A DNA stretch of 64,000 nt, taken from contig NZ_JAQQTG010000051.1 in the NCBI RefSeq assembly GCF_028561335.1, positions 124,001 to 188,000 of the forward strand, read 5' to 3'. The stretch comes from Aequorivita todarodis (GTDB taxonomy: Bacteria > Bacteroidota > Bacteroidia > Flavobacteriales > Flavobacteriaceae). Below are positions 1 to 64,000 of this stretch, one piece after another. A model generated the notes under the pieces. It ran no database searches and was not told the origin of the DNA. It was given only the letters and a program-made list of their open reading frames with translations. The position numbers and the translations under genes were made by a program. Position 1 is the stretch's first letter. Every line of letters starts with the position of its first letter.

Positions 1-1
1 A

Positions 2-496
2 TTTTTTAACTCGAAGTATGCCCCGGAGGCAATTAAGGAAAAATTGCCCTATGTTTTAAAACCTTGGGAGTATGCGAGTTTGCAAATCCGCATACAGGAT
101 TTAAACACGGCTTTGCTGACAGAAAATTTCACGTGGACCGAAAAAATTATAGGGGAAGGTTTTGGGGCAAATACAACGGTATATCGTGAAAACAAAATAG
201 CACAGTTTTTTAGTGGAAAATTCACCTTTCAGGAAATAGACAACGGATTTTATTATATTTATCACCGAGGTGGATTCTTGCTACTGTTTTTATTCTTGAT
301 AGCACATATATATCTCATTTATAGAATCCCTTCTATGAAGGCAAAACTTGGTTTTATAGCTTTGGTTGTTTTTACGAATCTACTTTCTATCCATTATTTT
401 ACGAACGTGTTTTATTTATTGGTTCCTTTTTTAATACTTGAAACAGAGGTTCGCGGAAGAAAGTATCTACCTCAAAATATAGATAATGAAGAATAG
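2..496 (+). CDS. C-terminal fragment of a polytopic membrane protein, probably an O-antigen polymerase-like (Wzy) protein
   Basis: The reading frame is open from base 2 and no start codon is visible, so the gene begins before the window. The C-terminal part has a soluble loop (EGFGANTT, then DNGFYYIYHRGG) followed by hydrophobic segments covering roughly the last 80 residues. A glycine-rich loop, an Asp-Asn-Gly and then a terminal membrane bundle is the usual arrangement at the end of Wzy-type polymerases. That assignment is inferred from topology and neighbours, because no diagnostic motif is present. The stop overlaps the start of the next glycosyltransferase gene by 11 nt, so it belongs to the same polysaccharide operon. 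Confidence 0.55.
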   Translation, partial: FFNSKYAPEAIKEKLPYVLKPWEYASLQIRIQDLNTALLTENFTWTEKIIGEGFGANTTVYRENKIAQFFSGKFTFQEIDNGFYYIYHRGGFLLLFLFLIAHIYLIYRIPSMKAKLGFIALVVFTNLLSIHYFTNVFYLLVPFLILETEVRGRKYLPQNIDNEE

Positions 497-1487
497 CTTA
501 TACATTGTTCCAAACCTGAAGAAAGTTACCGGCGGCCCAATTACTAGAATCAATTTGTTTAAAAAAGCTTTTAATAAAGAGGGAGGCCAAATAATAGCAG
601 AAGAGAATAAGCTAAAATCGATATTTCAGAAACGTGATATGTGTTATATAGAATCGGCCACCAATAGAATTGGCTTAATAGACATATTGCCGCTATTCTT
701 TTTAAAGTTCAATTCCCGGAAAGTAATCGTTTTTATCCGGGATATTTATATTGAGCTTTTTCCAGAAGATTATCGTGGTTTCCGAAAAAACATAACATAT
801 TTCTTAAATAAGTTGAGCAATTTTTATCTTACTTGGGTCTCAACTTCTATGGTATTCCCTACATTGGAAATGGGCGAAGTATTTTTTCAGAGAAACAAAT
901 TTTTCCCTAAACGCCCCTTTTCTGATTTGCCACCTGGGACCCATGACATTACGGAAAATGTGGTTCTCCCAGATTTTACAAAAAAACTGGGGCTTTTGTA
1001 TTTGGGGAGTATAGATTATAAAAACTCGGGGTTTGAAAATTTTATTGCTTTTGCCCAAAAATATCGTGAAAACTATAATTTTTTTGTGCTTTCCGGTGCA
1101 TTAAATATTAACGAAATAGTTCAGGGAACAACACTTAAAGCTTCAAAAATACCGCGTGCAGAAATTGCTGCCTTTATTCAGAATAATAATATAGCCTATG
1201 CACTCCACACGCGACCACGAAATATGTATGACGATCTGACGTTTCCTATTAAAGTGTTTGATTTTTTGAGTTTCCAGCTTCCTTTTTTTACTGAAAGGCA
1301 CATTCCACTGGCAAATCTTTTAAGCAACGATTATCCTCTATTTGCATCTTTTGATAACTTGGATCAAGTACACCAAAAAATTCAAAGCATACATCCGGAA
1401 GAATATATGGAATTGCTCCAATCCCTAAAAAAAATAGCCATTAACAATACGTATGATAAAAGGTATAAAAAGTTACTGGAACAATAA
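486..1487 (+). CDS. Putative glycosyltransferase of the polysaccharide locus
   Basis: A 333-residue soluble protein starting MKNSLYIVPNLKKVTGGP. The N-terminal strand followed by a Gly-Gly-Pro loop resembles the donor/acceptor loop at the start of GT-B glycosyltransferases, and a later segment (LGLLYLGSIDYKNSGFENFI) looks like the first strand of the second Rossmann domain. The usual E-x7-E motif is absent, so the family is not certain. It overlaps the preceding gene by 11 nt and the following O-antigen-ligase-type gene by 35 nt, which indicates translational coupling in one operon. It probably adds one sugar of the repeat unit at the cytoplasmic membrane. Confidence 0.6.
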   Translation: MKNSLYIVPNLKKVTGGPITRINLFKKAFNKEGGQIIAEENKLKSIFQKRDMCYIESATNRIGLIDILPLFFLKFNSRKVIVFIRDIYIELFPEDYRGFRKNITYFLNKLSNFYLTWVSTSMVFPTLEMGEVFFQRNKFFPKRPFSDLPPGTHDITENVVLPDFTKKLGLLYLGSIDYKNSGFENFIAFAQKYRENYNFFVLSGALNINEIVQGTTLKASKIPRAEIAAFIQNNNIAYALHTRPRNMYDDLTFPIKVFDFLSFQLPFFTERHIPLANLLSNDYPLFASFDNLDQVHQKIQSIHPEEYMELLQSLKKIAINNTYDKRYKKLLEQ

Positions 1488-2727
1488 TACGCCAAGGCGG
1501 ATATTTTTTGAGACCAGCACTTATCTATTTGTCGCCACCCTGCCCTTATGGGATAATTTGAACACTATTGTACTGTGGTTTTTTGTGGCCTCATCAATTT
1601 TCTTGCTAAGTCCCAAAGTGCGCCTACAAAACCTAAAAAAAAACAAAATTGCTTTTTACTTTTTAGTTGCTTTGTATTTGTTGTTCATTTTGGGTTGGGT
1701 TTTTTCGACCAACGTAAAAGATGCACTTAGGGACATGGAACGTACCTTGACCTTGGTTTTGATCCCGTTCATAATACTTTCCCATAAACGAGAAGATTTT
1801 AACCTAAAGAGAATTTATATATCATTTGGTACTGGGCTTTTTATTGGAATGGTAATTTGCTGGGCATATATTATTGAATCCATTTTGACCAATGCCACGC
1901 CTTGGGTACAGGCAGGATATTTTTTTAAATGGATATATAATGGCTGGAATGCCTTAAAACCGTTGGATGGACATCCGAGCTATTTTGCCGTAATGTTGGT
2001 AATTTTTATTCTTGGGGTTATAAGAATGCCAGAATTCATCCATTTAAGGAAGAATAAACTGAAACTTATCCTGCTGCTTGCGCCTTTCTTTCTTTTTTTG
2101 ATAGAAACCAGTAGCCGGATTGGCCTTATCTGTTTAATTGTGATGATAGCTGTAACAATATTCAGAAAACTCGAATTAAAAAAAATATTTTATTTAATTG
2201 GCTTTGTAGCATTATTGGCAATACTTTCCATAAAATTTGACTATTTAGGCTCCAAGTTTGCCATGGTCGTTGACACTCAAGGAAATGTAACGTTGGATAG
2301 GTACCCGCGCTGGATAGCCATTCTTTCAGAATTCAAGGAGCGTGGAAATTGGGTTTTGGGAATAGGAACAGGGGATGCCCAAGCTCTTTACGATCTATCC
2401 TATAGCAAGGGAAACTTCACCATAGCTCTCAACAACCACTATAACGCACACAACCAATATTTGGAGTTTCTTGTCTCAAACGGTATTTTAGGAATATTCA
2501 TTTATAGTATGGCATTACTGTTTTTTCTTTGGAAAACAAATTTAAAAGGAGAAGCGATGAGCTTTTTCATAATAATAACGCTATTTTCATTTTCAGAAAG
2601 CATTTTCGGAATAAGCAAAGGTGTTTTCATTTTTGCGTTTTTCTATTCTTTCTTTGTTCTTTGGTATTCCGGGAAAAGCTTAAAACTTAATCAAAACGAA
2701 GCAAAAGAGCGCTTATGTGTGGAATAA
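1453..2727 (+). CDS. O-antigen ligase / polymerase family membrane protein (Wzy_C type)
   Basis: A 424-residue protein with about ten to twelve hydrophobic segments. The characteristic large periplasmic loop lies near residues 270-340 and contains GIGTGDAQ, then NNHYNAHNQYLEFLVSNG; the HNQYLEF motif, with a conserved His, is typical of the WaaL/Wzy_C superfamily. These proteins join undecaprenyl-linked glycans to lipid A core, to proteins, or to each other in the periplasm. The sequence cannot separate ligase from polymerase. The start codon lies inside the preceding glycosyltransferase gene and the stop overlaps asnB by 13 nt. Confidence 0.8.
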   Translation: MIKGIKSYWNNNTPRRIFFETSTYLFVATLPLWDNLNTIVLWFFVASSIFLLSPKVRLQNLKKNKIAFYFLVALYLLFILGWVFSTNVKDALRDMERTLTLVLIPFIILSHKREDFNLKRIYISFGTGLFIGMVICWAYIIESILTNATPWVQAGYFFKWIYNGWNALKPLDGHPSYFAVMLVIFILGVIRMPEFIHLRKNKLKLILLLAPFFLFLIETSSRIGLICLIVMIAVTIFRKLELKKIFYLIGFVALLAILSIKFDYLGSKFAMVVDTQGNVTLDRYPRWIAILSEFKERGNWVLGIGTGDAQALYDLSYSKGNFTIALNNHYNAHNQYLEFLVSNGILGIFIYSMALLFFLWKTNLKGEAMSFFIIITLFSFSESIFGISKGVFIFAFFYSFFVLWYSGKSLKLNQNEAKERLCVE

Positions 2728-4547
2728 TTGGATCAATAAACAAATCGTATAACTTAGGCACTCTTAAACTCATTGAGCACCGAGGACCTGACGCTTCTGA
2801 AATTGAATGCTTTAAAGTTGCCCAGAACGACATTTGGTTGGGTCTTGTGCGGTTGGCCATCGTTGAACTTTCCGAAGCCGGCCGTCAGCCTATGATTTCC
2901 TCGTGCGGAAAATTCGCCATTACCTTTAATGGCGAAATTTACAACCATCTCGATTTAAGGGAAAAACTTCCCGAGGTAGATTTTAAAGGCCATTCCGATA
3001 CCGAAACCATTCTTTACTATCTGAGAAAATTTGGTATTGATAGTGTGGTAGATTTAAACGGAATTTTTGGATTTTCCTTTTTGGATATTGAAAATGAAAA
3101 GCTTTATCTGGCCCGGGACCATTTTGGCGTGAAACCAGTTTATTACTTTAAGGATGAAAAAAGCTTTGTTTTCTCTTCTGAAATTCGACCTGTAAAAAAT
3201 TTACAGGAAAACTCAGAGCCTGATTTTGATAATCTGCCCACATTGCTCCGCCTGCGGTATCTTCCTTCGCCTTTAACGTTGCACAAAAACATCCAGAAAT
3301 TAAGACCGGGTCATTATATTGAAGTGGATTTGGCTTCGGAAATATTGCAGTATTCAGAAAAATACTTTGTTAAAGCACATCAAATAAAGGTAAATACTAA
3401 TAAGGGGAATGCCCTGAAAAGTTATGAAACCCATATTGAAAACGCTGTTAAAAGACAATTAATGGCCGATGTGGAGATAGGTGTTTTGCTGAGCGGTGGG
3501 ATAGATTCGGCAGTAGTCGCGGCATTGGCCCAGAAACATTCCGAGAAAAAACTTAAAGCTTTTACTGTTGGTTTTGAAGGCATCCACAAAGAAGATGAAA
3601 TAGATGCGGCAAAGGAAACCGCAGAAATTTTGGGACTGGAACATTTTTCAACTAAAATAAATTTCGACAACTTTCTTTCCATTTTTAAGGAAACTACACG
3701 GATTATCGAGGAGCCTTTAGCTACCACCTCAGTCATCCCAATGTATTATCTTTCGCAATTGGCTTCCAAATATGTAAAAGTTGTACTTACCGGCCAGGGT
3801 GCCGATGAACCTTTGGGAGGCTATCAAAGATATCAAGGTGAGGTTATTTCAGAAAAAATTCCGCGCGGACTTATTTATTCCTCAAATAAAATTATCCCAT
3901 ATATTGGTGTGAAGAATGAACGTATTCTGCGCTCGGTAAGTGCTTTGGGTGAAAAAGACGATGTACAACGATTTTTGAACGTGTATTCCATTTTTAATCA
4001 AGACGATATAATGAAGCTGTTGCGTGTAAAGGAGGAAAAGGCACTTGGTTTAATATCGTATTTTTATGAAGTTCTTAATTGCAAACTTAAAAAAACCGCT
4101 GCAGAGCGGATGATGGCCATTGATGTACGAATGAACCTTCCGGATGATCTTTTGCTATATACCGACAAAATTACCATGAACTTTTCCTTGGAATGTAGGG
4201 TCCCCATGTTGGATACGGAATTAATAAAATATATAGAAACCCTACCAGCATGGGAAAGGTTGGCAATAAGGAAGACCAAAATTATACACAAAGAATACGC
4301 AAAGAAAATTTTACCCCAGCGTATTATCAATCGGAAAAAGTTTGCTTTTCAATCGCCCACAAAAATATGGTTCAAAAACCATAACGATCAAATCAAGGAA
4401 CTGCTCTTAAAACCTGGAATTTTCACGGAAATTTTTAACACCGATGCCCTGAACAAACTTTTGAACGAACATGTAAAAGGGTACAACCGCGAAAAGCAGA
4501 TATTCCTTTTGTTGAGTATTTATTATTGGTTGCAGGATAACCGTTAA
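2715..4547 (+). CDS. asnB: Asparagine synthase (glutamine-hydrolysing)
   Basis: A 610-residue class II glutamine amidotransferase. The N-terminal MCGIIGSI supplies the nucleophilic Cys2 after Met removal. The glutaminase domain (about 1-200) has FNGEIYN and the synthetase domain has the pyrophosphatase loop LSGGIDS near residue 260, followed by GQGADEPLGGY. The reaction is Asp (or a sugar-linked carboxylate) plus Gln plus ATP to the amide. AsnB homologues inside polysaccharide loci are thought to amidate uronic acid residues of the repeat unit, and the ugd gene downstream fits that role. This is inference, since a purely metabolic enzyme would look the same. All visible active-site motifs are intact. 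Confidence 0.9.
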   Translation: MCGIIGSINKSYNLGTLKLIEHRGPDASEIECFKVAQNDIWLGLVRLAIVELSEAGRQPMISSCGKFAITFNGEIYNHLDLREKLPEVDFKGHSDTETILYYLRKFGIDSVVDLNGIFGFSFLDIENEKLYLARDHFGVKPVYYFKDEKSFVFSSEIRPVKNLQENSEPDFDNLPTLLRLRYLPSPLTLHKNIQKLRPGHYIEVDLASEILQYSEKYFVKAHQIKVNTNKGNALKSYETHIENAVKRQLMADVEIGVLLSGGIDSAVVAALAQKHSEKKLKAFTVGFEGIHKEDEIDAAKETAEILGLEHFSTKINFDNFLSIFKETTRIIEEPLATTSVIPMYYLSQLASKYVKVVLTGQGADEPLGGYQRYQGEVISEKIPRGLIYSSNKIIPYIGVKNERILRSVSALGEKDDVQRFLNVYSIFNQDDIMKLLRVKEEKALGLISYFYEVLNCKLKKTAAERMMAIDVRMNLPDDLLLYTDKITMNFSLECRVPMLDTELIKYIETLPAWERLAIRKTKIIHKEYAKKILPQRIINRKKFAFQSPTKIWFKNHNDQIKELLLKPGIFTEIFNTDALNKLLNEHVKGYNREKQIFLLLSIYYWLQDNR

Positions 4548-4553
4548 CTTTAA

Positions 4554-5645
4554 ATGCCGAAGATGAAAATATTCCTGATTTCAAATATGTACCCTTCTTC
4601 AAAAGATTCGCTTTTTGGCGTGTTTGTGAAGAACTTTAGGTTACAACTGGAGAAAATGGGAGTTGATTTTTCAGCAGTATCGGTAATAAAAGGGAAACGG
4701 TCAAATAATTTGAGTAAAGCAATTTCATATTTAAGCTACTATTGCTCCATTTTATACAATTTTGTTTTCAAAAAATACGACCTTTTGTATGTTCATTTTA
4801 TGTCGCACAATGCCCCGGTACTTGCATTTTTGTTTTTTCTGTTTAAGAAAAGAAAACCTTTGGTAATAAATGTCCACGGGGATGATGTTACCCATTCGAA
4901 AGGAAGAAAAATTGATGTATTGAATAAATATATCATCAAAAAGACAGATTTAGTGGTAACCCCTTCCGTCTATTTTAAGGATATGATGATGGAAAATTAT
5001 CCATTTCTAAAACCGGAACAAATTTTCGTTTCTCCTTCAGGCGGTATAGATTCCAAAAGATTTTATCCGATGGAAAAAACTAGTGATGAAATCCCGATTT
5101 TGGGAATGATTTCAAGAATTGATGCTGGCAAAGGGTGGGACGATTTTTTGAAAGCTTTAAAGAAATTAAAGGATAAGGCCGTCTCTTTCAAAGCTATAAT
5201 TGCAGGACAAGGGCTTCAGGAAACTGAAATGAAAACCTTGATTGCCAATTTGGGCCTTGAAAGGAATGTGGAATTCTTGGGGCTTGTAAATCAGGAACAA
5301 TTGGTTCACCTTTACAATAAAATGGAGGTTCTGGTGTTTCCCACAAAGCGCGAAGCGGAAAGCTTGGGCCTTGTTGGCCTTGAAGCAATGAGCTGCAAAA
5401 CGCCCGTAATTGGCGGCGATATAGCGGGATTAAAGACATACATTGAAAATAACCGAAACGGAATATTATTTGAACCCGGAAATATTGACGAATTAGCCAA
5501 GTGTATTGAAAAATATCTTAATTTTTCCCCACAAGAAAAAGAGGATATGAGAAAGGCGGCTTATGAAACCGCCAAAGAATACGAAACCGAACATGTTATG
5601 CAAAAACTGTTGGATCAACTTATTAAAGTATGTACAAAAAACTGA
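4554..5645 (+). CDS. Family 4 glycosyltransferase
   Basis: A 363-residue GT-B enzyme. It has an N-terminal acceptor domain starting [19 protein letters not shown], a middle [17 protein letters not shown] segment that opens the donor domain near residue 185, and the retaining GT4 signature [15 protein letters not shown] (E-x7-E) near residues 265-280. It transfers a nucleotide-activated sugar to the lipid-linked repeat on the cytoplasmic side. The ORF opens with MPKMKIF, so an ATG three codons further in is an equally good start. It lies 6 nt after asnB and overlaps the next acyltransferase gene by 16 nt. Confidence 0.85.
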
Positions 5646-6145
5646 CGTTGGCAATTTATTACGGCATTTTCTACAACTTGCCACACTCAAGATTTGCATC
5701 TTTTACAAGGGCTTTGCGTGTTTGGTATATTTCAAAAATCTTAAATCTTATGCCTTATGATAAAAATAGTTTTGTGGAATACGGCGTATATCTTTCCAAT
5801 GGCAAGCATATGAAAATTGGGTATAATTGCCATATAAACGAAAACGTATTTATCCAAGGTGGGTATATCGGGAATAATGTAATGATCGCCCCAAATGTTT
5901 CATTGTTAAGTACTTCCCATAACTACAAAAACACTGAAATTCCTATGATACATCAAGGCGAAACGCCTCCTAACCCACCAATTATAGCCGATGACGTTTG
6001 GTTAGGAAGAAATGTAGTGGTAATGCCAGGAATTAAGATAGGAACAGGGTCTATTATTGCAGCGGGTGCTGTGGTAACAAAAAATGTCGCGCCTTTTTCA
6101 ATAATGGGCGGTGTTCCTGCCAAACTCATAAAATACAGAAAATGA
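5630..6145 (+). CDS. Left-handed beta-helix O-acetyltransferase (serine acetyltransferase / WcaF-like)
   Basis: A 171-residue hexapeptide-repeat protein. Imperfect [LIV]GxxxX repeats run from about residue 60 ([16 protein letters not shown]) to the end, and TSHNYKN near residue 105 contains the conserved His that acts as catalytic base in this family. The protein closes with the usual GGVPAKLI motif. It probably O-acetylates a sugar of the surface glycan using acetyl-CoA. The start overlaps the GT4 gene, and the stop overlaps the next ATG in an ATGA junction. The first 40 residues are outside the repeat core and may be partly membrane-associated. Confidence 0.82.
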
Positions 6146-6837
6146 AAAAAATATGGATCATATTTTTTTTCCTTTTATTTTCTGCTTCTTGTTCGAAGCC
6201 CAAAGTTATGATTGCGCTTGCGGGACAGAGCAATGCGGTCCCATTAAAGGATACACTTGCCTATAACTATACAAAATTAACAGGTAATGAAGTATATATT
6301 ATACAATGTGCAAAAGCGGGAAGTGCACTCAACGCAAAAGCGGAAACAAATAGTTGGGGAAACTGGAGCTCTACGGGCTCTTTATTAAATGAATGTTTTG
6401 ATGAAATAGATAAACGACTTTCTATTATTTATCCTCCTTACAATAAAGAAAAAAATATTGCCGCTATTATTTGGTCTCAGGGAGAAAATGATGGAGAAGC
6501 TATAGGAAAAGGTAGTTTAACTGCTGCCGAATATAAAGGAGATTTAAAAAGCTTAATTTCAAAATTTAGAAAGAGATACGGTTCTGCTTTGCCCTTTATT
6601 ATCATTGAAACTGGAAGACATGCAACTTGTAAGGAATGTGACGAAGGATATGCTGTTGTTCGAAAAATTCAAGAGGAGGTAGCCGAAGAAGATGAACACA
6701 CCTATATAGGTTATAATGAAACCAAGGATTTTATTGACAGAAAATGGTTAAGGGACCCAGTTCATTATAACAAAGAGGCTTTGAATGATATTGGGGAGAA
6801 GTTGGTTAAATTTATAGTTGAAAATGGGATCGACTAA
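6142..6837 (+). CDS. Lipoprotein with SGNH / sialate O-acetylesterase-like domain
   Basis: A 231-residue protein with a lipoprotein signal (hydrophobic stretch then FSASC, so Cys17 would be lipidated). The SGNH hydrolase blocks are visible: ALAGQSNAV carries the nucleophilic Ser, IWSQGENDG is the block III region, and RDPVHYN near the C-terminus holds the Asp-x-x-His pair. This matches the SASA family that removes O-acetyl groups from sugars. Being tied to an O-acetyltransferase gene by an ATGA overlap suggests it trims or edits acetyl groups of the same glycan outside the cytoplasmic membrane (inference). The gene is visibly more AT-rich than its upstream neighbours. Confidence 0.78.
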
Positions 6838-6931
6838 GTACCTAAAAAGAATTTTCAAAGTTTAGCTCAAACACTTATATAAATTTTTGTAAATTTCAAA
6901 GAGACTTAATTTTTAGAAATCACTTCTACGT

Positions 6932-8401
6932 ATGAAATCACTTTTCAAATATTTAATGATGATCTTCATGGTAATTGGGTGCTCCAATAATGATGAAAAT
7001 CCTACTCAGGAAACTCCAAAAAACCTTATCATTACTAGTTATTCTCCTATAGCTGCAATGGCTGGAGATGAAATAACTTTTGTAGGGGAGAATATTGATG
7101 TCTCAAAAGAATATACTATACTTTTTAATGGAATTGCGTCAACAGAGGTTCAAAACTTCCCTACAGAAATTAAAGCAATTGTTCCCACCGATGCCACTAC
7201 AGGTGAAATTGTAATAAAATATGATGGTAAAAGTTTAAATGTTGGTGAACTTGTAATCATTGAAGAACCACAGCTGATAATCACCAGTTTTTCCCCTACT
7301 ACGGCCTTTACAGGAGATGAGGTTACATTTGTGGGCGAAAATATTAACCCTGCAATTACTTATCTGGTTTCTTTTAATGGTATTGAAGGTGAAACTACCA
7401 ATGTTACCGAAACTGAAATCGTGGCCATTGTTCCCCAAGGAGCCACTTCTGGAGAAATAGTAATTTCTTATGAAGATATATCAACAACTGTGGGTGCAAT
7501 TGAAATTATTGAAGAGCTCGATAAATTGTATGGCTATTTGCCTATTGAAGGTGCAGATTGTGATGTTTTAAAAATACATAACTTAAATATTAACACAGGA
7601 GAATTACTGGATGAAATTGCACTACTCCATAATCAATCTTGCTATTCCTACCTTTCTTCAAATTTTTACAGGGAAGGAAATATCTTTGTACATACATACA
7701 CTACCCGTTACGGTCAAGGATCGCCATATGGCAAGGCTTGCACGATTGTAAATTTAACTAGTGGAGAAATAACTGGTTGGACTCTAAGCGATGGTGCAGA
7801 TTATGATGGTAGTATTTTAGCTGCCCATAATAATAAAATATATTACATATATCGTTATTATGATAGTATTGATGATATTTATGAAATAAGGTCTGCCAAT
7901 TTAAATAACTCCAATGTTTCAACAATTTATGAATTTCCAACAGATTTTATTTATGACATAAAAAACTCAGGATTTTTGCCTTCAACAAATGAGGTGGTTT
8001 TTTTCACAAAAAATGAATCGGGTCAACCGATTTTTATGAGGTTTAATGTACAGACTTCCACACTTTACACTTCTAATGTTTCCGAAATTTATTCCAAAAT
8101 TTTCATAACTAAAACTGAAAGAATATTTGGGGTAAAAGATTTAGGAGGAGAGGAGCATGAAATTGTTGAGATAGACAAAGGCTCTGGAAATATTTTATCA
8201 CCACTAGCTACTGTTTCAGTCAGAAATGTTAAAAATATAGATTATTCCCTATCTTCAAATAGTATTTTTGCATTACTTGAAGAGGCTTATAATGAACAGT
8301 ACCTTTATAAATTAAATCTTACTACTGGCACATCAGCAACTACTCCGCTCGATCAGCAAAATCAACATAAAGATTTTGAAGGCATCTACTTAAACAATTA
8401 G
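6932..8401 (+). CDS. Lipoprotein with two IPT/TIG domains and a probable beta-propeller
   Basis: A 489-residue protein with a lipoprotein signal ending VIGCSNN (Cys at about residue 17). Two tandem IPT/TIG domains follow (about 30-110 and 111-190), each opening with ITSYSPIAAMAGDEITFVGEN or a close relative and repeating the GEIVI-Y closing strand. The rest (about 195-489) has short repeated strand patterns such as NLNINTGELLDEI and NLTSGEITGW, suggesting a propeller. IPT domains at the base of SusE/F-like and other surface lipoproteins are linked with glycan binding. No enzyme motif is seen. It is AT-rich, and a TAAATTTTTG stretch about 45 nt upstream may be its own promoter. Confidence 0.65.
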   Translation: MKSLFKYLMMIFMVIGCSNNDENPTQETPKNLIITSYSPIAAMAGDEITFVGENIDVSKEYTILFNGIASTEVQNFPTEIKAIVPTDATTGEIVIKYDGKSLNVGELVIIEEPQLIITSFSPTTAFTGDEVTFVGENINPAITYLVSFNGIEGETTNVTETEIVAIVPQGATSGEIVISYEDISTTVGAIEIIEELDKLYGYLPIEGADCDVLKIHNLNINTGELLDEIALLHNQSCYSYLSSNFYREGNIFVHTYTTRYGQGSPYGKACTIVNLTSGEITGWTLSDGADYDGSILAAHNNKIYYIYRYYDSIDDIYEIRSANLNNSNVSTIYEFPTDFIYDIKNSGFLPSTNEVVFFTKNESGQPIFMRFNVQTSTLYTSNVSEIYSKIFITKTERIFGVKDLGGEEHEIVEIDKGSGNILSPLATVSVRNVKNIDYSLSSNSIFALLEEAYNEQYLYKLNLTTGTSATTPLDQQNQHKDFEGIYLNN

Positions 8402-8414
8402 GTTTAATAAATAC

Positions 8415-8422
8415 TATCTTTG
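8415..8422 (+). promoter_or_regulatory. Candidate -7 element for the wecG-like gene
   Basis: TATCTTTG fits the Bacteroidota TAnnTTTG -7 box and lies 17 nt before the GTG start. No TTG is found at the usual spacing upstream, so this is weaker than the purD or mfd promoters. Confidence 0.4.
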
Positions 8423-8439
8423 CTCGCTAAAAATTAATT

Positions 8440-9186
8440 GTGAGTATCCATAAAAGGATAAAAATCCTAAACACCACCATAGACAACCTCTCCATGCAAG
8501 AAACCCTTGCTCTGGTGCAGGAAAAAATTCATGCCGGCGAACAAGTGCATCACGTTGTAGTAAACGCCGGAAAAGTTGTGGCCATGCAAAAGGATCTGGA
8601 ACTGCGCCACAGCGTAAACCAATGCCATATTATCAATGCAGACGGTCAATCCGTTGTTTGGGCATCAAGGTTTTTAGGGAAACCCCTTAAAGAGCGTGTT
8701 GCTGGGATAGACCTAATGACCAGCCTTGTGGAAATGGCGCATAAAAACAACAACAAAATCTTCCTTTTTGGCGCTAAGGAAGAAATCGTAAAAGAAGTGG
8801 TTGAAAAATACTCCGAAATCTACAGCCCTGAAATTATAGCAGGATATCGCAATGGGTACTTTACGCCTTCCGAAGAAGAGGCAATAGCAAAACAAATAGC
8901 AGATAGCGGCACCCAAATGCTGTTTGTGGCAATCTCCTCACCCATCAAGGAAAATTTTCTCTACAAATATCGCGACATCCTAAAAAACGTAAACCTGATT
9001 ATGGGCGTAGGCGGCAGTTTTGATGTAATTGCCGGAAAAACAAAACGCGCCCCTTCCTGGATGCAAAATGCAGGCCTGGAATGGTTTTATCGCTTTGCAC
9101 AGGAGCCAAGACGTATGTGGAAACGCTATTTGGTAGGAAATTCGAAATTTATTTTTTTGGTTTTAAAAGAGCGATTTTCAAAATAA
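8440..9186 (+). CDS. WecG/TagA/CpsF family glycosyltransferase (GT26)
   Basis: A 248-residue enzyme with the GT26 signature NADGQSVVWASRFLG at about residues 67-81, the middle GVGGSFDVIAGKTKRAPSWMQ and the C-terminal GLEWFYRFAQEPRRMWKRYL. The family transfers N-acetylmannosamine or its uronic acid to an undecaprenyl-diphosphate-linked GlcNAc, so this is probably the second sugar added to the lipid carrier. The GTG at 8440 is chosen because the frame has no ATG before the conserved SIHKRIKILNTTID strand. It follows a TATCTTTG box and may therefore start a transcription unit of its own. Confidence 0.88.
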   Translation: MSIHKRIKILNTTIDNLSMQETLALVQEKIHAGEQVHHVVVNAGKVVAMQKDLELRHSVNQCHIINADGQSVVWASRFLGKPLKERVAGIDLMTSLVEMAHKNNNKIFLFGAKEEIVKEVVEKYSEIYSPEIIAGYRNGYFTPSEEEAIAKQIADSGTQMLFVAISSPIKENFLYKYRDILKNVNLIMGVGGSFDVIAGKTKRAPSWMQNAGLEWFYRFAQEPRRMWKRYLVGNSKFIFLVLKERFSK

Positions 9187-9461
9187 TCCAAAGCTTTCTC
9201 AATCCGCTACTGACTACTCGTTTATCCTTCTTAGTTTACCGCAAAGTCGCGGAGAACGCAAAGATATTCTGGATATGTTATTTGTGTTTTTGAGTTTATT
9301 TGGAATTTGGTGCTTGTATTTTGGAATTTCTTAATTTTGAACACTGAACACTGAACACTGAACACTGAACACTGAACACTAATAACTCCCCGCTACCCTC
9401 TAAAATTTGCCCAGAGTTTTCTATCTTCCCCTAAAATTTAAAAAAACACAAATTTTCCCCC
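9187..9461. other. Non-coding gap with degenerate repeat and heptamer array
   Basis: No gene is seen in these 275 bases. The stretch at about 9238-9262 (ACCGCAAAGTCGCGGAGAAC and on) is a degenerate relative of the repeat arm found between atpA and atpG at 34039-34064. A perfect heptamer array follows at 9339-9380. Further on comes only AT-rich sequence up to the ATG at 9462. Confidence 0.6.
9339..9380. repeat. Tandem heptamer array, six copies of GAACACT
   Basis: Six perfect, uninterrupted copies of the 7-nt unit GAACACT fill 42 bases about 80 nt upstream of the next polysaccharide gene. Such an array can change copy number by slippage; it is not inside a coding region. Confidence 0.95.
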
Positions 9462-10682
9462 ATGAGGATCCTGCTCGCTGCCATATACCCTTATGCCTTC
9501 CTGCTGCTATACCTCATTATCCCTTTTGATAATTACATTCGGGCCTTGCCCAATATTCTTATGGCAATTTTGGTGGTTGCCTTCCCTTTTATTGTTAAAA
9601 AGGAAGATTTCAAAAAGCTCAAATCGCTGCCTATAGCTATTTTCCTCGGCCTTTTTGCCTATTTGTTGATTGACTCTTTTGGAAGCGGTAGGTTGCAGGA
9701 TGATTTCAATATCATCAAAAAAGTGCTTATTGCAGTCGGCCTGGCCATCCTTTACATTCCGGTGGCCGATGTCAGGAAAATCAACAGCGCCATTATTTTT
9801 TCATCCTTGGCAGCTATCATTTTTTCGGTCTATAATTTTGTGCTAATAACCGACGCTACGGGAAGTTTTGCCCTCGGCGATTCTCCGCAGGTAATAGAAT
9901 CACTATTGATTGATAGGCTTTATCTTGGGCTTCTCAGCACTTTCAGTATTTTGATTTCCTTTCAGGCAATTCAAAAAAAATACCATCCAAACAACAATTA
10001 TTATTTGGCCAATATTTTTGTAAATGCACTGTTCATTATCTTAATCGCTTCAAAAATTGCCGTTGTTTCGTTGTTTGTATTGCTATTGATCAGACAGTTT
10101 TATGGCCAACGGAAAATCTGGAAGGCTATAATTGCCATAGGTGCAATCGCAGCGGTTGTGGGATTGTTCTTTATTATTAAAAATGAAAAAAGCATTCAGT
10201 TCAGCCAAGAAAGCCATCAAACCCCTCCTGCCTTTATTGAAAAATCGATGACGTATGAATTAAGGGCAGTGGTTTGGAAGTGTGCTCAAAACATAATTGA
10301 CGAAGAAGGGTTTTCTTTAACGGGCATGGGTTTCGACACCACAAAAGAGAAGTTGGTTTCTTGCTACGAAACCCAAATTTCCAATCCAAAGAAAAGGGAA
10401 AAATTTGTTTCGGAACGTTATAATACCCACAACCAGTTTTTGGATTTTTACCTAAGCGCGGGCTTTATAGCCTTGTTGCTTTTTGTGGCCTTTATTGTTG
10501 TCAGTATTTTTTCAACGCGAAAACAATTTTTCCCCACGGCCATGTTGGCAGTATTGATAATGTACTGTTTGGTCGAAAATTTATTTTACAGACAGATTGG
10601 GGCTTATTATGTAGGCTTCATTCTGATCGTGCTAATGACAACTGCGAAACCCGCGGAAAACAACAGCATAAAAAAGATATAA
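9462..10682 (+). CDS. Second O-antigen ligase / polymerase family membrane protein
   Basis: A 406-residue protein with ten or more hydrophobic segments. The periplasmic loop at about residues 255-325 carries GMGFDTTKEKL and then RYNTHNQFLDFYLSAG, the His-containing motif shared by WaaL and Wzy_C proteins. It is the second such protein in this locus (the other is at 1453-2727), so one could polymerise the repeat while the other ligates it to an acceptor. Which does which cannot be told. It precedes ugd with a 60-nt gap that contains a CCGC-type hairpin just before the ugd start. Confidence 0.78.
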   Translation: MRILLAAIYPYAFLLLYLIIPFDNYIRALPNILMAILVVAFPFIVKKEDFKKLKSLPIAIFLGLFAYLLIDSFGSGRLQDDFNIIKKVLIAVGLAILYIPVADVRKINSAIIFSSLAAIIFSVYNFVLITDATGSFALGDSPQVIESLLIDRLYLGLLSTFSILISFQAIQKKYHPNNNYYLANIFVNALFIILIASKIAVVSLFVLLLIRQFYGQRKIWKAIIAIGAIAAVVGLFFIIKNEKSIQFSQESHQTPPAFIEKSMTYELRAVVWKCAQNIIDEEGFSLTGMGFDTTKEKLVSCYETQISNPKKREKFVSERYNTHNQFLDFYLSAGFIALLLFVAFIVVSIFSTRKQFFPTAMLAVLIMYCLVENLFYRQIGAYYVGFILIVLMTTAKPAENNSIKKI

Positions 10683-10720
10683 AAAGAATTGCAAATTGTA
10701 CTTTTGCAATCGTTAAATTA

Positions 10721-10751
10721 AAAGATAACCGCCTGTGCGGGCATGTGTATG
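10721..10751 (+). repeat. Hairpin-ATG element upstream of ugd
   Basis: AAAGATAACCGCCTGTGCGG, then GC and ATGTGT, ending in an ATG. It matches the elements before atpF, atpH, atpA and the VOC gene at 37551. In all five, the 3' arm is followed by a C, six bases, and the start codon. Here that rule picks the ATG at 10749 and not the one at 10743. Confidence 0.75.
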
Positions 10752-12062
10752 AGAATTTCAGTAATAGGAACAGGCTACGTAGGCCTTGTAACGGGAACCT
10801 GTTTGGCCGAAACAGGAAATGAAGTAATATGTGTTGACATAGACAAGGCAAAAGTAGAAAAAATGCGCAACGGCGAAGTGCCAATCTATGAGCCGCATTT
10901 GGATGTGCTTTTTGAAAGAAACATTAAGGCAAACCGCTTAAAATTTACCACCTCGCTCGAAGCAGGCCTGGAACATGGCGAAATCATTTTTCTGGCCCTT
11001 CCAACACCTGAAGATGAGGATGGATCAGCAGATCTTTCCTATGTTTTGAATGTTTCCGAAGAAATTGGAAAAAAAATAAAGACCTACAAAGTAATCGTGG
11101 ACAAAAGTACCGTACCCGTGGGCACGGCGGAAAAAGTGCGCCGCGTTATCGCCAAAAATGCTTCCTGCGAATTCGACGTGGTATCCAATCCCGAGTTTTT
11201 AAGGGAAGGCTTCGCAGTTGATGATTTTATGAAACCCGAACGAATCGTTATTGGTTCAAGTAGTGAAAGAGCGACCGCATTAATGCAAAAACTCTACAGT
11301 CCATTTGTGCGTTCGGGAAACCCAATCATTGTGATGGACGAAAAATCCGCCGAGCTTACAAAATATGCGGCCAATTCTTTCTTGGCAACAAAGATTACTT
11401 TTATGAATGAAATAGCCAACTATTGCGAAAAAGTAGGCGCCGATGTAGATATGGTCCGTATCGGAATGGGCAGCGACAGCCGTATTGGCAAACGTTTCCT
11501 CTTCCCGGGAATCGGTTATGGCGGCTCTTGTTTTCCGAAAGACGTGAAAGCACTAAAAAAAGCAGGAAAAGATGAAAACTACGATTTCAGGATTTTGAAT
11601 TCCGTAATCGAAGTCAATTCGGCACAAAAAACAATCTTGCTGCCTAAAATTGAAGAGTATTTCAAAAACGATTTAAAAGGAAAAACGATCGCCGTTTGGG
11701 GATTGGCGTTTAAGCCCGAAACAGACGATATTCGCGAAGCACCGTCCATAGATATGATGGAAGCCATGCTGAAGAAAGGTGCAAATCTCCAAGTCTTTGA
11801 CCCCGAAGCGATGCCGAATATTCAAAAACGTTTTGGCGATAAATTGAATTATGCAGATTCTATGTACGCCGCGCTTGATGGCGCTGATGCTTTGTTAATC
11901 TGCACCGAATGGAGTATATTCCGGACACCAGATTATGACAAATTGAAACAATTGTTGAAAAATCCAGTTGTTTTTGACGGAAGAAACCTATACAATGTAA
12001 ATGATATGGAAACAGAAGGGTTTACCTATGTTTCCGTGGGAAGAAAGTCTGTAAACTTATGA
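10749..12062 (+). CDS. ugd: UDP-glucose 6-dehydrogenase
   Basis: A 437-residue NAD-dependent dehydrogenase. The N-terminal Rossmann motif is [12 protein letters not shown] (about residues 4-15), the catalytic cysteine lies in [10 protein letters not shown] at about residue 260, and the C-terminal UDP-binding domain has [17 protein letters not shown]. It oxidises UDP-glucose twice to UDP-glucuronate. An ATG two codons earlier (10743) is possible; 10749 is preferred because it sits at the spacing used by four other hairpin-ATG elements. Its stop overlaps the ATG of the UDP-xylose synthase gene by 4 nt, so the two enzymes form a tight pair. Confidence 0.93.
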
Positions 12063-13045
12063 AGAAACGCGTCCTAATTACCGGTGCCGCTGGATTTTTA
12101 GGCTCGCACCTTTGCGATAAATTTATTGCCGAAGATTTCCACGTTATTGCGATGGACAACCTTATTACGGGCGATCTTAAAAACATTGCCCATCTTTTTA
12201 AGTTGGAAGCCTTTGAGTTCTATCACCACGATATTACCAAATTTGTACACGTGCCGGGAAAGATAGATTACATTCTTCATTTCGCTTCCCCAGCAAGCCC
12301 GATAGATTATCTTAAAATACCCATACAAACCCTAAAAGTAGGCTCCTTGGGAACGCACAATCTTTTGGGATTGGCTAAGGAGAAAAACGCCCGTATCTTG
12401 ATAGCCTCTACTTCCGAGGTTTATGGAGATCCATTGGTGCACCCGCAAACTGAAGAGTATTTCGGAAACGTAAACACCATTGGCCCACGCGGGGTTTATG
12501 ACGAGGCAAAGCGCTTTCAGGAATCCATTACCATGGCGTATCATAGATTCCACGGTTTGGATACCCGCATTGCGCGTATTTTCAATACCTACGGCCCGCG
12601 GATGAGACTGAATGACGGCCGCGTAATCCCGGCATTTATTGGGCAATCACTTCGAGGCGAAGATTTAACCGTATTCGGGGATGGAATGCAAACGCGTTCT
12701 TTTTGCTATGTTGACGATGAGGTGGAAGGATTGTACCGTTTGTTGCTAAGCGATTATCCGCTCCCGGTAAACATTGGCAATCCCGAAGAAATTACAATTC
12801 TTGACTTTGCAAAGGAAATAATCAAGTTAACGGGAACAGCGCAAAAAATAGTTTTCAAGCCGCTGCCACAGGATGACCCTATGCAGCGCGAGCCGGATAT
12901 TTCCAAAGCAAAGGAAATATTAGGCTGGGAACCGAAAGTTTCGAGAGAGGAAGGAATGAAAAAAACCTTTGAATATTTTAAAAACCTATCAAAAGAGGAA
13001 CTTTTTAAAAGCGAACATAAAGATTTTTCAAAGCACAATAGATAA
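12059..13045 (+). CDS. uxs: UDP-glucuronate decarboxylase (UDP-xylose synthase)
   Basis: A 328-residue extended short-chain dehydrogenase. NAD is bound by GAAGFLGSH (residues 8-16); STSEVYGDP and the Tyr-x3-Lys pair in GVYDEAKR (about 146) form the active site; [10 protein letters not shown] is the typical substrate loop. Similarity along the length, including [20 protein letters not shown], is the pattern of Uxs and not of the 4-epimerase GalE. It converts the Ugd product UDP-glucuronate to UDP-xylose. The overlapped ugd-uxs order therefore predicts xylose (or xylose plus glucuronate) in the surface glycan. Confidence 0.9.
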
Positions 13046-13051
13046 AAAATA

Positions 13052-14404
13052 ATGTTTAAAAGCGGAAGATATTCGGGATGGTTGCGGCCTATTTCTTATG
13101 GAATAGATCTTTTCCTTATCCATTATCTTGCCTTTGAATTTTTCGGAACCCCTTTTCCGTATTTCAATTATATTGTCTTTTTGACCGTTGCTTGGGTATT
13201 GCTTTCGTTGCGATCGGGTTTTTATGAAATATATCGCTTTACCCATCTCTCAAAAATAATGTCCTTGGTAGGAAAACAGGGCGTTATTTTTGTACTGATT
13301 GTTTTTTCCTTTTTCGGCTTTTATAACGAGTTGTCCACCTCGGCATCCACGATATTTAAATACATTCTTTTGGTGATGGGCTGCATTACCATTGTGAAAT
13401 TGGGCGTTTTCTTTCTTCTCAAAAAATACCGTTTGCATCTGGGCGGAAACGTCCGTAAGGTTGTTATAATTGGCCTAAACCAAAAAACAGATCTGCTCCG
13501 GAAGTTTTTTACCAATAACCCGGTGTATGGCTATAAGCTCTATAAGACTTTTGATTTAAAAGGGCCCAATAAAGTTTCCATAGAGGAATGTATGGATTAT
13601 ATTTTGGAAGAAGAGATAGATGAGGTCTATTCCTCCGTAGCGGAAATTGGGAATAAAGACCTTATAAAACTGATTGATTTTGTGGACAACAACCTCAAGA
13701 TCCTAAAATTCCTTCCGGACAACAAAGAGATTTATAGCAAAAAACTGGATTTCACTTATTATGGGGTTCTTCCCATCCTGTCCCTGCGAAAAATTCCTAT
13801 AGACGAGCCCTTTAATAAATTTTTAAAACGAAGTTTTGATATTGTACTATCACTTATAATAATAATCGGAATATTATCTTGGCTAACACCTTTGCTAGGA
13901 ATACTTATAAAACTTGAATCTAAAGGTCCAGTGTTTTTTAAGCAAAAAAGGAATGGTCTGGATTATAAAGAATTTTATTGTTATAAATTTCGCAGTATGA
14001 TACCAAACCCAATGGCACACTTACACCAAATAAGAAAAGGAGACGAGCGTGTAACGAGGGTTGGGCGCATAATCCGCAAGACGAGTATCGATGAGCTGCC
14101 GCAGTTTATCAATGTTCTTAAGGGCGAAATGAGCGTTGTGGGCCCAAGACCCCATATGGTAAGTCATACCCATATGTACGCCGAACGGATTGACAAGTTT
14201 ATGGTGCGCCATTTTATAAAACCGGGAATCACGGGATTGGCCCAGGTAAGCGGTTTCCGCGGTGAGGTGGAAAGCGAGAGCCATATTATCAATAGAGTGA
14301 AGTACGATATTTTTTATCTCGAAAACTGGAGTCTTTTTCTCGATATAAAGATTGTCTTCCAAACCATCTTCAACGCGCTTCGTGGTGAAGAAAAGGCGTA
14401 CTAA
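13052..14404 (+). CDS. Undecaprenyl-phosphate sugar phosphotransferase (WcaJ/PglC-type initiating transferase)
   Basis: A 450-residue protein with four N-terminal membrane segments (about 15-120), a nucleotide-binding-like middle domain and a C-terminal bacterial sugar transferase domain from about 255. The domain begins KRSFDIVLS, has the membrane re-entrant segment, then [33 protein letters not shown] and [15 protein letters not shown]. It transfers hexose-1-phosphate to undecaprenyl phosphate and so starts repeat-unit synthesis. Bases about 13830-14040 use noticeably more A/T-ending codons than the flanks. The stop overlaps the stop of the convergent glycosyltransferase gene. Confidence 0.9.
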
Positions 14405-15621
14405 ACAGCTTCAATTGAAGTGATAAAGGCTTCAAACTGCCTGTCAAAATTAAAGGCTGCAATGGCTTTTTTCTGAACCGTTTGTTTCGGAAACTGCTCT
14501 AATTCTTTTTCTGAAAGGGTATCAATAAAACCTTGCAATGCTGAGAAATCGTTTACGGGAACAACCCATCCCAAAGATTCCGTTTTTATAATTTGACCAC
14601 CTTCCCCTCCAGCGAAGTAAAGAACCGGCAGTCCCAACCGTGTAAATTCAAATATTTTTGAAGGGACGGAACCATAAATTCTATTGATTAACGGAATAAA
14701 GGCAATATCATATTCTTGAAGTGCTTTGTGAAGCGAATCCCTATCCAATTCGCCATAAAAAAAGATGTTTTGTTTTTGCAGCCCCCTTAGCTTTTCGGCC
14801 TCGGGCCCCGCGCCATACAGGTGAAGACTCACGTTTTCCGGAAATGAAATCCGTTTGCATATTTCAAGAATTCCCTGCGCCATTCCCAGCAGCCCCGCAT
14901 AAACGATTTTGATTTCTTTGGATGTGGGTTTCTCTTTTAGTGTAGGGGCATCAAAATTTGGAATGTTTCGATACAAAAAAGAAGGCTTTTCTTTTTCAAA
15001 ATTTGAAGTATGTTGAAGAATTTCTTCAGACTGCCCAATTATTAAATCTGAATTTCGATAACAAAAACGCTCCATTTTCAACAAGAGTGCATAGTACCAA
15101 CCCTTTTTCAAAATCCCCATTTCCAGCCCCGCCAGCGGCCAGAGGTCTGAAACATTCAGAATTATTTTTCCTGCCTTGCCGGCAGGCAGGTTTGAAAACA
15201 ACCGCCCCAACACCACCGCAGTAAAGCCCACAAAAACGGGGGAATACTGAATAAATATCTTTTTTGGTGTTTTGTTGAAAATGAAGAAAAATACCAAGCT
15301 CAGCGAAAACGAAAGCATTGAAAGCAACCGTACAAATTTATTGGCAGAATTGCTGGGCCAGACCCACAACCGCGATATTTTTCCAAAAAAGGTATTTTCT
15401 GAAATTGATACCCTTCCCCGGTAACCTTCAAAAATTTTTCCATTGGGATAATTGGGCAACGGACAAACTACCCGTACCGAATAATTAGCTTTGCCCAAAC
15501 CTTCTACTATACTGTGCATTCGGTTGGCCGCCGCACCTTTTTCGGGAGGAAAATAGTTGGTTATTAAAAGAATTTCCTTTTGCACGCTTTGATTGTGATT
15601 AATTTTCAACCAACGAAACAA
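14401..15621 (-). CDS. Family 4 glycosyltransferase with an in-frame palindromic insert
   Basis: A 406-residue GT-B protein. The N-terminal LLITNYFPPEKGAAANRM and the C-terminal GSVPSKIFEFTRLGLPVLYF (acidic residue and sugar-nucleotide loop) mark it as a WcaI/WbuB-type GT4. One or two hydrophobic segments at about 95-140 suggest membrane association. Residues about 144-150 (LPAGKAG) are encoded by a 21-bp imperfect palindrome at 15170-15190 that reads in frame and looks inserted between VVLGRLFSN and KIILNVSDLWPL. The start overlaps the PaaK-like gene by 23 nt, so the two are co-transcribed on the minus strand. A start a few codons downstream would also fit. Confidence 0.85.
   Translation of the reverse strand: MFRWLKINHNQSVQKEILLITNYFPPEKGAAANRMHSIVEGLGKANYSVRVVCPLPNYPNGKIFEGYRGRVSISENTFFGKISRLWVWPSNSANKFVRLLSMLSFSLSLVFFFIFNKTPKKIFIQYSPVFVGFTAVVLGRLFSNLPAGKAGKIILNVSDLWPLAGLEMGILKKGWYYALLLKMERFCYRNSDLIIGQSEEILQHTSNFEKEKPSFLYRNIPNFDAPTLKEKPTSKEIKIVYAGLLGMAQGILEICKRISFPENVSLHLYGAGPEAEKLRGLQKQNIFFYGELDRDSLHKALQEYDIAFIPLINRIYGSVPSKIFEFTRLGLPVLYFAGGEGGQIIKTESLGWVVPVNDFSALQGFIDTLSEKELEQFPKQTVQKKAIAAFNFDRQFEAFITSIEAV
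15170..15190. repeat. Palindromic element inside a glycosyltransferase gene
   Basis: Twenty-one bases beginning CCTGCC and ending GGCAGGCAGG. Without a single extra T it would be a perfect 20-bp palindrome of the CCTGCCTGCCGGCAGGCAGG type. At 21 bp it keeps the reading frame and encodes LPAGKAG on the minus strand. Confidence 0.8.
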
Positions 15622-16909
15622 ACTGCTTCAATTTGCCACTTTCGGTCCTGTCCAGTTGTTCCTTTCGGTTGAAGTTAAAAGTTAAACCCGGCTCTAAAAA
15701 TTGCTCAAGTGTTTCTGCAATAAAGCTTTTCTTTTCCTCCGTTAATGCCTCTTCGCTCACATAATTTACTTCAAAGGTATCCATCTTTGTTTGTATCACT
15801 TTAAATTCCTTCATGGTTCCGCTCTCCTCCATTATTTTTTTGGTGATAACATAAAAAGTCATGCCCGCAGCTTTTTTTCCGCTTGGAAGTATGGCAAAAT
15901 CGTTGGTTCTGCCCAATAGTTTTTTCAAGATAGGCTTTTTGGGAGTGCTTCTTTCGCTCAAGGCACCGTAGTCGCCAATTTCATAACGAATAAACGGATG
16001 TGCCTTGTTGTGCAAGGAAGTAATGACTATTCGCCCTTCTTTTCCCAAGGGAAGCGGCTTATCGTTTTCATCCAAAATTTCCATAAAGAGCGTTTTGGAA
16101 TCTACTTCCCATTCGCCTTCTAAATTGGTAAACGCAATGACGCCCACCTCTGAGCAGCCGTATTCATTGACTACGGGAACCCCAAGTTGTTTTTCAAGCA
16201 AAATTTTATCAGCCTCAAAAAGCATTTCGGAAGTGACGATGCAGACTTTCAATGAGGGGCAAACATCTTTTAAAACAATGTTTTTCCCCTTCAAATACTT
16301 CGCAAAAAGCACGATGCTGCTGGTGTAACCGTTTATATAATCGAAAGGTTTCCTTTTGTAAACCTCCAACATGTCGTCCAATGCTTTTTCAGAAAGATCA
16401 AGTATCGAAAACCGATGGCGGTTGGCCAGAAAATCCTTTAGCTTTACGGTTTTGTTTTCAATTGTATCCAACGGAATTCCGTAATACCGCGCCTGGAACG
16501 AAGTATTGAAGTTTATCCCGAACCACCCGAACCGCTCCATATGGTAAGCCCAAGTGATGGCGTGGCTATACTTGTCCTTCGCAAAGCGGATGGGATTGCC
16601 GCTGGAACCCGAGGTTTTGTTTACGTAAACATTTTTTTCCGAAAAGCCTTTTGAAAGCCGTTCCTTCAGCGGAATTTGATAATCTGCTTTTTTCAAAATA
16701 GGCAGCGATTCCCAAGTTGAAAAATCGCCCTTCACTTTCTGGCGATAAAAAGGATTATTTTTTAAATGATAGGTTGCAATTTCGGCCTTTTTCACATTCA
16801 AAAATGCCTCGTAGTCCGCTTCCTTAATTTCAGAAATTTGAAGCAATTCCTCCTTGGCCCTTTTAATGGGAAACCGTTTCAGAAAAAGGGAAATATCGAA
16901 AAGTCTCAA
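15599..16909 (-). CDS. PaaK/CapK-like adenylate-forming enzyme of the polysaccharide locus
   Basis: A 436-residue protein of the phenylacetate-CoA ligase-like branch of the ANL superfamily. The phosphate-binding loop is KTSGSSGNP at about residues 98-106, NEYGCSEVG is the A5-like motif near 235, and FIRYEIGDYG the A7 region near 310. Relatives named CapK are found in capsule and O-antigen clusters and are thought to activate or attach an acyl or amino-acid group, but no substrate has been established. It is the first gene of a two-gene minus-strand unit with the GT4 gene. The substrate cannot be read from sequence. Confidence 0.8.
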   Translation of the reverse strand: MRLFDISLFLKRFPIKRAKEELLQISEIKEADYEAFLNVKKAEIATYHLKNNPFYRQKVKGDFSTWESLPILKKADYQIPLKERLSKGFSEKNVYVNKTSGSSGNPIRFAKDKYSHAITWAYHMERFGWFGINFNTSFQARYYGIPLDTIENKTVKLKDFLANRHRFSILDLSEKALDDMLEVYKRKPFDYINGYTSSIVLFAKYLKGKNIVLKDVCPSLKVCIVTSEMLFEADKILLEKQLGVPVVNEYGCSEVGVIAFTNLEGEWEVDSKTLFMEILDENDKPLPLGKEGRIVITSLHNKAHPFIRYEIGDYGALSERSTPKKPILKKLLGRTNDFAILPSGKKAAGMTFYVITKKIMEESGTMKEFKVIQTKMDTFEVNYVSEEALTEEKKSFIAETLEQFLEPGLTFNFNRKEQLDRTESGKLKQFVSLVEN

Positions 16910-17057
16910 AAGCTTACTTTAATTTTTAAATCGAAAACAAATTTTTCCAAAGACAAATTCGCTTCAAATAAATTAGCGGTTCAAGGTACAAATTTACTGA
17001 AACTCATTTTCCGAAAGTTTTAGAATAAAACCTGTCGGAAAATGTTAGTTGAAGAAA

Positions 17058-17081
17058 TCCCGCTGAATTGCGGGACCTTTT
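17058..17081. terminator. TCCCGC/GCGGGA hairpin followed by T-rich tail
   Basis: TCCCGC at 17058-17063 pairs with GCGGGA at 17070-17075 around TGAATT, followed by CCTTTTATTT. It lies between divergent genes (PaaK-like minus, purD plus), where no terminator is needed, so a dispersed repeat is the more likely reading. The sequence resembles the CCCGC repeats elsewhere in the window. Confidence 0.45.
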
Positions 17082-17094
17082 ATTTGCTATTGCC

Positions 17095-17124
17095 TTGTTT
17101 TAGCCTTAAAATGAATTATTTTTG
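17095..17124 (+). promoter_or_regulatory. Bacteroidota-type promoter of purD
   Basis: TTG at 17095-17097, a 19-nt spacer and TATTTTTG at 17117-17124 match the TTG/TAnnTTTG consensus of the primary sigma factor of this phylum. Transcription would begin about 5-8 nt downstream, giving a leader of about 55 nt that contains a hairpin. Confidence 0.75.
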
Positions 17125-17141
17125 ACACCGAAACAAAACTT

Positions 17142-17168
17142 CCTGCAAGGTCTTTAAGACCTTGTAGG
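17142..17168 (+). repeat. Palindrome in the purD leader
   Basis: CCTGCAAGGTCTT at 17142-17154 pairs with AAGACCTTGTAGG at 17156-17168, with one G-T wobble in RNA. It ends 17 nt before the purD ATG, between promoter and gene. It could modulate translation or be just another dispersed palindrome. Confidence 0.7.
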
Positions 17169-17185
17169 TTTCAAAAAGCTATAAA

Positions 17186-18457
17186 ATGAACATACTCATC
17201 CTGGGTTCCGGCGGCCGCGAACATACTTTTGCATACAAAATTGCGCAGAGCAACCGCTGCGAAAAACTTTTCGTAGCGCCCGGAAATGCGGGTACAGCTT
17301 CCATTGCAACAAATGTGGATCTAAAGGTAACCGATTTTGGGGCGGTGAAAAAATGCGTTGTTGAAAATAATATAGAAATGGTAGTGGTTGGTCCCGAAGA
17401 CCCGTTGGTGCACGGAATAGCCGATTATTTTGCCGAAACTTCGGCATTAAAAAACGTAATGCTAATTGGTCCCTCAAAACACGGAGCCTTGCTGGAAGGC
17501 AGTAAACAGCGCGCAAAGGAGTTTATGATGCAGCACAACATTCCTACGGCAGCCTATGAGAGTTTCACCGCGGAATCTTTGGAAGCCGGAAAGGCATTTT
17601 TGGAAAAATTAAAGCCACCCTATGTTTTGAAAGCAGACGGACTGGCCGCCGGAAAAGGTGTTTTGATTTTGAAGGATTTAGAAGAAGCCAAACAGGAGCT
17701 CGAAAACATGCTTACGCACAGCAAGTTTGGTGAAGCGAGTTCCAAAGTGGTCATCGAGGAATTTTTGGACGGAATTGAGTTAAGCGTTTTTGTACTAACC
17801 GATGGAAAAAATTACAAAATCCTTCCCACGGCAAAAGATTACAAACGCATTGGCGAAGGCGATACAGGTTTAAATACCGGCGGAATGGGCGCCGTTTCCC
17901 CGGTACCATTTGCAGATGAAGTTTTGATGAAAACAATTGAGGACCGAATCGTGAAACCAACCGTGAACGGTCTTTCAGAAGAGCAAATTGATTACAAAGG
18001 TTTTGTTTTCATCGGGTTGATAAAAGTGGATAACGAACCCTACGTGATAGAATACAATGTACGGATGGGCGATCCCGAGACGGAGGTCGTTTTGCCGCGC
18101 ATTAAAACCGATTTGGTTGATTTATTGGAAGCTGCATATCATCAAAAACTCAACACTGTAACTATTGAAATTGACGAAAGAAGTGCTGCTACAGTAATGC
18201 TTGTATCGGGTGGGTATCCCGAAGCTTACGAAAAAGGGAAGGAAATTTTAGGGTTGGAAAATGTGGAAGGTTCCATCGTTTTTCACGCGGGCACAAAATT
18301 CGAAAACGGCAAAATCCGTACCAATGGCGGCCGTGTTTTGGCAATAACTTCCTTGGATGATGATTTCAGAAAGGCACTAAAAAAATCCTATCATAACATA
18401 GAAAAACTAAGTTTTGATAGGATGCAGTATCGTAAGGATATCGGTTTTGATCTTTGA
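17186..18457 (+). CDS. purD: Phosphoribosylamine-glycine ligase (GAR synthetase)
   Basis: A 423-residue ATP-grasp enzyme, the usual PurD length. It opens MNILILGSGGREHTFAYKI, has GPEDPLVHGIADYF (about 70-85), the ATP-grasp lid KADGLAAGKGVLI near 150, and the metal-binding YNVRMGDPETEVVLPR near 290. It joins glycine to 5-phosphoribosylamine in step two of purine synthesis. The gene is monocistronic here, with its own promoter and a hairpin in its leader. The stop is followed at about 18462-18482 by CCAGCCCTAAAGGGGAGGAG, a degenerate member of the CCCC/GGGG repeat family. Confidence 0.95.
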   Translation: MNILILGSGGREHTFAYKIAQSNRCEKLFVAPGNAGTASIATNVDLKVTDFGAVKKCVVENNIEMVVVGPEDPLVHGIADYFAETSALKNVMLIGPSKHGALLEGSKQRAKEFMMQHNIPTAAYESFTAESLEAGKAFLEKLKPPYVLKADGLAAGKGVLILKDLEEAKQELENMLTHSKFGEASSKVVIEEFLDGIELSVFVLTDGKNYKILPTAKDYKRIGEGDTGLNTGGMGAVSPVPFADEVLMKTIEDRIVKPTVNGLSEEQIDYKGFVFIGLIKVDNEPYVIEYNVRMGDPETEVVLPRIKTDLVDLLEAAYHQKLNTVTIEIDERSAATVMLVSGGYPEAYEKGKEILGLENVEGSIVFHAGTKFENGKIRTNGGRVLAITSLDDDFRKALKKSYHNIEKLSFDRMQYRKDIGFDL

Positions 18458-18519
18458 CCACCAGCCCTAAAGGGGAGGAGGCAATCTTGAATATTTTTTA
18501 AATTCGGGGCAGCTCCAAT

Positions 18520-18747
18520 TTAAGGAGTTTCGTCGAATGTATAATTGCTTTCAGTGCTTTCGTTAAATTCTTTAAGCTTACGCATCCAATAAATGAACGC
18601 GACAGCACCGGTAAGTAAGAATACCCAGGAAACAATGTTTGCAAGCCACCAACTATCAAGCTCTACTTTCATCAAAGCATCGTAAGGGATAAAAAGAACA
18701 TTTTCAAAAAGGGAAGCTATTCCTTCCCAAAAACCTTTCCAAGTCAT
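18520..18747 (-). CDS. Small membrane protein conserved in flavobacteria, function unknown
   Basis: A 75-residue protein beginning MTWKGFWEGIASLFENVLFIPYD. One clear membrane segment (LANIVSWVFLLTGAVAFIYW) is followed by a charged tail, KLKEFNESTESNYTFDETP. The ATG at 18747 is chosen over an upstream in-frame ATG because the conserved-looking part starts there and the extension would run into the divergent gene. It resembles, from memory, the short flavobacterial family catalogued as DUF6341; this was not checked. It is divergent from a polytopic membrane protein gene, 41 bp away. Confidence 0.7.
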   Translation of the reverse strand: MTWKGFWEGIASLFENVLFIPYDALMKVELDSWWLANIVSWVFLLTGAVAFIYWMRKLKEFNESTESNYTFDETP

Positions 18748-18788
18748 ATCTTTAATCTTTAGAAGACAAAAGTATAAAAATACCCCGT

Positions 18789-19742
18789 ATGCTGACAAGC
18801 TTTTTTGGAAAATCCATTCCTTTAAATTATTTAATTCTCAGTGTTTTTATTGTTGCGGGCTATTTATTTGGCGCAATTTCAGGATCTGCGGTGGTCATTA
18901 CCCCTTATTTGCTTTTTGTCCATGGTGCTTTTATAGTTCTTAGTGTGTTGATTATGTTGCTTTTGGATTTTATTATCCGAAAAAACCATCTAACCAAAAC
19001 CAATACCTTCGCTATCTTCTTTTTTACTTGTTTTATGGTAATGCTGCCGGTTATTTTTCTTCAGCATAAAATACTTTTGGCCAATGCGTTTCTCATACTT
19101 GCCCTGCGAAGGATAATGAGTTTGAGAAGTGATAAAAATTCTTCTAAAAAAATTCTCGATGCCAGTATTTGGATTACCCTCGCCTCCCTGTTCTATTTTT
19201 GGAGCCTGTTGTTTTTTATCCCACTTTGGATTGCCATAATACAAAAGCCGAATTCAGACTATAAGCAGATGCTCGTTCCTTTCACGGGTTTTGCTGCTGT
19301 CTTGATCATAAATACCGCAGTCCAACTGCTTGTATATGATTCGTTTGCATGGTTTTTTAATTGGAGGGAACCTATAAGTTTCGATTTTTCAAAATACCAT
19401 TTTGCTTCCGTTTTAGTACCTGTTACCGTAATTCTCGCTTTTTATATTTGGACGGGGGTGTACCGAATTTTAAGGCTTTCCGCAGTTTCCTTAAAGGAAA
19501 AATCCAATTATCTGCTGTTATTATATGTAAGCATAACCAGTTTGTTTGTAGCCATAATGGGCCCGGAAAAAACGGGGGCCGAAATTCTTTTTGTCTTGGC
19601 TCCCATTTCAATTATTGCAGCCAATTATATTGAAGGATTTGAAACGGATCGTTATGTGGAAAAGGATATGGCCGAATTTTGGTTTAAGGAAATCATGCTT
19701 TGGCTGGTGGTCGTTTTGCCGTTTGTATTTCTGTTTTTATGA
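18789..19742 (+). CDS. Polytopic membrane protein conserved in flavobacteria, function unknown
   Basis: A 317-residue protein that is almost entirely hydrophobic, with about eight to ten membrane segments, starting MLTSFFGKSIPLNYLILSVF. Charged loops RRIMSLRSDKNSSKK and FNWREPISFDFSKYHF separate them. It resembles, from memory, the family called DUF6427; no catalytic motif is visible. The stop TGA overlaps the ATG of the downstream endonuclease-like gene (ATGA), so the restriction-modification genes are transcribed behind it. Confidence 0.75.
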   Translation: MLTSFFGKSIPLNYLILSVFIVAGYLFGAISGSAVVITPYLLFVHGAFIVLSVLIMLLLDFIIRKNHLTKTNTFAIFFFTCFMVMLPVIFLQHKILLANAFLILALRRIMSLRSDKNSSKKILDASIWITLASLFYFWSLLFFIPLWIAIIQKPNSDYKQMLVPFTGFAAVLIINTAVQLLVYDSFAWFFNWREPISFDFSKYHFASVLVPVTVILAFYIWTGVYRILRLSAVSLKEKSNYLLLLYVSITSLFVAIMGPEKTGAEILFVLAPISIIAANYIEGFETDRYVEKDMAEFWFKEIMLWLVVVLPFVFLFL

Positions 19743-20383
19743 TTGCGGTGAATCTCGAAAATATTGAAAAAGAACTAAAGCGCAGGCTTCCGTATCATTA
19801 CAGTTGGGGCCAAAAACAAAATGATGAATGGGACCGCTATACCAACTTTATTTACAGCACACAGGAGTGGGCGGGGTTAATCTTGAAAATGAAGCAGGCA
19901 ATTGCAGAACATAAACTCGATAAACGAAGTTTGTTCAATTACACCGCCAACCGCTGGTACAATTTCTGGAGCGCCGTGGCGGTGGAACATATTTTTTCTG
20001 AAACTGAAAATGTGGAAAAGGTAGCCGAAACCAAGGATTCCGAAAAGGATTTTTATCTCTTCGGAATTCCCTTTGACCATAAAACTTCGGTCTTTCCAAA
20101 ACAGTTCAACAAAACCTTAGAATACGCCCAAAGCCATAAAGGGGAACTGATCCAATGGTTCTACAAAAACCAAAGCAGCCAAAAGCGGCACCATTTTAAA
20201 AACCGACTTTTTATCGTGGTTTATGCTGAAAATGGGGAGCATTGGAAACTCAAGGCTGAAATCGGTTTGCTAAAAAATGCTATTCAAAAATATATTGCTA
20301 CTTTCCGGCCGGAGCAGTTGCAATCATTTACTTTTGTTGACGGACAGCAAACTTTAAGCGATATTATCTGGGTTTCCAAATGA
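19739..20383 (+). CDS. DUF4268-like protein, probable PD-(D/E)XK restriction endonuclease
   Basis: A 214-residue protein. The segment KDFYLFGIPFDHKTSVFP has Asp104 followed by Asp113-His-Lys115, the spacing of a PD-(D/E)XK nuclease active site, in a context (GIPFDxKTSxFP) seen in restriction enzymes. The overall form matches DUF4268. The ATG at 19739 overlaps the preceding stop. Its own stop (20381-20383) overlaps an ATG at 20380 that begins a truncated copy of the methyltransferase start. The pairing with an adenine methyltransferase supports a type II-like restriction-modification role; the recognition site is unknown. Confidence 0.72.
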   Translation: MIAVNLENIEKELKRRLPYHYSWGQKQNDEWDRYTNFIYSTQEWAGLILKMKQAIAEHKLDKRSLFNYTANRWYNFWSAVAVEHIFSETENVEKVAETKDSEKDFYLFGIPFDHKTSVFPKQFNKTLEYAQSHKGELIQWFYKNQSSQKRHHFKNRLFIVVYAENGEHWKLKAEIGLLKNAIQKYIATFRPEQLQSFTFVDGQQTLSDIIWVSK

Positions 20384-20481
20384 ACTACATAGGCTCCAAA
20401 CACAAACTCTCCAATTTCATTTTTGAAAATTTAAGCACTCTTTTTAAACCAGATTGGCAACAAGAATTTCACTATCTTTGA
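20380..20481 (+). pseudogene. Truncated duplicate of the start of the adenine methyltransferase gene
   Basis: Thirty-three codons from ATG to TGA. The first 16 residues read MNYIGSKHKLSNFIFE against MNYIGSKHKLSSFIFE in the intact gene at 21163. At DNA level 34 bases are identical (20379-20412 and 21162-21195), followed by three changed bases and 13 more identical ones. After that the sequences are unrelated. The fragment keeps the ATGA overlap with the endonuclease gene that the intact methyltransferase would once have had. It ends inside the promoter of the antitoxin gene. It marks the left junction of the inserted toxin-antitoxin cassette. Confidence 0.85.
20454..20480 (+). promoter_or_regulatory. 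Promoter of the toxin-antitoxin cassette
   Basis: TTG at 20454-20456, a 16-nt spacer and TATCTTTG at 20473-20480. The antitoxin ATG is at 20485, only 4 nt after the box, so the transcript would be leaderless or nearly so. The promoter overlaps the end of the methyltransferase remnant. Confidence 0.6.
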
Positions 20482-20484
20482 AAT

Positions 20485-20712
20485 ATGAAAACATTATCTT
20501 TAAACATACCTGACGGCCTTGATATAGGGCCAAGCGAACTTGCAATATTCGTGGCATCTCGCCTTTATGAAAATGGTAAGTTGTCGTTGGGCCAGGCAGC
20601 TGAAATGGCAGGCCTAACAAAACGCACTTTTGCCGAACTTCTGGGGCATTACAATGTTTCCATCTTCAATTATCCCGCTTCAGATTTAGCAAAGGATGTT
20701 GCCAATGCCTAA
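20485..20712 (+). CDS. UPF0175 family antitoxin
   Basis: A 75-residue protein: MKTLSLNIPDGLDIGPSELA, then LSLGQAAEMAGLTKRTFAELL, the small helix-turn-helix typical of UPF0175 proteins. Members pair with DUF3368 PIN-like toxins and are expected to bind both the toxin and their own promoter. The stop overlaps the toxin start by 8 nt (toxin ATG 20705). The proximity of the -7 box to the ATG fits autoregulation by occlusion, which is inference. Confidence 0.85.
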   Translation: MKTLSLNIPDGLDIGPSELAIFVASRLYENGKLSLGQAAEMAGLTKRTFAELLGHYNVSIFNYPASDLAKDVANA

Positions 20713-21163
20713 AACTATTATTTCCGATACCAGCTGTTTTATTATACTTACAAACATTGGGGAATTGGATATTTTGCGGAAAGTTTATGGGGAAGTAATA
20801 ACTACACCTGAAGTGGCGTCAGAATTCGGAGAGCCACTGCCAGCATGGGTAATTATAAAATCGGCAACAGACTACTATCGTCAGGCTATTTTAGAAGTTC
20901 AAATAGACAAGGGCGAATCCAGTGCAATAGCTTTAGCTTTGGAAATTGAAACCAGCACAGTTATTTTAGATGACCTAAAGGATAGAAAAATGGCTGAACA
21001 TTTGGGAATATCCTATACTGGAACTATTGGAGTAGTAAAAGCAAAACTGAAGGGGGTTATTCCTTCAATAAAACCAATCTTGAAAAAATTAAAGCAAACA
21101 GATTTCCGAATTTCTCTTGAACTTGAAACGGAAGCTCTTGGCCAAGCAAAAGAACTGCCTTAA
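20705..21163 (+). CDS. DUF3368 PIN-domain toxin
   Basis: A 152-residue PIN-like protein. The first acidic residue lies in ISDTSCFI (Asp7 or near), the second in KGESSAIALALE and the third in ILDDLKDRKMA, the usual arrangement of a metal-dependent RNase of the VapC-like superfamily. The ATG at 20705 is preferred over the ATG three codons earlier because PKTIISDTS is the conserved N-terminus. The stop TAA shares its last A with the methyltransferase ATG (TAATG), so methyltransferase translation may now be coupled to the toxin. Confidence 0.83.
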   Translation: MPKTIISDTSCFIILTNIGELDILRKVYGEVITTPEVASEFGEPLPAWVIIKSATDYYRQAILEVQIDKGESSAIALALEIETSTVILDDLKDRKMAEHLGISYTGTIGVVKAKLKGVIPSIKPILKKLKQTDFRISLELETEALGQAKELP

Positions 21164-22197
21164 TGAACTACATAGGCTCCAAACACAAACTCTCCTCCTT
21201 CATTTTTGAAACGGTTACCGAAACCTGCGGAAATGGGCTTTCGCAAAAAACATTTTGCGACCTTTTTGCAGGCACCGGAATCGTTGGCCGAAACTTTAAG
21301 CCACACGTAAAACAGGTAATCGCCAACGATGTGGAATATTACAGCTATGTGCTGAACCGAAACTATATCGGTAATAATTTTGAATTCGATTACGAAGCAT
21401 TCCTAAATGAATTGAACGCTTTAAAAGGCAAAAAAGGCTTCATTTTTGAAAATTATTCCGAAGGAGGAAAAGCTAAAAGAAACTATTTTACTTCAGAAAA
21501 CGGGCAGAAAATTGACGCTGTTCGTATTCAAATAGAAAATTGGAAAGAAGCTTCAACAATTACGGAAGACCAATATTTTTTCCTGCTCGCCTCTTTACTT
21601 GAAAGTGCCGATAAAGTGGCTAATACAGCTTCGGTTTATGGAGCCTATCTAAAGCACATAAAAAGATCGGCGGCAAAAACGATGGTAATTCAACCCGCAC
21701 TGATAGAAAAAGATCTGTTTTCCGAAGTCTTGCCCTTGCAAAAAAACCAAATTTTCCAAAAGGACGCCATTCAGCTTATCAAGGAAATAAAAGGCGACAT
21801 CCTTTATCTGGATCCGCCCTATAACGCCCGCCAGTACGGCGCCAACTATCATTTGCTGAATACTATCGCAAAATATGATACCTTTGTACCCAAGGGCAAA
21901 ACCGGCCTGCGCGATTACTATAAAAGTGATTGGTGCAAAACCGGCGAAGTACTGAAAAGTTTTGCGGAATTGATTGAAAACGCACAATTTCCCTACATTT
22001 TTCTGAGTTACAACAACGAGGGATTGATGGGCCAAAAGGAAGTGCAAAAGGTGATGGAACGCTTCGGAAAATATACGTTGAAAACCAAAAAATACCAACG
22101 TTTTAAAGCAGATAAAACCGAAAACCGAAACCACAAAGCCACCGAAACTTTTGAGTATTTGCATATTTTAGAAAAGCATTTCGGCTCCGCTCAATGA
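21163..22197 (+). CDS. D12-class adenine-specific DNA methyltransferase
   Basis: A 344-residue N6-adenine methyltransferase. Motif I is FCDLFAGTGIVG at about residues 30-42 and the catalytic motif IV is LYLDPPYNARQY at about 213-224. It should protect the sites cut by the endonuclease encoded at 19739-20383. The two genes are separated by a 783-bp cassette that duplicated the methyltransferase start. The last codons (FGSAQ then TGA) fall in the left arm of an inverted repeat (22180-22219), so the native C-terminus may have been changed by a repeat. Confidence 0.9.
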   Translation: MNYIGSKHKLSSFIFETVTETCGNGLSQKTFCDLFAGTGIVGRNFKPHVKQVIANDVEYYSYVLNRNYIGNNFEFDYEAFLNELNALKGKKGFIFENYSEGGKAKRNYFTSENGQKIDAVRIQIENWKEASTITEDQYFFLLASLLESADKVANTASVYGAYLKHIKRSAAKTMVIQPALIEKDLFSEVLPLQKNQIFQKDAIQLIKEIKGDILYLDPPYNARQYGANYHLLNTIAKYDTFVPKGKTGLRDYYKSDWCKTGEVLKSFAELIENAQFPYIFLSYNNEGLMGQKEVQKVMERFGKYTLKTKKYQRFKADKTENRNHKATETFEYLHILEKHFGSAQ

Positions 22198-22219
22198 TCG
22201 GTGTCTGAGCGGAGCCGAA
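22180..22219. repeat. Inverted repeat at the 3' end of the methyltransferase gene
   Basis: TTCGGCTCCGCTCA pairs with TGAGCGGAGCCGAA around a short loop. A looser relative lies at about 24646-24695 (TTCGCTCAATGACC and GAGCTGAGCCGAAG). Both contain the CGCTCAATGA phrase, so it is a dispersed family. The methyltransferase stop codon is inside it. Confidence 0.75.
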
Positions 22220-22253
22220 GACACAAATAAAAAATAACAATAAACAATAGATA

Positions 22254-22862
22254 ATGTTCTCAGACAAGGCCAACAAAATCTTCGCAGAAGTTATAAATAA
22301 GTACCACGAGGTGAATACCGTGGACCAACCTTTCAGCAATCCGTACGATAAAGACAGTCAATTGATTGAACACTTGCTATACCGAAAATGCTGGATAGAT
22401 ACGGTTCAGTGGCATTATGAAGACATCATCCGCGACCCGAATATTGATCCGGTAGCGGCACTGAAACTCAAGCGCCAAATAGACGCTTCCAATCAGGACC
22501 GCACCGATATGGTGGAATACATTGACAGCTATTTCCTTGAGAAATTCAAGGACGTAAAGGTGAAGGATGATGCAACCATCAACACCGAAAGTCCCGCGTG
22601 GGGCATTGACAGGCTTTCAATTTTGGCACTGAAAATTTATCATATGAACGAAGAGGCTACCCGAACCGATGCTTCCCAAGAGCACCAAATGGCTTGTAAA
22701 GCAAAATTGAACGTGCTTTTGGAACAACGAGTAGATTTAAGCACCGCCATCAACCAATTGTTGGACGATATTGCCCACGGCAGAAAGTATATGAAAGTCT
22801 ATAAGCAGATGAAAATGTACAACGATGACGAGCTAAACCCGGTGCTTCGCGGAAAGAAATAA
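22254..22862 (+). CDS. DUF4254 family protein
   Basis: A 202-residue soluble, mostly helical protein (MFSDKANKIFAEVINKYHE, then LLYRKCWIDTVQWHYEDIIRDP, SPAWGIDRLSILALKIYHM). The last segment is the hallmark of DUF4254. It contains no known catalytic motif. In Bacteroidota it usually sits beside a family-9 glycosyltransferase gene, as here, suggesting a role in lipopolysaccharide assembly (inference from context). It is separated from that gene by 53 bp containing a 33-bp palindrome. Confidence 0.83.
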   Translation: MFSDKANKIFAEVINKYHEVNTVDQPFSNPYDKDSQLIEHLLYRKCWIDTVQWHYEDIIRDPNIDPVAALKLKRQIDASNQDRTDMVEYIDSYFLEKFKDVKVKDDATINTESPAWGIDRLSILALKIYHMNEEATRTDASQEHQMACKAKLNVLLEQRVDLSTAINQLLDDIAHGRKYMKVYKQMKMYNDDELNPVLRGKK

Positions 22863-22871
22863 TATTATTTT

Positions 22872-22904
22872 AAACCTAACAGGTTTTCAAAACCTGTTAG
22901 GTTT
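22872..22904. terminator. 33-bp palindrome between DUF4254 and the family-9 glycosyltransferase gene
   Basis: AAACCTAACAGGTTTT at 22872-22887 and its exact complement at 22889-22904 around one C, followed by TTAAAATT. It could terminate or attenuate, since it ends 11 nt before the next ATG on the same strand. The AACCTGACAGGTT-type palindrome recurs at 35624-35656. Confidence 0.65.
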
Positions 22905-22915
22905 TTAAAATTCCA

Positions 22916-23950
22916 ATGGCCAAACCCATACACATATTGGTAATCCGCCTCTCCGCCATGGGCGATGTGGCAATGACCGTTCCCGTACTTCGCATTTTGG
23001 CGCAAACCTATCCCGAACTAAAAATCACGGTGCTTTCCCGCCCATTTTTCAAACCTTTTTTTGAAGAAATTCCCAACCTCGATTTTTTGGAAGCTGATGT
23101 ATATGGCGAACACAAACGCTTCGGATTGATTAAATTGGCAAACCAAGCAAATGATTTGGGAATTGGCGCCGTAGCAGACCTTCACAACGTAATTCGTTCC
23201 AAAATAATCACGAAATATTTAAAATTTAAGGGTTTAGAAACAGCGACTATCGATAAAGGCCGCTCAGAAAAGAAACAGTTGATTGCTGCCAAAGGCGAAA
23301 ATATTTCACAATTAAAAACTACACACCAGCGCTATGCGGATGTTTTTGAAAAGCTCGGTTTTCCGTTAAACTTAAACACATTTACCGTCCCGCCCAAAAA
23401 ACGGTTGACGCCAAAACTCAATGGCCTGATTGGCGTAGAACCAAAAAAACTCATCGGCATTGCTCCCTTTGCCGCCCATCAAAGCAAAATGTATCCTTTA
23501 AGCTTAATGGCTGAAGTAATCCGCGAATTGGATAAAACCGACAAATACCGTATATTTCTTTTTGGTGGCGGAAAGAAGGAAATAAAGCAACTTCAACAAC
23601 TTGAAAATCCTTTCGCCAACGTGACCAATGTGGCCGGAAAACTCACTTTTGAGGAAGAACTCGCGCTGATTTCAAATCTGGATTTGATGGTATCCATGGA
23701 TAGCGGCAACGGGCATTTGGCGGCTATGTTCGGTGTGCCGGTAATTACGCTTTGGGGTGTCACGCATCCGTTTGCCGGATTTGTACCCTTCAACCAGCCG
23801 GAAAGCAATCAACTTCTTTCAGACCGCAAAGAATATCCGTTGATTCCCACTTCTGTTTATGGAAATAAATTTCCGAAAGGGTACGAAGAAGTGATGAAGA
23901 CTATTTCACCTGAAACGGTTGTTTCAAAAATTAAAGAAATCTTAGTATAA
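22916..23950 (+). CDS. Family 9 glycosyltransferase (heptosyltransferase-like)
   Basis: A 344-residue GT-B enzyme starting HILVIRLSAMGDVAMTVPVL, the typical GT9 N-terminus with the conserved Gly-Asp. The donor domain has IGIAPFAAHQSKMYPL and the C-terminal DLMVSMDSGNGHLAAMFGVPVITLWGVTHP, both GT9 hallmarks. It probably adds a sugar to the lipopolysaccharide core at the inner membrane. It lies behind DUF4254 with a palindrome in its leader, and a strong hairpin terminator follows. Confidence 0.88.
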   Translation: MAKPIHILVIRLSAMGDVAMTVPVLRILAQTYPELKITVLSRPFFKPFFEEIPNLDFLEADVYGEHKRFGLIKLANQANDLGIGAVADLHNVIRSKIITKYLKFKGLETATIDKGRSEKKQLIAAKGENISQLKTTHQRYADVFEKLGFPLNLNTFTVPPKKRLTPKLNGLIGVEPKKLIGIAPFAAHQSKMYPLSLMAEVIRELDKTDKYRIFLFGGGKKEIKQLQQLENPFANVTNVAGKLTFEEELALISNLDLMVSMDSGNGHLAAMFGVPVITLWGVTHPFAGFVPFNQPESNQLLSDRKEYPLIPTSVYGNKFPKGYEEVMKTISPETVVSKIKEILV

Positions 23951-23974
23951 CTGATTATTGAATCGTATTCAGAC

Positions 23975-24024
23975 CCCAAAGGTTTTAACCTGTCCGCCGG
24001 AGGAGGAAAACCTTTGGGTCTTTT
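23975..24024 (+). terminator. Terminator of the family-9 glycosyltransferase gene
   Basis: CCCAAAGGTTTT at 23975-23986 pairs with AAAACCTTTGGG at 24007-24018, followed by TCTTTT. The 20-nt loop contains CCGCCGGAGGAGG, a repeat-like GC segment. Confidence 0.75.
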
Positions 24025-24074
24025 GGATTTTCAAAGATGATTTCGGATAAATTCACTAACTTGCACTAAAGCAA

Positions 24075-24314
24075 ATGGGTATGCCGACCTTATTTATCGT
24101 TTTCGGTCTTAGATTTTTCTTTTATTCAAACGAACATCTTCCAATACATATACACGTTAGAAATGCTGACGGTGAGGCAAGGTTTGCAGTTGAAGAAATT
24201 AAATTAATTTCAAACAAGGGCTTAAAAAACAGAGATATTAAATTGGCTGAAGCTTTAATTGAGGAAAATAGGGAGCTTATAATTCAAAAATGGAATGAAC
24301 ACTTTAGAAAATAA
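24075..24314 (+). CDS. DUF4160 family protein
   Basis: A 79-residue protein, MPTLFIVFGLRFFFYSNEHLPIH and so on, with the HLPIHIHVRNADGEARF core characteristic of DUF4160. The ATG two codons downstream (24081) is an equally good start. It overlaps the DUF2442 gene by 20 nt. Such pairs are common on bacterial chromosomes and have been suggested to be toxin-antitoxin-like, with no established activity. A TAACTTG box about 20 nt upstream may be its promoter. Confidence 0.85.
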   Translation: MGMPTLFIVFGLRFFFYSNEHLPIHIHVRNADGEARFAVEEIKLISNKGLKNRDIKLAEALIEENRELIIQKWNEHFRK

Positions 24315-24528
24315 TATAGAAATTAAAAGACTCTGGTTTACAGACTCAAAAATATGTATCGAAACCCTCGATGGACAGAAGTTAGACCATCCATTATCCT
24401 GGTTTCCAAAGTTGAAAAATGCAAGCGAGGAAGAGAAAAACGACTACGAACTTTCTCCTTTCGGGATACATTGGCCAACCCTTGATGAGGATTTAAGTTT
24501 TAGGGGCTTCTTTGAATTCAAAAAATAA
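24295..24528 (+). CDS. DUF2442 family protein
   Basis: A 77-residue protein with the DUF2442 pattern: an N-terminal strand pair (IKRLWFTDSKICIETLDGQ), the loop LDHPLSWFPKL, and the closing IHWPTLDEDLSFRGFF. The family probably binds nucleic acid or a partner through the conserved WxxLDEDL segment; its function is not known. It overlaps the DUF4160 gene, so the two proteins are likely made in fixed ratio. Confidence 0.87.
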   Translation: MNTLENNIEIKRLWFTDSKICIETLDGQKLDHPLSWFPKLKNASEEEKNDYELSPFGIHWPTLDEDLSFRGFFEFKK

Positions 24529-24684
24529 AATCTTTAGCACCTAAAAATACTCCAAGTTTTTTTGGTTCCGATAGCTATCTCGATGGAATTTTGAACTAGT
24601 CTTTCAACAAACATGCATTTTTATCAAAGGAATCATTTCCACTTCGCTCAATGACCTGGTTCTGGTAGCTGAGCTGAGCCGAAG

Positions 24685-25725
24685 CTACACATCATCATAA
24701 TCCACAACAACTTTCGCAGTTGTAGGATGCGCTTGGCAGGTAAGTATCAAACCATCCGCAATCTCGGCTTCGGTGAGGATTTGGTTTTTGCGCATTTCGG
24801 CCTTTCCTTCTTTCAGGCGGGCGATACAGGTACTGCAAATTCCGCCTTGACAGGAATAGGGTGGGTCTAAACCCTCGTCCAGCGCAGCTTCAAGAATACT
24901 TTTGGTCTGCGGCATTTCAAAAACTTCCTCTTCGTCATCAAGAATTACCGTAATGCTGGTATTGCCGTCGTGTTTTTCAACCAAAAGCCCTTTTTCGGCA
25001 GTAGAGAAAAGCTCGTGATGTATTTGTTTTGAATTGATTCCGTTGTGCTTCAAGGTTGCGGAAACTTCGTCAATCATCTGTTCGGGGCCGCACAAATAAA
25101 AGGCTTCAAAAGTTATCTGCCCGTACTTATTTTTCAGGTAAAAATTAACCAGGGAGCGACCTATTCTTCCAAATTGCGCATCGTCCCACTTTTCTCGACT
25201 ATAGACAAATTCAACATCAAACCGCTCCGGAAATTTATCCTGCAACTGAACGATTTCGTCATAAAACATGGTTTCCTTTTTGTTCTGATTGCCGTAAATA
25301 AGTAAAAACGAACTTTGGGGCATTTCTTCCAAAGTGCTTTTTATCAACGAAAGCACGGGAGTTATCCCGCTTCCTGCGGCAAAGGCCACGTAATTTTTAA
25401 GATTTGGCTCCAAAATAAATTTTCCCGTGGGCGGCATCACTTGCAGCGTATCGCCCGCTTTCAGGTCTTTGTTTGCATATTCTGAGAAGGCTCCTTTTTC
25501 CACCTTTTTCACGGCAACCTTCAGCAGGCCGCTCTTGGGTGAACTACAAATGGAATACGCCCGGCGCAGCTCCTTGCCGTCTTTTTGATGTTTTATGGTA
25601 ATATATTGCCCAGCCTTAAATGCAAAGGTATTTTTTAGATTTTCGGGAACTTTAAAAGTAACGGAAACGGAATTTGGAGTTTCTTTTTTTACTTCGGAAA
25701 CGGTAAGCGTATGGAACTCGCTCAT
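24685..25725 (-). CDS. FAD/NAD(P) reductase with C-terminal 2Fe-2S ferredoxin domain (PaaE-like)
   Basis: A 346-residue electron-transfer flavoprotein. The flavin-binding motif RRAYSICSSP is near residue 60, the nucleotide-binding GSGITPVLSLIKS near 118, and the plant-type ferredoxin domain at the C-terminus has CQGGICSTC (C-x4-C-x2-C) with a fourth Cys in LTCQAHP. This is the layout of PaaE, the reductase of phenylacetyl-CoA epoxidase, and of related oxygenase reductases. No oxygenase genes are near, so its partner is unknown. The ATG at 25725 (MSEFHTLTVSEV) is chosen because the upstream extension is not conserved in type. Confidence 0.87.
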   Translation of the reverse strand: MSEFHTLTVSEVKKETPNSVSVTFKVPENLKNTFAFKAGQYITIKHQKDGKELRRAYSICSSPKSGLLKVAVKKVEKGAFSEYANKDLKAGDTLQVMPPTGKFILEPNLKNYVAFAAGSGITPVLSLIKSTLEEMPQSSFLLIYGNQNKKETMFYDEIVQLQDKFPERFDVEFVYSREKWDDAQFGRIGRSLVNFYLKNKYGQITFEAFYLCGPEQMIDEVSATLKHNGINSKQIHHELFSTAEKGLLVEKHDGNTSITVILDDEEEVFEMPQTKSILEAALDEGLDPPYSCQGGICSTCIARLKEGKAEMRKNQILTEAEIADGLILTCQAHPTTAKVVVDYDDV

Positions 25726-25918
25726 GATCTTGATTATTTTTTTGCAAAAGTACAAATGAAATCAAGGAAACAAAGCTTCAAAAGCTTTAAAGTGAAGCAT
25801 TTTTTGGGCGTTTCATTAAGCAGATATTAAAAAGAAATGTATTTTTACCGCTCTTTAGCGATTCTACATACTAAAATAGAACCTTTTAAGTTACAATATT
25901 ATATAAACTGAAAGCATT

Positions 25919-28465
25919 TTGAAGGGCACATATAAAATTACATTATTTATTCTGGCTGTTGTTTTTTTGGCAGCCTGTTCACGCAAAAAAAACACCTTTT
26001 TAAACCGCAATGTCCACGCAGTAACTACCGAATTTAATACGCTTTACAATGGCGATATGGCGTTTGCGGACGGAAAGGAGCAACTGGCGTATGGTTTTCG
26101 CGATAATTTTTGGGAAATCCTTCCCGTAGAACGCATCAATATTGAGGAAGCAGAGACAAAAACCCCCGGTGCCTCTAAAAATTCCGAATTCAACCGTGCC
26201 GAGGAGAAAGCCGCAAAGGCAATCCAAAAACATTCCATGTACATTGACGGCAAGGAATACAACCCACAGATAGACGAGGCTTATATGTTGCTTGGAAAAG
26301 CGCGCTACTACGACGGCCGTTTTATTCCTGCTTTGGATGCCTTCAACTTTATTTTGGACCGCTATCCTACCAGCAACAACATTAACGTTGCGAAAGTGTG
26401 GAAGGCAAAAACCAACATCCGTCTAAAAAATGAGGAATTCGCTATAGAAAATCTCAAAAAAATGTTTGAGACAGCCGATTTGAGTGAAGAAGAAATTGCC
26501 GATGGCGCCGCAATGATGGCACAGGCGTTCATTAACCTGGATTCGCTGCAGCCTGCGTTGGAATACATAAAAATGGCTTCCGAAAATGTAAAGGATAAAG
26601 AATTAAAGGGAAGATACACCTTCATAAAAGGCCAACTTTACAACCGCCTTGGCGAGAAGGACAGTGCCAACCTTGCTTTTGATGAGGTTATTGCAATGAA
26701 CCGCAAGACTTCCCGGGCCTATCTGATCAATGCTTATTTGGAAAAGGGAAAAAATTTCGATTACGAAAAAGGAGACCGAACCGCGTTTTTGGAACTGTTG
26801 CGGGATCTCGAAAAAAACCGTGAAAACCGTCCGTTCCTGGACAGAATCTACAATCAGTTTGGCGATTATTACCGCAATAGCGACAGTATTGAAACGGCCG
26901 TTAAATACTACAACAAATCCATAAAGGCCTTTAAACAGGACAAAGTTCTTCAGGCAGTAAATTATCAAACCCTTGCAGAAATAAACTTTGACAATGCCGA
27001 ATATAAAAATGCAGGAGCTTATTACGACAGTACGTTAACATTTCTTGAAGAAAATAGCCGCCAATGGCGCCGCATAACGAAGAAGCGCGAAAACCTTGAC
27101 GATGTAATAAAATACGAAGACATTGCTGCTACTAATGACAGCATCCTTAAATTGACCAAAATGACCGAGGCGGAACAGCTTGCCTTTTTCACGGATTACA
27201 CTTCAAAATTGAAGGAACAAGCAATAAAGGATTCGTTGGAAGCTGTTAAAATAGAGCAGAAAATCGCCAACAAGGAGTTTTACGAAAAGGGTAAGACCGT
27301 TTCGGGCCCAAACAAAGGCGGCAGCACATTCTATTTTTACAATACTTCCACAGTAGCTTACGGAAAAGGGGAGTTCCGAAAAATTTGGGGCGACAGAAAA
27401 TTGGAGGACAACTGGAGGCTTTCCAGCAAGCAAAGTTCCCTGATCACTAAGGATGAGGAGGTGGTGGCCGTAACGCCGATAGCAGAAAACGAACTATACA
27501 AGCCGGAAACCTACATCAGCAGAATACCTACTGACGAAAAAGCAATAGACAGTTTGGCAAAAGACAGGAACTTTGCATACTACCAATTAGGCTTGATTTA
27601 CAAAGAAAAATTTAAGGAATACAACCTGGCCGCTAATAGGCTCGAAAAACTGCTTACCTACAATCCCGAAGCGCGATTGGTGGTGCCAGCAAAATACAAT
27701 TTGGTTAAGATTTATGAAATTTTGGAAAATCCTTCCGAAGCCGATAAATACCGAAATGATATTCTAACCAACCACGCCGATACGCGTTATGCTGAAATTC
27801 TCCGCAATCCAAATTCGCAGTTGCCTACGGATGAGTCAAGCCCAGAATTTAAATACAAAGAGCTCTATAAAGAATTTGAAGCTGCAAAATATGCCGAGGT
27901 CATCCAAAAATGCGATGAATATATGATGGTTTACAACGGCAATGATATTATTCCAAAGTTTGAATTGCTAAAAGCAACCGCCATTGGCCGCCAACAAGGT
28001 TTTGAGGCCTATAAAAAAGCCTTGAATTTCGTTTCACTTAACTATCCGAGTACTGAAGAAGGCAAGCAGGCGCAGCAAATATACAGCAATGTCCTTCCTT
28101 TAATTGCTGCGACGGATTTTGTTCCCGATGCAGAATCCGACAGTTGGAAACTGGTTTATAAATTCACAAATGAGGAAGATGAAGCTGCCCAAAAATTGAA
28201 AGAACAATTGGACAAGGCCATTGCCGATTACTATTATACAGATATGGTTACCAGCATTGATTATTACGACCCACAGACCAAATTTGTAATCGTTCACGGC
28301 CTGAAAACCAAGTTGGGCGCCCGTGGATTTGGGGAAGTTTTAAAAGAGAATAAGAAATATAAGGTCAAAAATCCATATTTCGAAATTTCGTCCCCCAACT
28401 ATAAAATCATTCAAATCCATAAAAATCTGGACGAATATTTACAGAAGGAGCAGCCCCAACAATAG
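25919..28465 (+). CDS. sprE: Type IX secretion / gliding motility lipoprotein PorW (SprE)
   Basis: An 848-residue periplasmic TPR lipoprotein. The lipoprotein signal ends VFLAACSRKKN (Cys20), followed by FLNRNVHAVTTEFNTLYNGDMAF, the conserved N-terminus of PorW/SprE. TPR-like helical repeats run through residues 100-400 and again 540-750. PorW links the PorLM motor with other parts of the type IX secretion machine. The start is TTG at 25919: no ATG exists before residue 45 and the signal peptide begins there. Upstream, TATTTTTA at about 25840 is a poor -7 match. Sorting tails on proteins at 49814 and 56665 are likely clients. Confidence 0.88.
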   Translation: MKGTYKITLFILAVVFLAACSRKKNTFLNRNVHAVTTEFNTLYNGDMAFADGKEQLAYGFRDNFWEILPVERINIEEAETKTPGASKNSEFNRAEEKAAKAIQKHSMYIDGKEYNPQIDEAYMLLGKARYYDGRFIPALDAFNFILDRYPTSNNINVAKVWKAKTNIRLKNEEFAIENLKKMFETADLSEEEIADGAAMMAQAFINLDSLQPALEYIKMASENVKDKELKGRYTFIKGQLYNRLGEKDSANLAFDEVIAMNRKTSRAYLINAYLEKGKNFDYEKGDRTAFLELLRDLEKNRENRPFLDRIYNQFGDYYRNSDSIETAVKYYNKSIKAFKQDKVLQAVNYQTLAEINFDNAEYKNAGAYYDSTLTFLEENSRQWRRITKKRENLDDVIKYEDIAATNDSILKLTKMTEAEQLAFFTDYTSKLKEQAIKDSLEAVKIEQKIANKEFYEKGKTVSGPNKGGSTFYFYNTSTVAYGKGEFRKIWGDRKLEDNWRLSSKQSSLITKDEEVVAVTPIAENELYKPETYISRIPTDEKAIDSLAKDRNFAYYQLGLIYKEKFKEYNLAANRLEKLLTYNPEARLVVPAKYNLVKIYEILENPSEADKYRNDILTNHADTRYAEILRNPNSQLPTDESSPEFKYKELYKEFEAAKYAEVIQKCDEYMMVYNGNDIIPKFELLKATAIGRQQGFEAYKKALNFVSLNYPSTEEGKQAQQIYSNVLPLIAATDFVPDAESDSWKLVYKFTNEEDEAAQKLKEQLDKAIADYYYTDMVTSIDYYDPQTKFVIVHGLKTKLGARGFGEVLKENKKYKVKNPYFEISSPNYKIIQIHKNLDEYLQKEQPQQ

Positions 28466-28514
28466 CCAACTGACAAACCGAACAACAGAATAGTAACCTT
28501 TAAAACCAACTGCT

Positions 28515-28991
28515 ATGTTTTCAGACAAAAAAGAAAAACGAATTGTTGCCGAACCGGGTTCTGCCCAAAACAGGATCAACGAAGGCACCAAGCTAAAAGG
28601 CGATGTTTCCTCCACCGGATTTTTTAGAATTGATGGTATTGTTGAAGGCAATGTAAAAACTCCATCTAAAGTAGTCTTGGGTAAAACGGGTGTTATTATA
28701 GGCACACTTACTTGTGAAAACGCCGATATAGAAGGTAGGTTTGAGGGCAACCTTCAGGTCTCCGGAACACTATCGTTACGAGCAACAGCAGTAATTGAAG
28801 GCGATGTAACCGTGGGCAAATTGGCTGTTGAACCTGGAGCCACAATGAACGCTTCTTGCGTGATGCAGGACGGGAAGCCAAAAAGCACTTCCGCTTCACA
28901 CCAAGCTACCGCTGAAGGCACAAAAGCACATCCCTTCGATCGGCAACAGCGTATTAAAAAAACTGCCGTTGAGACCGATCTTGACGATTAA
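28515..28991 (+). CDS. Bactofilin family cytoskeletal protein
   Basis: A 158-residue protein. A disordered N-terminus (MFSDKKEKR) precedes a right-handed beta-helix of short repeats (GTKLKGDVSSTGFFRIDGIVEGNV, GKTGVIIGTLTCENADIEGRFEGNL) and a charged tail. Bactofilins polymerise without nucleotide at the inner face of the membrane and help localise wall or motility proteins. It lies between porW and the ATP synthase accessory genes, 11 nt before atpZ. That arrangement (bactofilin, AtpZ, small membrane protein, AtpB) recurs in flavobacteria to my knowledge. Confidence 0.88.
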   Translation: MFSDKKEKRIVAEPGSAQNRINEGTKLKGDVSSTGFFRIDGIVEGNVKTPSKVVLGKTGVIIGTLTCENADIEGRFEGNLQVSGTLSLRATAVIEGDVTVGKLAVEPGATMNASCVMQDGKPKSTSASHQATAEGTKAHPFDRQQRIKKTAVETDLDD

Positions 28992-29002
28992 ATCTTTCTA
29001 AA

Positions 29003-29221
29003 ATGGCCGATAAAAAAGACAATGGATTGAAACGATGGGCCATTCTGTCCGGCATCGGCATACAGATGGGCGTTATCATCTATCTTTTTGTGAAACTGGG
29101 CCAATGGCTGGACGGCAAGTATTCCGACGGCGGAAAAGCTTTTCTTATCATTTGCACGCTCGTTGGCGTTGGCGCTTCCTTGTTTTTGGTCATAAAACAG
29201 ACCAATAAGTTGAATTCCTGA
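29003..29221 (+). CDS. atpZ: AtpZ/AtpI family protein
   Basis: A 72-residue protein with two membrane segments (WAILSGIGIQMGVIIYLFVKLGQWLDGKY and AFLIICTLVGVGASLFLVI), the typical AtpZ hairpin with the conserved Gly-rich first helix and Leu-Asp-Gly-Lys turn. AtpI/AtpZ proteins assist assembly of the c-ring and may carry magnesium. It precedes the a subunit gene in the expected position. Confidence 0.85.
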   Translation: MADKKDNGLKRWAILSGIGIQMGVIIYLFVKLGQWLDGKYSDGGKAFLIICTLVGVGASLFLVIKQTNKLNS

Positions 29222-29228
29222 TTTTTTA

Positions 29229-29618
29229 ATGAAAAAAACTACTCTCAAATTTTTGACGGTTCTTTTATTGGTGATAATGGGGGTTTTTGCGCTACACCTA
29301 TTTATACTTCAAAACTTGGAACTGCCCATTTTTGCGGATAGCATTGTACTCTCCTATATATTGAATTACGCCATGGCGGCGACCATTTTAATCTTCATCC
29401 AATCAAAATTCAACAAGAAATCCTCCCACACAGGCTTTATTTTTCTTGCAGGCAGCGGCCTTAAATTCCTGGTTTTCTTTTTGGTTTTCTATCCTTTTTA
29501 TAAGGAAGACGGAACGATGTCAACTACGGAATTTGCTGCTTTTTTTGTTCCCTACGCCACCTGTTTGATTTTGGAAGTGGCATTTCTTTCAAAACAGCTT
29601 AATAATCAGGATTTTTAG
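29229..29618 (+). CDS. Small four-helix membrane protein before atpB
   Basis: A 129-residue protein with about four membrane segments, MKKTTLKFLTVLLLVIMGVF onward. Its position between atpZ and atpB suggests a role in ATP synthase assembly analogous to AtpI. From memory it resembles a flavobacterial family catalogued as DUF6168, which was not checked. It is 7 nt after atpZ. Confidence 0.65.
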   Translation: MKKTTLKFLTVLLLVIMGVFALHLFILQNLELPIFADSIVLSYILNYAMAATILIFIQSKFNKKSSHTGFIFLAGSGLKFLVFFLVFYPFYKEDGTMSTTEFAAFFVPYATCLILEVAFLSKQLNNQDF

Positions 29619-29677
29619 CAGATTTCTTCCGAAGAAAAAAACACAAAAAATAGTTTTTTCTTTCTCAGAAAGAAATG

Positions 29678-29685
29678 TATTTTTG
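29678..29685 (+). promoter_or_regulatory. -7 element of the atpB operon
   Basis: TATTTTTG fits TAnnTTTG and lies 34 nt before the atpB ATG at 29720. No TTG is seen at the right spacing. The 56-bp preceding gap is AT-rich. Confidence 0.5.
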
Positions 29686-29719
29686 CACCGATTTTAAGGA
29701 CACCGTTATTTGTTCAAAG

Positions 29720-30880
29720 ATGCAAAGAAAAACATTGGTTAGAATACTTTCAGTCTTATTGTTTATTGGTTCTTTTTCTGCCGTAGCCCAAGACCACGGC
29801 ATGGACGTGAAGGAAATTGCTCCGGGGAAAGAGGGCAATAAAACCAAAAAAGAAGAAATAAAGGAATTTATAAACCATCACTTGTTGGACTCCCATAGTT
29901 TCAACCTGTTTGGTTCCACCGATGAAGAAACTGGCGAAACGCATCACTACGGTTTCCCACTTCCTGTAATTATTTGGGACGAAGGACTGCATACGTTTAT
30001 GTCCTCTGAATTTGGCCACGGCGACGAAATTGTTGAGTCAAACGGAAAATACTACGCCCTACATCACGAAAAAATCTATAGAACAGACGCCCAAGGCACA
30101 TTAAATTATGATGCGGAACACGGCGACCATCCAACAAACGTTCGCCCTTTGGATTTTTCAATAACCAAAAGCGTTGTTATGATGCTCGTGGTCGGTCTTT
30201 TGCTTATTTGGTTGTTCCGAAGCCTTGCAAAAAGCTACGCCAAAAACGGAAGCCTCCCAAAAGGAATTGGCCGTTTCTTTGAGCCAATCGTGCTTTACAT
30301 TCGCGACGATATTGCAATCGCAAACATCGGCGAGCACAAATACAAAAAATACCTGCCGTTCCTGTTGACCATATTTTTCTTTATATGGTTTTTGAATATG
30401 TTCGGCCTTACGCCGCTGGGTGTAAACGTAACTGGAAACATTGCGGTTACCACAGCTTTGGCAATTATCGTTTTCTTGATAACCACTTTCACCGGAACCA
30501 AAGATTACTGGAAGCACATTTTTGACCCATTGGGCAGCGGAATGCCTTGGGCCGGAAAAATTTTGATCTACATCATTCTTGTTCCCATCGAGATTTTAGG
30601 ATTGTTCATTAAGCCGTTCGCCCTGCTTATCCGTTTGTACGCAAACATGACGGCGGGCCACGTGGTATTGATGAGCTTGATCGGGTTGATATTTATTTTC
30701 AAAAGCTGGATTGGCGGACCGTTGTCCTTCGGGCTTTCATTTGCCATTTCCCTTATTGAATTATTGGTAGCATTGCTACAAGCATATATTTTCACAATGT
30801 TGGCCGCGCTGTATTTCGGTTTTGCAAGCGAAACGCACGCAGAGCACGAAGCGCACGAAGGCGAAATCCAACATTTATAA
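29720..30880 (+). CDS. atpB: ATP synthase F0 subunit a
   Basis: A 386-residue protein with an N-terminal signal sequence (VLLFIGSFSAVAQ), a long acidic and His-rich periplasmic region to about residue 150, and the membrane core. The core carries KPFALLIRLYANMTAGHVVL, with the essential stator Arg. The long N-terminus is normal for Bacteroidota AtpB. The ATG at 29720 is chosen because the earlier in-frame ATG lies before the promoter box. It forms the half-channel that passes protons to the c-ring. Confidence 0.95.
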   Translation: MQRKTLVRILSVLLFIGSFSAVAQDHGMDVKEIAPGKEGNKTKKEEIKEFINHHLLDSHSFNLFGSTDEETGETHHYGFPLPVIIWDEGLHTFMSSEFGHGDEIVESNGKYYALHHEKIYRTDAQGTLNYDAEHGDHPTNVRPLDFSITKSVVMMLVVGLLLIWLFRSLAKSYAKNGSLPKGIGRFFEPIVLYIRDDIAIANIGEHKYKKYLPFLLTIFFFIWFLNMFGLTPLGVNVTGNIAVTTALAIIVFLITTFTGTKDYWKHIFDPLGSGMPWAGKILIYIILVPIEILGLFIKPFALLIRLYANMTAGHVVLMSLIGLIFIFKSWIGGPLSFGLSFAISLIELLVALLQAYIFTMLAALYFGFASETHAEHEAHEGEIQHL

Positions 30881-30898
30881 TAAATGAAAATGGTGCAA

Positions 30899-30915
30899 GG
30901 CTGAGCTTGTCGAAG
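30899..30915 (-). repeat. Single arm of a dispersed repeat between atpB and atpE
   Basis: On the minus strand this reads CTTCGACAAGCTCAGCC, closely related to CTTCGACGAGCTCAGGATG inside the start of mfd (46480-46498). Only one arm is present here. Confidence 0.65.
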
Positions 30916-30929
30916 TCTTTCACAGTTAA

Positions 30930-31151
<222 letters not shown>

Positions 31152-31164
31152 TCAAAAAAAATTG

Positions 31165-31199
31165 ACAAACGGCCGTGACGGTTGGTTACGGCTGTTTGT
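31165..31199 (+). promoter_or_regulatory. Hairpin immediately after atpE
   Basis: ACAAACGGCCGTGAC at 31165-31179 pairs with GTTACGGCTGTTTGT at 31185-31199, two of the pairs being G-U wobbles in RNA. It lies 14 nt after the atpE stop without a T-run, so 3'-end stabilisation or processing is as likely as termination. Confidence 0.65.
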
Positions 31200-31233
31200 T
31201 AAAATTAAAATTGAGCATAAAGTTAAATTAAAT

Positions 31234-31262
31234 AAATACCCGCCTCGGCGGCCATTGATATG
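31234..31262 (+). repeat. Hairpin-ATG element of atpF
   Basis: AAATACCCGCCTCGGCGG followed by CC, ATTGAT and the atpF ATG. Arms CCGCC (31240-31244) and GGCGG (31247-31251). It belongs to the family also found before atpH, atpA, ugd and the VOC gene. Confidence 0.75.
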
Positions 31263-31760
31263 GAAAAATTAGTTAACGACTTTTCATTCGGACTTTTCTT
31301 CTGGCAAATAATCATCTTTGTCTTGTTACTTATTTTATTGAGAAAATATGCTTGGAAACCAATCCTGAACGCCGTTAATGAGCGTGAAGAAGGAATCAAG
31401 AACGCATTGGATTCCGCTGAAAAAGCAAAATTGGAAATGCAGAACCTTCAGGCAGACAACGAAAAATTATTGCAGGAAGCCCGTGCAGAGCGCGAGGTAA
31501 TGATGAAAGAAGCCCGTGAGATAAAGGCAAAAATGATTTCAGACGCAAAAGAGGAGGCTAAGGCCGAAGCAGATAAAACCATCGCACAGGCGCAGGCAGC
31601 TATTGAAAGCGAAAAGAAATCGGCAATCGCAGAATTGAAACAACAAGTGGCAGAGCTTTCTTTGGAAATTGCCGAAAAAGTAGTAAAACACGAACTTTCC
31701 GATAAGGACAAGCAATTGAAACTTGTTGACGAAATGTTGGGCGACGCCAAATTAAACTAA
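31260..31760 (+). CDS. atpF: ATP synthase F0 subunit b
   Basis: A 166-residue protein with one N-terminal membrane segment (FWQIIIFVLLLILLRKYAW) and a long charged coiled coil (about 40-150) rich in Lys, Glu and Ala. It forms the peripheral stalk that links subunit a to alpha and delta. The ATG at 31260 lies six bases after the 3' arm and one C of the hairpin element. Confidence 0.94.
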   Translation: MEKLVNDFSFGLFFWQIIIFVLLLILLRKYAWKPILNAVNEREEGIKNALDSAEKAKLEMQNLQADNEKLLQEARAEREVMMKEAREIKAKMISDAKEEAKAEADKTIAQAQAAIESEKKSAIAELKQQVAELSLEIAEKVVKHELSDKDKQLKLVDEMLGDAKLN

Positions 31761-31784
31761 GAAAACTTAGAATAACCATATAAA

Positions 31785-31813
31785 AGATACCCGCCTGCGC
31801 GGGCATTGATATG
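31785..31813 (+). repeat. Hairpin-ATG element of atpH
   Basis: CCCGC (31790-31794), loop CTGC, GCGGG (31799-31803), then C, ATTGAT and the atpH ATG at 31811. The downstream hexamer is the same as that of atpF. Confidence 0.82.
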
Positions 31814-32347
31814 AGCAGAGCAGCGATACGATACGCGAAAGCAATTTTGCAGAAGGCAAACGAAAACAACACAGAAGCTGTTGTTTTTGGTGATATGCAA
31901 TCTGTTTACAACACCATTGAAGGCAGCCGCGAATTGCAGAATGTGCTTCAAAGTCCGATAATCAAGGCCAATGACAAAAAAGAGGCTTTGTTGAAAATTT
32001 TTAGTGGACAATCTGAGGCTACGCATTCGCTTATCAATATTTTGGTAGCTAACAAACGTACTTCATTATTGGGGAATGTGGCCAAAAGCTATATCGACCT
32101 TTACAATGACGAACAAGGCGTTAAAGTTGCGACCGTAATTACGGCCGTTCCCCTTTCTTCAGAATTGGAAAGCAAAGTGATGGCCAAAATAAAAGAATTG
32201 ACCGGAAGCGAAAAGGTAACACTTAAAAACGAAGTTGACCCGGCAATAATAGGAGGATTCGTTCTTCGCGTTGGCGATATTCAGTACAACGCGAGCATCG
32301 CAAACCAGTTAGGAAATTTAAAAAGAGAATTCAGTAAATCAATATAA
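31811..32347 (+). CDS. atpH: ATP synthase F1 subunit delta
   Basis: A 178-residue protein with the N-terminal helical domain MSRAAIRYAKAILQKAN and the C-terminal signature VDPAIIGGFVLRVGDIQYNASIANQLGNLKREF. It connects the peripheral stalk to the alpha subunits. It is preceded by a hairpin-ATG element in a 50-bp gap after atpF. Confidence 0.94.
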   Translation: MSRAAIRYAKAILQKANENNTEAVVFGDMQSVYNTIEGSRELQNVLQSPIIKANDKKEALLKIFSGQSEATHSLINILVANKRTSLLGNVAKSYIDLYNDEQGVKVATVITAVPLSSELESKVMAKIKELTGSEKVTLKNEVDPAIIGGFVLRVGDIQYNASIANQLGNLKREFSKSI

Positions 32348-32353
32348 TTGTAG

Positions 32354-32373
32354 GCCCGCGATTTATCGCGGGC
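32354..32373. repeat. 20-bp palindrome between atpH and atpA
   Basis: GCCCGCGAT and ATCGCGGGC around TT. It resembles the TCCCGC/GCGGGA palindromes at 17058 and inside ldcA (54199). It lies 7 nt after the atpH stop, ahead of a separate hairpin-ATG element. Confidence 0.8.
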
Positions 32374-32390
32374 AATAAAGTTTAACCAAA

Positions 32391-32419
32391 AGATACCCGC
32401 CTTCGCGGGCAATATTATG
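32391..32419 (+). repeat. Hairpin-ATG element of atpA
   Basis: CCCGC (32396-32400), loop CTTC, GCGGG (32405-32409), then C, AATATT and the atpA ATG at 32417. The downstream hexamer is identical to that before the VOC gene at 37551. Confidence 0.82.
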
Positions 32420-33997
32420 GCAGAAGTAAAACCAGCTGAAGTATCAGCAATATTAAAGCAACAACTTACAGGCTTTGAAGCTACCGCTTCCCTGGACGAA
32501 GTAGGAACTGTTTTAACCGTGGGCGACGGGATTGTGCGTGCATACGGACTCTCAAACGCCCAGTACGGCGAATTGGTAGCCTTTGAAAGCGGTCTTGAAG
32601 GTATTGTATTGAACCTTGAGGAAGACAACGTAGGTATCGTACTTTTGGGACCTTCAAAAGAAATTAAGGAAGGTTCCACCGTAAAGCGTACCCAGCGTAT
32701 CGCTTCGCTTAAAGTAGGCGAAGGCATCGTGGGCCGTGTGGTAAATACCTTGGGCCAGCCTATCGACGGTAAAGGGCCTATCACTGGTGAAACTTACGAA
32801 ATGCCGCTGGAGCGTAAGGCGCCAGGTGTAATTTACCGTCAGCCGGTAACCGAGCCACTTCAAACAGGTATTAAGTCTATCGATGCAATGATTCCCGTGG
32901 GCCGTGGCCAGCGTGAGCTTGTTATTGGTGACCGTCAAACAGGTAAATCTACCGTTTGTATCGATACCATTTTGAACCAAAAAGAATTTTACGATGCAGG
33001 CGAGCCTGTATATTGTATCTATGTTGCCGTGGGGCAAAAAGCTTCAACCGTAGCGAACATTGCGCAGGTTTTGGAAGAAAAAGGTGCATTGGCCTACACC
33101 ACTATCGTAGCAGCAAACGCATCAGATCCTGCGCCAATGCAGGTGTACGCTCCCTTTGCAGGTGCTGCCATTGGAGAATATTTCCGCGATACGGGCCGTC
33201 CGGCACTTATCGTTTATGATGATCTTTCAAAACAAGCGGTAGCCTACCGTGAGGTTTCGCTTTTGCTTCGTCGTCCACCGGGACGTGAGGCGTATCCTGG
33301 AGACGTTTTCTACCTTCACTCCCGTCTGTTGGAGCGTTCCGCAAAAATCATTAACGATGATGATATTGCGAAAGAAATGAACGACCTTCCCGAATCCTTG
33401 AAAGGAATGGTAAAAGGTGGCGGTTCATTGACTGCACTTCCTATTATTGAAACACAAGCGGGCGATGTTTCGGCGTATATCCCCACAAACGTAATTTCGA
33501 TTACCGATGGTCAGATCTTCTTGGATGGAGATTTGTTCAACGCGGGTGTTCGTCCAGCTATTAACGTGGGTATTTCGGTATCTCGTGTAGGTGGTAACGC
33601 GCAGATTAAATCGATGAAAAAAGTAGCAGGTACCTTAAAACTGGATCAAGCAGCTTTCCGTGAATTGGAAGCGTTTGCAAAATTCGGTTCAGATCTAGAT
33701 GCTGCAACCTTAAATGTAATTGAAAAAGGAAAACGTAACGTAGAAATTTTGAAGCAATCTGAAAACGATCCTTATACGGTTGAAGATCAAATTGCAGTTA
33801 TCTATGCAGGTTCAAAAAACCTGATGCGTAACGTGCCTGTTGAAAAAGTAAAGGAATTTGAAAGAGATTACCTTGAAATGCTCAACGCAAAGCACAGAGA
33901 CACGCTAAATGACTTGAAAGCAGGTAAACTTACAGATGAGGCAATTGATGTAATGACATCTGTTGCAGCAGATCTTTCAGCGAAATATAAAAAGTAA
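32417..33997 (+). CDS. atpA: ATP synthase F1 subunit alpha
   Basis: A 526-residue protein, the usual length. The Walker A loop is GDRQTGKST at about residue 172, and [14 protein letters not shown] near 378 is the alpha/beta signature. It binds nucleotide at non-catalytic sites of the F1 hexamer. The catalytic beta subunit gene is not adjacent, so the operon is split, as is usual in Bacteroidota. Confidence 0.96.
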
Positions 33998-34005
33998 AAC
34001 TCTTT

Positions 34006-34064
34006 GCGACCTTTGCGTCTCTGCGGTGATATCTTTTACCGCAAAGACGCAGAGAACGCAGAGT
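34006..34064. repeat. Imperfect inverted repeat between atpA and atpG
   Basis: The left arm includes TTTGCGTCTCTGCGGT and the right arm ACCGCAAAGACGCAGAG, followed by AACGCAGAG. A degenerate form occurs at 9238-9262. It ends 12 nt before the atpG ATG and fills nearly the whole gap. Confidence 0.7.
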
Positions 34065-34076
34065 TAATAATAGAAC

Positions 34077-34952
34077 ATGGCGAATCTTAAGGAAATTAGA
34101 AACAGAATATCATCCGTAAGCTCAACGATGCAGATTACCAGTGCCATGAAAATGGTTTCTGCCGCAAAGTTGAAGAAGGCCCAGGATGCTATTACGGCAA
34201 TGCGCCCCTATTCTGAAAAACTTACCGAACTTTTGCAAAACCTAAGCGCCACCCTTGATGCCGATACCGGCAGCAAATATTCAGACCAGCGCGAGGTAAA
34301 CAAAGTCTTGGTGGTTGCCATTACCAGTAACCGTGGTTTGGCGGGGGCTTTTAATAGCAATATCATTAAGGAAGCCCGCAATTTGGCGGCCAATACCTAC
34401 GGCGGCAAGCAAGTGGATTTTATGACCCTTGGGAAAAAGGGAAATGATATTCTGAAAAAAACCGGAACTATTCTTGAAAACAACAACGCTATCTTTGACG
34501 ATCTTTCTTTTGAGAATACTTCTGAAATTGCCGAAAAACTGATGGGTCTTTTTTCCGAAGGGAAATATGACAAGATTGTTTTGGTGTACAACAATTTCAA
34601 AAATGCAGCTACGCAAATTGTGATGACCGAGCAGTTTTTGCCAATTATGCCTCCCAAACCCATTGAAGGCCAAGAAGCAAAGACCAGTGAAACCTTCTAT
34701 ATTTTTGAACCTTCAAAGGAAGAAATTGTTGAGGCGTTGATTCCAAAGAGCTTGAAAACACAATTGTTCAAAGCCCTTCGCGACAGTGTGGCCAGCGAAC
34801 ACGGCGCACGTATGACCGCGATGCACAAAGCAACCGACAACGCAACCGAACTTCGCGATGCGTTGAAACTACAATACAACAAAGCGCGTCAAGCTGCAAT
34901 TACCAATGAAATCCTTGAGATTGTTGGTGGCGCCAATGCCTTGGCGGGATAA
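34077..34952 (+). CDS. atpG: ATP synthase F1 subunit gamma
   Basis: A 291-residue protein beginning MANLKEIRNRISSVSSTMQITSAMKMVS, the gamma-subunit signature, with the C-terminal helix ELRDALKLQYNKARQAAITNEILEIVGGANAL. It forms the rotating central shaft. It is the last gene of the operon and is followed by a strong terminator at 35007. Confidence 0.95.
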   Translation: MANLKEIRNRISSVSSTMQITSAMKMVSAAKLKKAQDAITAMRPYSEKLTELLQNLSATLDADTGSKYSDQREVNKVLVVAITSNRGLAGAFNSNIIKEARNLAANTYGGKQVDFMTLGKKGNDILKKTGTILENNNAIFDDLSFENTSEIAEKLMGLFSEGKYDKIVLVYNNFKNAATQIVMTEQFLPIMPPKPIEGQEAKTSETFYIFEPSKEEIVEALIPKSLKTQLFKALRDSVASEHGARMTAMHKATDNATELRDALKLQYNKARQAAITNEILEIVGGANALAG

Positions 34953-35006
34953 ATTGCGAGGAACGAAGCAATCTGCGCATTAATTTGTGTTGAGATTAAT
35001 AATTTC

Positions 35007-35042
35007 AAACCCCAAAGGTCTCAAAGACCTTTGGGGTTTTTT
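35007..35042 (+). terminator. Terminator of the ATP synthase operon
   Basis: AAACCCCAAAGGTCT at 35007-35021 pairs perfectly with 35025-35039 around CAA, followed by further T residues. It is a 15-bp stem with a U-tract. Confidence 0.88.
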
Positions 35043-35081
35043 ATTGCAATTTTTTAAGTATCTTCATTTTAAATCCAAATA

Positions 35082-35615
35082 ATGAAAACCCTCGCATTAT
35101 TCATCTGTTTTATAATTCCATTCCTTTCAGTTTCCCAAAACCAAAAAGGGACAATGATTCTTTCAGTTGCGGTTTCACCCTATCCAACGACAACGAATAA
35201 TGAAGATGATTTTGGAGCCATCGGGCTGGCCAGTTTTGAGTTTTTCGTTTCCGATAAGGTTTCCCTTTCCGGAAGTTTTTTCACTTCAAATAACACGTTA
35301 ATCAAGGATAATAGCGGCGTAACGATCCATTCATACGGTTTTGTTCCGTCCATACATTATTACTTTGTAAACAAGGAAAAGTGGAACGTTTTTGCACAGG
35401 CGGGTTACGGCTTCGGGTTCGAGGACCAAACGCAGGGATATATTGAAAACAGTGCCTTGACCATCTATAACATTGGTCCCGGCGCGCATTATCGCATTGG
35501 CGAAAAATTATATTTAAAGTTGCTGCTGCCCTATTTCAATGCCCGGAATATTACGTTAAACGTAGATGCAGCTGATGGCATTGCAGGGTTTTTGGGTCTC
35601 GGTTTTAAATTTTGA
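35082..35615 (+). CDS. Probable outer membrane beta-barrel protein
   Basis: A 177-residue protein with a signal peptide (MKTLALFICFIIPFLSVSQ) followed by alternating amphipathic strands, closing in AGFLGLGFKF with a C-terminal Phe, the usual end of an outer membrane barrel. It resembles the small OmpW/OprF-like barrels of Bacteroidota. No substrate can be named. Confidence 0.68.
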   Translation: MKTLALFICFIIPFLSVSQNQKGTMILSVAVSPYPTTTNNEDDFGAIGLASFEFFVSDKVSLSGSFFTSNNTLIKDNSGVTIHSYGFVPSIHYYFVNKEKWNVFAQAGYGFGFEDQTQGYIENSALTIYNIGPGAHYRIGEKLYLKLLLPYFNARNITLNVDAADGIAGFLGLGFKF

Positions 35616-35623
35616 TTATATCC

Positions 35624-35656
35624 AAACCTGACAGGTTTTTAAAACCGGTCAGGTTT
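35624..35656 (+). terminator. Palindrome after the beta-barrel gene
   Basis: AAACCTGACAGGTTTT pairs with AAAACCGGTCAGGTTT (one mismatch) around a single T. It is the same repeat family as 22872-22904. Confidence 0.65.
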
Positions 35657-35686
35657 ATTATTCCATATTATTCGTAAATTTCGTAA

Positions 35687-36211
35687 ATGAAAACAAATAT
35701 GAAAACGATAGCTATTATTTTGACCGTTCCTTTCTTTCTCCTTAGTTTTTCAAACTGTGGCGGAGCAAAAGCAGACGGTCCAAAAACGTCTTTTGAACAA
35801 AATCCTCCCTTTAAAATTTCCGAAGCATATTACCAAAATTGGGTTGCGGGCGTAAAGGACGGCGGATCTGGCACCAACGTGCACATCATCTTCAGCGAAA
35901 TCCAACCCGATGTGGTTATTCAGAATATATATTTCAGAAATCATATTCTTGAGGCAAAAGGCAATATAAACGAGCCAAAACAATTTGTGGGCTATCTTAA
36001 AAACGAGTCCCAACGCGATGTTATTATGGATGCCGACCCGATGAAAGAAGCCCAAAATACTCCATCCAAAGCATTTCCGTTTAAGTTGGAAAACAATCAA
36101 GCTGTTTTGGAGTATTGGTTTGAAGGAAAAAAGCATTATTTCAAAATTTCTAATCTTTCGGAAAAGGAAATGATTCCATATCCGCAGGCGAATCCAAACC
36201 AACACGAATAG
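35687..36211 (+). CDS. Lipoprotein of unknown function
   Basis: A 174-residue protein with a lipoprotein signal ending LLSFSNCGG (Cys about 24). The mature part has a run of short strands (NVHIIFSEIQPDVVIQNIYFRNHI) and no recognised motif. It is two bases from the cupin gene start and so co-transcribed with it. I do not recognise a family. Confidence 0.65.
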   Translation: MKTNMKTIAIILTVPFFLLSFSNCGGAKADGPKTSFEQNPPFKISEAYYQNWVAGVKDGGSGTNVHIIFSEIQPDVVIQNIYFRNHILEAKGNINEPKQFVGYLKNESQRDVIMDADPMKEAQNTPSKAFPFKLENNQAVLEYWFEGKKHYFKISNLSEKEMIPYPQANPNQHE

Positions 36212-36213
36212 TT

Positions 36214-36579
36214 ATGCAGACTATCAATCTAAAAGAAAAGTTTTCAACTTTTAAAAAATATTGGCACCCGCACCAAATAGCCGTTGTGGACAATATGCAA
36301 GTGCTTTTGGCGAAGTTGAAGGACGAATTTGTATGGCACAAGCACGAGGAAGAAGATGAATTGTTTTTTGTGCAAAAGGGAACGTTGGAAATGCACTTTC
36401 GCGATAAAGTTGAAATCATTGCCGAAGGCGAACTGATCGTGGTTCCAAAAGGTGTGGAGCATTGCCCGAAAACCCAAAACGGCGAAGAGGTGCACGTCCT
36501 TCTTTTTGAAAAGCTTTCCACAAAACACACTGGGAATGTAACTTCGGAAAAAACCGTTTCCGAATACCCAAAAATATAA
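36214..36579 (+). CDS. Cupin-domain protein
   Basis: A 121-residue single-domain cupin. The metal-binding motif 1 is WHKHEEEDELFFVQKG, with two His and a Glu, and motif 2 is VPKGVEHCP. Such small cupins act as sugar or small-molecule binding or isomerase proteins. It is followed, 3 nt later, by the hydroxyacid dehydrogenase gene. Confidence 0.82.
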   Translation: MQTINLKEKFSTFKKYWHPHQIAVVDNMQVLLAKLKDEFVWHKHEEEDELFFVQKGTLEMHFRDKVEIIAEGELIVVPKGVEHCPKTQNGEEVHVLLFEKLSTKHTGNVTSEKTVSEYPKI

Positions 36580-36582
36580 AAT

Positions 36583-37524
36583 ATGAAAATTCTTCACCTC
36601 GATAGCAACCATCCATTATTGTTGAAAATGCTTGAGGGCGCAGGGTTTTCAAATGATGAAAACTACAAAGCCTCAAAAGCTGAAATAGAGGAAATTATTT
36701 CGAATTACGATGGAATCGTGATCCGAAGCCGTTTCAACATTGACAAACAATTTCTCAATGCAGCCAAAAACCTGAAATTTATTGCCCGAGTTGGCGCCGG
36801 TCTGGAAAGCATCGATACCGAATATGCCGAAAAACTGGGGATTAAATTAATCGCCGCGCCCGAAGGCAATAGAAACGCTGTGGGCGAACATGCGCTCGGG
36901 ATGCTTCTTTCGCTATTCAACAACCTAAACAAAGCCGACAGCGAAGTTAAAAATGGCCTTTGGAACCGCGAATCCAACCGCGGGATAGAACTGGACGGAA
37001 AAACCGTTGGAATCATCGGGTACGGCAATATGGGCAAAGCGTTCGCAAAAAAACTTCGCGGCTTTGACTGCGAGATAATTTGTTTCGATATAAAAGAAAA
37101 TGTGGGCGATGAAAACGCAAAACAGGTTTCGCTTAAAGAACTTCAGCACAACTCAGATGTATTGAGCCTTCACACCCCGTGGACGCCGTTGACGGACAAA
37201 ATGGTAAATTCAGAATTTATCAATTCGTTTTCAAAACCGTTTTGGCTCATAAATACCGCCCGCGGTAAAAGTGTGGTCACGGCCGATTTGGTTTCGGCAT
37301 TAAAAGCTGGAAAAATTCTCGGTGCGGGATTGGATGTTTTGGAATTTGAAAAAGGTTCTTTTGAAACGCTTTTCGATTCTGATCACCTTCCGAATTCCTT
37401 AAAAGAACTGTTCGCGATGGACAATGTAATTTTAAGTCCGCACATTGCCGGTTGGACGGTGGAAAGCAAGGAAAAACTGGCAAAAGTGATTGCCGAAAAA
37501 ATAATTCAAAAATTTCAAAACTAA
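36583..37524 (+). CDS. D-2-hydroxyacid dehydrogenase (phosphoglycerate dehydrogenase-like)
   Basis: A 313-residue NAD-dependent dehydrogenase. The nucleotide motif is GIIGYGNMGKAFA near residue 148, catalytic Arg in INTARGKSVV near 226, a Glu in LDVLEFE and the catalytic His in LSPHIAGWT near 286. The active-site set Arg-Glu-His is intact. The protein lacks the C-terminal ACT domain of SerA, so a serine biosynthetic role is possible but not certain. Confidence 0.82.
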   Translation: MKILHLDSNHPLLLKMLEGAGFSNDENYKASKAEIEEIISNYDGIVIRSRFNIDKQFLNAAKNLKFIARVGAGLESIDTEYAEKLGIKLIAAPEGNRNAVGEHALGMLLSLFNNLNKADSEVKNGLWNRESNRGIELDGKTVGIIGYGNMGKAFAKKLRGFDCEIICFDIKENVGDENAKQVSLKELQHNSDVLSLHTPWTPLTDKMVNSEFINSFSKPFWLINTARGKSVVTADLVSALKAGKILGAGLDVLEFEKGSFETLFDSDHLPNSLKELFAMDNVILSPHIAGWTVESKEKLAKVIAEKIIQKFQN

Positions 37525-37553
37525 AGATACCCGCCTGCGCGGGCAATATTATG
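37525..37553 (+). repeat. Hairpin-ATG element of the VOC gene
   Basis: CCCGC, loop CTGC, GCGGG, then C, AATATT and ATG at 37551. It fills the whole gap after the hydroxyacid dehydrogenase stop. Confidence 0.82.
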
Positions 37554-37937
37554 AAAAAGAGAGTAACTGGAATTGGCGGCATATTTTTTAAGACCAAAGA
37601 TCCCGATAAAACCAAGGAATGGTATAAAAACCACTTGGGACTGAACACTGATAATTACGGCTGTACGTTTTGGTGGCAGGACGAAAACGGCAATAAATGC
37701 TCAACGCAATGGAGCCCATTTGATGCAGATACCAACTACTTTTCGCCAAGCGAAAAAGAATTTATGGTTAACTACCGGGTGGAAAACTTGGAAGAATTAC
37801 TAAAAGTTTTGAAAGAAGAAGGTGTAACAATTGTGGGCGAAATGCAGACCTATGATTACGGAAAATTCGGCTGGATACTCGATCCCGATGGAAACAAAAT
37901 TGAACTTTGGGAACCGGTGGACGAAGCATTTCTATAA
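37551..37937 (+). CDS. VOC (glyoxalase/bleomycin resistance) family protein
   Basis: A 128-residue single-module VOC protein starting KRVTGIGGIFFKTKDPDKTKEWYKNHLGL, and ending GKFGWILDPDGNKIELWEP with the metal-binding Glu. The ATG at 37551 is selected by the conserved KRVTGIG start and the hairpin-ATG element. The reaction is not predictable. Confidence 0.83.
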   Translation: MKKRVTGIGGIFFKTKDPDKTKEWYKNHLGLNTDNYGCTFWWQDENGNKCSTQWSPFDADTNYFSPSEKEFMVNYRVENLEELLKVLKEEGVTIVGEMQTYDYGKFGWILDPDGNKIELWEPVDEAFL

Positions 37938-37979
37938 ATTTAATTACATTTAAACTAATTTTTAAACCAATCAAAAAAA

Positions 37980-38261
37980 ATGGAACAACAAACAACCGAA
38001 AACTGGAATCAGTCCTCACAACCATATCAGCAAGAAAACAAGAAAGTTCTGGCGGGCATTCTGGGTATTTTACTTGGAGGCTTTGGCATTCACAAATTTA
38101 TTTTGGGTTACACCCAAGAGGGCATTATTCAGATCGTAATTACTATTGTAACCTGTGGTATAGGAAGCATTATCGGCCTGATAGAGGGCATTATCTACCT
38201 TACCAAAAGCGATGAGGAATTTTACCAAACCTATCAAGTAGGTAAAAAAGGATGGTTTTAA
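37980..38261 (+). CDS. TM2 domain membrane protein
   Basis: A 93-residue protein with a polar Gln/Asn-rich N-terminus, then two membrane segments of the TM2 type: LAGILGILLGGFGIHKFILGYTQEGIIQIVITIVTCGIGSIIGLIEGIIYL. The GGFGIHKFILG turn is diagnostic. Function unknown. Confidence 0.87.
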   Translation: MEQQTTENWNQSSQPYQQENKKVLAGILGILLGGFGIHKFILGYTQEGIIQIVITIVTCGIGSIIGLIEGIIYLTKSDEEFYQTYQVGKKGWF

Positions 38262-38270
38262 AAAATATAG

Positions 38271-38300
38271 GCCTTTGGAAATTTTTTCAAAGGCTTTTTT
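38271..38300 (+). terminator. Terminator after the TM2 gene
   Basis: GCCTTTG at 38271-38277 pairs with CAAAGGC at 38288-38294 and is followed by six T residues. Confidence 0.78.
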
Positions 38301-38326
38301 GTTTTATCACATTAAAAGTAAGATAC

Positions 38327-38743
38327 ATGAGCAACTACGGCGCAATCCCCAATTTAATTTATAGCGATGCCAATGCCGCGGTTTCATTTTTGAAAAAGGC
38401 GTTCGGGTTTAAGGAGCACGGGGTTTATAAAGACGACAACGGCAACATATTTCACGCACAACTAATATTGGGCAAGGCTTTGGTAATGGTAAATCCATTC
38501 AATCCCGACACCGCATTCGGTAAAATGCTCAACCTTCCCAAAAACCTTGACGGCTATAACACTCAAACGCCTTATTTTATAATCGAGCATGTTGATGAAC
38601 ATTATCAAAAAGCAAAAGCGAATGGAGCCCAAATAGTGATGGACATTAAGGATGAAGACTATGGCGGCCGCGGTTACAGCTGTAAAGATCCCGAAGGAAA
38701 TATTTGGAGCTTTGGAAGCTATAATCCTTTCGAATCAAAATAG
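38327..38743 (+). CDS. VOC family protein (PhnB/glyoxalase-like)
   Basis: A 138-residue protein with SNYGAIPNLIYSDANAAVSFLKKAFGFKE and KDPEGNIWSFGSYNPF at the C-terminus, as in PhnB-type proteins. The ATG at 38327 is preferred because the longer frame would begin inside the TM2 gene and its terminator. It is 6 nt before the DoxX gene. Confidence 0.84.
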   Translation: MSNYGAIPNLIYSDANAAVSFLKKAFGFKEHGVYKDDNGNIFHAQLILGKALVMVNPFNPDTAFGKMLNLPKNLDGYNTQTPYFIIEHVDEHYQKAKANGAQIVMDIKDEDYGGRGYSCKDPEGNIWSFGSYNPFESK

Positions 38744-38749
38744 AAAAAG

Positions 38750-39133
38750 ATGAATTTTGACACAGCCTTTCTTGCGGGATTTGCACTTTTATTGCTTCGG
38801 ATAATAATTGCAATCGTCTTTTTCTCCAGCGGGAAGAGCCACGTGCAGAAACCAAAGGAACGCGGCGAGAGCATCGGCATGTCGCCCGCTGCAACTACCA
38901 TTTTGGGTTTGGCTGAAATAATCGGCGCCATTTCCATCGCCTTTGGAATTTTTACGCAAATTGGCGCGCTGCTACTTATGGGCGCCATGTTGGGCGCGAT
39001 GTACAAAAAAATCTTTGTTTGGAAAACGGGTTTTTACGAAGACAAAGGCTACGGTTGGCATTACGACCTTCTTTTGTTTCTTGGCGCCTTCGTAATTTTT
39101 GCCACCCACGGCGGAAATTTAATACTGTTTTAA
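38750..39133 (+). CDS. DoxX family membrane protein
   Basis: A 127-residue protein with about four membrane segments, including LLLRIIIAIVFFSSGKSHVQKP and MLGAMYKKIFVW. The DoxX pattern of Gly/Lys after the first helix is visible. Possible role in redox or respiratory membrane complexes. The stop overlaps the convergent gene's stop region by 4 nt. Confidence 0.83.
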   Translation: MNFDTAFLAGFALLLLRIIIAIVFFSSGKSHVQKPKERGESIGMSPAATTILGLAEIIGAISIAFGIFTQIGALLLMGAMLGAMYKKIFVWKTGFYEDKGYGWHYDLLLFLGAFVIFATHGGNLILF

Positions 39134-39882
39134 TCTTTTTTAAGCACAGCCACAATTTGCGGCACATCTTTCTTTTCAAAAAAGTAAATGGTTTTTACCA
39201 AATATTTCAGCAGCCAACTTTTTTGGGTTATCAGTTTTTCTGCGAGTTTGGCAATGATTGTATCGCGGCTATTCAGCTCATCCGCTTTATTTGGCGAAAT
39301 ATGGTATTGGTTCGCAAAAAGCCAAGCCCCATCACGCGCCACGTTTATACTAAAACTGACCAGTTTATCCTCGCGGCCTTTCCCAAACCTATCCAGCAAA
39401 CCAAATAATGGGGAAACCGAAATAATTTTCGCTTCCACATTCGCGATCATCGAACCCAGAATTTCATTGATTTTGTTGAAATCATTCTCAAAATCCAGCA
39501 GTTCGCCATCGTCGCCAATGGTTTCCGCAACCGCGATTCCCAAATCCAGATTTATATGTGCATTGATACCCAAAAGCAGATGCTGCATAATGAGCAGTTT
39601 TCCTGTTTTCGCGGCTTCGAATGCGTTTTTCCAACTTTTCGTAAAAGGTTGATTATTGCCTAAACATTCGTAGGCAGCTATGTATCTGTTCGCGAAAAGC
39701 ACGTCCAGCTTTTCCATTCGTGGATTGTTTTCGAATTCATTGTTGCGGATTCCTTCTTTGATGCGAACGGTAACTTTTCTGTAAAGAATGGGGAAATACG
39801 CCATACAGGAATTGTTGGCGCATTCCACTTCGATAATATTGTCCAATCGCGCTATAACCTCATCAATAGTTTTTGCCGCCAT
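39130..39882 (-). CDS. DUF5995-like protein of unknown function
   Basis: A 250-residue helical protein. The segment MQHLLLGINAHINLDLGIAVAETIG is characteristic of DUF5995, with its Asn-Ala-His-Ile-Asn core suggesting a metal or ligand site. The activity is unknown. It lies 23 nt after the acyltransferase gene on the same strand. Confidence 0.72.
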   Translation of the reverse strand: MAAKTIDEVIARLDNIIEVECANNSCMAYFPILYRKVTVRIKEGIRNNEFENNPRMEKLDVLFANRYIAAYECLGNNQPFTKSWKNAFEAAKTGKLLIMQHLLLGINAHINLDLGIAVAETIGDDGELLDFENDFNKINEILGSMIANVEAKIISVSPLFGLLDRFGKGREDKLVSFSINVARDGAWLFANQYHISPNKADELNSRDTIIAKLAEKLITQKSWLLKYLVKTIYFFEKKDVPQIVAVLKKD

Positions 39883-39905
39883 ATCGAACAGTTTTTAGAA
39901 TCGAA

Positions 39906-41756
39906 TTAATCGGGATTTACTTTTTCGTTTGAAGTTTCCGAATCGGCACTGTCGCCATTTCTATCGGAATATTTTTTTTCAAGTTCAGCCTGAAATTCCT
40001 CCATTACAGGCTTTACAGTGCTTTCGGGCAAATCGGCTATTCGGATGTACATCAAGCCGTCCACCGCATTGTTGAAAAGCGGATCTACGTTGAAGGCCAC
40101 AACCTTTGCATTCTGTTTGATGTATTTTTTGATAAGCACCGGCAAACGAAGGCTTCCCGGCTCCACCTCGTCAATTATTTTATCGAATTTATTGAGGTCG
40201 GCCTCACTTTCGTCAAAAATGAAATCCTTGTCGGCATCTTTCAGTTTTACCTTGTATTCCTTCTTTGGGTTGATGTATTGCGCCACATAGGGGTCGTAAT
40301 AGTTTGATTTCATAAACTCGATCATCAAACCTTTGGAGAATTCCGAAAACTTGTTGCTGATGCTTACGCCGCCAATTAAATAACGGTGTTCGGGATAGCG
40401 CAGGGTTGTGTGGACGATTCCTTTCCAAAGAAGAAAAAGCGGCATCGGGCGAAGCTGGTATTCCTTAATAATGAAAGCGCGGCCCATTTCTATGGACTTG
40501 CTCATCATTTCATATAATTCGGGCTCAAAACGAAACAGATCTTGAAGATAAAATCCATCAATTCCAAAGCGCGGAAAAATCTCCGAACCAAGCCCCATTC
40601 TATAGGCTCCCGCCATTTTTCGCGCATCATTATCCCACAAAAACATGTGGTGGTAGTAGCTGTCAAATTTGTCCAAATCTGTGCTATTATTGGTGCCTTC
40701 GCCAACTTCGCGGAAGGTAATTTCGCGCAGCCTCCCTATTTCTTGAAGTATATAAGGAATGGTATTGGCCCGCGCCAAAAACACTTCATAATTTTTGCTG
40801 ATAAGCAGGCGTTTGTCATCCTCCCGAAGCTTTTCAATCTCAGCCTCCATTGCTTTCAGCGGAATGGGACCTGCAATTTTCTTCGGCGGTTTGGGAAATT
40901 TCAACGTTTTCGGGATGTTGTCCAGCAATTTTTTCTTTTGAAAAGCATTGGAAAGCATATAGGTTTTCTTCCGAAGAAATTCGGTAAAAACAGGCAGTGC
41001 CTCGTGCTCCTTTTGGTCTTCCACCGAAATGGCATTGCCTATCCGCACTTTTATCAAACGCTCTTTTTGGGTAAGCAATTCCGAAGGCAATTTTGCGGTC
41101 CGCAAGGTGTCGCTCATCTTCGCCAAACGATAGAAAAGCTTGCTGTTTTTAGCGTGAAAATAGATGGGAACAACGGGTACTTCGGCTTTTTTAACCAATT
41201 TCATTGCGGCTTCTTCCCACGGTCTGTCAACCAATAATTTGTCATCCCGATACGTTGAAACTTCGCCAGCAGGGAAAATGCCCAAGGGGTGGCCCTCCTG
41301 CAAATGTTTCAGCGCAGATTTAAAACCGACGATGCTCGATTTTACATCTTTCCTATCCTCAAAGGGATTTACCGGCATTACATACGGTTTCAGGGGTTCT
41401 ATTCTGTGCAGAAGGAAATTGGCAACGATCTTAAAATCGGGGCGTTGCTCCAACAGTAATTTCAGAAGAAGGATACCGTCAATTCCACCCAACGGATGGT
41501 TCGAAATGGTTATAAAAGCACCTGTTTTCGGGATTCTCCGGAGATCTTCCTCTGGGATTTCAAACTTTATTTCAAACGCGTCGATCAGGGCATTGATAAA
41601 TTCCAGATCGTGAAGGTGCTTGTTTTTATCGTAAATTTTGTTGAGCGTAGTAATGTTCAGAATTTTCATCAAGGACCAGCCCACAAAAGTACCCAGAAAC
41701 CCGAATTTATCGACGTTTATGGCTTTTGCAACTTCCTTTGCATTAACTAATCCCAT
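39906..41756 (-). CDS. Bifunctional acyltransferase resembling OlsF (PlsC-type domain plus GNAT-type N-acyltransferase domain)
   Basis: A 616-residue two-domain protein. The N-terminal half (about 60-290) is a lysophospholipid acyltransferase-like fold, with SNHPLGGIDG at 86-95. His87 and Asp93 are separated by five residues and not the canonical four. The C-terminal half (about 310-590) matches the OlsB/hemolysin-type N-acyltransferase domain (RLREITFREVGEGT, YRMGLG). OlsF proteins of this architecture in Serratia and Flavobacterium make ornithine lipids from ornithine and acyl-ACP. A glycine-lipid product is the alternative in this phylum. Confidence 0.82.
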   Translation of the reverse strand: MGLVNAKEVAKAINVDKFGFLGTFVGWSLMKILNITTLNKIYDKNKHLHDLEFINALIDAFEIKFEIPEEDLRRIPKTGAFITISNHPLGGIDGILLLKLLLEQRPDFKIVANFLLHRIEPLKPYVMPVNPFEDRKDVKSSIVGFKSALKHLQEGHPLGIFPAGEVSTYRDDKLLVDRPWEEAAMKLVKKAEVPVVPIYFHAKNSKLFYRLAKMSDTLRTAKLPSELLTQKERLIKVRIGNAISVEDQKEHEALPVFTEFLRKKTYMLSNAFQKKKLLDNIPKTLKFPKPPKKIAGPIPLKAMEAEIEKLREDDKRLLISKNYEVFLARANTIPYILQEIGRLREITFREVGEGTNNSTDLDKFDSYYHHMFLWDNDARKMAGAYRMGLGSEIFPRFGIDGFYLQDLFRFEPELYEMMSKSIEMGRAFIIKEYQLRPMPLFLLWKGIVHTTLRYPEHRYLIGGVSISNKFSEFSKGLMIEFMKSNYYDPYVAQYINPKKEYKVKLKDADKDFIFDESEADLNKFDKIIDEVEPGSLRLPVLIKKYIKQNAKVVAFNVDPLFNNAVDGLMYIRIADLPESTVKPVMEEFQAELEKKYSDRNGDSADSETSNEKVNPD

Positions 41757-41870
41757 GAAATATTTCGGTTTTTTGTATCCAACAAATATAGCGAAAGATA
41801 TTCGTTGTGGGTTTGTTTTCTGTTTATGGGCATGTTTCGTCCAATCTCTTCCTTTATGGGTAAGTAGGGC

Positions 41871-43130
41871 TTATTCCTTAATTACCAACTGTACCGTTTC
41901 CTTGCTTTCCTGTTTCAAAAGCACGTTTTTGTTTTCCGCAAGGGCCTTTATCTCAGCGGGGTTAAAATGGCGAATGGTGTAAAGCGTTACATTTTCGTTA
42001 CATTTTACGCTGAATTTTTCGCGAAGCTTCGCCAGCAAAGCCTCCAAATTGTTGAATTTATCGTTCACACAGACTGAAAAGCTAATGGCTGAATTTTGGA
42101 TCATCTCCACTTTCATTTTGTATTTATGCAGCCATTTGAAAACATCGCCAATGTTGTCTTCCATCATAAACGAGAAGTCTAGCGAAGAAAGTGAAATTAA
42201 AACCTGACCCTTTTTCAGGATAAAACACGAAGTCTGTGGATCCAGCGTAACGCCTTTCCCCACACAGGTTCCGGGCGCGGTCGGGTTTAGAAATGATTTT
42301 ACAAAAAGTGGAATTTCCTTGCGCTGCAATGGCTGTAGCGTTTTTGGGTGAATCACCGAAGCGCCGTAAAATGCAAGCTCAATCGCCTCGCGGTAGCTTA
42401 TGTGGTTTAGCAATTGGGTTTGGGTAAAATAGCGCGGATCGGCATTCAATACGCCGGGAACGTCTTTCCAAATGGTAACATTTTCGGCATTTAGACAGTA
42501 TGCAAAAATTGCCGCCGTGTAATCACTGCCCTCGCGACCGAGGGTAGTGGTAAAGTTATTTGTGGTTTCGGAACCCAAAAATCCCTGTGTAATTGTAATG
42601 CCGGATGGACTTACTTTTTTTAGGATTTTTTTCTGGGTGGCTTCCCAATCCACGTTTGCATCGCGGTAGTTTGCATCGGTCTTGATGCACTTGCGAACGT
42701 CCAATAATTCATTCTTCAAACCAGTTTCGGAAAGATATGCGGAGACGATCGTGCAGGAAACCATTTCGCCGAAACTTACCACTTGGTCATACACAAAGGC
42801 GTGGTTTTTGGATTTGTTCACGTCTAAAAAAGAAGCCATTTTCCCAAACAGTTTCGAAACATCTTCAAAAACGGGATGGTTCCTATTTTCAAAAAGACCT
42901 TCTAAAATTTCGAGGTGATAGTTTTTAAATTCCGAAACGTGTTCCTTGCATTTGGCGCGGTCGTCATTTAGGTATTCCGCAACTACTTTTTCGAGCAGAT
43001 TGGTAGTTTTTCCCATTGCCGAAACCACGATTACCAAATTTTTCCCGTTGGTAATTTTCAGTACTTCGGCAACATTTTTTACGCCGTCGGCATCTTTAAT
43101 TGAGGCCCCTCCGAATTTGAATATTTTCAT
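41871..43130 (-). CDS. lysC: Aspartate kinase (monofunctional)
   Basis: A 419-residue protein with the kinase opening KIFKFGGASIKDADGV, the aspartate site VVSAMGKTTNLLEKV, TTLGREGSDYTAA near residue 200, and two C-terminal ACT-like segments. It phosphorylates aspartate in the lysine, methionine and threonine pathway. It is not fused to homoserine dehydrogenase. The ATG at 43130 is chosen over one six codons earlier because KIFKFGGAS is the conserved N-terminus. Confidence 0.9.
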   Translation of the reverse strand: MKIFKFGGASIKDADGVKNVAEVLKITNGKNLVIVVSAMGKTTNLLEKVVAEYLNDDRAKCKEHVSEFKNYHLEILEGLFENRNHPVFEDVSKLFGKMASFLDVNKSKNHAFVYDQVVSFGEMVSCTIVSAYLSETGLKNELLDVRKCIKTDANYRDANVDWEATQKKILKKVSPSGITITQGFLGSETTNNFTTTLGREGSDYTAAIFAYCLNAENVTIWKDVPGVLNADPRYFTQTQLLNHISYREAIELAFYGASVIHPKTLQPLQRKEIPLFVKSFLNPTAPGTCVGKGVTLDPQTSCFILKKGQVLISLSSLDFSFMMEDNIGDVFKWLHKYKMKVEMIQNSAISFSVCVNDKFNNLEALLAKLREKFSVKCNENVTLYTIRHFNPAEIKALAENKNVLLKQESKETVQLVIKE

Positions 43131-43143
43131 AAATAAAAAGTTT

Positions 43144-43193
43144 ACCACGAATACACGAATAAATTTTTATAATAACATTCGTGTATTCGTGGT
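43144..43193. repeat. Inverted repeat between lysC and the GNAT gene
   Basis: ACCACGAATACACGAAT at 43144-43160 and its exact complement at 43177-43193, loop of 16 nt. It lies 5 nt downstream of the GNAT stop and 14 nt upstream of lysC. It may separate the two genes or be a dispersed element. Confidence 0.8.
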
Positions 43194-43198
43194 CAAAT

Positions 43199-43681
43199 TT
43201 ATTTTACACCTGATTTTTCAATATAATTCCTTAATCCCTTTTCGTCCATATGAACAACGCGCCAAGTACTCAACACTTTGGCGCCGCTGCGTTCGTAAAA
43301 ACGGATGGCCCCGGTATTCCAGTCCAAAACGTCCCATGCAACACGCTTCAATCCACGATCGAAGGCAAATTGCATTACTTTTTTGTATAGCGCTTCGCCG
43401 ATGCCTTTTCCGCGTTCGGATTCCTGTACTATTAAATCTTCCAAATGAAGGGTGCGTCCTTTCCAAGTTGAAAAGCGAAAATAGACCAGAGCCGCGCCAA
43501 AAATTTCACTCTCCGATTCTGCAACAAAGCACGTAAACAGTGGATTTTCGCCAAAACCTTCGCGCTCCAAATCTGCCACGGAAATTTCCACCGCATCGGG
43601 TTCTTTTTCAAAAATGGCAAGTTCTTTTATAAGTTCCAAGACTTGCGGCATATCTTCTTTAACGGCTTCTCTTACTTTCAT
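43199..43681 (-). CDS. GNAT family N-acetyltransferase
   Basis: A 160-residue single-domain acetyltransferase: [21 protein letters not shown], then [25 protein letters not shown], with the acetyl-CoA loop RGKGIG, and the C-terminal [17 protein letters not shown]. It resembles diamine (spermidine/spermine-type) N-acetyltransferases; the substrate is not certain. The ATG at 43681 is chosen because the longer frame (start 43903) runs through an 11-unit hexamer array and a palindrome into the fbp start on the other strand. Confidence 0.87.
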
Positions 43682-43690
43682 AATTTTTTC

Positions 43691-43756
43691 AACTTCAACT
43701 TCAACTTCAACTTCAACTTCAACTTCATCTTCGATTTCTATTTCTATTTCGATTTC
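43691..43756. repeat. Hexamer array upstream of the GNAT gene
   Basis: Six perfect AACTTC units (43691-43726) followed by five degenerate ones (ATCTTC, GATTTC, TATTTC, TATTTC, GATTTC). On the GNAT strand it is a GAAGTT purine-rich tract, ending 9 nt before the ATG. It runs straight into a perfect palindrome at 43756. Confidence 0.92.
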
Positions 43757-43777
43757 ATCCCGATAGCTATCGGGATG
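43756..43777. repeat. Perfect 22-bp palindrome of the ATCCCGAT family
   Basis: Its core is ATCCCGATAGCTATCGGGAT. A relative with ATGC in the middle lies inside tex at 62613-62632, and a degenerate one at about 24572-24590. Confidence 0.9.
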
Positions 43778-43855
43778 GTTTTCCCTGCGCAAATATCGGT
43801 TCAATTTCTTAAAAATCCCGATATTTGCCACAAATTCAGGAATCCCTTCAACCCC

Positions 43856-44860
43856 ATGGCAAAAATAAATCAATCCCTCGGCGAGTTTATAATTGAAAAC
43901 CAAAGCGAGTTCAAATATTCTTCGGGCGAACTTTCCCGATTAATCAATTCCATCCGTTTGGCGGCAAAAGTGGTAAACCACAAGGTGAACAAAGCCGGAT
44001 TGGTCGATATTTTGGGAACCGCCGGGAACAGCAATATACAGGGCGAGGACCAACAAAAACTGGATGTTTTTGCAAATGAAGTTTTCATCAACACGCTCAC
44101 TAATCGTGAAATTGTCTGCGGAATTGCCAGCGAGGAAGAAGACGATTTTATCACCATAAAAGGCCGAAACGAGAAAAACGACAATAAATATGTGGTGTTG
44201 ATGGATCCGTTGGACGGTTCTTCAAACATAGACGTGAATGTTTCCGTAGGAACCATTTTTTCTATTTTCAGAAGAATTACACCTTCGGGAACTCCCGTAA
44301 CAATCGAGGATTTTCTGCAGCCGGGAGTTAATCAGGTGGCTGCTGGGTATATTGTTTATGGTACCTCAACGATGATCGTTTACACCACGGGCCACGGGGT
44401 TAATGGTTTTACTTTGAATCCTGCCATTGGCACCTATTACCTTTCGCACCCGAATATGCGCTTTCCCGAAAACGGAAATATCTATTCCGTAAACGAAGGC
44501 AATTACGTTCACTTTCCACAGGGCGTGAAAGATTACATTAAATACTGCCAAAAAGAAGAGGATGATCGTCCCTATACTTCGCGCTATATAGGTTCCTTGG
44601 TTTCCGATTTCCACCGAAATATGATAAAAGGCGGCATCTATATTTATCCAAATACTTCAAAAGATCCAAACGGAAAATTGCGTCTTTTGTACGAGTGCAA
44701 CCCTATGGCAATGATTGCCGAACAGGCGGGAGGAAAGGCCAGTAATGGGTTTGAACGGATTTTGGAAATTCAGCCAACTTCATTGCATCAACGGGTTCCC
44801 TTTTTCGCTGGCAGTAAAAAAATGGTGGAAAAGGCGGAGGAATTTATGAAGGCCCCCTAA
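43856..44860 (+). CDS. fbp: Fructose-1,6-bisphosphatase class I
   Basis: A 334-residue enzyme of the class I type: [11 protein letters not shown], the metal site [26 protein letters not shown] near residue 115, and [22 protein letters not shown] near the C-terminus, with the catalytic Glu. It dephosphorylates fructose-1,6-bisphosphate in gluconeogenesis. The ATG at 43856 is chosen because the upstream frame encodes only the hexamer array (alternating Phe and Asn). The last residues (KAP) and stop lie in a CCCC/GGGG repeat. Confidence 0.93.
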
Positions 44861-44962
44861 CCCCCGAAGGGGAATTCCATAATTGTAAATAATAAAAAAG
44901 CTCCATTTGGAGCATTTTTATTGGGTTCGAGTAAGAGTTCCCCCTTCGGGGGTTAGGGGGCT
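44850..44962. terminator. Bidirectional terminator inside a large inverted repeat
   Basis: The arm at 44852-44874 (GCCCCCTAACCCCCGAAGGG and on) pairs with 44938-44961, differing by one inserted C. Nested between them is AAAAAA, GCTCCA, TT, TGGAGC, ATTTTTA (44894-44920), a bidirectional terminator for the convergent fbp and TerB-like genes. The fbp stop codon is in the left arm. Confidence 0.85.
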
Positions 44963-44963
44963 T

Positions 44964-45389
44964 TTATTTTCTATTCAGCAAATACCGGTAATCCTCAAGG
45001 CTTAGGCCGCCGCTGTATATGGCGATAGACCTTTTTATCAAATCCTGCGCAATCTCAGCGGTATAGCCAAGGCCGATCGCGTATTTTTCGATTAAAAAAC
45101 GTTCGTGGTCGTCAATTTCGTTATCGGCAAAAATCATTTCGAAAAGATCGTGGATCCGCTCCAAACGTCTTTCGGCATCATTGGGTGGATTGATTGGATA
45201 TTTGCCCGGATTTTTTAAAACCTCATTGTATTCAGTTTCCTCAATATCCAGCTTGCGCGCAAAACGCTTCAACATTTTTTCTTCTTCCGGCCCTATTTCC
45301 CCATCAATGGAAGCCATATTTGCAATAGATGCAAAGTGCCCTAAATTTCGGGAATGCTCCCCACTTTCGAATAAATCTGTAAATGACAT
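44964..45389 (-). CDS. TerB-like protein
   Basis: A 141-residue helical protein with the TerB pattern of acidic repeat positions: NMASIDGEIGPEEEKMLKRFARKL and FADNEIDDHERFLIEKYAIGLG. Both loops look like metal-binding EF-type turns. TerB-like proteins are calcium-binding membrane-associated factors; tellurite resistance is unlikely without other ter genes here. Its stop lies against the inverted repeat. Confidence 0.82.
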   Translation of the reverse strand: MSFTDLFESGEHSRNLGHFASIANMASIDGEIGPEEEKMLKRFARKLDIEETEYNEVLKNPGKYPINPPNDAERRLERIHDLFEMIFADNEIDDHERFLIEKYAIGLGYTAEIAQDLIKRSIAIYSGGLSLEDYRYLLNRK

Positions 45390-45535
45390 AATTTGGTTTT
45401 TATGCTACAAATATAAAGTTTGTAATTCATTTTTGAAGCCTTATTTCTTTTGAAAAACGCACCGTTTTAAAATTTTCTTAATTGCCAAAAGATTCACTCG
45501 CAAAACCATAAATTTATAGTGAATTAAATATTTTT

Positions 45536-46333
45536 ATGAAAAAGACATTACAAATCGCAAATATCATTGCCTTTACGGCAACGGTTTTCGTAAACTATCT
45601 TTCCAATACGGGAGCCATAAACAGTACGACCATTGGCGAAATTTCTGACGCTAACAAAAATCTTTTTACCCCGGCGGGTTATGCATTTGCCATTTGGGGA
45701 CTGATCTATCTGTTGCTTTTGGGCTTTGTAATTTACCAAAGCAGAAGCCTTTTCACAAAAGTACGCGATGATGAATTTATTCTAAAAACAGGTTGGTGGT
45801 TCGTGCTTTCCTGTGTTGCCAATGTTTTGTGGATTACTTTTTGGCTGTACGGGTTTATGGAATATTCCATCCTTGCCATTTTTGTACTGCTCTTTTCACT
45901 TTTAAAAATTGTGATGAACAACCGGATGGAGCTTTGGGACGCGCCAATATCCGTCATTGCTTTTCTTTGGTGGCCTTTTGTGTTTTACAGTGGTTGGGTT
46001 ACTGTTGCCAGCATTGCAAATGTCGCTGCATATTTAACAAGTATCGAATGGAGTGCTTGGGGTTACAGTGAAGTTTTCTGGGCCGTAACTATGATTGTAA
46101 TAGCAGGAATAATAAATCTTGCCGTTACTTGGAAACGCAATATGCGTGAGTTCGCATTAGTGGGTGCTTGGGCTTTGGCAGCGATTGCTGTTGCCAATTG
46201 GGACGTGAGCCAAACCGTTGCCTATGCAGCCATTGCAGTTTCGGCAGTGCTTTTTGTAAGTAGCGGTTATCACGCATTTAAAAATCGCGGAACCAGTCCG
46301 GCAAACAAATGCAGGGAATATTTTAGGAAATAG
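45536..46333 (+). CDS. Tryptophan-rich sensory protein (TspO-related, long form)
   Basis: A 265-residue membrane protein with seven or eight hydrophobic segments, rich in Trp: FAIWGLIYLLLLGFVIY, WWFVLSCVANVLWITFWLYGF, WWPFVFYSGWVTVASIANVAAYL, and SAWGYSEVFWAV. The length is well above a 150-residue TspO; it matches the long TspO-like proteins of Bacteroidota. It probably binds tetrapyrroles or lipids. It is followed by mfd on the same strand with a separate promoter between. Confidence 0.75.
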   Translation: MKKTLQIANIIAFTATVFVNYLSNTGAINSTTIGEISDANKNLFTPAGYAFAIWGLIYLLLLGFVIYQSRSLFTKVRDDEFILKTGWWFVLSCVANVLWITFWLYGFMEYSILAIFVLLFSLLKIVMNNRMELWDAPISVIAFLWWPFVFYSGWVTVASIANVAAYLTSIEWSAWGYSEVFWAVTMIVIAGIINLAVTWKRNMREFALVGAWALAAIAVANWDVSQTVAYAAIAVSAVLFVSSGYHAFKNRGTSPANKCREYFRK

Positions 46334-46363
46334 ATACTTCACTTTTTTATCAGCTTTAATAGC

Positions 46364-46395
46364 TTGTAGGATAATTGGTTTTTGATTTACCTTTG
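46364..46395 (+). promoter_or_regulatory. Bacteroidota-type promoter of mfd
   Basis: TTG at 46364-46366, a 21-nt spacer and TACCTTTG at 46388-46395. The mfd ATG at 46403 is 7 nt downstream, so the transcript would be nearly leaderless. Confidence 0.72.
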
Positions 46396-46402
46396 CCGCC
46401 CA

Positions 46403-49400
46403 ATGAGCAAAACACTCGTTACTTCACTTTATTCACGGTCTTCGCAAACACGAAAACTGGGGGATGCCATTGCTCTTCTTCGACGAGCTCAGGATGACAA
46501 TCCACAAAATTCCAATAGCGATATAACCGTTTCAGGCCTGGTCGGCTCCTCGGTTTCATTGGTAATTGCTGAGGTTTTTGGCACTTCAGAATTGCCTTTT
46601 CTTTTAATTTTTAATGACAAAGAAGAAGCGGCTTACCATTTAAACGATCTCGAAAATTTGTTGGGTGACCAAAATGTGCTTTTCTATCCTGGAAGTTATC
46701 GGCGGCCGTATCAAATTGAAGAGACTGATAACGCCAATGTTTTGCTGCGAAGCGAGGTTTTAAACCGAATCAATTCCCGAAAAAAACCTGCGCTGATCGT
46801 AACCTATCCCGAAGCGCTTTTTGAAAAAGTCGTTACCAGAAAGGAATTGGAGCGAAACACACTGAAAATTGCAGTAAACGACCAACTTTCCATCGATTTT
46901 GTAAACGAGGTTTTATTTGAGTACCGCTTCAAACGCACCGATTTTGTTACCGAACCGGGCGAATTTTCAGTGCGCGGGGGGATTTTGGACGTGTTCAGTT
47001 TTAGCAATGACGAACCGTACCGAATTGAATTTTTTGGCGATGAGGTTGACAGTATTCGTACTTTTGATGTGGAAACACAGCTTTCGTTGGAACAGGTTAA
47101 AAAAGTTTCAATCATCCCAAATGTGGAAAATAAAATGGTGGATGAAAACCGTGAAAGTTTTCTGAAATATATCGCGTCCAAAACCGTAGTTTTTCTAAAA
47201 AATGAAGAACTTTTTAGTAGTGCCATCGACAATCTTTTCAAAAAAGCAACTGAAGCATTTGAAGCAATTAATTCTGAAGTAAAACGCGCAAAACCTTCGG
47301 AATTGTTCTGTACTTCGGAATTATTGAAAACACAACTTTCCGAATTTACAACGGTTCATTTAAAAAATTCGTCTATTGCTCGCGATGAATCGCGCGCCTA
47401 CATAAATTTTAATACAAAACCACAACCATCATTCAACAAACAATTCAATTTACTGATTGAAAATTTGAATGACAATACTGAAAAGGGTTATAAAAACTAC
47501 ATTTTCTGCAGTAGCGAGCAACAGGCAAAACGTTTTCACGACATTTTTGAAGATGCCCAACAAAATGTGGAACAATTTAAAACCATCGTCTTTCCACTGT
47601 TTCAAGGTTTTGTCGATGACGATTTAAAAATAGTTTGCTATACCGATCATCAAATTTTTGAACGATATCATAAATTTCAACTGAAAAATGGTTACGCCAA
47701 AAAGCAAGCGATTACTTTAAAGGAAATTACCAATCTGGAAGTGGGCGATTACGTTACCCATATTGACCACGGGATTGGGAAATTTGGCGGCTTGCAGAAA
47801 ATTGAAGTGGAAGGAAAAATGCAGGAGGCCATCAAACTTTTTTATGGCGAACGCGATATTTTGTACCTCAGCATCCATAGTCTTCACAAGATTTCAAAAT
47901 ATAACGGCAAGGATGGAAAGGAGCCCAAAATCTACAAATTGGGCAGCGACGCGTGGAAAAAACTGAAACAAAAAACCAAAACTCGCGTAAAGGAAATTGC
48001 CTTTAATTTAATTGAATTATATGCGAAACGTCGTACGCTGAAAGGTTTTGCATTTGATCCGGACAGTTATTTACAGGCCGAACTGGAATCGTCTTTTATT
48101 TATGAAGATACGCCGGACCAAAGCACGGCGACCGAAGACGTAAAAAAAGACATGGAAAACGAACGCCCCATGGACCGTTTGGTCTGTGGCGACGTAGGTT
48201 TCGGGAAAACGGAAGTCGCTATTCGCGCAGCTTTTAAAGCGGTTGACAATGGAAAGCAAGTTGCCGTTTTGGTGCCGACCACCATTTTGGCCTTTCAGCA
48301 TTTTAAAACTTTTACGGAACGGCTTGCAGAAATGCCCGTAAACGTTGATTATCTCAACCGTTTCCGCACCGCAAAAGAGCGGAGAACCGTTTTGGACGGA
48401 CTGAAAGACGGAAAACTCGATATCGTAATCGGCACGCATCAATTGGTCAACAAATCGGTGGAATTTAAGGATTTGGGCCTTTTGATTATTGACGAGGAAC
48501 AGAAATTTGGAGTAGCCGTAAAAGATAAATTAAAGACCATCAAAGAAAATGTGGACACGCTCACATTAACCGCAACGCCCATTCCACGTACGTTACAATT
48601 TAGTTTAATGGCAGCCCGTGATCTTTCGGTAATTACCACGCCACCGCCAAACCGTTATCCGGTAGAAACGCACGTCATTCGTTTTGGGGAAGAAAGCATT
48701 CGCGATGCCATTCGCTATGAAATTTCGCGCGGTGGACAGGTTTTCTTTGTCCACAACAGGATTGAAAACATAAAAGAAGTCGCTGGATTGATTCAAAGGT
48801 TGGTTCCCGATGCGAAAATAGGTATTGGTCACGGGCAAATGGACGGAAAGAAATTGGAGGATTTAATGCTTCGGTTTATGAACAATGAATTCGATGTTCT
48901 CGTTTCCACAACCATCATTGAAAGTGGACTGGACGTTCCAAATGCAAATACAATATTTATTAATAATGCCAATAATTTTGGGCTTTCAGACCTCCATCAG
49001 ATGCGGGGTCGTGTGGGCCGAAGTAACAAAAAAGCGTTCTGTTATTTCATCACTCCGGAATATTCGGCGATGACGGACGAAGCGCGAAAACGGATCACTG
49101 CTCTGGAACAATTTTCAGAATTGGGCAGCGGGATAAACATCGCAATGAAGGATCTGGAAATTCGTGGCGCGGGCGATTTATTGGGCGGAGAACAGAGCGG
49201 GTTTATCAACGAAATAGGTTTTGAAACCTATCAAAAAATCCTTTCCGAAGCCATTGAGGAACTGAAAGAAAAAGAATTCAAAAATCTTTACGATGAAACG
49301 GAAGGGCCGAAGAAAAATTTCGTAAAGGAAATGACGATCGATACCGATTTCGAATTGCTGTTCCCCGATGATTACGTAAACAACATTACCGAACGGCTAA

Positions 49401-49783
49401 ATCTGTACACCAAATTGAACGAGCTGAAAACTGAAGCCGAACTTCAGAAATTTGAAAAAGAACTTTTGGACCGCTTTGGCGAGTTGCCAAAACAGGCCGA
49501 GGATTTGCTGAACAGCGTGCGTATAAAATGGATTGCCATTTCCATGGGTCTTGAACGCCTTGTGATGAAACAGAAAAAAATGGTCGGTTATTTTGTGGCG
49601 GATCAGCAAAGTGCTTTTTACCAAAGCGATGCTTTTACCAAAGTGCTGCAATACGTACAAACCCATCCCCAAAAAGTAACGATGAAGGAAAAACAAACCC
49701 GAAATGGCTTGCGATTGTTGCTTACTTTTGAAGGAATTTCATCTGTCGATAAGGCCCTAACCGCTTTAGAAAAGTTTGAATAA
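46403..49783 (+). CDS. mfd: Transcription-repair coupling factor
   Basis: An 1126-residue translocase. It contains the UvrB-like N-terminal region, the RNA-polymerase-binding domain (LEVGDYVTHIDHGIGKFGGL near 440), the RecG-like helicase core with Walker A GDVGFGKTEVAIRAA near 595, the DEEQ box in LLIIDEEQKFGV, and the C-terminal domain. It removes stalled RNA polymerase and recruits UvrA. The ATG at 46403 follows a TACCTTTG box. Residues about 25-36 (LLRRAQDDNPQN) coincide with a dispersed repeat and look like an insertion relative to the usual N-terminus. Confidence 0.95.
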   Translation: MSKTLVTSLYSRSSQTRKLGDAIALLRRAQDDNPQNSNSDITVSGLVGSSVSLVIAEVFGTSELPFLLIFNDKEEAAYHLNDLENLLGDQNVLFYPGSYRRPYQIEETDNANVLLRSEVLNRINSRKKPALIVTYPEALFEKVVTRKELERNTLKIAVNDQLSIDFVNEVLFEYRFKRTDFVTEPGEFSVRGGILDVFSFSNDEPYRIEFFGDEVDSIRTFDVETQLSLEQVKKVSIIPNVENKMVDENRESFLKYIASKTVVFLKNEELFSSAIDNLFKKATEAFEAINSEVKRAKPSELFCTSELLKTQLSEFTTVHLKNSSIARDESRAYINFNTKPQPSFNKQFNLLIENLNDNTEKGYKNYIFCSSEQQAKRFHDIFEDAQQNVEQFKTIVFPLFQGFVDDDLKIVCYTDHQIFERYHKFQLKNGYAKKQAITLKEITNLEVGDYVTHIDHGIGKFGGLQKIEVEGKMQEAIKLFYGERDILYLSIHSLHKISKYNGKDGKEPKIYKLGSDAWKKLKQKTKTRVKEIAFNLIELYAKRRTLKGFAFDPDSYLQAELESSFIYEDTPDQSTATEDVKKDMENERPMDRLVCGDVGFGKTEVAIRAAFKAVDNGKQVAVLVPTTILAFQHFKTFTERLAEMPVNVDYLNRFRTAKERRTVLDGLKDGKLDIVIGTHQLVNKSVEFKDLGLLIIDEEQKFGVAVKDKLKTIKENVDTLTLTATPIPRTLQFSLMAARDLSVITTPPPNRYPVETHVIRFGEESIRDAIRYEISRGGQVFFVHNRIENIKEVAGLIQRLVPDAKIGIGHGQMDGKKLEDLMLRFMNNEFDVLVSTTIIESGLDVPNANTIFINNANNFGLSDLHQMRGRVGRSNKKAFCYFITPEYSAMTDEARKRITALEQFSELGSGINIAMKDLEIRGAGDLLGGEQSGFINEIGFETYQKILSEAIEELKEKEFKNLYDETEGPKKNFVKEMTIDTDFELLFPDDYVNNITERLNLYTKLNELKTEAELQKFEKELLDRFGELPKQAEDLLNSVRIKWIAISMGLERLVMKQKKMVGYFVADQQSAFYQSDAFTKVLQYVQTHPQKVTMKEKQTRNGLRLLLTFEGISSVDKALTALEKFE
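46477..46498. repeat. Dispersed repeat inside the mfd start
   Basis: CTTCTTCGACGAGCTCAGG then ATG; the core CTTCGAC-AGCTCAG is shared with the atpB-atpE gap (minus strand, 30899-30915). Confidence 0.65.
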
Positions 49784-49785
49784 GA

Positions 49786-49818
49786 GCCGAAACTGAGCTT
49801 CGGCCCTTATTTTTTATT
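49786..49818. terminator. Hairpin between mfd and the convergent NHL gene
   Basis: GCCGAA at 49786-49791 pairs with TTCGGC at 49799-49804, followed by CCTTATTTTTTATTTT. It would terminate mfd; the loop (ACTGAGC) recalls the GAGC repeat vocabulary. Confidence 0.75.
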
Positions 49819-50929
49819 TTAGCAATCTTTTTCGCAGCGTACTTTCTTCCGTGGTTATTTCTAATAGATAAAGTCCATTTGTCCAACTGCTTGTATCAAT
49901 TTTATGGAAAATTTCCTGATGCTTATTTTCATAGACCAATTTTCCCGTAGCATCGTAAACCTTCAATTCAAAAGTTGCGAACTGCTTGCCCGAAAATTGA
50001 ATTTCAACATAATTTTTTGCAGGATTTGGGGCTATAATTAGATGATTTTCTGCTTCCGAAAATTCATCGTTTCCCAAAGTTATTCCTGAAATAATCCTCA
50101 AGTTTTTGCTTCCGAAATCCGTAATGTACATGGTGCCAGCGCCTTCATCAAAATAAATTCCGTTGGGAATATTAAAAGTAGCAACTGAAATATCGCCATC
50201 ATTATTTCCCCGAATGCTGCCAGCAAATAAGGTGTAATCATCAACCGCATTGGGATTGATGGAATAAATTTTATGGTTGCCCATAATAGTTCCCCAAAGC
50301 TTTCCTTGACCGTAGCTAATAAACCCCAAATTAGGATATGGGCCTCCCTCGGATGGAAGTTGCGCAACATATTCCAGATCGCCATTTTCTTCTATTTTGA
50401 AGATTTTTCGGTCTGTATAATTTCCAACGAATAGGTTTCCGTTTTCGTCATACACAATTCCTACCGGACCACTCAATTCTGTGGATGAGGAAACAGTGGT
50501 AATGGTTCCGTCGGGGGCAATCTTTTTGATAAGATTTCCTAAGTAAAGGGTAAAAATCATGGAATCGTCATCGAAGGATTTTACAATTCCCGAAGGATGG
50601 CCCGAAACTGGATAGGTTGCCAAAAGATTCCCGGCAAGGTCATATTTGTATATTTTATCTCCCTGGCCGTCACACACGTACAATTCCTGATTGGAATTGA
50701 AAGCCAGTCCGTTTGGGGTATTCAAACCTGTGATGAACGCGGTTGCTTCTCCAGTTGGGGAGAATTTAAAAACGGTATCGCCTACATAATTGGAACAGTA
50801 AATGTTTCCATCATTATCCAAAACAATGGCATCGTCTGGGGTGCCTTCGGTAAAGGTGGTAACCGTTTGTGCGCTTAAAAATAAATGCCCGAATAAAAAG
50901 GCTGCGGTAAAAAGGAATAGGTTTTTCAT
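49814..50929 (-). CDS. Secreted NHL-repeat protein with type IX sorting tail
   Basis: A 371-residue protein with a signal peptide (LFLFTAAFLFGHLFLSAQ), about six NHL/SMP-30-like blades (NGLAFNSNQELYVCDGQGDKIYKYDLAGN, GIVYDENGNLFVGNYTDRKIFKI) and a C-terminal type A sorting domain (IIAPNPAKNYVEIQF, then KVYDATGKLVYENK and GLYLLEITTEESTLRKRLLK). It should cross the outer membrane through the type IX system, like the products of porW-dependent export. The ligand of the propeller is unknown. Confidence 0.85.
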   Translation of the reverse strand: MKNLFLFTAAFLFGHLFLSAQTVTTFTEGTPDDAIVLDNDGNIYCSNYVGDTVFKFSPTGEATAFITGLNTPNGLAFNSNQELYVCDGQGDKIYKYDLAGNLLATYPVSGHPSGIVKSFDDDSMIFTLYLGNLIKKIAPDGTITTVSSSTELSGPVGIVYDENGNLFVGNYTDRKIFKIEENGDLEYVAQLPSEGGPYPNLGFISYGQGKLWGTIMGNHKIYSINPNAVDDYTLFAGSIRGNNDGDISVATFNIPNGIYFDEGAGTMYITDFGSKNLRIISGITLGNDEFSEAENHLIIAPNPAKNYVEIQFSGKQFATFELKVYDATGKLVYENKHQEIFHKIDTSSWTNGLYLLEITTEESTLRKRLLK

Positions 50930-51012
50930 AATCTGAAAATTTTAAAGTTTACTACAAATCTATTTTCAGAATAAGCAGGAATCGACCGTTTGCGTACAGC
51001 CGAACGCAAAAC

Positions 51013-52149
51013 CTATGCAGCCAACTGTTTTTTTATATAATTGCTGGGAGTTTCGTGCATCGTATTTTTGAAGGCTTTGTTAAAGGTAGATTTTGAATTG
51101 AAGCCCACATCCATGGAAAGAGCCAAAATGGTGTGTTTTAGGTGTTCTTTGTTTTCCACTTTTTTTAAAAACTCCTTAACGCGGTATTGATTTATAAAAT
51201 CATAAAAGGTGGTTTTGTAAACCTGGTTTAAAAGCCAGGAAACATTGTTTGTTGAGGTTTGGAGCATTTCAGAAACATCGGCCAAGGTCAAATCGCTTTG
51301 CAGAAAAACCTTTTCATTGATCATTAAACTGTCCAATTTGGTTTTTAACAATTGAGCTTCGGCTTCGGGAAGACGTTCTTTTTTTGAACTGCTTTTTTGT
51401 TTTTCTTCTGAAATCCTAAAAAGCTCCGGCTGTTTTAAACTGAAATATCCTATTACATAAATAAACAATGGAATTGCCACCCAAATACTATCATAACCAA
51501 TAAAAGGAATGGTTTTGTTGAATATAGTTGTGTTCAACAAACTGAAAGTCCAAGCCAGTAAACACGCTAATACAGAAAAGAGAAAAAATTTGAGATAGAC
51601 AATGGGACTTTGTTCAAAGGAAAAAACCTCCTTTTCCGTTTGTTTGAATTTTGCGAGCAACTGAAAAGATTTCAGCACATAAAACATATTAAATACAATC
51701 ATGATTACTGAAATAATCCTGAAATACATCAGTAGATTTCCCTTTAAAAAAAATTCGTAATACGCTTTTGGAGTGTAATTTATGATATAGAAGAAAGCGA
51801 AAAAAAGCATTCCAATAAAGGGAAGAAAATGAATTATCGACAGCGAATACGTATTCTCTTTCTTAAACAGAAGCCTTTTTACATACAAAAAGATAAGTGG
51901 CCCAAAGAGAAAAACCAAGGAATCCACCGCAATGCTCCATTGAAAAACCCAAGGAGTCAAAAAACGAAAATAGAAAAACCTGCCGATAAGCATTAGCGTT
52001 GCAAGTGCGATTAAATAGGAAAGCACGCTATTTGCCTTTTGGTTGTTATTGGAAATTCGCTGGAGTGTTAACGAAAGGAAAATACCTTGGCAAATGCCAA
52101 TAACAATAATTAGGTCTATAAGTTTGAAGGTAATTTCCATAAACTTCAC
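51013..52149 (-). CDS. Membrane-anchored AraC-family transcription regulator
   Basis: A 378-residue protein. Seven hydrophobic segments in the first 240 residues are followed by a linker and a C-terminal AraC-type double helix-turn-helix: LTLADVSEMLQTSTNNVSWLL and ILALSMDVGFNSKSTFNKAFKNTMHETPSNYIKK. It probably senses a membrane or external signal and regulates neighbouring or distant genes. The start could be ATG 52149 or 52140. Confidence 0.85.
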   Translation of the reverse strand: MKFMEITFKLIDLIIVIGICQGIFLSLTLQRISNNNQKANSVLSYLIALATLMLIGRFFYFRFLTPWVFQWSIAVDSLVFLFGPLIFLYVKRLLFKKENTYSLSIIHFLPFIGMLFFAFFYIINYTPKAYYEFFLKGNLLMYFRIISVIMIVFNMFYVLKSFQLLAKFKQTEKEVFSFEQSPIVYLKFFLFSVLACLLAWTFSLLNTTIFNKTIPFIGYDSIWVAIPLFIYVIGYFSLKQPELFRISEEKQKSSSKKERLPEAEAQLLKTKLDSLMINEKVFLQSDLTLADVSEMLQTSTNNVSWLLNQVYKTTFYDFINQYRVKEFLKKVENKEHLKHTILALSMDVGFNSKSTFNKAFKNTMHETPSNYIKKQLAA

Positions 52150-52463
52150 GTTGCCACAAAGATAAACGGTAGCTTTTAAAAAAGGTGTATTTGGGTACAG
52201 CCGTACCTAAAAATGACAGAAAAAAGAAAATGATTTATATCGGTATTAAATTGATTAGATGTGATTTATAAGAGGAAAATTTCAAAGTGTCGGGTAAATG
52301 TCGGGTGAAATTCACTTGAAAATATTGCACTATCTTTACTGCCATCGTACTATTGCTTCATAAATTTTTAGAAAATGAAACATCCACTAACTTTTTCTAA
52401 TCAACGGCAAAATATCTAATAGGATGTTCCATTTGACATTTTAGAAACAAATATGATAGACAA
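52150..52463. other. Regulatory intergenic region between two divergent regulators
   Basis: A 314-bp AT-rich gap. TATCTTTA at 52331-52338 is a -7-like box for the rightward gene, leaving a leader of about 120 nt. No hairpin or ORF of note was seen. The divergent arrangement of AraC-type and XRE-type membrane regulators suggests shared control. Confidence 0.5.
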
Positions 52464-53276
52464 ATGAAACAACCAGAACTCGGTCGAAAAATTTTAGAAC
52501 TCCGAAAGCAAAAAGGCTTAACACAGGAAGAACTTGTGGAGCAGTGCAACATTAACGTGCGGACCATTCAACGTATTGAAGCTGGCGAAGTAACGCCCCG
52601 AAGTTTTACGTTGAAAACAATTTTGAATGCCTTGGGCGAAGATTTGGAAAACTTGCAAGAATCCGAAACTTCCCCTTTTGAAAATTTCAATTTAAAAGAT
52701 ATTGGTTTTTCTATTTTTTACATAAAATTGGCATGGATTTGCGGTATCATTTATTTCCTTTCCGGTTTCGTGGAATTTGCCGTGGACTATGCCCGATTTC
52801 AGGAAGATGAATTGATAATTCCAAAAGCCGCATACATCAGTATGAAATTTATAGTGATGCTGACGTTTATTTATTTTTTATGGGGCTTTGTTTTGAGCGG
52901 CAAAATTTTCAATAATTATTTGTTGAAAATCGGCGCTTTCTTTTTAATTGGCACTACCATTTTATTTTACGGGTACGATATGGCTTCACTCTACTTTGAA
53001 CCATTTTACACCGAATATGTTATAACTATACAATCCATTTTCTGTGGAATTGGCAGTATTATTTTTGGCTTGGCTGTGATGCGATTGGAAAATCCCTTTG
53101 GTAAAATCCCGGGAATAGCCGGTGGTTTTGAAGTTGTGAGCGGAATCCTATTTGTTATAGTTTTTATGGGATGGCTGGGGCTTGCCTTTTTGATTCCTGC
53201 AATGATTTTGCAGATAATTTTGCTCTATAAAATTGAGGAGTTTTTGAAAAGGGAAGGCACGAAAGAAATAATGTGA
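52464..53276 (+). CDS. Membrane-anchored XRE-type regulator
   Basis: A 270-residue protein. The N-terminal helix-turn-helix (LGRKILELRKQKGLTQEELV, VRTIQRIEAGEVTPRS) is followed from about residue 80 by six hydrophobic segments to a charged end. An XRE DNA-binding domain tethered to a membrane bundle is a one-component sensor. It is divergent from the AraC-type membrane regulator, so the two may control each other. Confidence 0.83.
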   Translation: MKQPELGRKILELRKQKGLTQEELVEQCNINVRTIQRIEAGEVTPRSFTLKTILNALGEDLENLQESETSPFENFNLKDIGFSIFYIKLAWICGIIYFLSGFVEFAVDYARFQEDELIIPKAAYISMKFIVMLTFIYFLWGFVLSGKIFNNYLLKIGAFFLIGTTILFYGYDMASLYFEPFYTEYVITIQSIFCGIGSIIFGLAVMRLENPFGKIPGIAGGFEVVSGILFVIVFMGWLGLAFLIPAMILQIILLYKIEEFLKREGTKEIM

Positions 53277-53342
53277 TTTAGACTTTTGAAGGGATTTCTT
53301 CGGCCGATAAAGCGCTACGGGCTTTGAGACCTTCTGCGAATT

Positions 53343-53375
53343 AACTTTGACAAAGTTTAAAACTTTGTCAAAGTT
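53343..53375. terminator. 33-bp perfect palindrome between convergent genes
   Basis: AACTTTGACAAAGTTT and its exact complement around one A. It would act as terminator for both convergent genes; the AAAGTTTAAAACTTT centre lacks a long T-run. Confidence 0.8.
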
Positions 53376-53390
53376 GGGTTTGAATCAGGA

Positions 53391-53753
53391 TTAAAAATGA
53401 TAAAAGGCATTTTCAAAATGCTCCAGCTTTTCTACTTTTTGGTTTTTTAGAATAGCAATTATATCAAACCGTACTTCCACATTTAGTTCGTTTGAAACGA
53501 TATATTCATTGGCGGCCTTTACCAAAAGCTTGATTTTTGAAGGGGTTACAAAACTCTGCGGATCGCCAAAGAAATCGCTGTTACGGGTTTTTACCTCAAC
53601 GATGACAACCGTGCCTTCTTCCTTTTGGGCGATGATATCTATTTCGGCTTTGTCAAAATAAAAGTTTCGGCGCAGGATTTTATAACCGTTGCGAAGCAAA
53701 TATTGCGCGGCTATTTCTTCCCCTATTTTTCCGAGTTCGTTGTGTGAGGCCAT
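53391..53753 (-). CDS. YraN family (UPF0102) putative nuclease
   Basis: A 120-residue protein with GEEIAAQYLLRNGYKILRRNF and the PD-(D/E)XK-like core AEIDIIAQKEEGTVVIVEVKTR (Glu, Asp, Glu-x-Lys). It is the typical YraN length. Thought to resolve or trim DNA structures. It lies 27 nt downstream of ldcA on the same strand. Confidence 0.88.
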   Translation of the reverse strand: MASHNELGKIGEEIAAQYLLRNGYKILRRNFYFDKAEIDIIAQKEEGTVVIVEVKTRNSDFFGDPQSFVTPSKIKLLVKAANEYIVSNELNVEVRFDIIAILKNQKVEKLEHFENAFYHF

Positions 53754-53780
53754 TTTGATTTACGATTTATGATTGCCGAT

Positions 53781-54701
53781 TTACGATTTTCTTGAGGTTG
53801 AAAATTGAATATTGATAGTTGAAGATTGAACATTTATTTCAACTTCCCTTCCCAAAATCAAAGCCCGATTATCCGCAATATGCCCAGCGGGAAAATTTAA
53901 AATCACTGGATAATTGTATTCTTTCACCAAATCCACGATTATTTCCTCAGCGGTTTTTCCGAAGTAAACCTTGTTGTCCTTCATCTCCGTCATTCCGCCA
54001 ATGATAAGCGCTTTCAGATTTTTCAGATAACCACTTCGCTTTAAATTCATCATCATTCTATCAACGTGGTAGAGCATTTCGTCCAAATCTTCGATGAAAA
54101 GAATCTTGCCATCGGTGTTCATTTCCGAAGTACTTCCAACAAGCGAATAAAGTACCGAAAGATTTCCGCCAATCAATTCCCCTTTTATATTTTGGGCTCC
54201 CGCATTTATTGCGGGACCGTTTCCTGTAAAATCTAAAGTATATGCTTCCCCAAACAAAACTCTCCGAATGGATTCCCTGGCTTCCTCTGTTTTATTTTCA
54301 ATCTCCAAACACATCTGCGCGTGCAATGTTTCGATTCCAAAATTATGGATATGCGAGTGCAAAACCGTAACATCGCTGTAGCCAACAATCCATTTCGGGT
54401 TTTTTTTGAAAGCCGAAAAGTCAAGTTTATCGATAATCCTCACCGTGCCGTAACCGCCACGCGCGCACCAAATGGCTTTCACTTTTGGGCCGTCCAGCAT
54501 TTGCTGAAAATCTGAAGTGCGCAAATCGTCACTGCCTGCAAACTGGTTTTCCACGGTGCCGATGGTTTTTCCCAAAACGGCTTTCAATCCCCATTTTTCA
54601 AGTAATTTAAGCGCGGGCGTTAGTTCTTCTTTTGAAATTTTCCGTGCGGTGGAAACGATGCCAACCGTATCGCCCTTTTGTAAAAATGGAGGTGTGCCCA
54701 T
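53781..54701 (-). CDS. ldcA: Muramoyltetrapeptide LD-carboxypeptidase (S66) with palindromic insert
   Basis: A 306-residue S66 serine peptidase. The nucleophile is in VGYSDVTVLHSH near residue 107, with the catalytic Glu in FIEDLDEMLYHVDRMM near 205 and the His in FPAGHIADNRALILG near 275. It cleaves the terminal D-Ala from cytoplasmic murein tetrapeptides for recycling. Residues about 162-169 (GPAINAGA) are encoded by a palindrome at 54199-54215, in frame, between LDFTGN and QNIKGELIGGNL. Confidence 0.88.
   Translation of the reverse strand: MGTPPFLQKGDTVGIVSTARKISKEELTPALKLLEKWGLKAVLGKTIGTVENQFAGSDDLRTSDFQQMLDGPKVKAIWCARGGYGTVRIIDKLDFSAFKKNPKWIVGYSDVTVLHSHIHNFGIETLHAQMCLEIENKTEEARESIRRVLFGEAYTLDFTGNGPAINAGAQNIKGELIGGNLSVLYSLVGSTSEMNTDGKILFIEDLDEMLYHVDRMMMNLKRSGYLKNLKALIIGGMTEMKDNKVYFGKTAEEIIVDLVKEYNYPVILNFPAGHIADNRALILGREVEINVQSSTINIQFSTSRKS
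54199..54215. repeat. Palindrome inside ldcA
   Basis: CCCGCA, loop TTTAT, TGCGGG. On the minus strand it encodes PAINAG. Related palindromes are at 17058 and 32354. Confidence 0.82.
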
Positions 54702-55189
54702 AAATCTGATTGAAAGTTTTTAAATTATTGAAAACTTGACTTTTGAATTAAAATTATAACGAACTACGGATAAAAAATAGATAATCTACAAATTTAGAGC
54801 AACAAACTTAACATTAGCAATGCAGTTACAATGCTAATAAATTGATCTTATTGCCATTGCGTTTATAATATAGTCATATGGCCGATGGCATTGCGCATTT
54901 CATAAATCGAAGGTTTGATTTGATTAAACAATTTACGAAATCTATGTTTTGTAAGTGTCTATATATCAGCGATATATTATATTTTTTAAATTGCTGGATC
55001 ACTTTTCAAATTCCATTTAAAATAGATTAAAAATGCGCTTAATTTTTACTGGTAGGAATAATCGTTCACGAATTTTGTTTCCCCAAAATACTAATAATCA
55101 AAATATTGAGTTAAAAAATCAGTTGAATGGTACTGTTAATTGGATTAAATACATACATTTGGCGCCAAACCTAATGAAAACTTTTTAGA
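54702..55189. other. 488-bp AT-rich intergenic region
   Basis: No recognised gene. ATTAGCA and TGCTAAT (about 54815-54840) form a weak 7-bp stem. A 51-codon open frame from ATG 55033 to TAG 55186-55188 ends just before the DUF1800 gene; it has no recognisable family and poor composition, so it is not called. The promoter of the DUF1800 gene probably lies here. Confidence 0.55.
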
Positions 55190-56656
55190 ATGGAAATAAT
55201 TGCTACCCCCACTTGCAATACATCCACACTTGCTCCCTATGAGCCATCTTCCCAAAATCCGTGGGATACACGTAAGGTTAATCACGTGTACCGCCGCTTA
55301 GGTTTTGGGGCTTCACAAGATGATGTGGATGCTGCACTCTCGCTGACCCCGGGACAATTCATTAACTCACTTGTAGATACAGCACACAATATGCCGCCAA
55401 CCCCGGCGCCATATTGGGGTTATTATTCCAACGATGATTTTTCTGATTACGAGACCCAGAACTTCGAATTTTTTGACCAATGGCGGTTACAGACTACCAA
55501 AGATCTTCTGGAGGAAAACCTTCGTGGGAGGCTTGCGTTCTTTTGGATGAACCACTTCGTAACCCGTTTTGGAGTCTATTTTCATGCCCCCTATGCATTT
55601 CAGTATTACCATACAATACAAGTACACGCCTTAGGAAATTTTAAGGAATTTACCAGGGCCATTGGGCTAGACCCGGCAATGCTTGTTTTTCTGAATGGTG
55701 TTGAAAACACAAAAGACAGCCCCAATGAAAACTACGCCCGAGAACAATTTGAACTTTTTACATTGGGTGAGGGAAATGGCTATACCCAAAACGATATAAC
55801 CGAATCGGCAAGAGCTTTAACGGGCTATAACGACTGGCCGGAAGAAAATGGCGAGATATATTTTAACCCCGAGACTTTTGACGATGGTGTAAAGACCATT
55901 TTTGGACAAACCGGAAACTGGGGCTATGATGATGTTGTTAACATTCTTTTTCAGGAAAGAGGTTCTGAAATTGCATATTATATATGTGAAAAGCTCTACA
56001 AATTTTTTGTGAGTCCAGCTACGGACAACATTGGGCCGACCATTATCCAAGAATTAGCGCAAACGCTGGTCAACAGTAATTTTGAGATGGTTCCAATGTT
56101 GAAAAAACTATTCAAGAGCCAACATTTTTTTGATGAGCATGCCGTGGGCGTTGTAATTAAAAGCCCTTTTGATGTGGTTTTGAATTTTTTGAAAGAAACA
56201 GACTTTTATTACAATGACACCATACTCAATGCCCTAATCTATTACACGGGGCTTGTGGGACAGGAAATTTACGATCCCGTTGATGTAGCTGGCTGGCAAC
56301 GTGATGAATCATGGATAAACGCCTCAACACTTACCGGTCGCTGGGCATTAATAGATGAATTTTTAGACTACCTGGACCAAAATGGTTACGACAGCATCTT
56401 TGTGGACTTTGCGAAGACACTTACCAACAATAGCAAGGATCCATACTTTATTACCAAAACTCTTGTGGATCATTTCATGTGCAAGGAATTATATACGCTT
56501 TCAGATTATGATATTGCAACTGACATTTTTAAATGGGAAGTGCCACAGAATTACTATGATCAGGGTATTTGGGATTTAGACTTCAATAGCGCTCCCTATC
56601 AAATCCTAATTCTTCTGAAACATATTGCAAGAATGCCCGAATTTCAACTTAAATAA
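55190..56656 (+). CDS. DUF1800 domain protein
   Basis: A 488-residue protein with the DUF1800 hallmarks: VYRRLGFGASQDDVDAAL, FWMNHFVTRFGVYFHAP, ENYAREQFELFTLGEGNGYTQNDITESARALTG, and the VAGWQRDESWINASTL end. The family, paired with DUF1501 proteins, is common in bacteria with many secreted proteins, and its function is unsettled. No clear signal peptide was seen at the chosen start, which is odd for a partner of an exported protein. Confidence 0.88.
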   Translation: MEIIATPTCNTSTLAPYEPSSQNPWDTRKVNHVYRRLGFGASQDDVDAALSLTPGQFINSLVDTAHNMPPTPAPYWGYYSNDDFSDYETQNFEFFDQWRLQTTKDLLEENLRGRLAFFWMNHFVTRFGVYFHAPYAFQYYHTIQVHALGNFKEFTRAIGLDPAMLVFLNGVENTKDSPNENYAREQFELFTLGEGNGYTQNDITESARALTGYNDWPEENGEIYFNPETFDDGVKTIFGQTGNWGYDDVVNILFQERGSEIAYYICEKLYKFFVSPATDNIGPTIIQELAQTLVNSNFEMVPMLKKLFKSQHFFDEHAVGVVIKSPFDVVLNFLKETDFYYNDTILNALIYYTGLVGQEIYDPVDVAGWQRDESWINASTLTGRWALIDEFLDYLDQNGYDSIFVDFAKTLTNNSKDPYFITKTLVDHFMCKELYTLSDYDIATDIFKWEVPQNYYDQGIWDLDFNSAPYQILILLKHIARMPEFQLK

Positions 56657-56664
56657 GCAACCAC

Positions 56665-58284
56665 ATGTGTAAAAATCATACTATCCCCCAAAAAAATACT
56701 TCAAAAGTCGAAAAAAGCATTCACGATAAAGAGCATTCCACCTGGAACAGGCGCTCTTTTATTCAGGCTTTGGGTTTGGCCGGCGCCGGCGGCATCATGT
56801 TGGGCCATGCCTCTGTTACTGCTTCCAAGCCATCCCCGCTTTCGGTAGCTTTGGCAGCAAGTGAAAACGAAAATATTTTGGTCATTGTCCGTCTAAAAGG
56901 TGGAAATGACGGCCTCAATACCATCGTTCCAATTTATGACTATGCAACCTATGCCAATTTGCGACCTAACATTCGCCATCAACAAAACAATTTGATAAAT
57001 TTAAACGCAGATTTTGCCATTCCAAACTATATGGGCGGTCTCGAATCTGTTTGGGGCGATGGAAAAATGAAGGTGATCCACGGAGTGGGCTATCCGCAGC
57101 AAAATCTATCCCATTTCCGGTCCGCAGCAATCTGGGCTTCCACAGATGATATAAATGTGGAAAATACGGGTTGGTGGGGCCGTTACTATGAAGATCTCTA
57201 TCCAGATTATTTGATAAATCCGCCACAGATTCCACCAGCGGTACAAATAGGAAGCATTGGAGACCTTATTTTTGAAGGCAACGACAGTAACTATGCCTTT
57301 TCTGTGGCCAATACCGAACAATTGGCCAATGTGGCACAAAATGGGGTTCAGCACGATGTAACTAATTTACCGGATTGTGTTTACGGTGATAAACTCTTGT
57401 TCATGCGCGCCACTACAAACACAACCGTTCGGTATTCCTCCGTAATCAATAATGCCTATATGGCTTCAAGCAACAGCTCTTCCTATAGTGATGAAGCCCT
57501 TGCAAAACAGTTGGCCATTGTTGCCAGATTGATAAAGGGAAACCTGGGCACCAAAGTATTTATGGTTACCTTGGATGGTTTTGACACTCACGCCAACCAA
57601 GTAGGCGACCAGCGGGCATTGCTTGAAGATCTTTCAGATTCCATCAAGGATTTTTATGATGACCTTGCAGCCACGGGAATGGACAACAAAGTTTTGACCA
57701 TGACCATTTCAGAATTTGGGCGCAGGCCCTATGAAAACGGCTCAAACGGTACCGACCACGGCGCCGCTTCCCCAGTTATGTTATTTGGTGCGGGGCTTGA
57801 CGGAAATGGATTTGTGGGCAACCACCCAAACCTTACCGAATGGGACGCTGATGACAATCTAATACCAACAACCGATTTCCGTGATGTGTATTCCACGGTT
57901 TTAACGGAGTGGTTTTGTTTGGACCCTTCTGTGGTAAGTTCCATTTTGCTTAACCAAAACTATCAAACTTTGAATATGGGAATCACCTGTCAGGCGCTTT
58001 CAAATACCGATTTTAGTAACACTACTCGGTTTGTGCATGTACCCATTTACCAAAACGACCGCACCCTTATTGAAATAAACATGCCCAATACGGCAAATGT
58101 GGACATCAGGTTGTATGATATGATGGGAAGGGAAGTAGGCACGTTGGAAAACAAAATATTATATCCTGGAAAGCACAGTATAGATGTTAAGGAAAAAATC
58201 AAGACACGTCTTTCCTATGGACAGTATATTTACCGTATTTCAACCGGAGGACAATTTTATAGTAAATCCATACAGATCAGGTAA
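56665..58284 (+). CDS. DUF1501 domain protein with Tat-like signal and type IX sorting tail
   Basis: A 539-residue protein. An N-terminal WNRRSFIQALGLAGAGGIMLG (about 31-51) looks like a twin-arginine signal; the body has VRLKGGNDGLNTIVP, LDGFDTHANQ and SEFGRRPYENGSNGTDHGAA, which are DUF1501 signatures; the C-terminal 80 residues (VDIRLYDMMGREVGTLENK, YGQYIYRISTGGQFYSKSIQ) are a type A sorting domain. A phosphatase/sulfatase-like metal fold is likely. Start and stop spacing (8 nt after DUF1800) indicates co-expression. Confidence 0.88.
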   Translation: MCKNHTIPQKNTSKVEKSIHDKEHSTWNRRSFIQALGLAGAGGIMLGHASVTASKPSPLSVALAASENENILVIVRLKGGNDGLNTIVPIYDYATYANLRPNIRHQQNNLINLNADFAIPNYMGGLESVWGDGKMKVIHGVGYPQQNLSHFRSAAIWASTDDINVENTGWWGRYYEDLYPDYLINPPQIPPAVQIGSIGDLIFEGNDSNYAFSVANTEQLANVAQNGVQHDVTNLPDCVYGDKLLFMRATTNTTVRYSSVINNAYMASSNSSSYSDEALAKQLAIVARLIKGNLGTKVFMVTLDGFDTHANQVGDQRALLEDLSDSIKDFYDDLAATGMDNKVLTMTISEFGRRPYENGSNGTDHGAASPVMLFGAGLDGNGFVGNHPNLTEWDADDNLIPTTDFRDVYSTVLTEWFCLDPSVVSSILLNQNYQTLNMGITCQALSNTDFSNTTRFVHVPIYQNDRTLIEINMPNTANVDIRLYDMMGREVGTLENKILYPGKHSIDVKEKIKTRLSYGQYIYRISTGGQFYSKSIQIR

Positions 58285-58306
58285 TATTTCATAAGCCCTT
58301 TTAATG

Positions 58307-58337
58307 AAAAGCTTCCTGTATTTTGGGAAGCTTTTTT
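58307..58337 (+). terminator. Terminator after the DUF1501 gene
   Basis: AAAAGCTTCC at 58307-58316 pairs with GGAAGCTTTT at 58326-58335 with a T-rich tail. Confidence 0.82.
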
Positions 58338-58404
58338 ATTTTGAAATTTTCCATCAGTGAAAATCCTATCTCTCCAACAACCTAAGGAATGTAAAACAGG
58401 GCAA

Positions 58405-58434
58405 TTGTTTCCGAAGATAAAATCCCTATTTTTG
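58405..58434 (+). promoter_or_regulatory. Bacteroidota-type promoter of metG
   Basis: TTG at 58405-58407, a 19-nt spacer and TATTTTTG at 58427-58434. The ATG at 58473 leaves a leader of about 30 nt. The apparent GTG start at 58434 falls on the -7 box and is rejected. Confidence 0.78.
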
Positions 58435-58472
58435 TGCCTTCCAAATTAATTAACCCAGGTTTTAAAAAAGAT

Positions 58473-60611
58473 ATGGATCAAGACCCAAAACGCTATACTA
58501 TTACCGCCGCTTTGCCCTATACCAATGGCCCCGTTCACATCGGTCATTTGGCAGGGGTTTATGTGCCAGCAGATATTTATGCACGTTTCCAAAGACTTCA
58601 AAATAAAGACGTGGCCTTTATTTGCGGCAGTGATGAACACGGGGTGCCAATTACCATTAAAGCAAAAAAAGAAGGAGTTACGCCACAGCAAGTAGTGGAT
58701 AAATACCACGGAATCATCAAAAAAAGCTTTGAGGATTTTGGAATTTCCTTTGATAACTATTCGCGCACTTCTGCGGAAATCCATCATAAAACGGCGTCGG
58801 AATTTTTCAAAAAATTATATGAAGGCGGAAAATTTACCGAAGCGGTTACCGAACAATTATACGATGAAGAAGCCAATCAGTTTTTAGCAGACCGATATAT
58901 CACGGGAACTTGTCCTAAATGCGGAAATGAAGAAGCCTATGGCGACCAATGCGAAAAATGTGGCTCCAGTTTAAACGCTACGGAACTAATAAATCCAAAA
59001 AGCACCATTTCTGGGAATAAACCTATTTTAAAAGAAACAAAACACTGGTTTTTGCCTTTGAACGAATACGAAGATTTTCTGAAGCAATGGATACTTGTGG
59101 ACCATAAAAAAGATTGGAAAACCAACGTTTACGGCCAATGCAAAAGTTGGATCGACGATGGTCTGCGTCCGCGAGCCGTCACCCGCGATTTGGACTGGGG
59201 AATTCCCGTGCCGGTGGAAGGAGCGGAGGGAAAAGTACTTTATGTTTGGTTTGATGCGCCCATCGGTTATATTTCTTCTACTAAGGAATGGGCGGCGCGT
59301 GAAGGCAAAAATTGGGAAGATTATTGGAAGGACGAAAAAACAAAAATGCTTCACTTTATTGGGAAAGACAACATCGTTTTCCATTGTATTATTTTCCCTG
59401 CGATGCTGAAAGCTGAGGGAAGTTATATTCTACCGGAAAACGTTCCCGCGAACGAATTTTTGAATCTTGAAGGCAACAAAATTTCAACCAGTAAAAACTG
59501 GGCGGTTTGGCTGCACGAATATTTGGAGGATTTTCCGAACCAGCAGGATGTGTTGCGATACACTTTAACCGCAAACGCCCCGGAAACAAAGGATAACGAT
59601 TTTACGTGGGCAGATTTTCAAGCCCGAAATAATAATGAATTGGTTGCCATCTTCGGAAATTTTATAAACCGCGTACTAGTTTTGACCGATAAATATTACG
59701 GCGGAATTGTTCCGGAACCAGCAACTTTTTCAGAAATTGACGAGCAGACTTTAAATGAATTGAAAGCATATCCCGAGGTAATTGCAAGTTCAATTGAGCG
59801 TTACCGTTTCCGCGAAGCGCAGGCAGAATTGATGAACGTCGCCCGCCTCGGGAACAAATATCTTGCCGACGAAGAGCCGTGGAAAACCATAAAAACAGAT
59901 GAAGAACGCACAAAAACCGTAATGTATGTTGCGTTGCAAATTGCTTCGGCCTTGGCAGTTTTAAGCGAACCGTTTTTGCCGTTTACTTCAGAAAAGTTGA
60001 AAAATATGTTGAATTTCCAAGCCTTAAAAATACAACCTACGTGGCAAAATATAGCCACACTTTCTCCCCCTTCGGGGGAGATGCCTTTAGGCAGAGGTGG
60101 ACACAAAATTGGAAAGGCCGAATTGCTTTTCAGCAAAATAGAAGACGAGCAGATTGAAGCCCAATTAGAAAAATTGAAACAAACCAAAATGGATAATAAA
60201 GTGGAAAAAGTAACTGATAAATCAAGTGACGTTTCACAAAACGACGGACAGACTGCTTCGGCTGAAATAGCCTCGCAGAAGCCAACAATCCAATACGATG
60301 ATTTCGCTAAACTCGATATGCGAGTGGGAACAATTTTGGAAGCCGAAAAAATGCCTAAAGCGGACAAACTTTTGGTTTTAAAAATCGATACAGGAATTGA
60401 CGTTCGCACCATAGTTTCCGGTATTGCGGAAAGTTTTAAACCAGAGGAAATCATCGGTAAAAAAGTTACTGTTTTGGCAAACCTTGCCCCACGCACGCTT
60501 CGTGGTGTAGAAAGTCAGGGAATGATTTTAATGACTGAAAATGCTAACGGGAAACTTGTTTTTATGAATCCGGGGGAAGAAGGGGTTGCCAATGGGGCGA
60601 CTATAAATTAA
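58473..60611 (+). CDS. metG: Methionyl-tRNA synthetase with C-terminal tRNA-binding domain and a repeat insert
   Basis: A 712-residue class I synthetase: [15 protein letters not shown] (HIGH motif) near residue 20, zinc site [18 protein letters not shown] near 150, and KISTSKNW (KMSKS motif) near 337. The C-terminal domain (about 610-712) is a tRNA-binding EMAP-like fold with [20 protein letters not shown]. Between the anticodon-binding helices and the [10 protein letters not shown] segment, residues about 530-542 ([14 protein letters not shown]) come from a palindrome at 60063-60100 and look like an in-frame insertion. Confidence 0.94.
60063..60100. repeat. Palindromic repeat inside metG
   Basis: TCTCCCCC, TTC, GGGGGAGA (60063-60081) followed by TGCC, TTTA, GGCA (60082-60093) and GAGGTGG. 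Both hairpins read in frame. It is related to the CCCC/GGGG arms beside fbp and at 18462. Confidence 0.82.
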
Positions 60612-60869
60612 GCTAAAGGGATACCCTTGGTTAGGTAGATGATATCGCCCTTGCAGAGCTTCGATATAGGAGGAATTTTGGGATTATGGTCTAGCCCTGA
60701 AAGGGCGTCATCCCTCAACGATGCGGCACAGCCCATCGACTGCGGCACAGCCCATCGACTGCGGCACAGCCCATCGACTGCGGCGCAGCCCCTCGACTGT
60801 GGCAAACAAAGCCCATCGCTAAGCACACATAAGAACCAAAGCCCTGAAAGGGCCGTAATACGAATCAAT
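60612..60869. other. Left REP cluster between metG and the transposase
   Basis: No gene. It contains AGCCCTGAAAGGGCG at 60693-60707 and again, ending in C, at 60840-60853, with the 19-bp tandem repeat between them. Confidence 0.8.
60723..60798. repeat. Four tandem copies of a 19-bp unit
   Basis: Three perfect copies of GCGGCACAGCCCATCGACT and a fourth with two changes. The unit is the second-hairpin segment of the first REP module, expanded in tandem. Confidence 0.93.
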
Positions 60870-61322
60870 ATGGGACAATCACTCGTAAAAAATTACATCC
60901 ACATCGTATTCAGCACTAAGTATCGAACCCCAATGATCTATCCTCCGGTGGAGGAAGAACTACATAGCTATCTCGGTGGAATCTGTAATAATCTTGATTC
61001 CCAAGTTATAAAAGTAGGTGGCTATACCGATCATGTCCATATGCTCTGTAAGCTCTCCAAAAAGATAGCTTTAATGAAACTGGTAGAGGTTGTAAAGTCA
61101 AATTCTTCCAAATGGATCAAAGCAAAGGGAAAAGCTTATGAAAACTTTTATTGGCAAGACGGTTATGGCGCTTTTTCGGTAAATCCCTCTCAGGTAGATA
61201 CTGTAATTGCTTACATCGCCAATCAGCATGAACATCATAGAAAAAAGACTTATCAAGATGAGTTCCGAGCATTTTTGAAGAAGTATAAAGTTGATTATGA
61301 TGAGCGTTATGTTTGGGATTAG
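60870..61322 (+). CDS. Stand-alone IS200/IS605-type Y1 transposase (TnpA, RAYT-like)
   Basis: A 150-residue Y1 transposase. The HUH motif is DHVHML at about residues 55-60, and the catalytic Tyr is in VIAYIANQHEHH near 115-126; YWQDGYGAFSV is a usual neighbour. It lacks a tnpB partner. Upstream in-frame ORF sequence is only repeat, so the ATG at 60870 (MGQSLVKNYIHIVFSTKYR) is the true start. The palindromes on both sides, in inverted and direct orientation, make it a candidate REP-associated tyrosine transposase. A simple decayed IS200 is the alternative. Confidence 0.85.
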   Translation: MGQSLVKNYIHIVFSTKYRTPMIYPPVEEELHSYLGGICNNLDSQVIKVGGYTDHVHMLCKLSKKIALMKLVEVVKSNSSKWIKAKGKAYENFYWQDGYGAFSVNPSQVDTVIAYIANQHEHHRKKTYQDEFRAFLKKYKVDYDERYVWD

Positions 61323-61891
61323 GATGCTGTTCGAGACTTGATATTTCGCCCTTTCAGGGCTTGGATGCGGTTACCTCTTCCTTCTGCTCCAAAGGGCTGC
61401 GCCCCTTGTTCGGGGGTATCGCCCTTTCAGGGCTTGGGTTTTTGAGTGTGCCTTGCAAAAGTGCTCTGCCTTTTGTTGTGGGATTTTGCCCTTTCAGGGC
61501 TGGTATTAGGTTATGAATCTATTCATGCTTATTAAATGAAAGTTCAGCCTCGGAAGGGATATAACTCCACAATGCGTATCCGCCTTATCGGATAGAAGAG
61601 TTTGCTTTTTCTGTGCCTTAGCCCTGAAAGGGCGATATGCCTGAACGATGGGTTAATGCCCATCGTTATGAAAGGAAAATGCCAAATCCAAAAGCCCTGA
61701 AAGGGCGACGTGCCATAACGATGGGCATTCGCCCATCGTTTGTAGTAAAGATGTTCACAAAACTTAAAAGCCCTGAAAGGGCGATACACTTTTTTTATTC
61801 CGAAGAAATATCATTAAAGGTCATATAGTCTCTGGAATCCTTATTTTTGTCATAAATTTATTCAAATCCATTCCCCATAATTTCAGTTTCT
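61323..61891. other. Right REP cluster between the transposase and tex
   Basis: No gene; the small open frames here are made of repeat sequence. Three minus-orientation copies of the REP palindrome (61347, 61420, 61487) are followed by three plus-orientation copies (61620, 61693, 61769). Two of the latter carry perfect 9-bp second stems AACGATGGG/CCCATCGTT. A TATTTTTG box for tex is at 61842-61849. Confidence 0.82.
61842..61849 (+). promoter_or_regulatory. -7 element of tex
   Basis: TATTTTTG, 42 nt before the GTG start. No TTG at ideal spacing, so a -7-only match. Confidence 0.5.
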
Positions 61892-64000
61892 GTGGCTCTT
61901 ATAAACTTTATATCCTCCCAAACCCAGCTTCCCGAAAAAAGCGTTGAAAACACCGTAAAACTTTTAAACGAAGACTGCACCATTCCCTTCATTTCCCGAT
62001 ACCGAAAGGAACTGACGGGCAATCTCGATGAGGTTCAAATTGGCGAAATCGTAAAATTCAAAGAGCAGTTTGAAGCTCTGGAGAAGCGAAAAATTGCCGT
62101 TTTAAAATCCTTGGAAGAGCAAGAAGTTTTGACCGCCGAACTTCAAAAGAAAATTGAAGAAGCAACGGACATGATTGCGTTGGAAGATTTGTATTTGCCG
62201 TATAAAAAGAAGCGAAAAACAAAGGCAGATACAGCTCGCGAAAACGGTTTGGAACCTTTGGCGAAAATTTTAATGAGCCAGTCCCGAAGTTTCAATACTT
62301 CTGAAATTTCAACTTTAGCTTCAAAATATATAAAAGACGAAATACATTCCGAAGAAGAAGCTTTGGAAGGCGCGCGACACATTATTGCCGAATGGATTAA
62401 TGAGCGAACCGATATCCGGAATATGCTTCGAAATCAATTGGAACGTTTCGCAACCATTTCCACCAAAGTGGTAAAGAAATTTGAAGATGATGAAAAAGCC
62501 CAAAAATTCCGCGATTATTTTGATTGGAATGAAGCGTTAAACAAAATCCCTTCGCATAGATTGTTGGCAATTCTGCGCGCAACTTCCGAAGGATTTATTC
62601 GAAATAAAATAGATCCCGATATGCATCGGGATGACAATTTTCGGATACTTTCAAAAATTAAAGATCGCATTCTAAAATCTAACGATGCGGCTTCAAAACA
62701 GATAAATCTCGCTATTGAAGATAGCTACAAACGCCTAATGTTTCCGGCGCTTTCCAATGAAATTTTAACTGCCGCCAAAGACAAGGCAGATGAAACCGCC
62801 ATCAACGTTTTCGCAAAAAACCTAAAGCAACTTTTGTTGGGATCGCCTTTGGGTGAAAAGCGGGTTTTGGCCATTGACCCAGGTTTTAGAACAGGCTGCA
62901 AAGTGGTTTGTCTCGATGCCCAGGGAAACCTGCAACACAACGAAACCATCTTTCCGCATCCGCCAAAAAATGATACTTCCACTGCGATGAAAAAGATAAG
63001 TTCGCTGGCCGATGCCCATAAAATTGAGGCAATAGCAATCGGAAACGGAACAGCTTCGCGCGAAACGGAACAATTCGTAAAACGAATCCACTTTAAAAAT
63101 CCGATACAGGTTTTTGTGGTAAGCGAAGCCGGCGCATCTATTTATTCGGCTTCAAAAATTGCGAGAGATGAATTCCCAAATTACGATGTTACCGTGCGCG
63201 GCGCGGTTTCCATCGGTCGCCGATTGCAGGATCCGCTGGCGGAGTTGGTAAAGATCGACGCTAAATCCATCGGGGTTGGGCAATATCAGCACGATGTGGA
63301 CCAGTCAAAACTTAAAAGTTCGCTGGATACAACGGTGGAATTGTGTGTAAATGCCGTGGGCGTAAACATAAATACCGCGAGCGTTCCGCTGCTGAGTTAT
63401 GTTTCGGGCATCGGTCCAAAACTGGCGGAGAATATTGTGAAATATCGCGAGGAAAACGGCGCATTCAATTCCCGGGAAGAAATAAAAAGTGTACCGCGCT
63501 TGGGCGAAAAAGCCTTTGAGCAGGCCGCTGGATTTCTTCGGATAAAAAATGGAAAAAATCCGCTGGATGATTCTTCGGTGCATCCCGAAACCTATAAAGT
63601 TGTTTCGAAAATGGCGAAAGATGAAAAGGCGAAAATTTCAGAATTGATAGGAAACAAGGCGCTGCTACAGAAAATAAATCTCGAAAAATACATTTCAGAA
63701 AAAACTGGGCTACCCACTTTAAAAGATATTATAAAGGAACTTGAAAAACCCGGTCTTGACATTCGCGAGGAAGCCAAAGTCTTCACTTTCAACCAAAACA
63801 TAAAAACCATCAACGATCTGCGGGAAGGCCAATTGCTGCCCGGAATTGTGAATAACATCACCAATTTTGGGGCCTTTGTGGACATTGGGATCAAGGAAAG
63901 CGGGCTCATCCACGTTTCCAACCTTTCCGACACGTTCGTTAAGGACGTCAATGAGCACGTGCATCTGCACCAGCAAGTGGTCGTAAAAGTGCTGGATGTG
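61892..64000 (+). CDS. tex: Tex family RNA-binding transcription factor (3'-truncated by the window)
   Basis: 703 codons are present in frame to the last base. It begins GTG, ALINFISSQTQLPEKSVENTV, the typical Tex start; FISRYRKELTGNLDEVQI is conserved. The YqgF-like segment LAIDPGFRTGCK is near residue 328, the helix-hairpin-helix LSYVSGIGPKLAENIV near 505, and the S1 domain begins near 650 (GIVNNITNFGAFVDIGIKESGLIHVSNL). Tex binds nucleic acid during transcription. Residues about 243-248 (PDMHRD) come from a palindrome at 62613-62632. Confidence 0.92.
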   Translation, partial: MALINFISSQTQLPEKSVENTVKLLNEDCTIPFISRYRKELTGNLDEVQIGEIVKFKEQFEALEKRKIAVLKSLEEQEVLTAELQKKIEEATDMIALEDLYLPYKKKRKTKADTARENGLEPLAKILMSQSRSFNTSEISTLASKYIKDEIHSEEEALEGARHIIAEWINERTDIRNMLRNQLERFATISTKVVKKFEDDEKAQKFRDYFDWNEALNKIPSHRLLAILRATSEGFIRNKIDPDMHRDDNFRILSKIKDRILKSNDAASKQINLAIEDSYKRLMFPALSNEILTAAKDKADETAINVFAKNLKQLLLGSPLGEKRVLAIDPGFRTGCKVVCLDAQGNLQHNETIFPHPPKNDTSTAMKKISSLADAHKIEAIAIGNGTASRETEQFVKRIHFKNPIQVFVVSEAGASIYSASKIARDEFPNYDVTVRGAVSIGRRLQDPLAELVKIDAKSIGVGQYQHDVDQSKLKSSLDTTVELCVNAVGVNINTASVPLLSYVSGIGPKLAENIVKYREENGAFNSREEIKSVPRLGEKAFEQAAGFLRIKNGKNPLDDSSVHPETYKVVSKMAKDEKAKISELIGNKALLQKINLEKYISEKTGLPTLKDIIKELEKPGLDIREEAKVFTFNQNIKTINDLREGQLLPGIVNNITNFGAFVDIGIKESGLIHVSNLSDTFVKDVNEHVHLHQQVVVKVLDV
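62613..62632. repeat. Palindrome inside tex
   Basis: ATCCCGAT, loop ATGC, ATCGGGAT, in frame within the EGFIRNKI to NFRILSKI stretch. Same family as 43756-43777. Confidence 0.85.

Follow-up and report, generated by a model that had tools for sequence, protein, structure and literature searches.

A probable REP-producing system of an IS200-class transposase and its cognate hairpin modules, with a proposed identity for Acido-Lenti-1

Introduction

In the stretch of Aequorivita todarodis DNA analysed here (64,000 nucleotides, the window), a short gene for an HUH/Y1 transposase stands among many copies of one palindrome. The locus raises the question of which class of transposase this is and what the palindromes are to it. 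The first-pass annotation proposed a REP-associated tyrosine transposase (RAYT) with its own elements. In the TnpA_Y1 survey of Quentin et al. 2018 (PMC6006769), class 2, which includes the RAYTs, has a Y---NP signature. Subclass 1.2, from Cyanobacteria and Bacteroidetes, is described with a median length of 148 aa, the motifs DH[IV]H, WQ and YIKNQKEHH, low copy number and the entry "REP: no" (Table 1 of that survey); it is recorded with neither IS ends nor REPs.

The palindromes also touch on an Rfam family. Acido-Lenti-1 was described from Acidobacteria and Lentisphaerae as a probable RNA that is non-cis-regulatory (Weinberg et al. 2010, PMC2864571), and Rfam files it as an sRNA (RF01687). 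A 2026 paper (PMC13298647) notes that little is known of its function and reports it near Tannerella protease genes, as a possible regulatory ncRNA.

Results

The tnpA gene encodes a 150-aa protein that matches Pfam Y1_Tnp (PF01797; 97.8 bits, E 6e-28), in agreement with the first reading of the sequence. Its neighbours are metG (58434-60611) and a tex-like gene starting at about 61890, and no tnpB partner is present at the locus, also as first noted. The ORF stays open 5' as far as 60639; homologues start at MGQS. The 14-mer AGCCCTGAAAGGGC occurs in eight exact copies between 60693 and 61782, and their layout (++ tnpA --- +++) is the one originally described: two direct copies upstream, three inverted copies downstream and three direct copies beyond. 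When up to two mismatches were allowed, nine copies were found in the window against 0.42 expected, and none of 100 shuffles reached nine. The features of the locus are as follows.

60647..60660, minus strand: degenerate hairpin A with two mismatches, inverted, just past metG
60693..60706, plus strand: hairpin A (GCCCT-GAA-AGGGC), outer upstream copy
60693..60738, minus strand: decayed module with a weak match to RF01687 (18.5 bits, E 0.36)
60722..60797, plus strand: four 19-bp units TGCGGCACAGCCCATCGAC, head-to-tail
60840..60853, plus strand: hairpin A, inner upstream copy, 16 nt ahead of the tnpA start codon
60870..61319, plus strand: tnpA, single-domain HUH/Y1 transposase of 150 aa, IS200 class with a subclass-1.2 signature
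61348..61361, minus strand: hairpin A, inner downstream copy, 25 nt past the tnpA stop codon
61390..61434, plus strand: two-hairpin module, RF01687 Acido-Lenti-1 match (21.5 bits, E 0.057), below the gathering score
61421..61434, minus strand: hairpin A, second downstream copy
61488..61501, minus strand: hairpin A, third downstream copy
61620..61633, plus strand: hairpin A, first of three further direct copies
61644..61667, no strand assigned: hairpin B (AACGATGGG..CCCATCGTT), past the linker
61693..61706, plus strand: hairpin A, second of three further direct copies
61693..61738, minus strand: module, end-to-end RF01687 Acido-Lenti-1 match (27.6 bits, E 0.0013; gathering score 37)
61717..61740, no strand assigned: hairpin B (AACGATGGGCATTCGCCCATCGTT)
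61769..61782, plus strand: hairpin A, final copy in the array

Hairpin B (61644-61667 and 61717-61740) is a second hairpin type that alternates with hairpin A. When folded as DNA, the two strands of the module are of near-equal stability, at about -4.5 kcal/mol each. The 19-bp tandem units at 60722-60797 lie inside the in-frame 5' extension of the tnpA ORF and are probably a local expansion of one hairpin B arm.

TnpA carries the motifs DHVH, WQ (as YWQ) and YIANQHEHH (Y---Q--HH), and both HUH histidines and Y115...Q119 are invariant. The protein passes the NCBIfam IS200/IS605 model (NF033573; 76.6 bits against a cut-off of 55) and fails that for REP-associated tyrosine transposases (NF047646; 22.3 bits against 80). 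A profile search of solved structures picked out IS608-type transposases, at E 6e-15 for the best, and none of the structures matched was a RAYT. Judged by motifs and NCBIfam scores, TnpA is an IS200-class enzyme of subclass 1.2; it behaves like part of a RAYT/REP system yet lies outside the RAYT family. What survives of the first-pass proposal is a Y1 transposase with REP-like palindromes of its own; the RAYT membership does not. The nearest named relatives are from Bacteroidota, orthologues occur as a rule once per genome, and tnpA itself is single copy.

Two other Y1 proteins are encoded in the same genome. A second subclass-1.2-type paralogue of 41% identity (L033 1000-2450; G000 contig C13:57000-60500) has its own, different array, in which ATCCC-GAA-GGGAT hairpins followed by ACATA are repeated on both sides, together with GACCCC..GGGGTC and GAACCC..GGGTTC hairpins. 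A class-2 RAYT-like protein of 185 aa with the motif YIHNNP (L034 1560-2117, minus strand; G000 contig C7) scores 79.5 bits against the NCBIfam RAYT cut-off of 80.

Hairpins were counted at 80 named homologue loci from Bacteroidota, Planctomycetota, Verrucomicrobiota, Acidobacteriota and other phyla, taking every GC-rich stem of 5 perfect base pairs, whatever its triloop, so that the loop was not preselected. GAA triloop hairpins are 20-fold enriched by the gene (210 in the 78 kb within 500 bp, 71 in the 536 kb farther away) and are found beside it at 65 of 81 loci; AAC/GTT triloops, which largely belong to the second hairpin, are 26-fold enriched. A phylum-wide sample from the protein search, which may overlap the first set, gave GAA hairpins at 25 of 29 loci and an 11-fold enrichment. 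The weighted consensus is A-GCCC(T/C)-GAA-(A/G)GGGC-G-N-(A/C)-A-T-A, and over 230 hairpins it contains no GT[AG]G foot. A module joins the 5-bp GAA hairpin, through 12 nt of linker in which an ATA is conserved, to a second hairpin; in most modules the second hairpin, usually of 8 bp, starts 12 nt past the first. The mode of hairpin spacing is 64-75 bp, or about 70 bp.

The hairpins face the gene from either side. The closest upstream hairpin is on the plus strand at 47 of 55 loci (p 8e-8) and the closest downstream hairpin on the minus strand at 44 of 52 (p 4e-7); at many loci a few tens of nucleotides separate the innermost hairpin from the start codon downstream of it. Stem type tracks the protein tree, with 32 changes against 44.8 +/- 1.6 in shuffled data (minimum 40) and with GTCCC and ACCCC as clade-specific stems, although stem types nonetheless switch often on the tree. 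The G428 array now has the hairpin GTCCT-GAA-AGGAC. A separate case is another Y1 gene in G009:C1:116040-118286 (L075 2541-4790), present as three tandem copies with identical scores and ringed by GTCCC-GTTA-GGGAC hairpins, a local amplification of gene and palindrome.

The modules are recognized by an existing Rfam model. A cmscan of the window locus placed RF01687 end to end on three modules, at 27.6, 21.5 and 18.5 bits, all below the gathering score of 37. Among 39 homologue loci (287 kb) there are 18 matches above the gathering score, every one within about 700 bp of the gene; those at the orthologue in genome G004 reach 42.1 and 39.2 bits, and scores at the other loci rise as high as 58.2. 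On the complementary strand, the RF01687 consensus is the same module: an 8-bp hairpin, a 12-nt linker and a 5-bp triloop hairpin. A survey of 392 Bacteroidota genomes compared the 41 that encode a close homologue (E 1e-38 or better) with the 351 that do not: RF01687, at E up to 1e-3, is present in 30 of the former and 42 of the latter (OR 20, p 1.8e-16; OR 27 above the gathering score). The p-values do not describe independent events because the genomes are related, and part of the co-occurrence is simply modules adjoining the gene. Up to 15 candidates per genome were scored for RF01687 in this phylum search, the set above the score was rebuilt from E-values (32 of 34 reported genomes), and the genomes include MAG contigs, for which mis-binning is possible. 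Of the 72 genomes with RF01687 matches, 23 (6 of the 32 above the score) are without a homologue at E 1e-20.

Because the same hairpins accompany related transposase genes and scatter in genomes, Acido-Lenti-1 is probably the DNA substrate of the transposase rather than an RNA. Searches of the open-licence literature returned no earlier identification of Acido-Lenti-1 as a transposase module, and the hairpin motif, searched as text, returned unrelated papers only. The Tannerella Acido-Lenti-1 "ncRNAs" 3' of protease genes (PMC13298647) may themselves be transposase-linked DNA repeats.

The first-pass annotation tied the palindrome to this transposase, and counts in relatives bear this out. Within the genus, the palindrome is present in exactly 6 of 28 genomes, which are those with an orthologue of at least 78% identity. 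Across the family it is far from equally frequent without the transposase: by a hand count from tables, 7 of the 11 genomes whose homologue reaches at least about 49% identity carry its 13-mer, against 20 of the 384 that lack such a homologue. Since five of the six orthologues in the genus lie in one common place, between metG and tex, tnpA appears to be mostly stationary and inherited in place. The metG-tex gap is about 1.06-1.25 kb with the element and, by the same measure, 30-48 nt in six genomes where metG lies next to tex without it, and in the other genomes the search gave no metG match beside tex; the gap is too diverged for this comparison to yield a base-exact insertion junction.

Gene-less copies differ in number from genome to genome. 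The window genome (3.33 Mb) has one further exact copy of AGCCCTGAAAGGGC, so that eight of nine lie in the window locus; that ninth copy is on contig C11, in a gene-less ++-- cluster of four (13-mer core, one mismatch allowed). Genome-wide REP dispersal was looked for in this genome and is minimal, amounting to that one gene-less cluster; the palindromes here are nearly all local, and dispersal is clear in relatives only. In the sixth genus genome, G004, tnpA is elsewhere and gene-less units occupy five sites spread over four contigs. Of these units, three are full ++-- tetrads homologous to the C11 unit, with ends that are not fixable to the base because some copies have longer common flanks. 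G004 also holds a broken second transposase copy (G004:C3:217500-223500; L069 2000-3600), with in-frame stops and partly N-masked, which still has module arrays on its flanks.

Beyond the genus, many Bacteroidota genomes have at least eight RF01687 copies, most of them distant from any homologue, and among the best 30 RF01687 matches fetched the gene lay within 1.5 kb in 7. Flavipsychrobacter stenotrophus has dyads (module-spacer-hairpin) at many sites with differing flanks; these begin at (A)GCCC, and several end after GACATAA. In G773, near-identical ++-- tetrads occur at three sites and have a GTA triloop, which is that of its own tnpA locus. Elsewhere, a 177-bp unit bearing a module is repeated three times in tandem (G043:C14:628350-629400; L248). 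An unrelated dispersed repeat, TCGAGTGATGCCCTGAAAGGGCATTGTATCGAGAAGTG (G148:C1:2684300-2685600; L220), includes the same 13-mer; the G148 repeats were therefore set aside as background, and a repeat of this type can give false positives when a motif is simply counted.

Discussion

Collectively, the architecture of the locus, its conservation across phyla, the co-occurrence, the orientation of the hairpins, the cognate variation and the dispersed dyads and tetrads point to a probable REP-producing system, in which an IS200-class (subclass 1.2) transposase is paired with cognate DNA hairpin modules that correspond to RF01687. The association of transposase and modules is held with high confidence; whether the enzyme carries out the steps expected of it (hairpin binding, cleavage and movement in trans) is, by analogy, an even call. 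The broader proposal, that REP systems arose independently from a class 1 transposase, apart from the proteobacterial RAYTs, and that Acido-Lenti-1 is a multi-phylum DNA substrate and terminal module and not an RNA, is favoured with somewhat less assurance than the reading of the locus itself.

The proposed mechanism draws on the biochemistry of IS200/IS605 and TnpA_REP (PMC8266576). Its unit consists of a 5-bp stem closed by a GAA triloop or another of the GNA type, then a 12-nt linker carrying the conserved ATA, and a longer second hairpin; such units, about 70 bp apart, point towards the gene from either flank (++ tnpA --). TnpA may bind the folded hairpin A in single-stranded DNA, such as the lagging-strand template, and its tyrosine would cleave near the conserved ATA, which is found at the edge of dispersed dyads. 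Dyads and tetrads of modules could then be copied or moved in trans, while tnpA itself would stay mostly fixed and vertically inherited, with occasional horizontal transfer.

Other explanations account for parts of these data. The locus could be an ordinary autonomous IS200-like element with the arrays as its ends and the gene-less units as internal-deletion MITEs. The inverted ++/-- ends by the gene do match those of gene-less tetrads, and distant genera hold homologues with 75-81% identity, a sign of horizontal transfer. Such an element is nevertheless rather unlikely given the few copies per genome, the predominance of the metG-tex site among genus orthologues, the failure to find a boundary of the element or a target site that different copies of the gene share, and dispersed units that are often single dyads and not end-to-end deletions; its difference from a REP-producing system is one of degree. 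The RAYT REPtron of the first-pass annotation (TnpA_REP, class 2) shares the low-copy Y1 gene between inverted REP-like palindromes, without tnpB, but is scarcely credible when the signature is Y---Q--HH in place of Y---NP, the curated model is missed by so wide a score, the hairpins lack the GT[AG]G foot and the closest solved structures are IS608 TnpA and its kin. Filing TnpA as a canonical RAYT was ruled out on the signature, the curated score and the foot sequence.

Two further readings place the hairpins in gene expression. The modules might be RNA elements (small RNAs, terminators or mRNA-stability elements) that are near the genes by chance, in keeping with the Rfam sRNA label and with four terminator-like hairpins at the locus against 1.6 expected. 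We consider this improbable: the modules flank the gene in inverted order, form tandem runs and are dispersed in either orientation, as expected of a DNA repeat, there is no promoter-like excess, and the tie to a single family of DNA-processing proteins is strong. Alternatively, the hairpins could be mainly operators through which TnpA or another protein represses tnpA, their dispersal being incidental. The innermost hairpin ahead of the start codon at many loci would suit such a role, which leaves the equal downstream arrays and the gene-less dyads and tetrads unexplained and is, if anything, a little less probable than the RNA reading.

The REP-producing system preferred here offers a concrete, testable identity for an Rfam family unexplained since 2010 and fills a gap in the account of TnpA_Y1 subclass 1.2, which had been recorded as lacking both IS ends and REPs. 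The "no REP" entry for that subclass should be revised; the 2018 record appears to have been limited by its automated screen, which looked for hairpins tagged with GT[AG]G. A second, IS200-derived route to REP-like repeats, beyond Proteobacteria and without the GTAG rule, would also help in asking which features of REP recognition are general.

Among known systems, the REPtron/RAYT loci, such as Stenotrophomonas Sm and Marinomonas Mb (PMC8266576), likewise have a low-copy Y1 gene, multiple inverted palindromes of its own, gene-less copies elsewhere (weak in the window genome) and cognate variation. Group 3 REPtrons share the short perfect stems and 3-4 nt loops, and those of Marinomonas the concentration of palindromes near the gene (PMC8266576). 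In contrast to these, the enzyme here is of class 1 (Y---Q), and the hairpins are without a GTAG/GTGG foot and have a second hairpin at a fixed distance, and, on the GAA strand, a conserved ATA 3' of the hairpin. Subclass 1.2 (PMC6006769) agrees in length (about 148 aa, here 150), in DH[IV]H, WQ and Y---Q--HH, in low copy number and in Bacteroidota hosts, but REP-like modules were found here at most loci and in more phyla than surveyed (Planctomycetota, Verrucomicrobiota and others). IS200/IS605 elements (IS608, ISDra2) have the closest enzymes by NCBIfam and PDB sequence search, and recognition of single-stranded DNA hairpins would be expected in common; the present system differs from them in having neither tnpB nor multiple near-identical copies, and several inverted hairpins per side instead of one subterminal hairpin per end. 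Whereas Acido-Lenti-1 was described as a probable noncoding RNA (PMC2864571), the module here is linked to a transposase and is scattered in the manner of a DNA repeat. REPINs and BIMEs also disperse as inverted REP pairs, but the unit here is a direct-module dyad or a ++-- tetrad with extra hairpins between.
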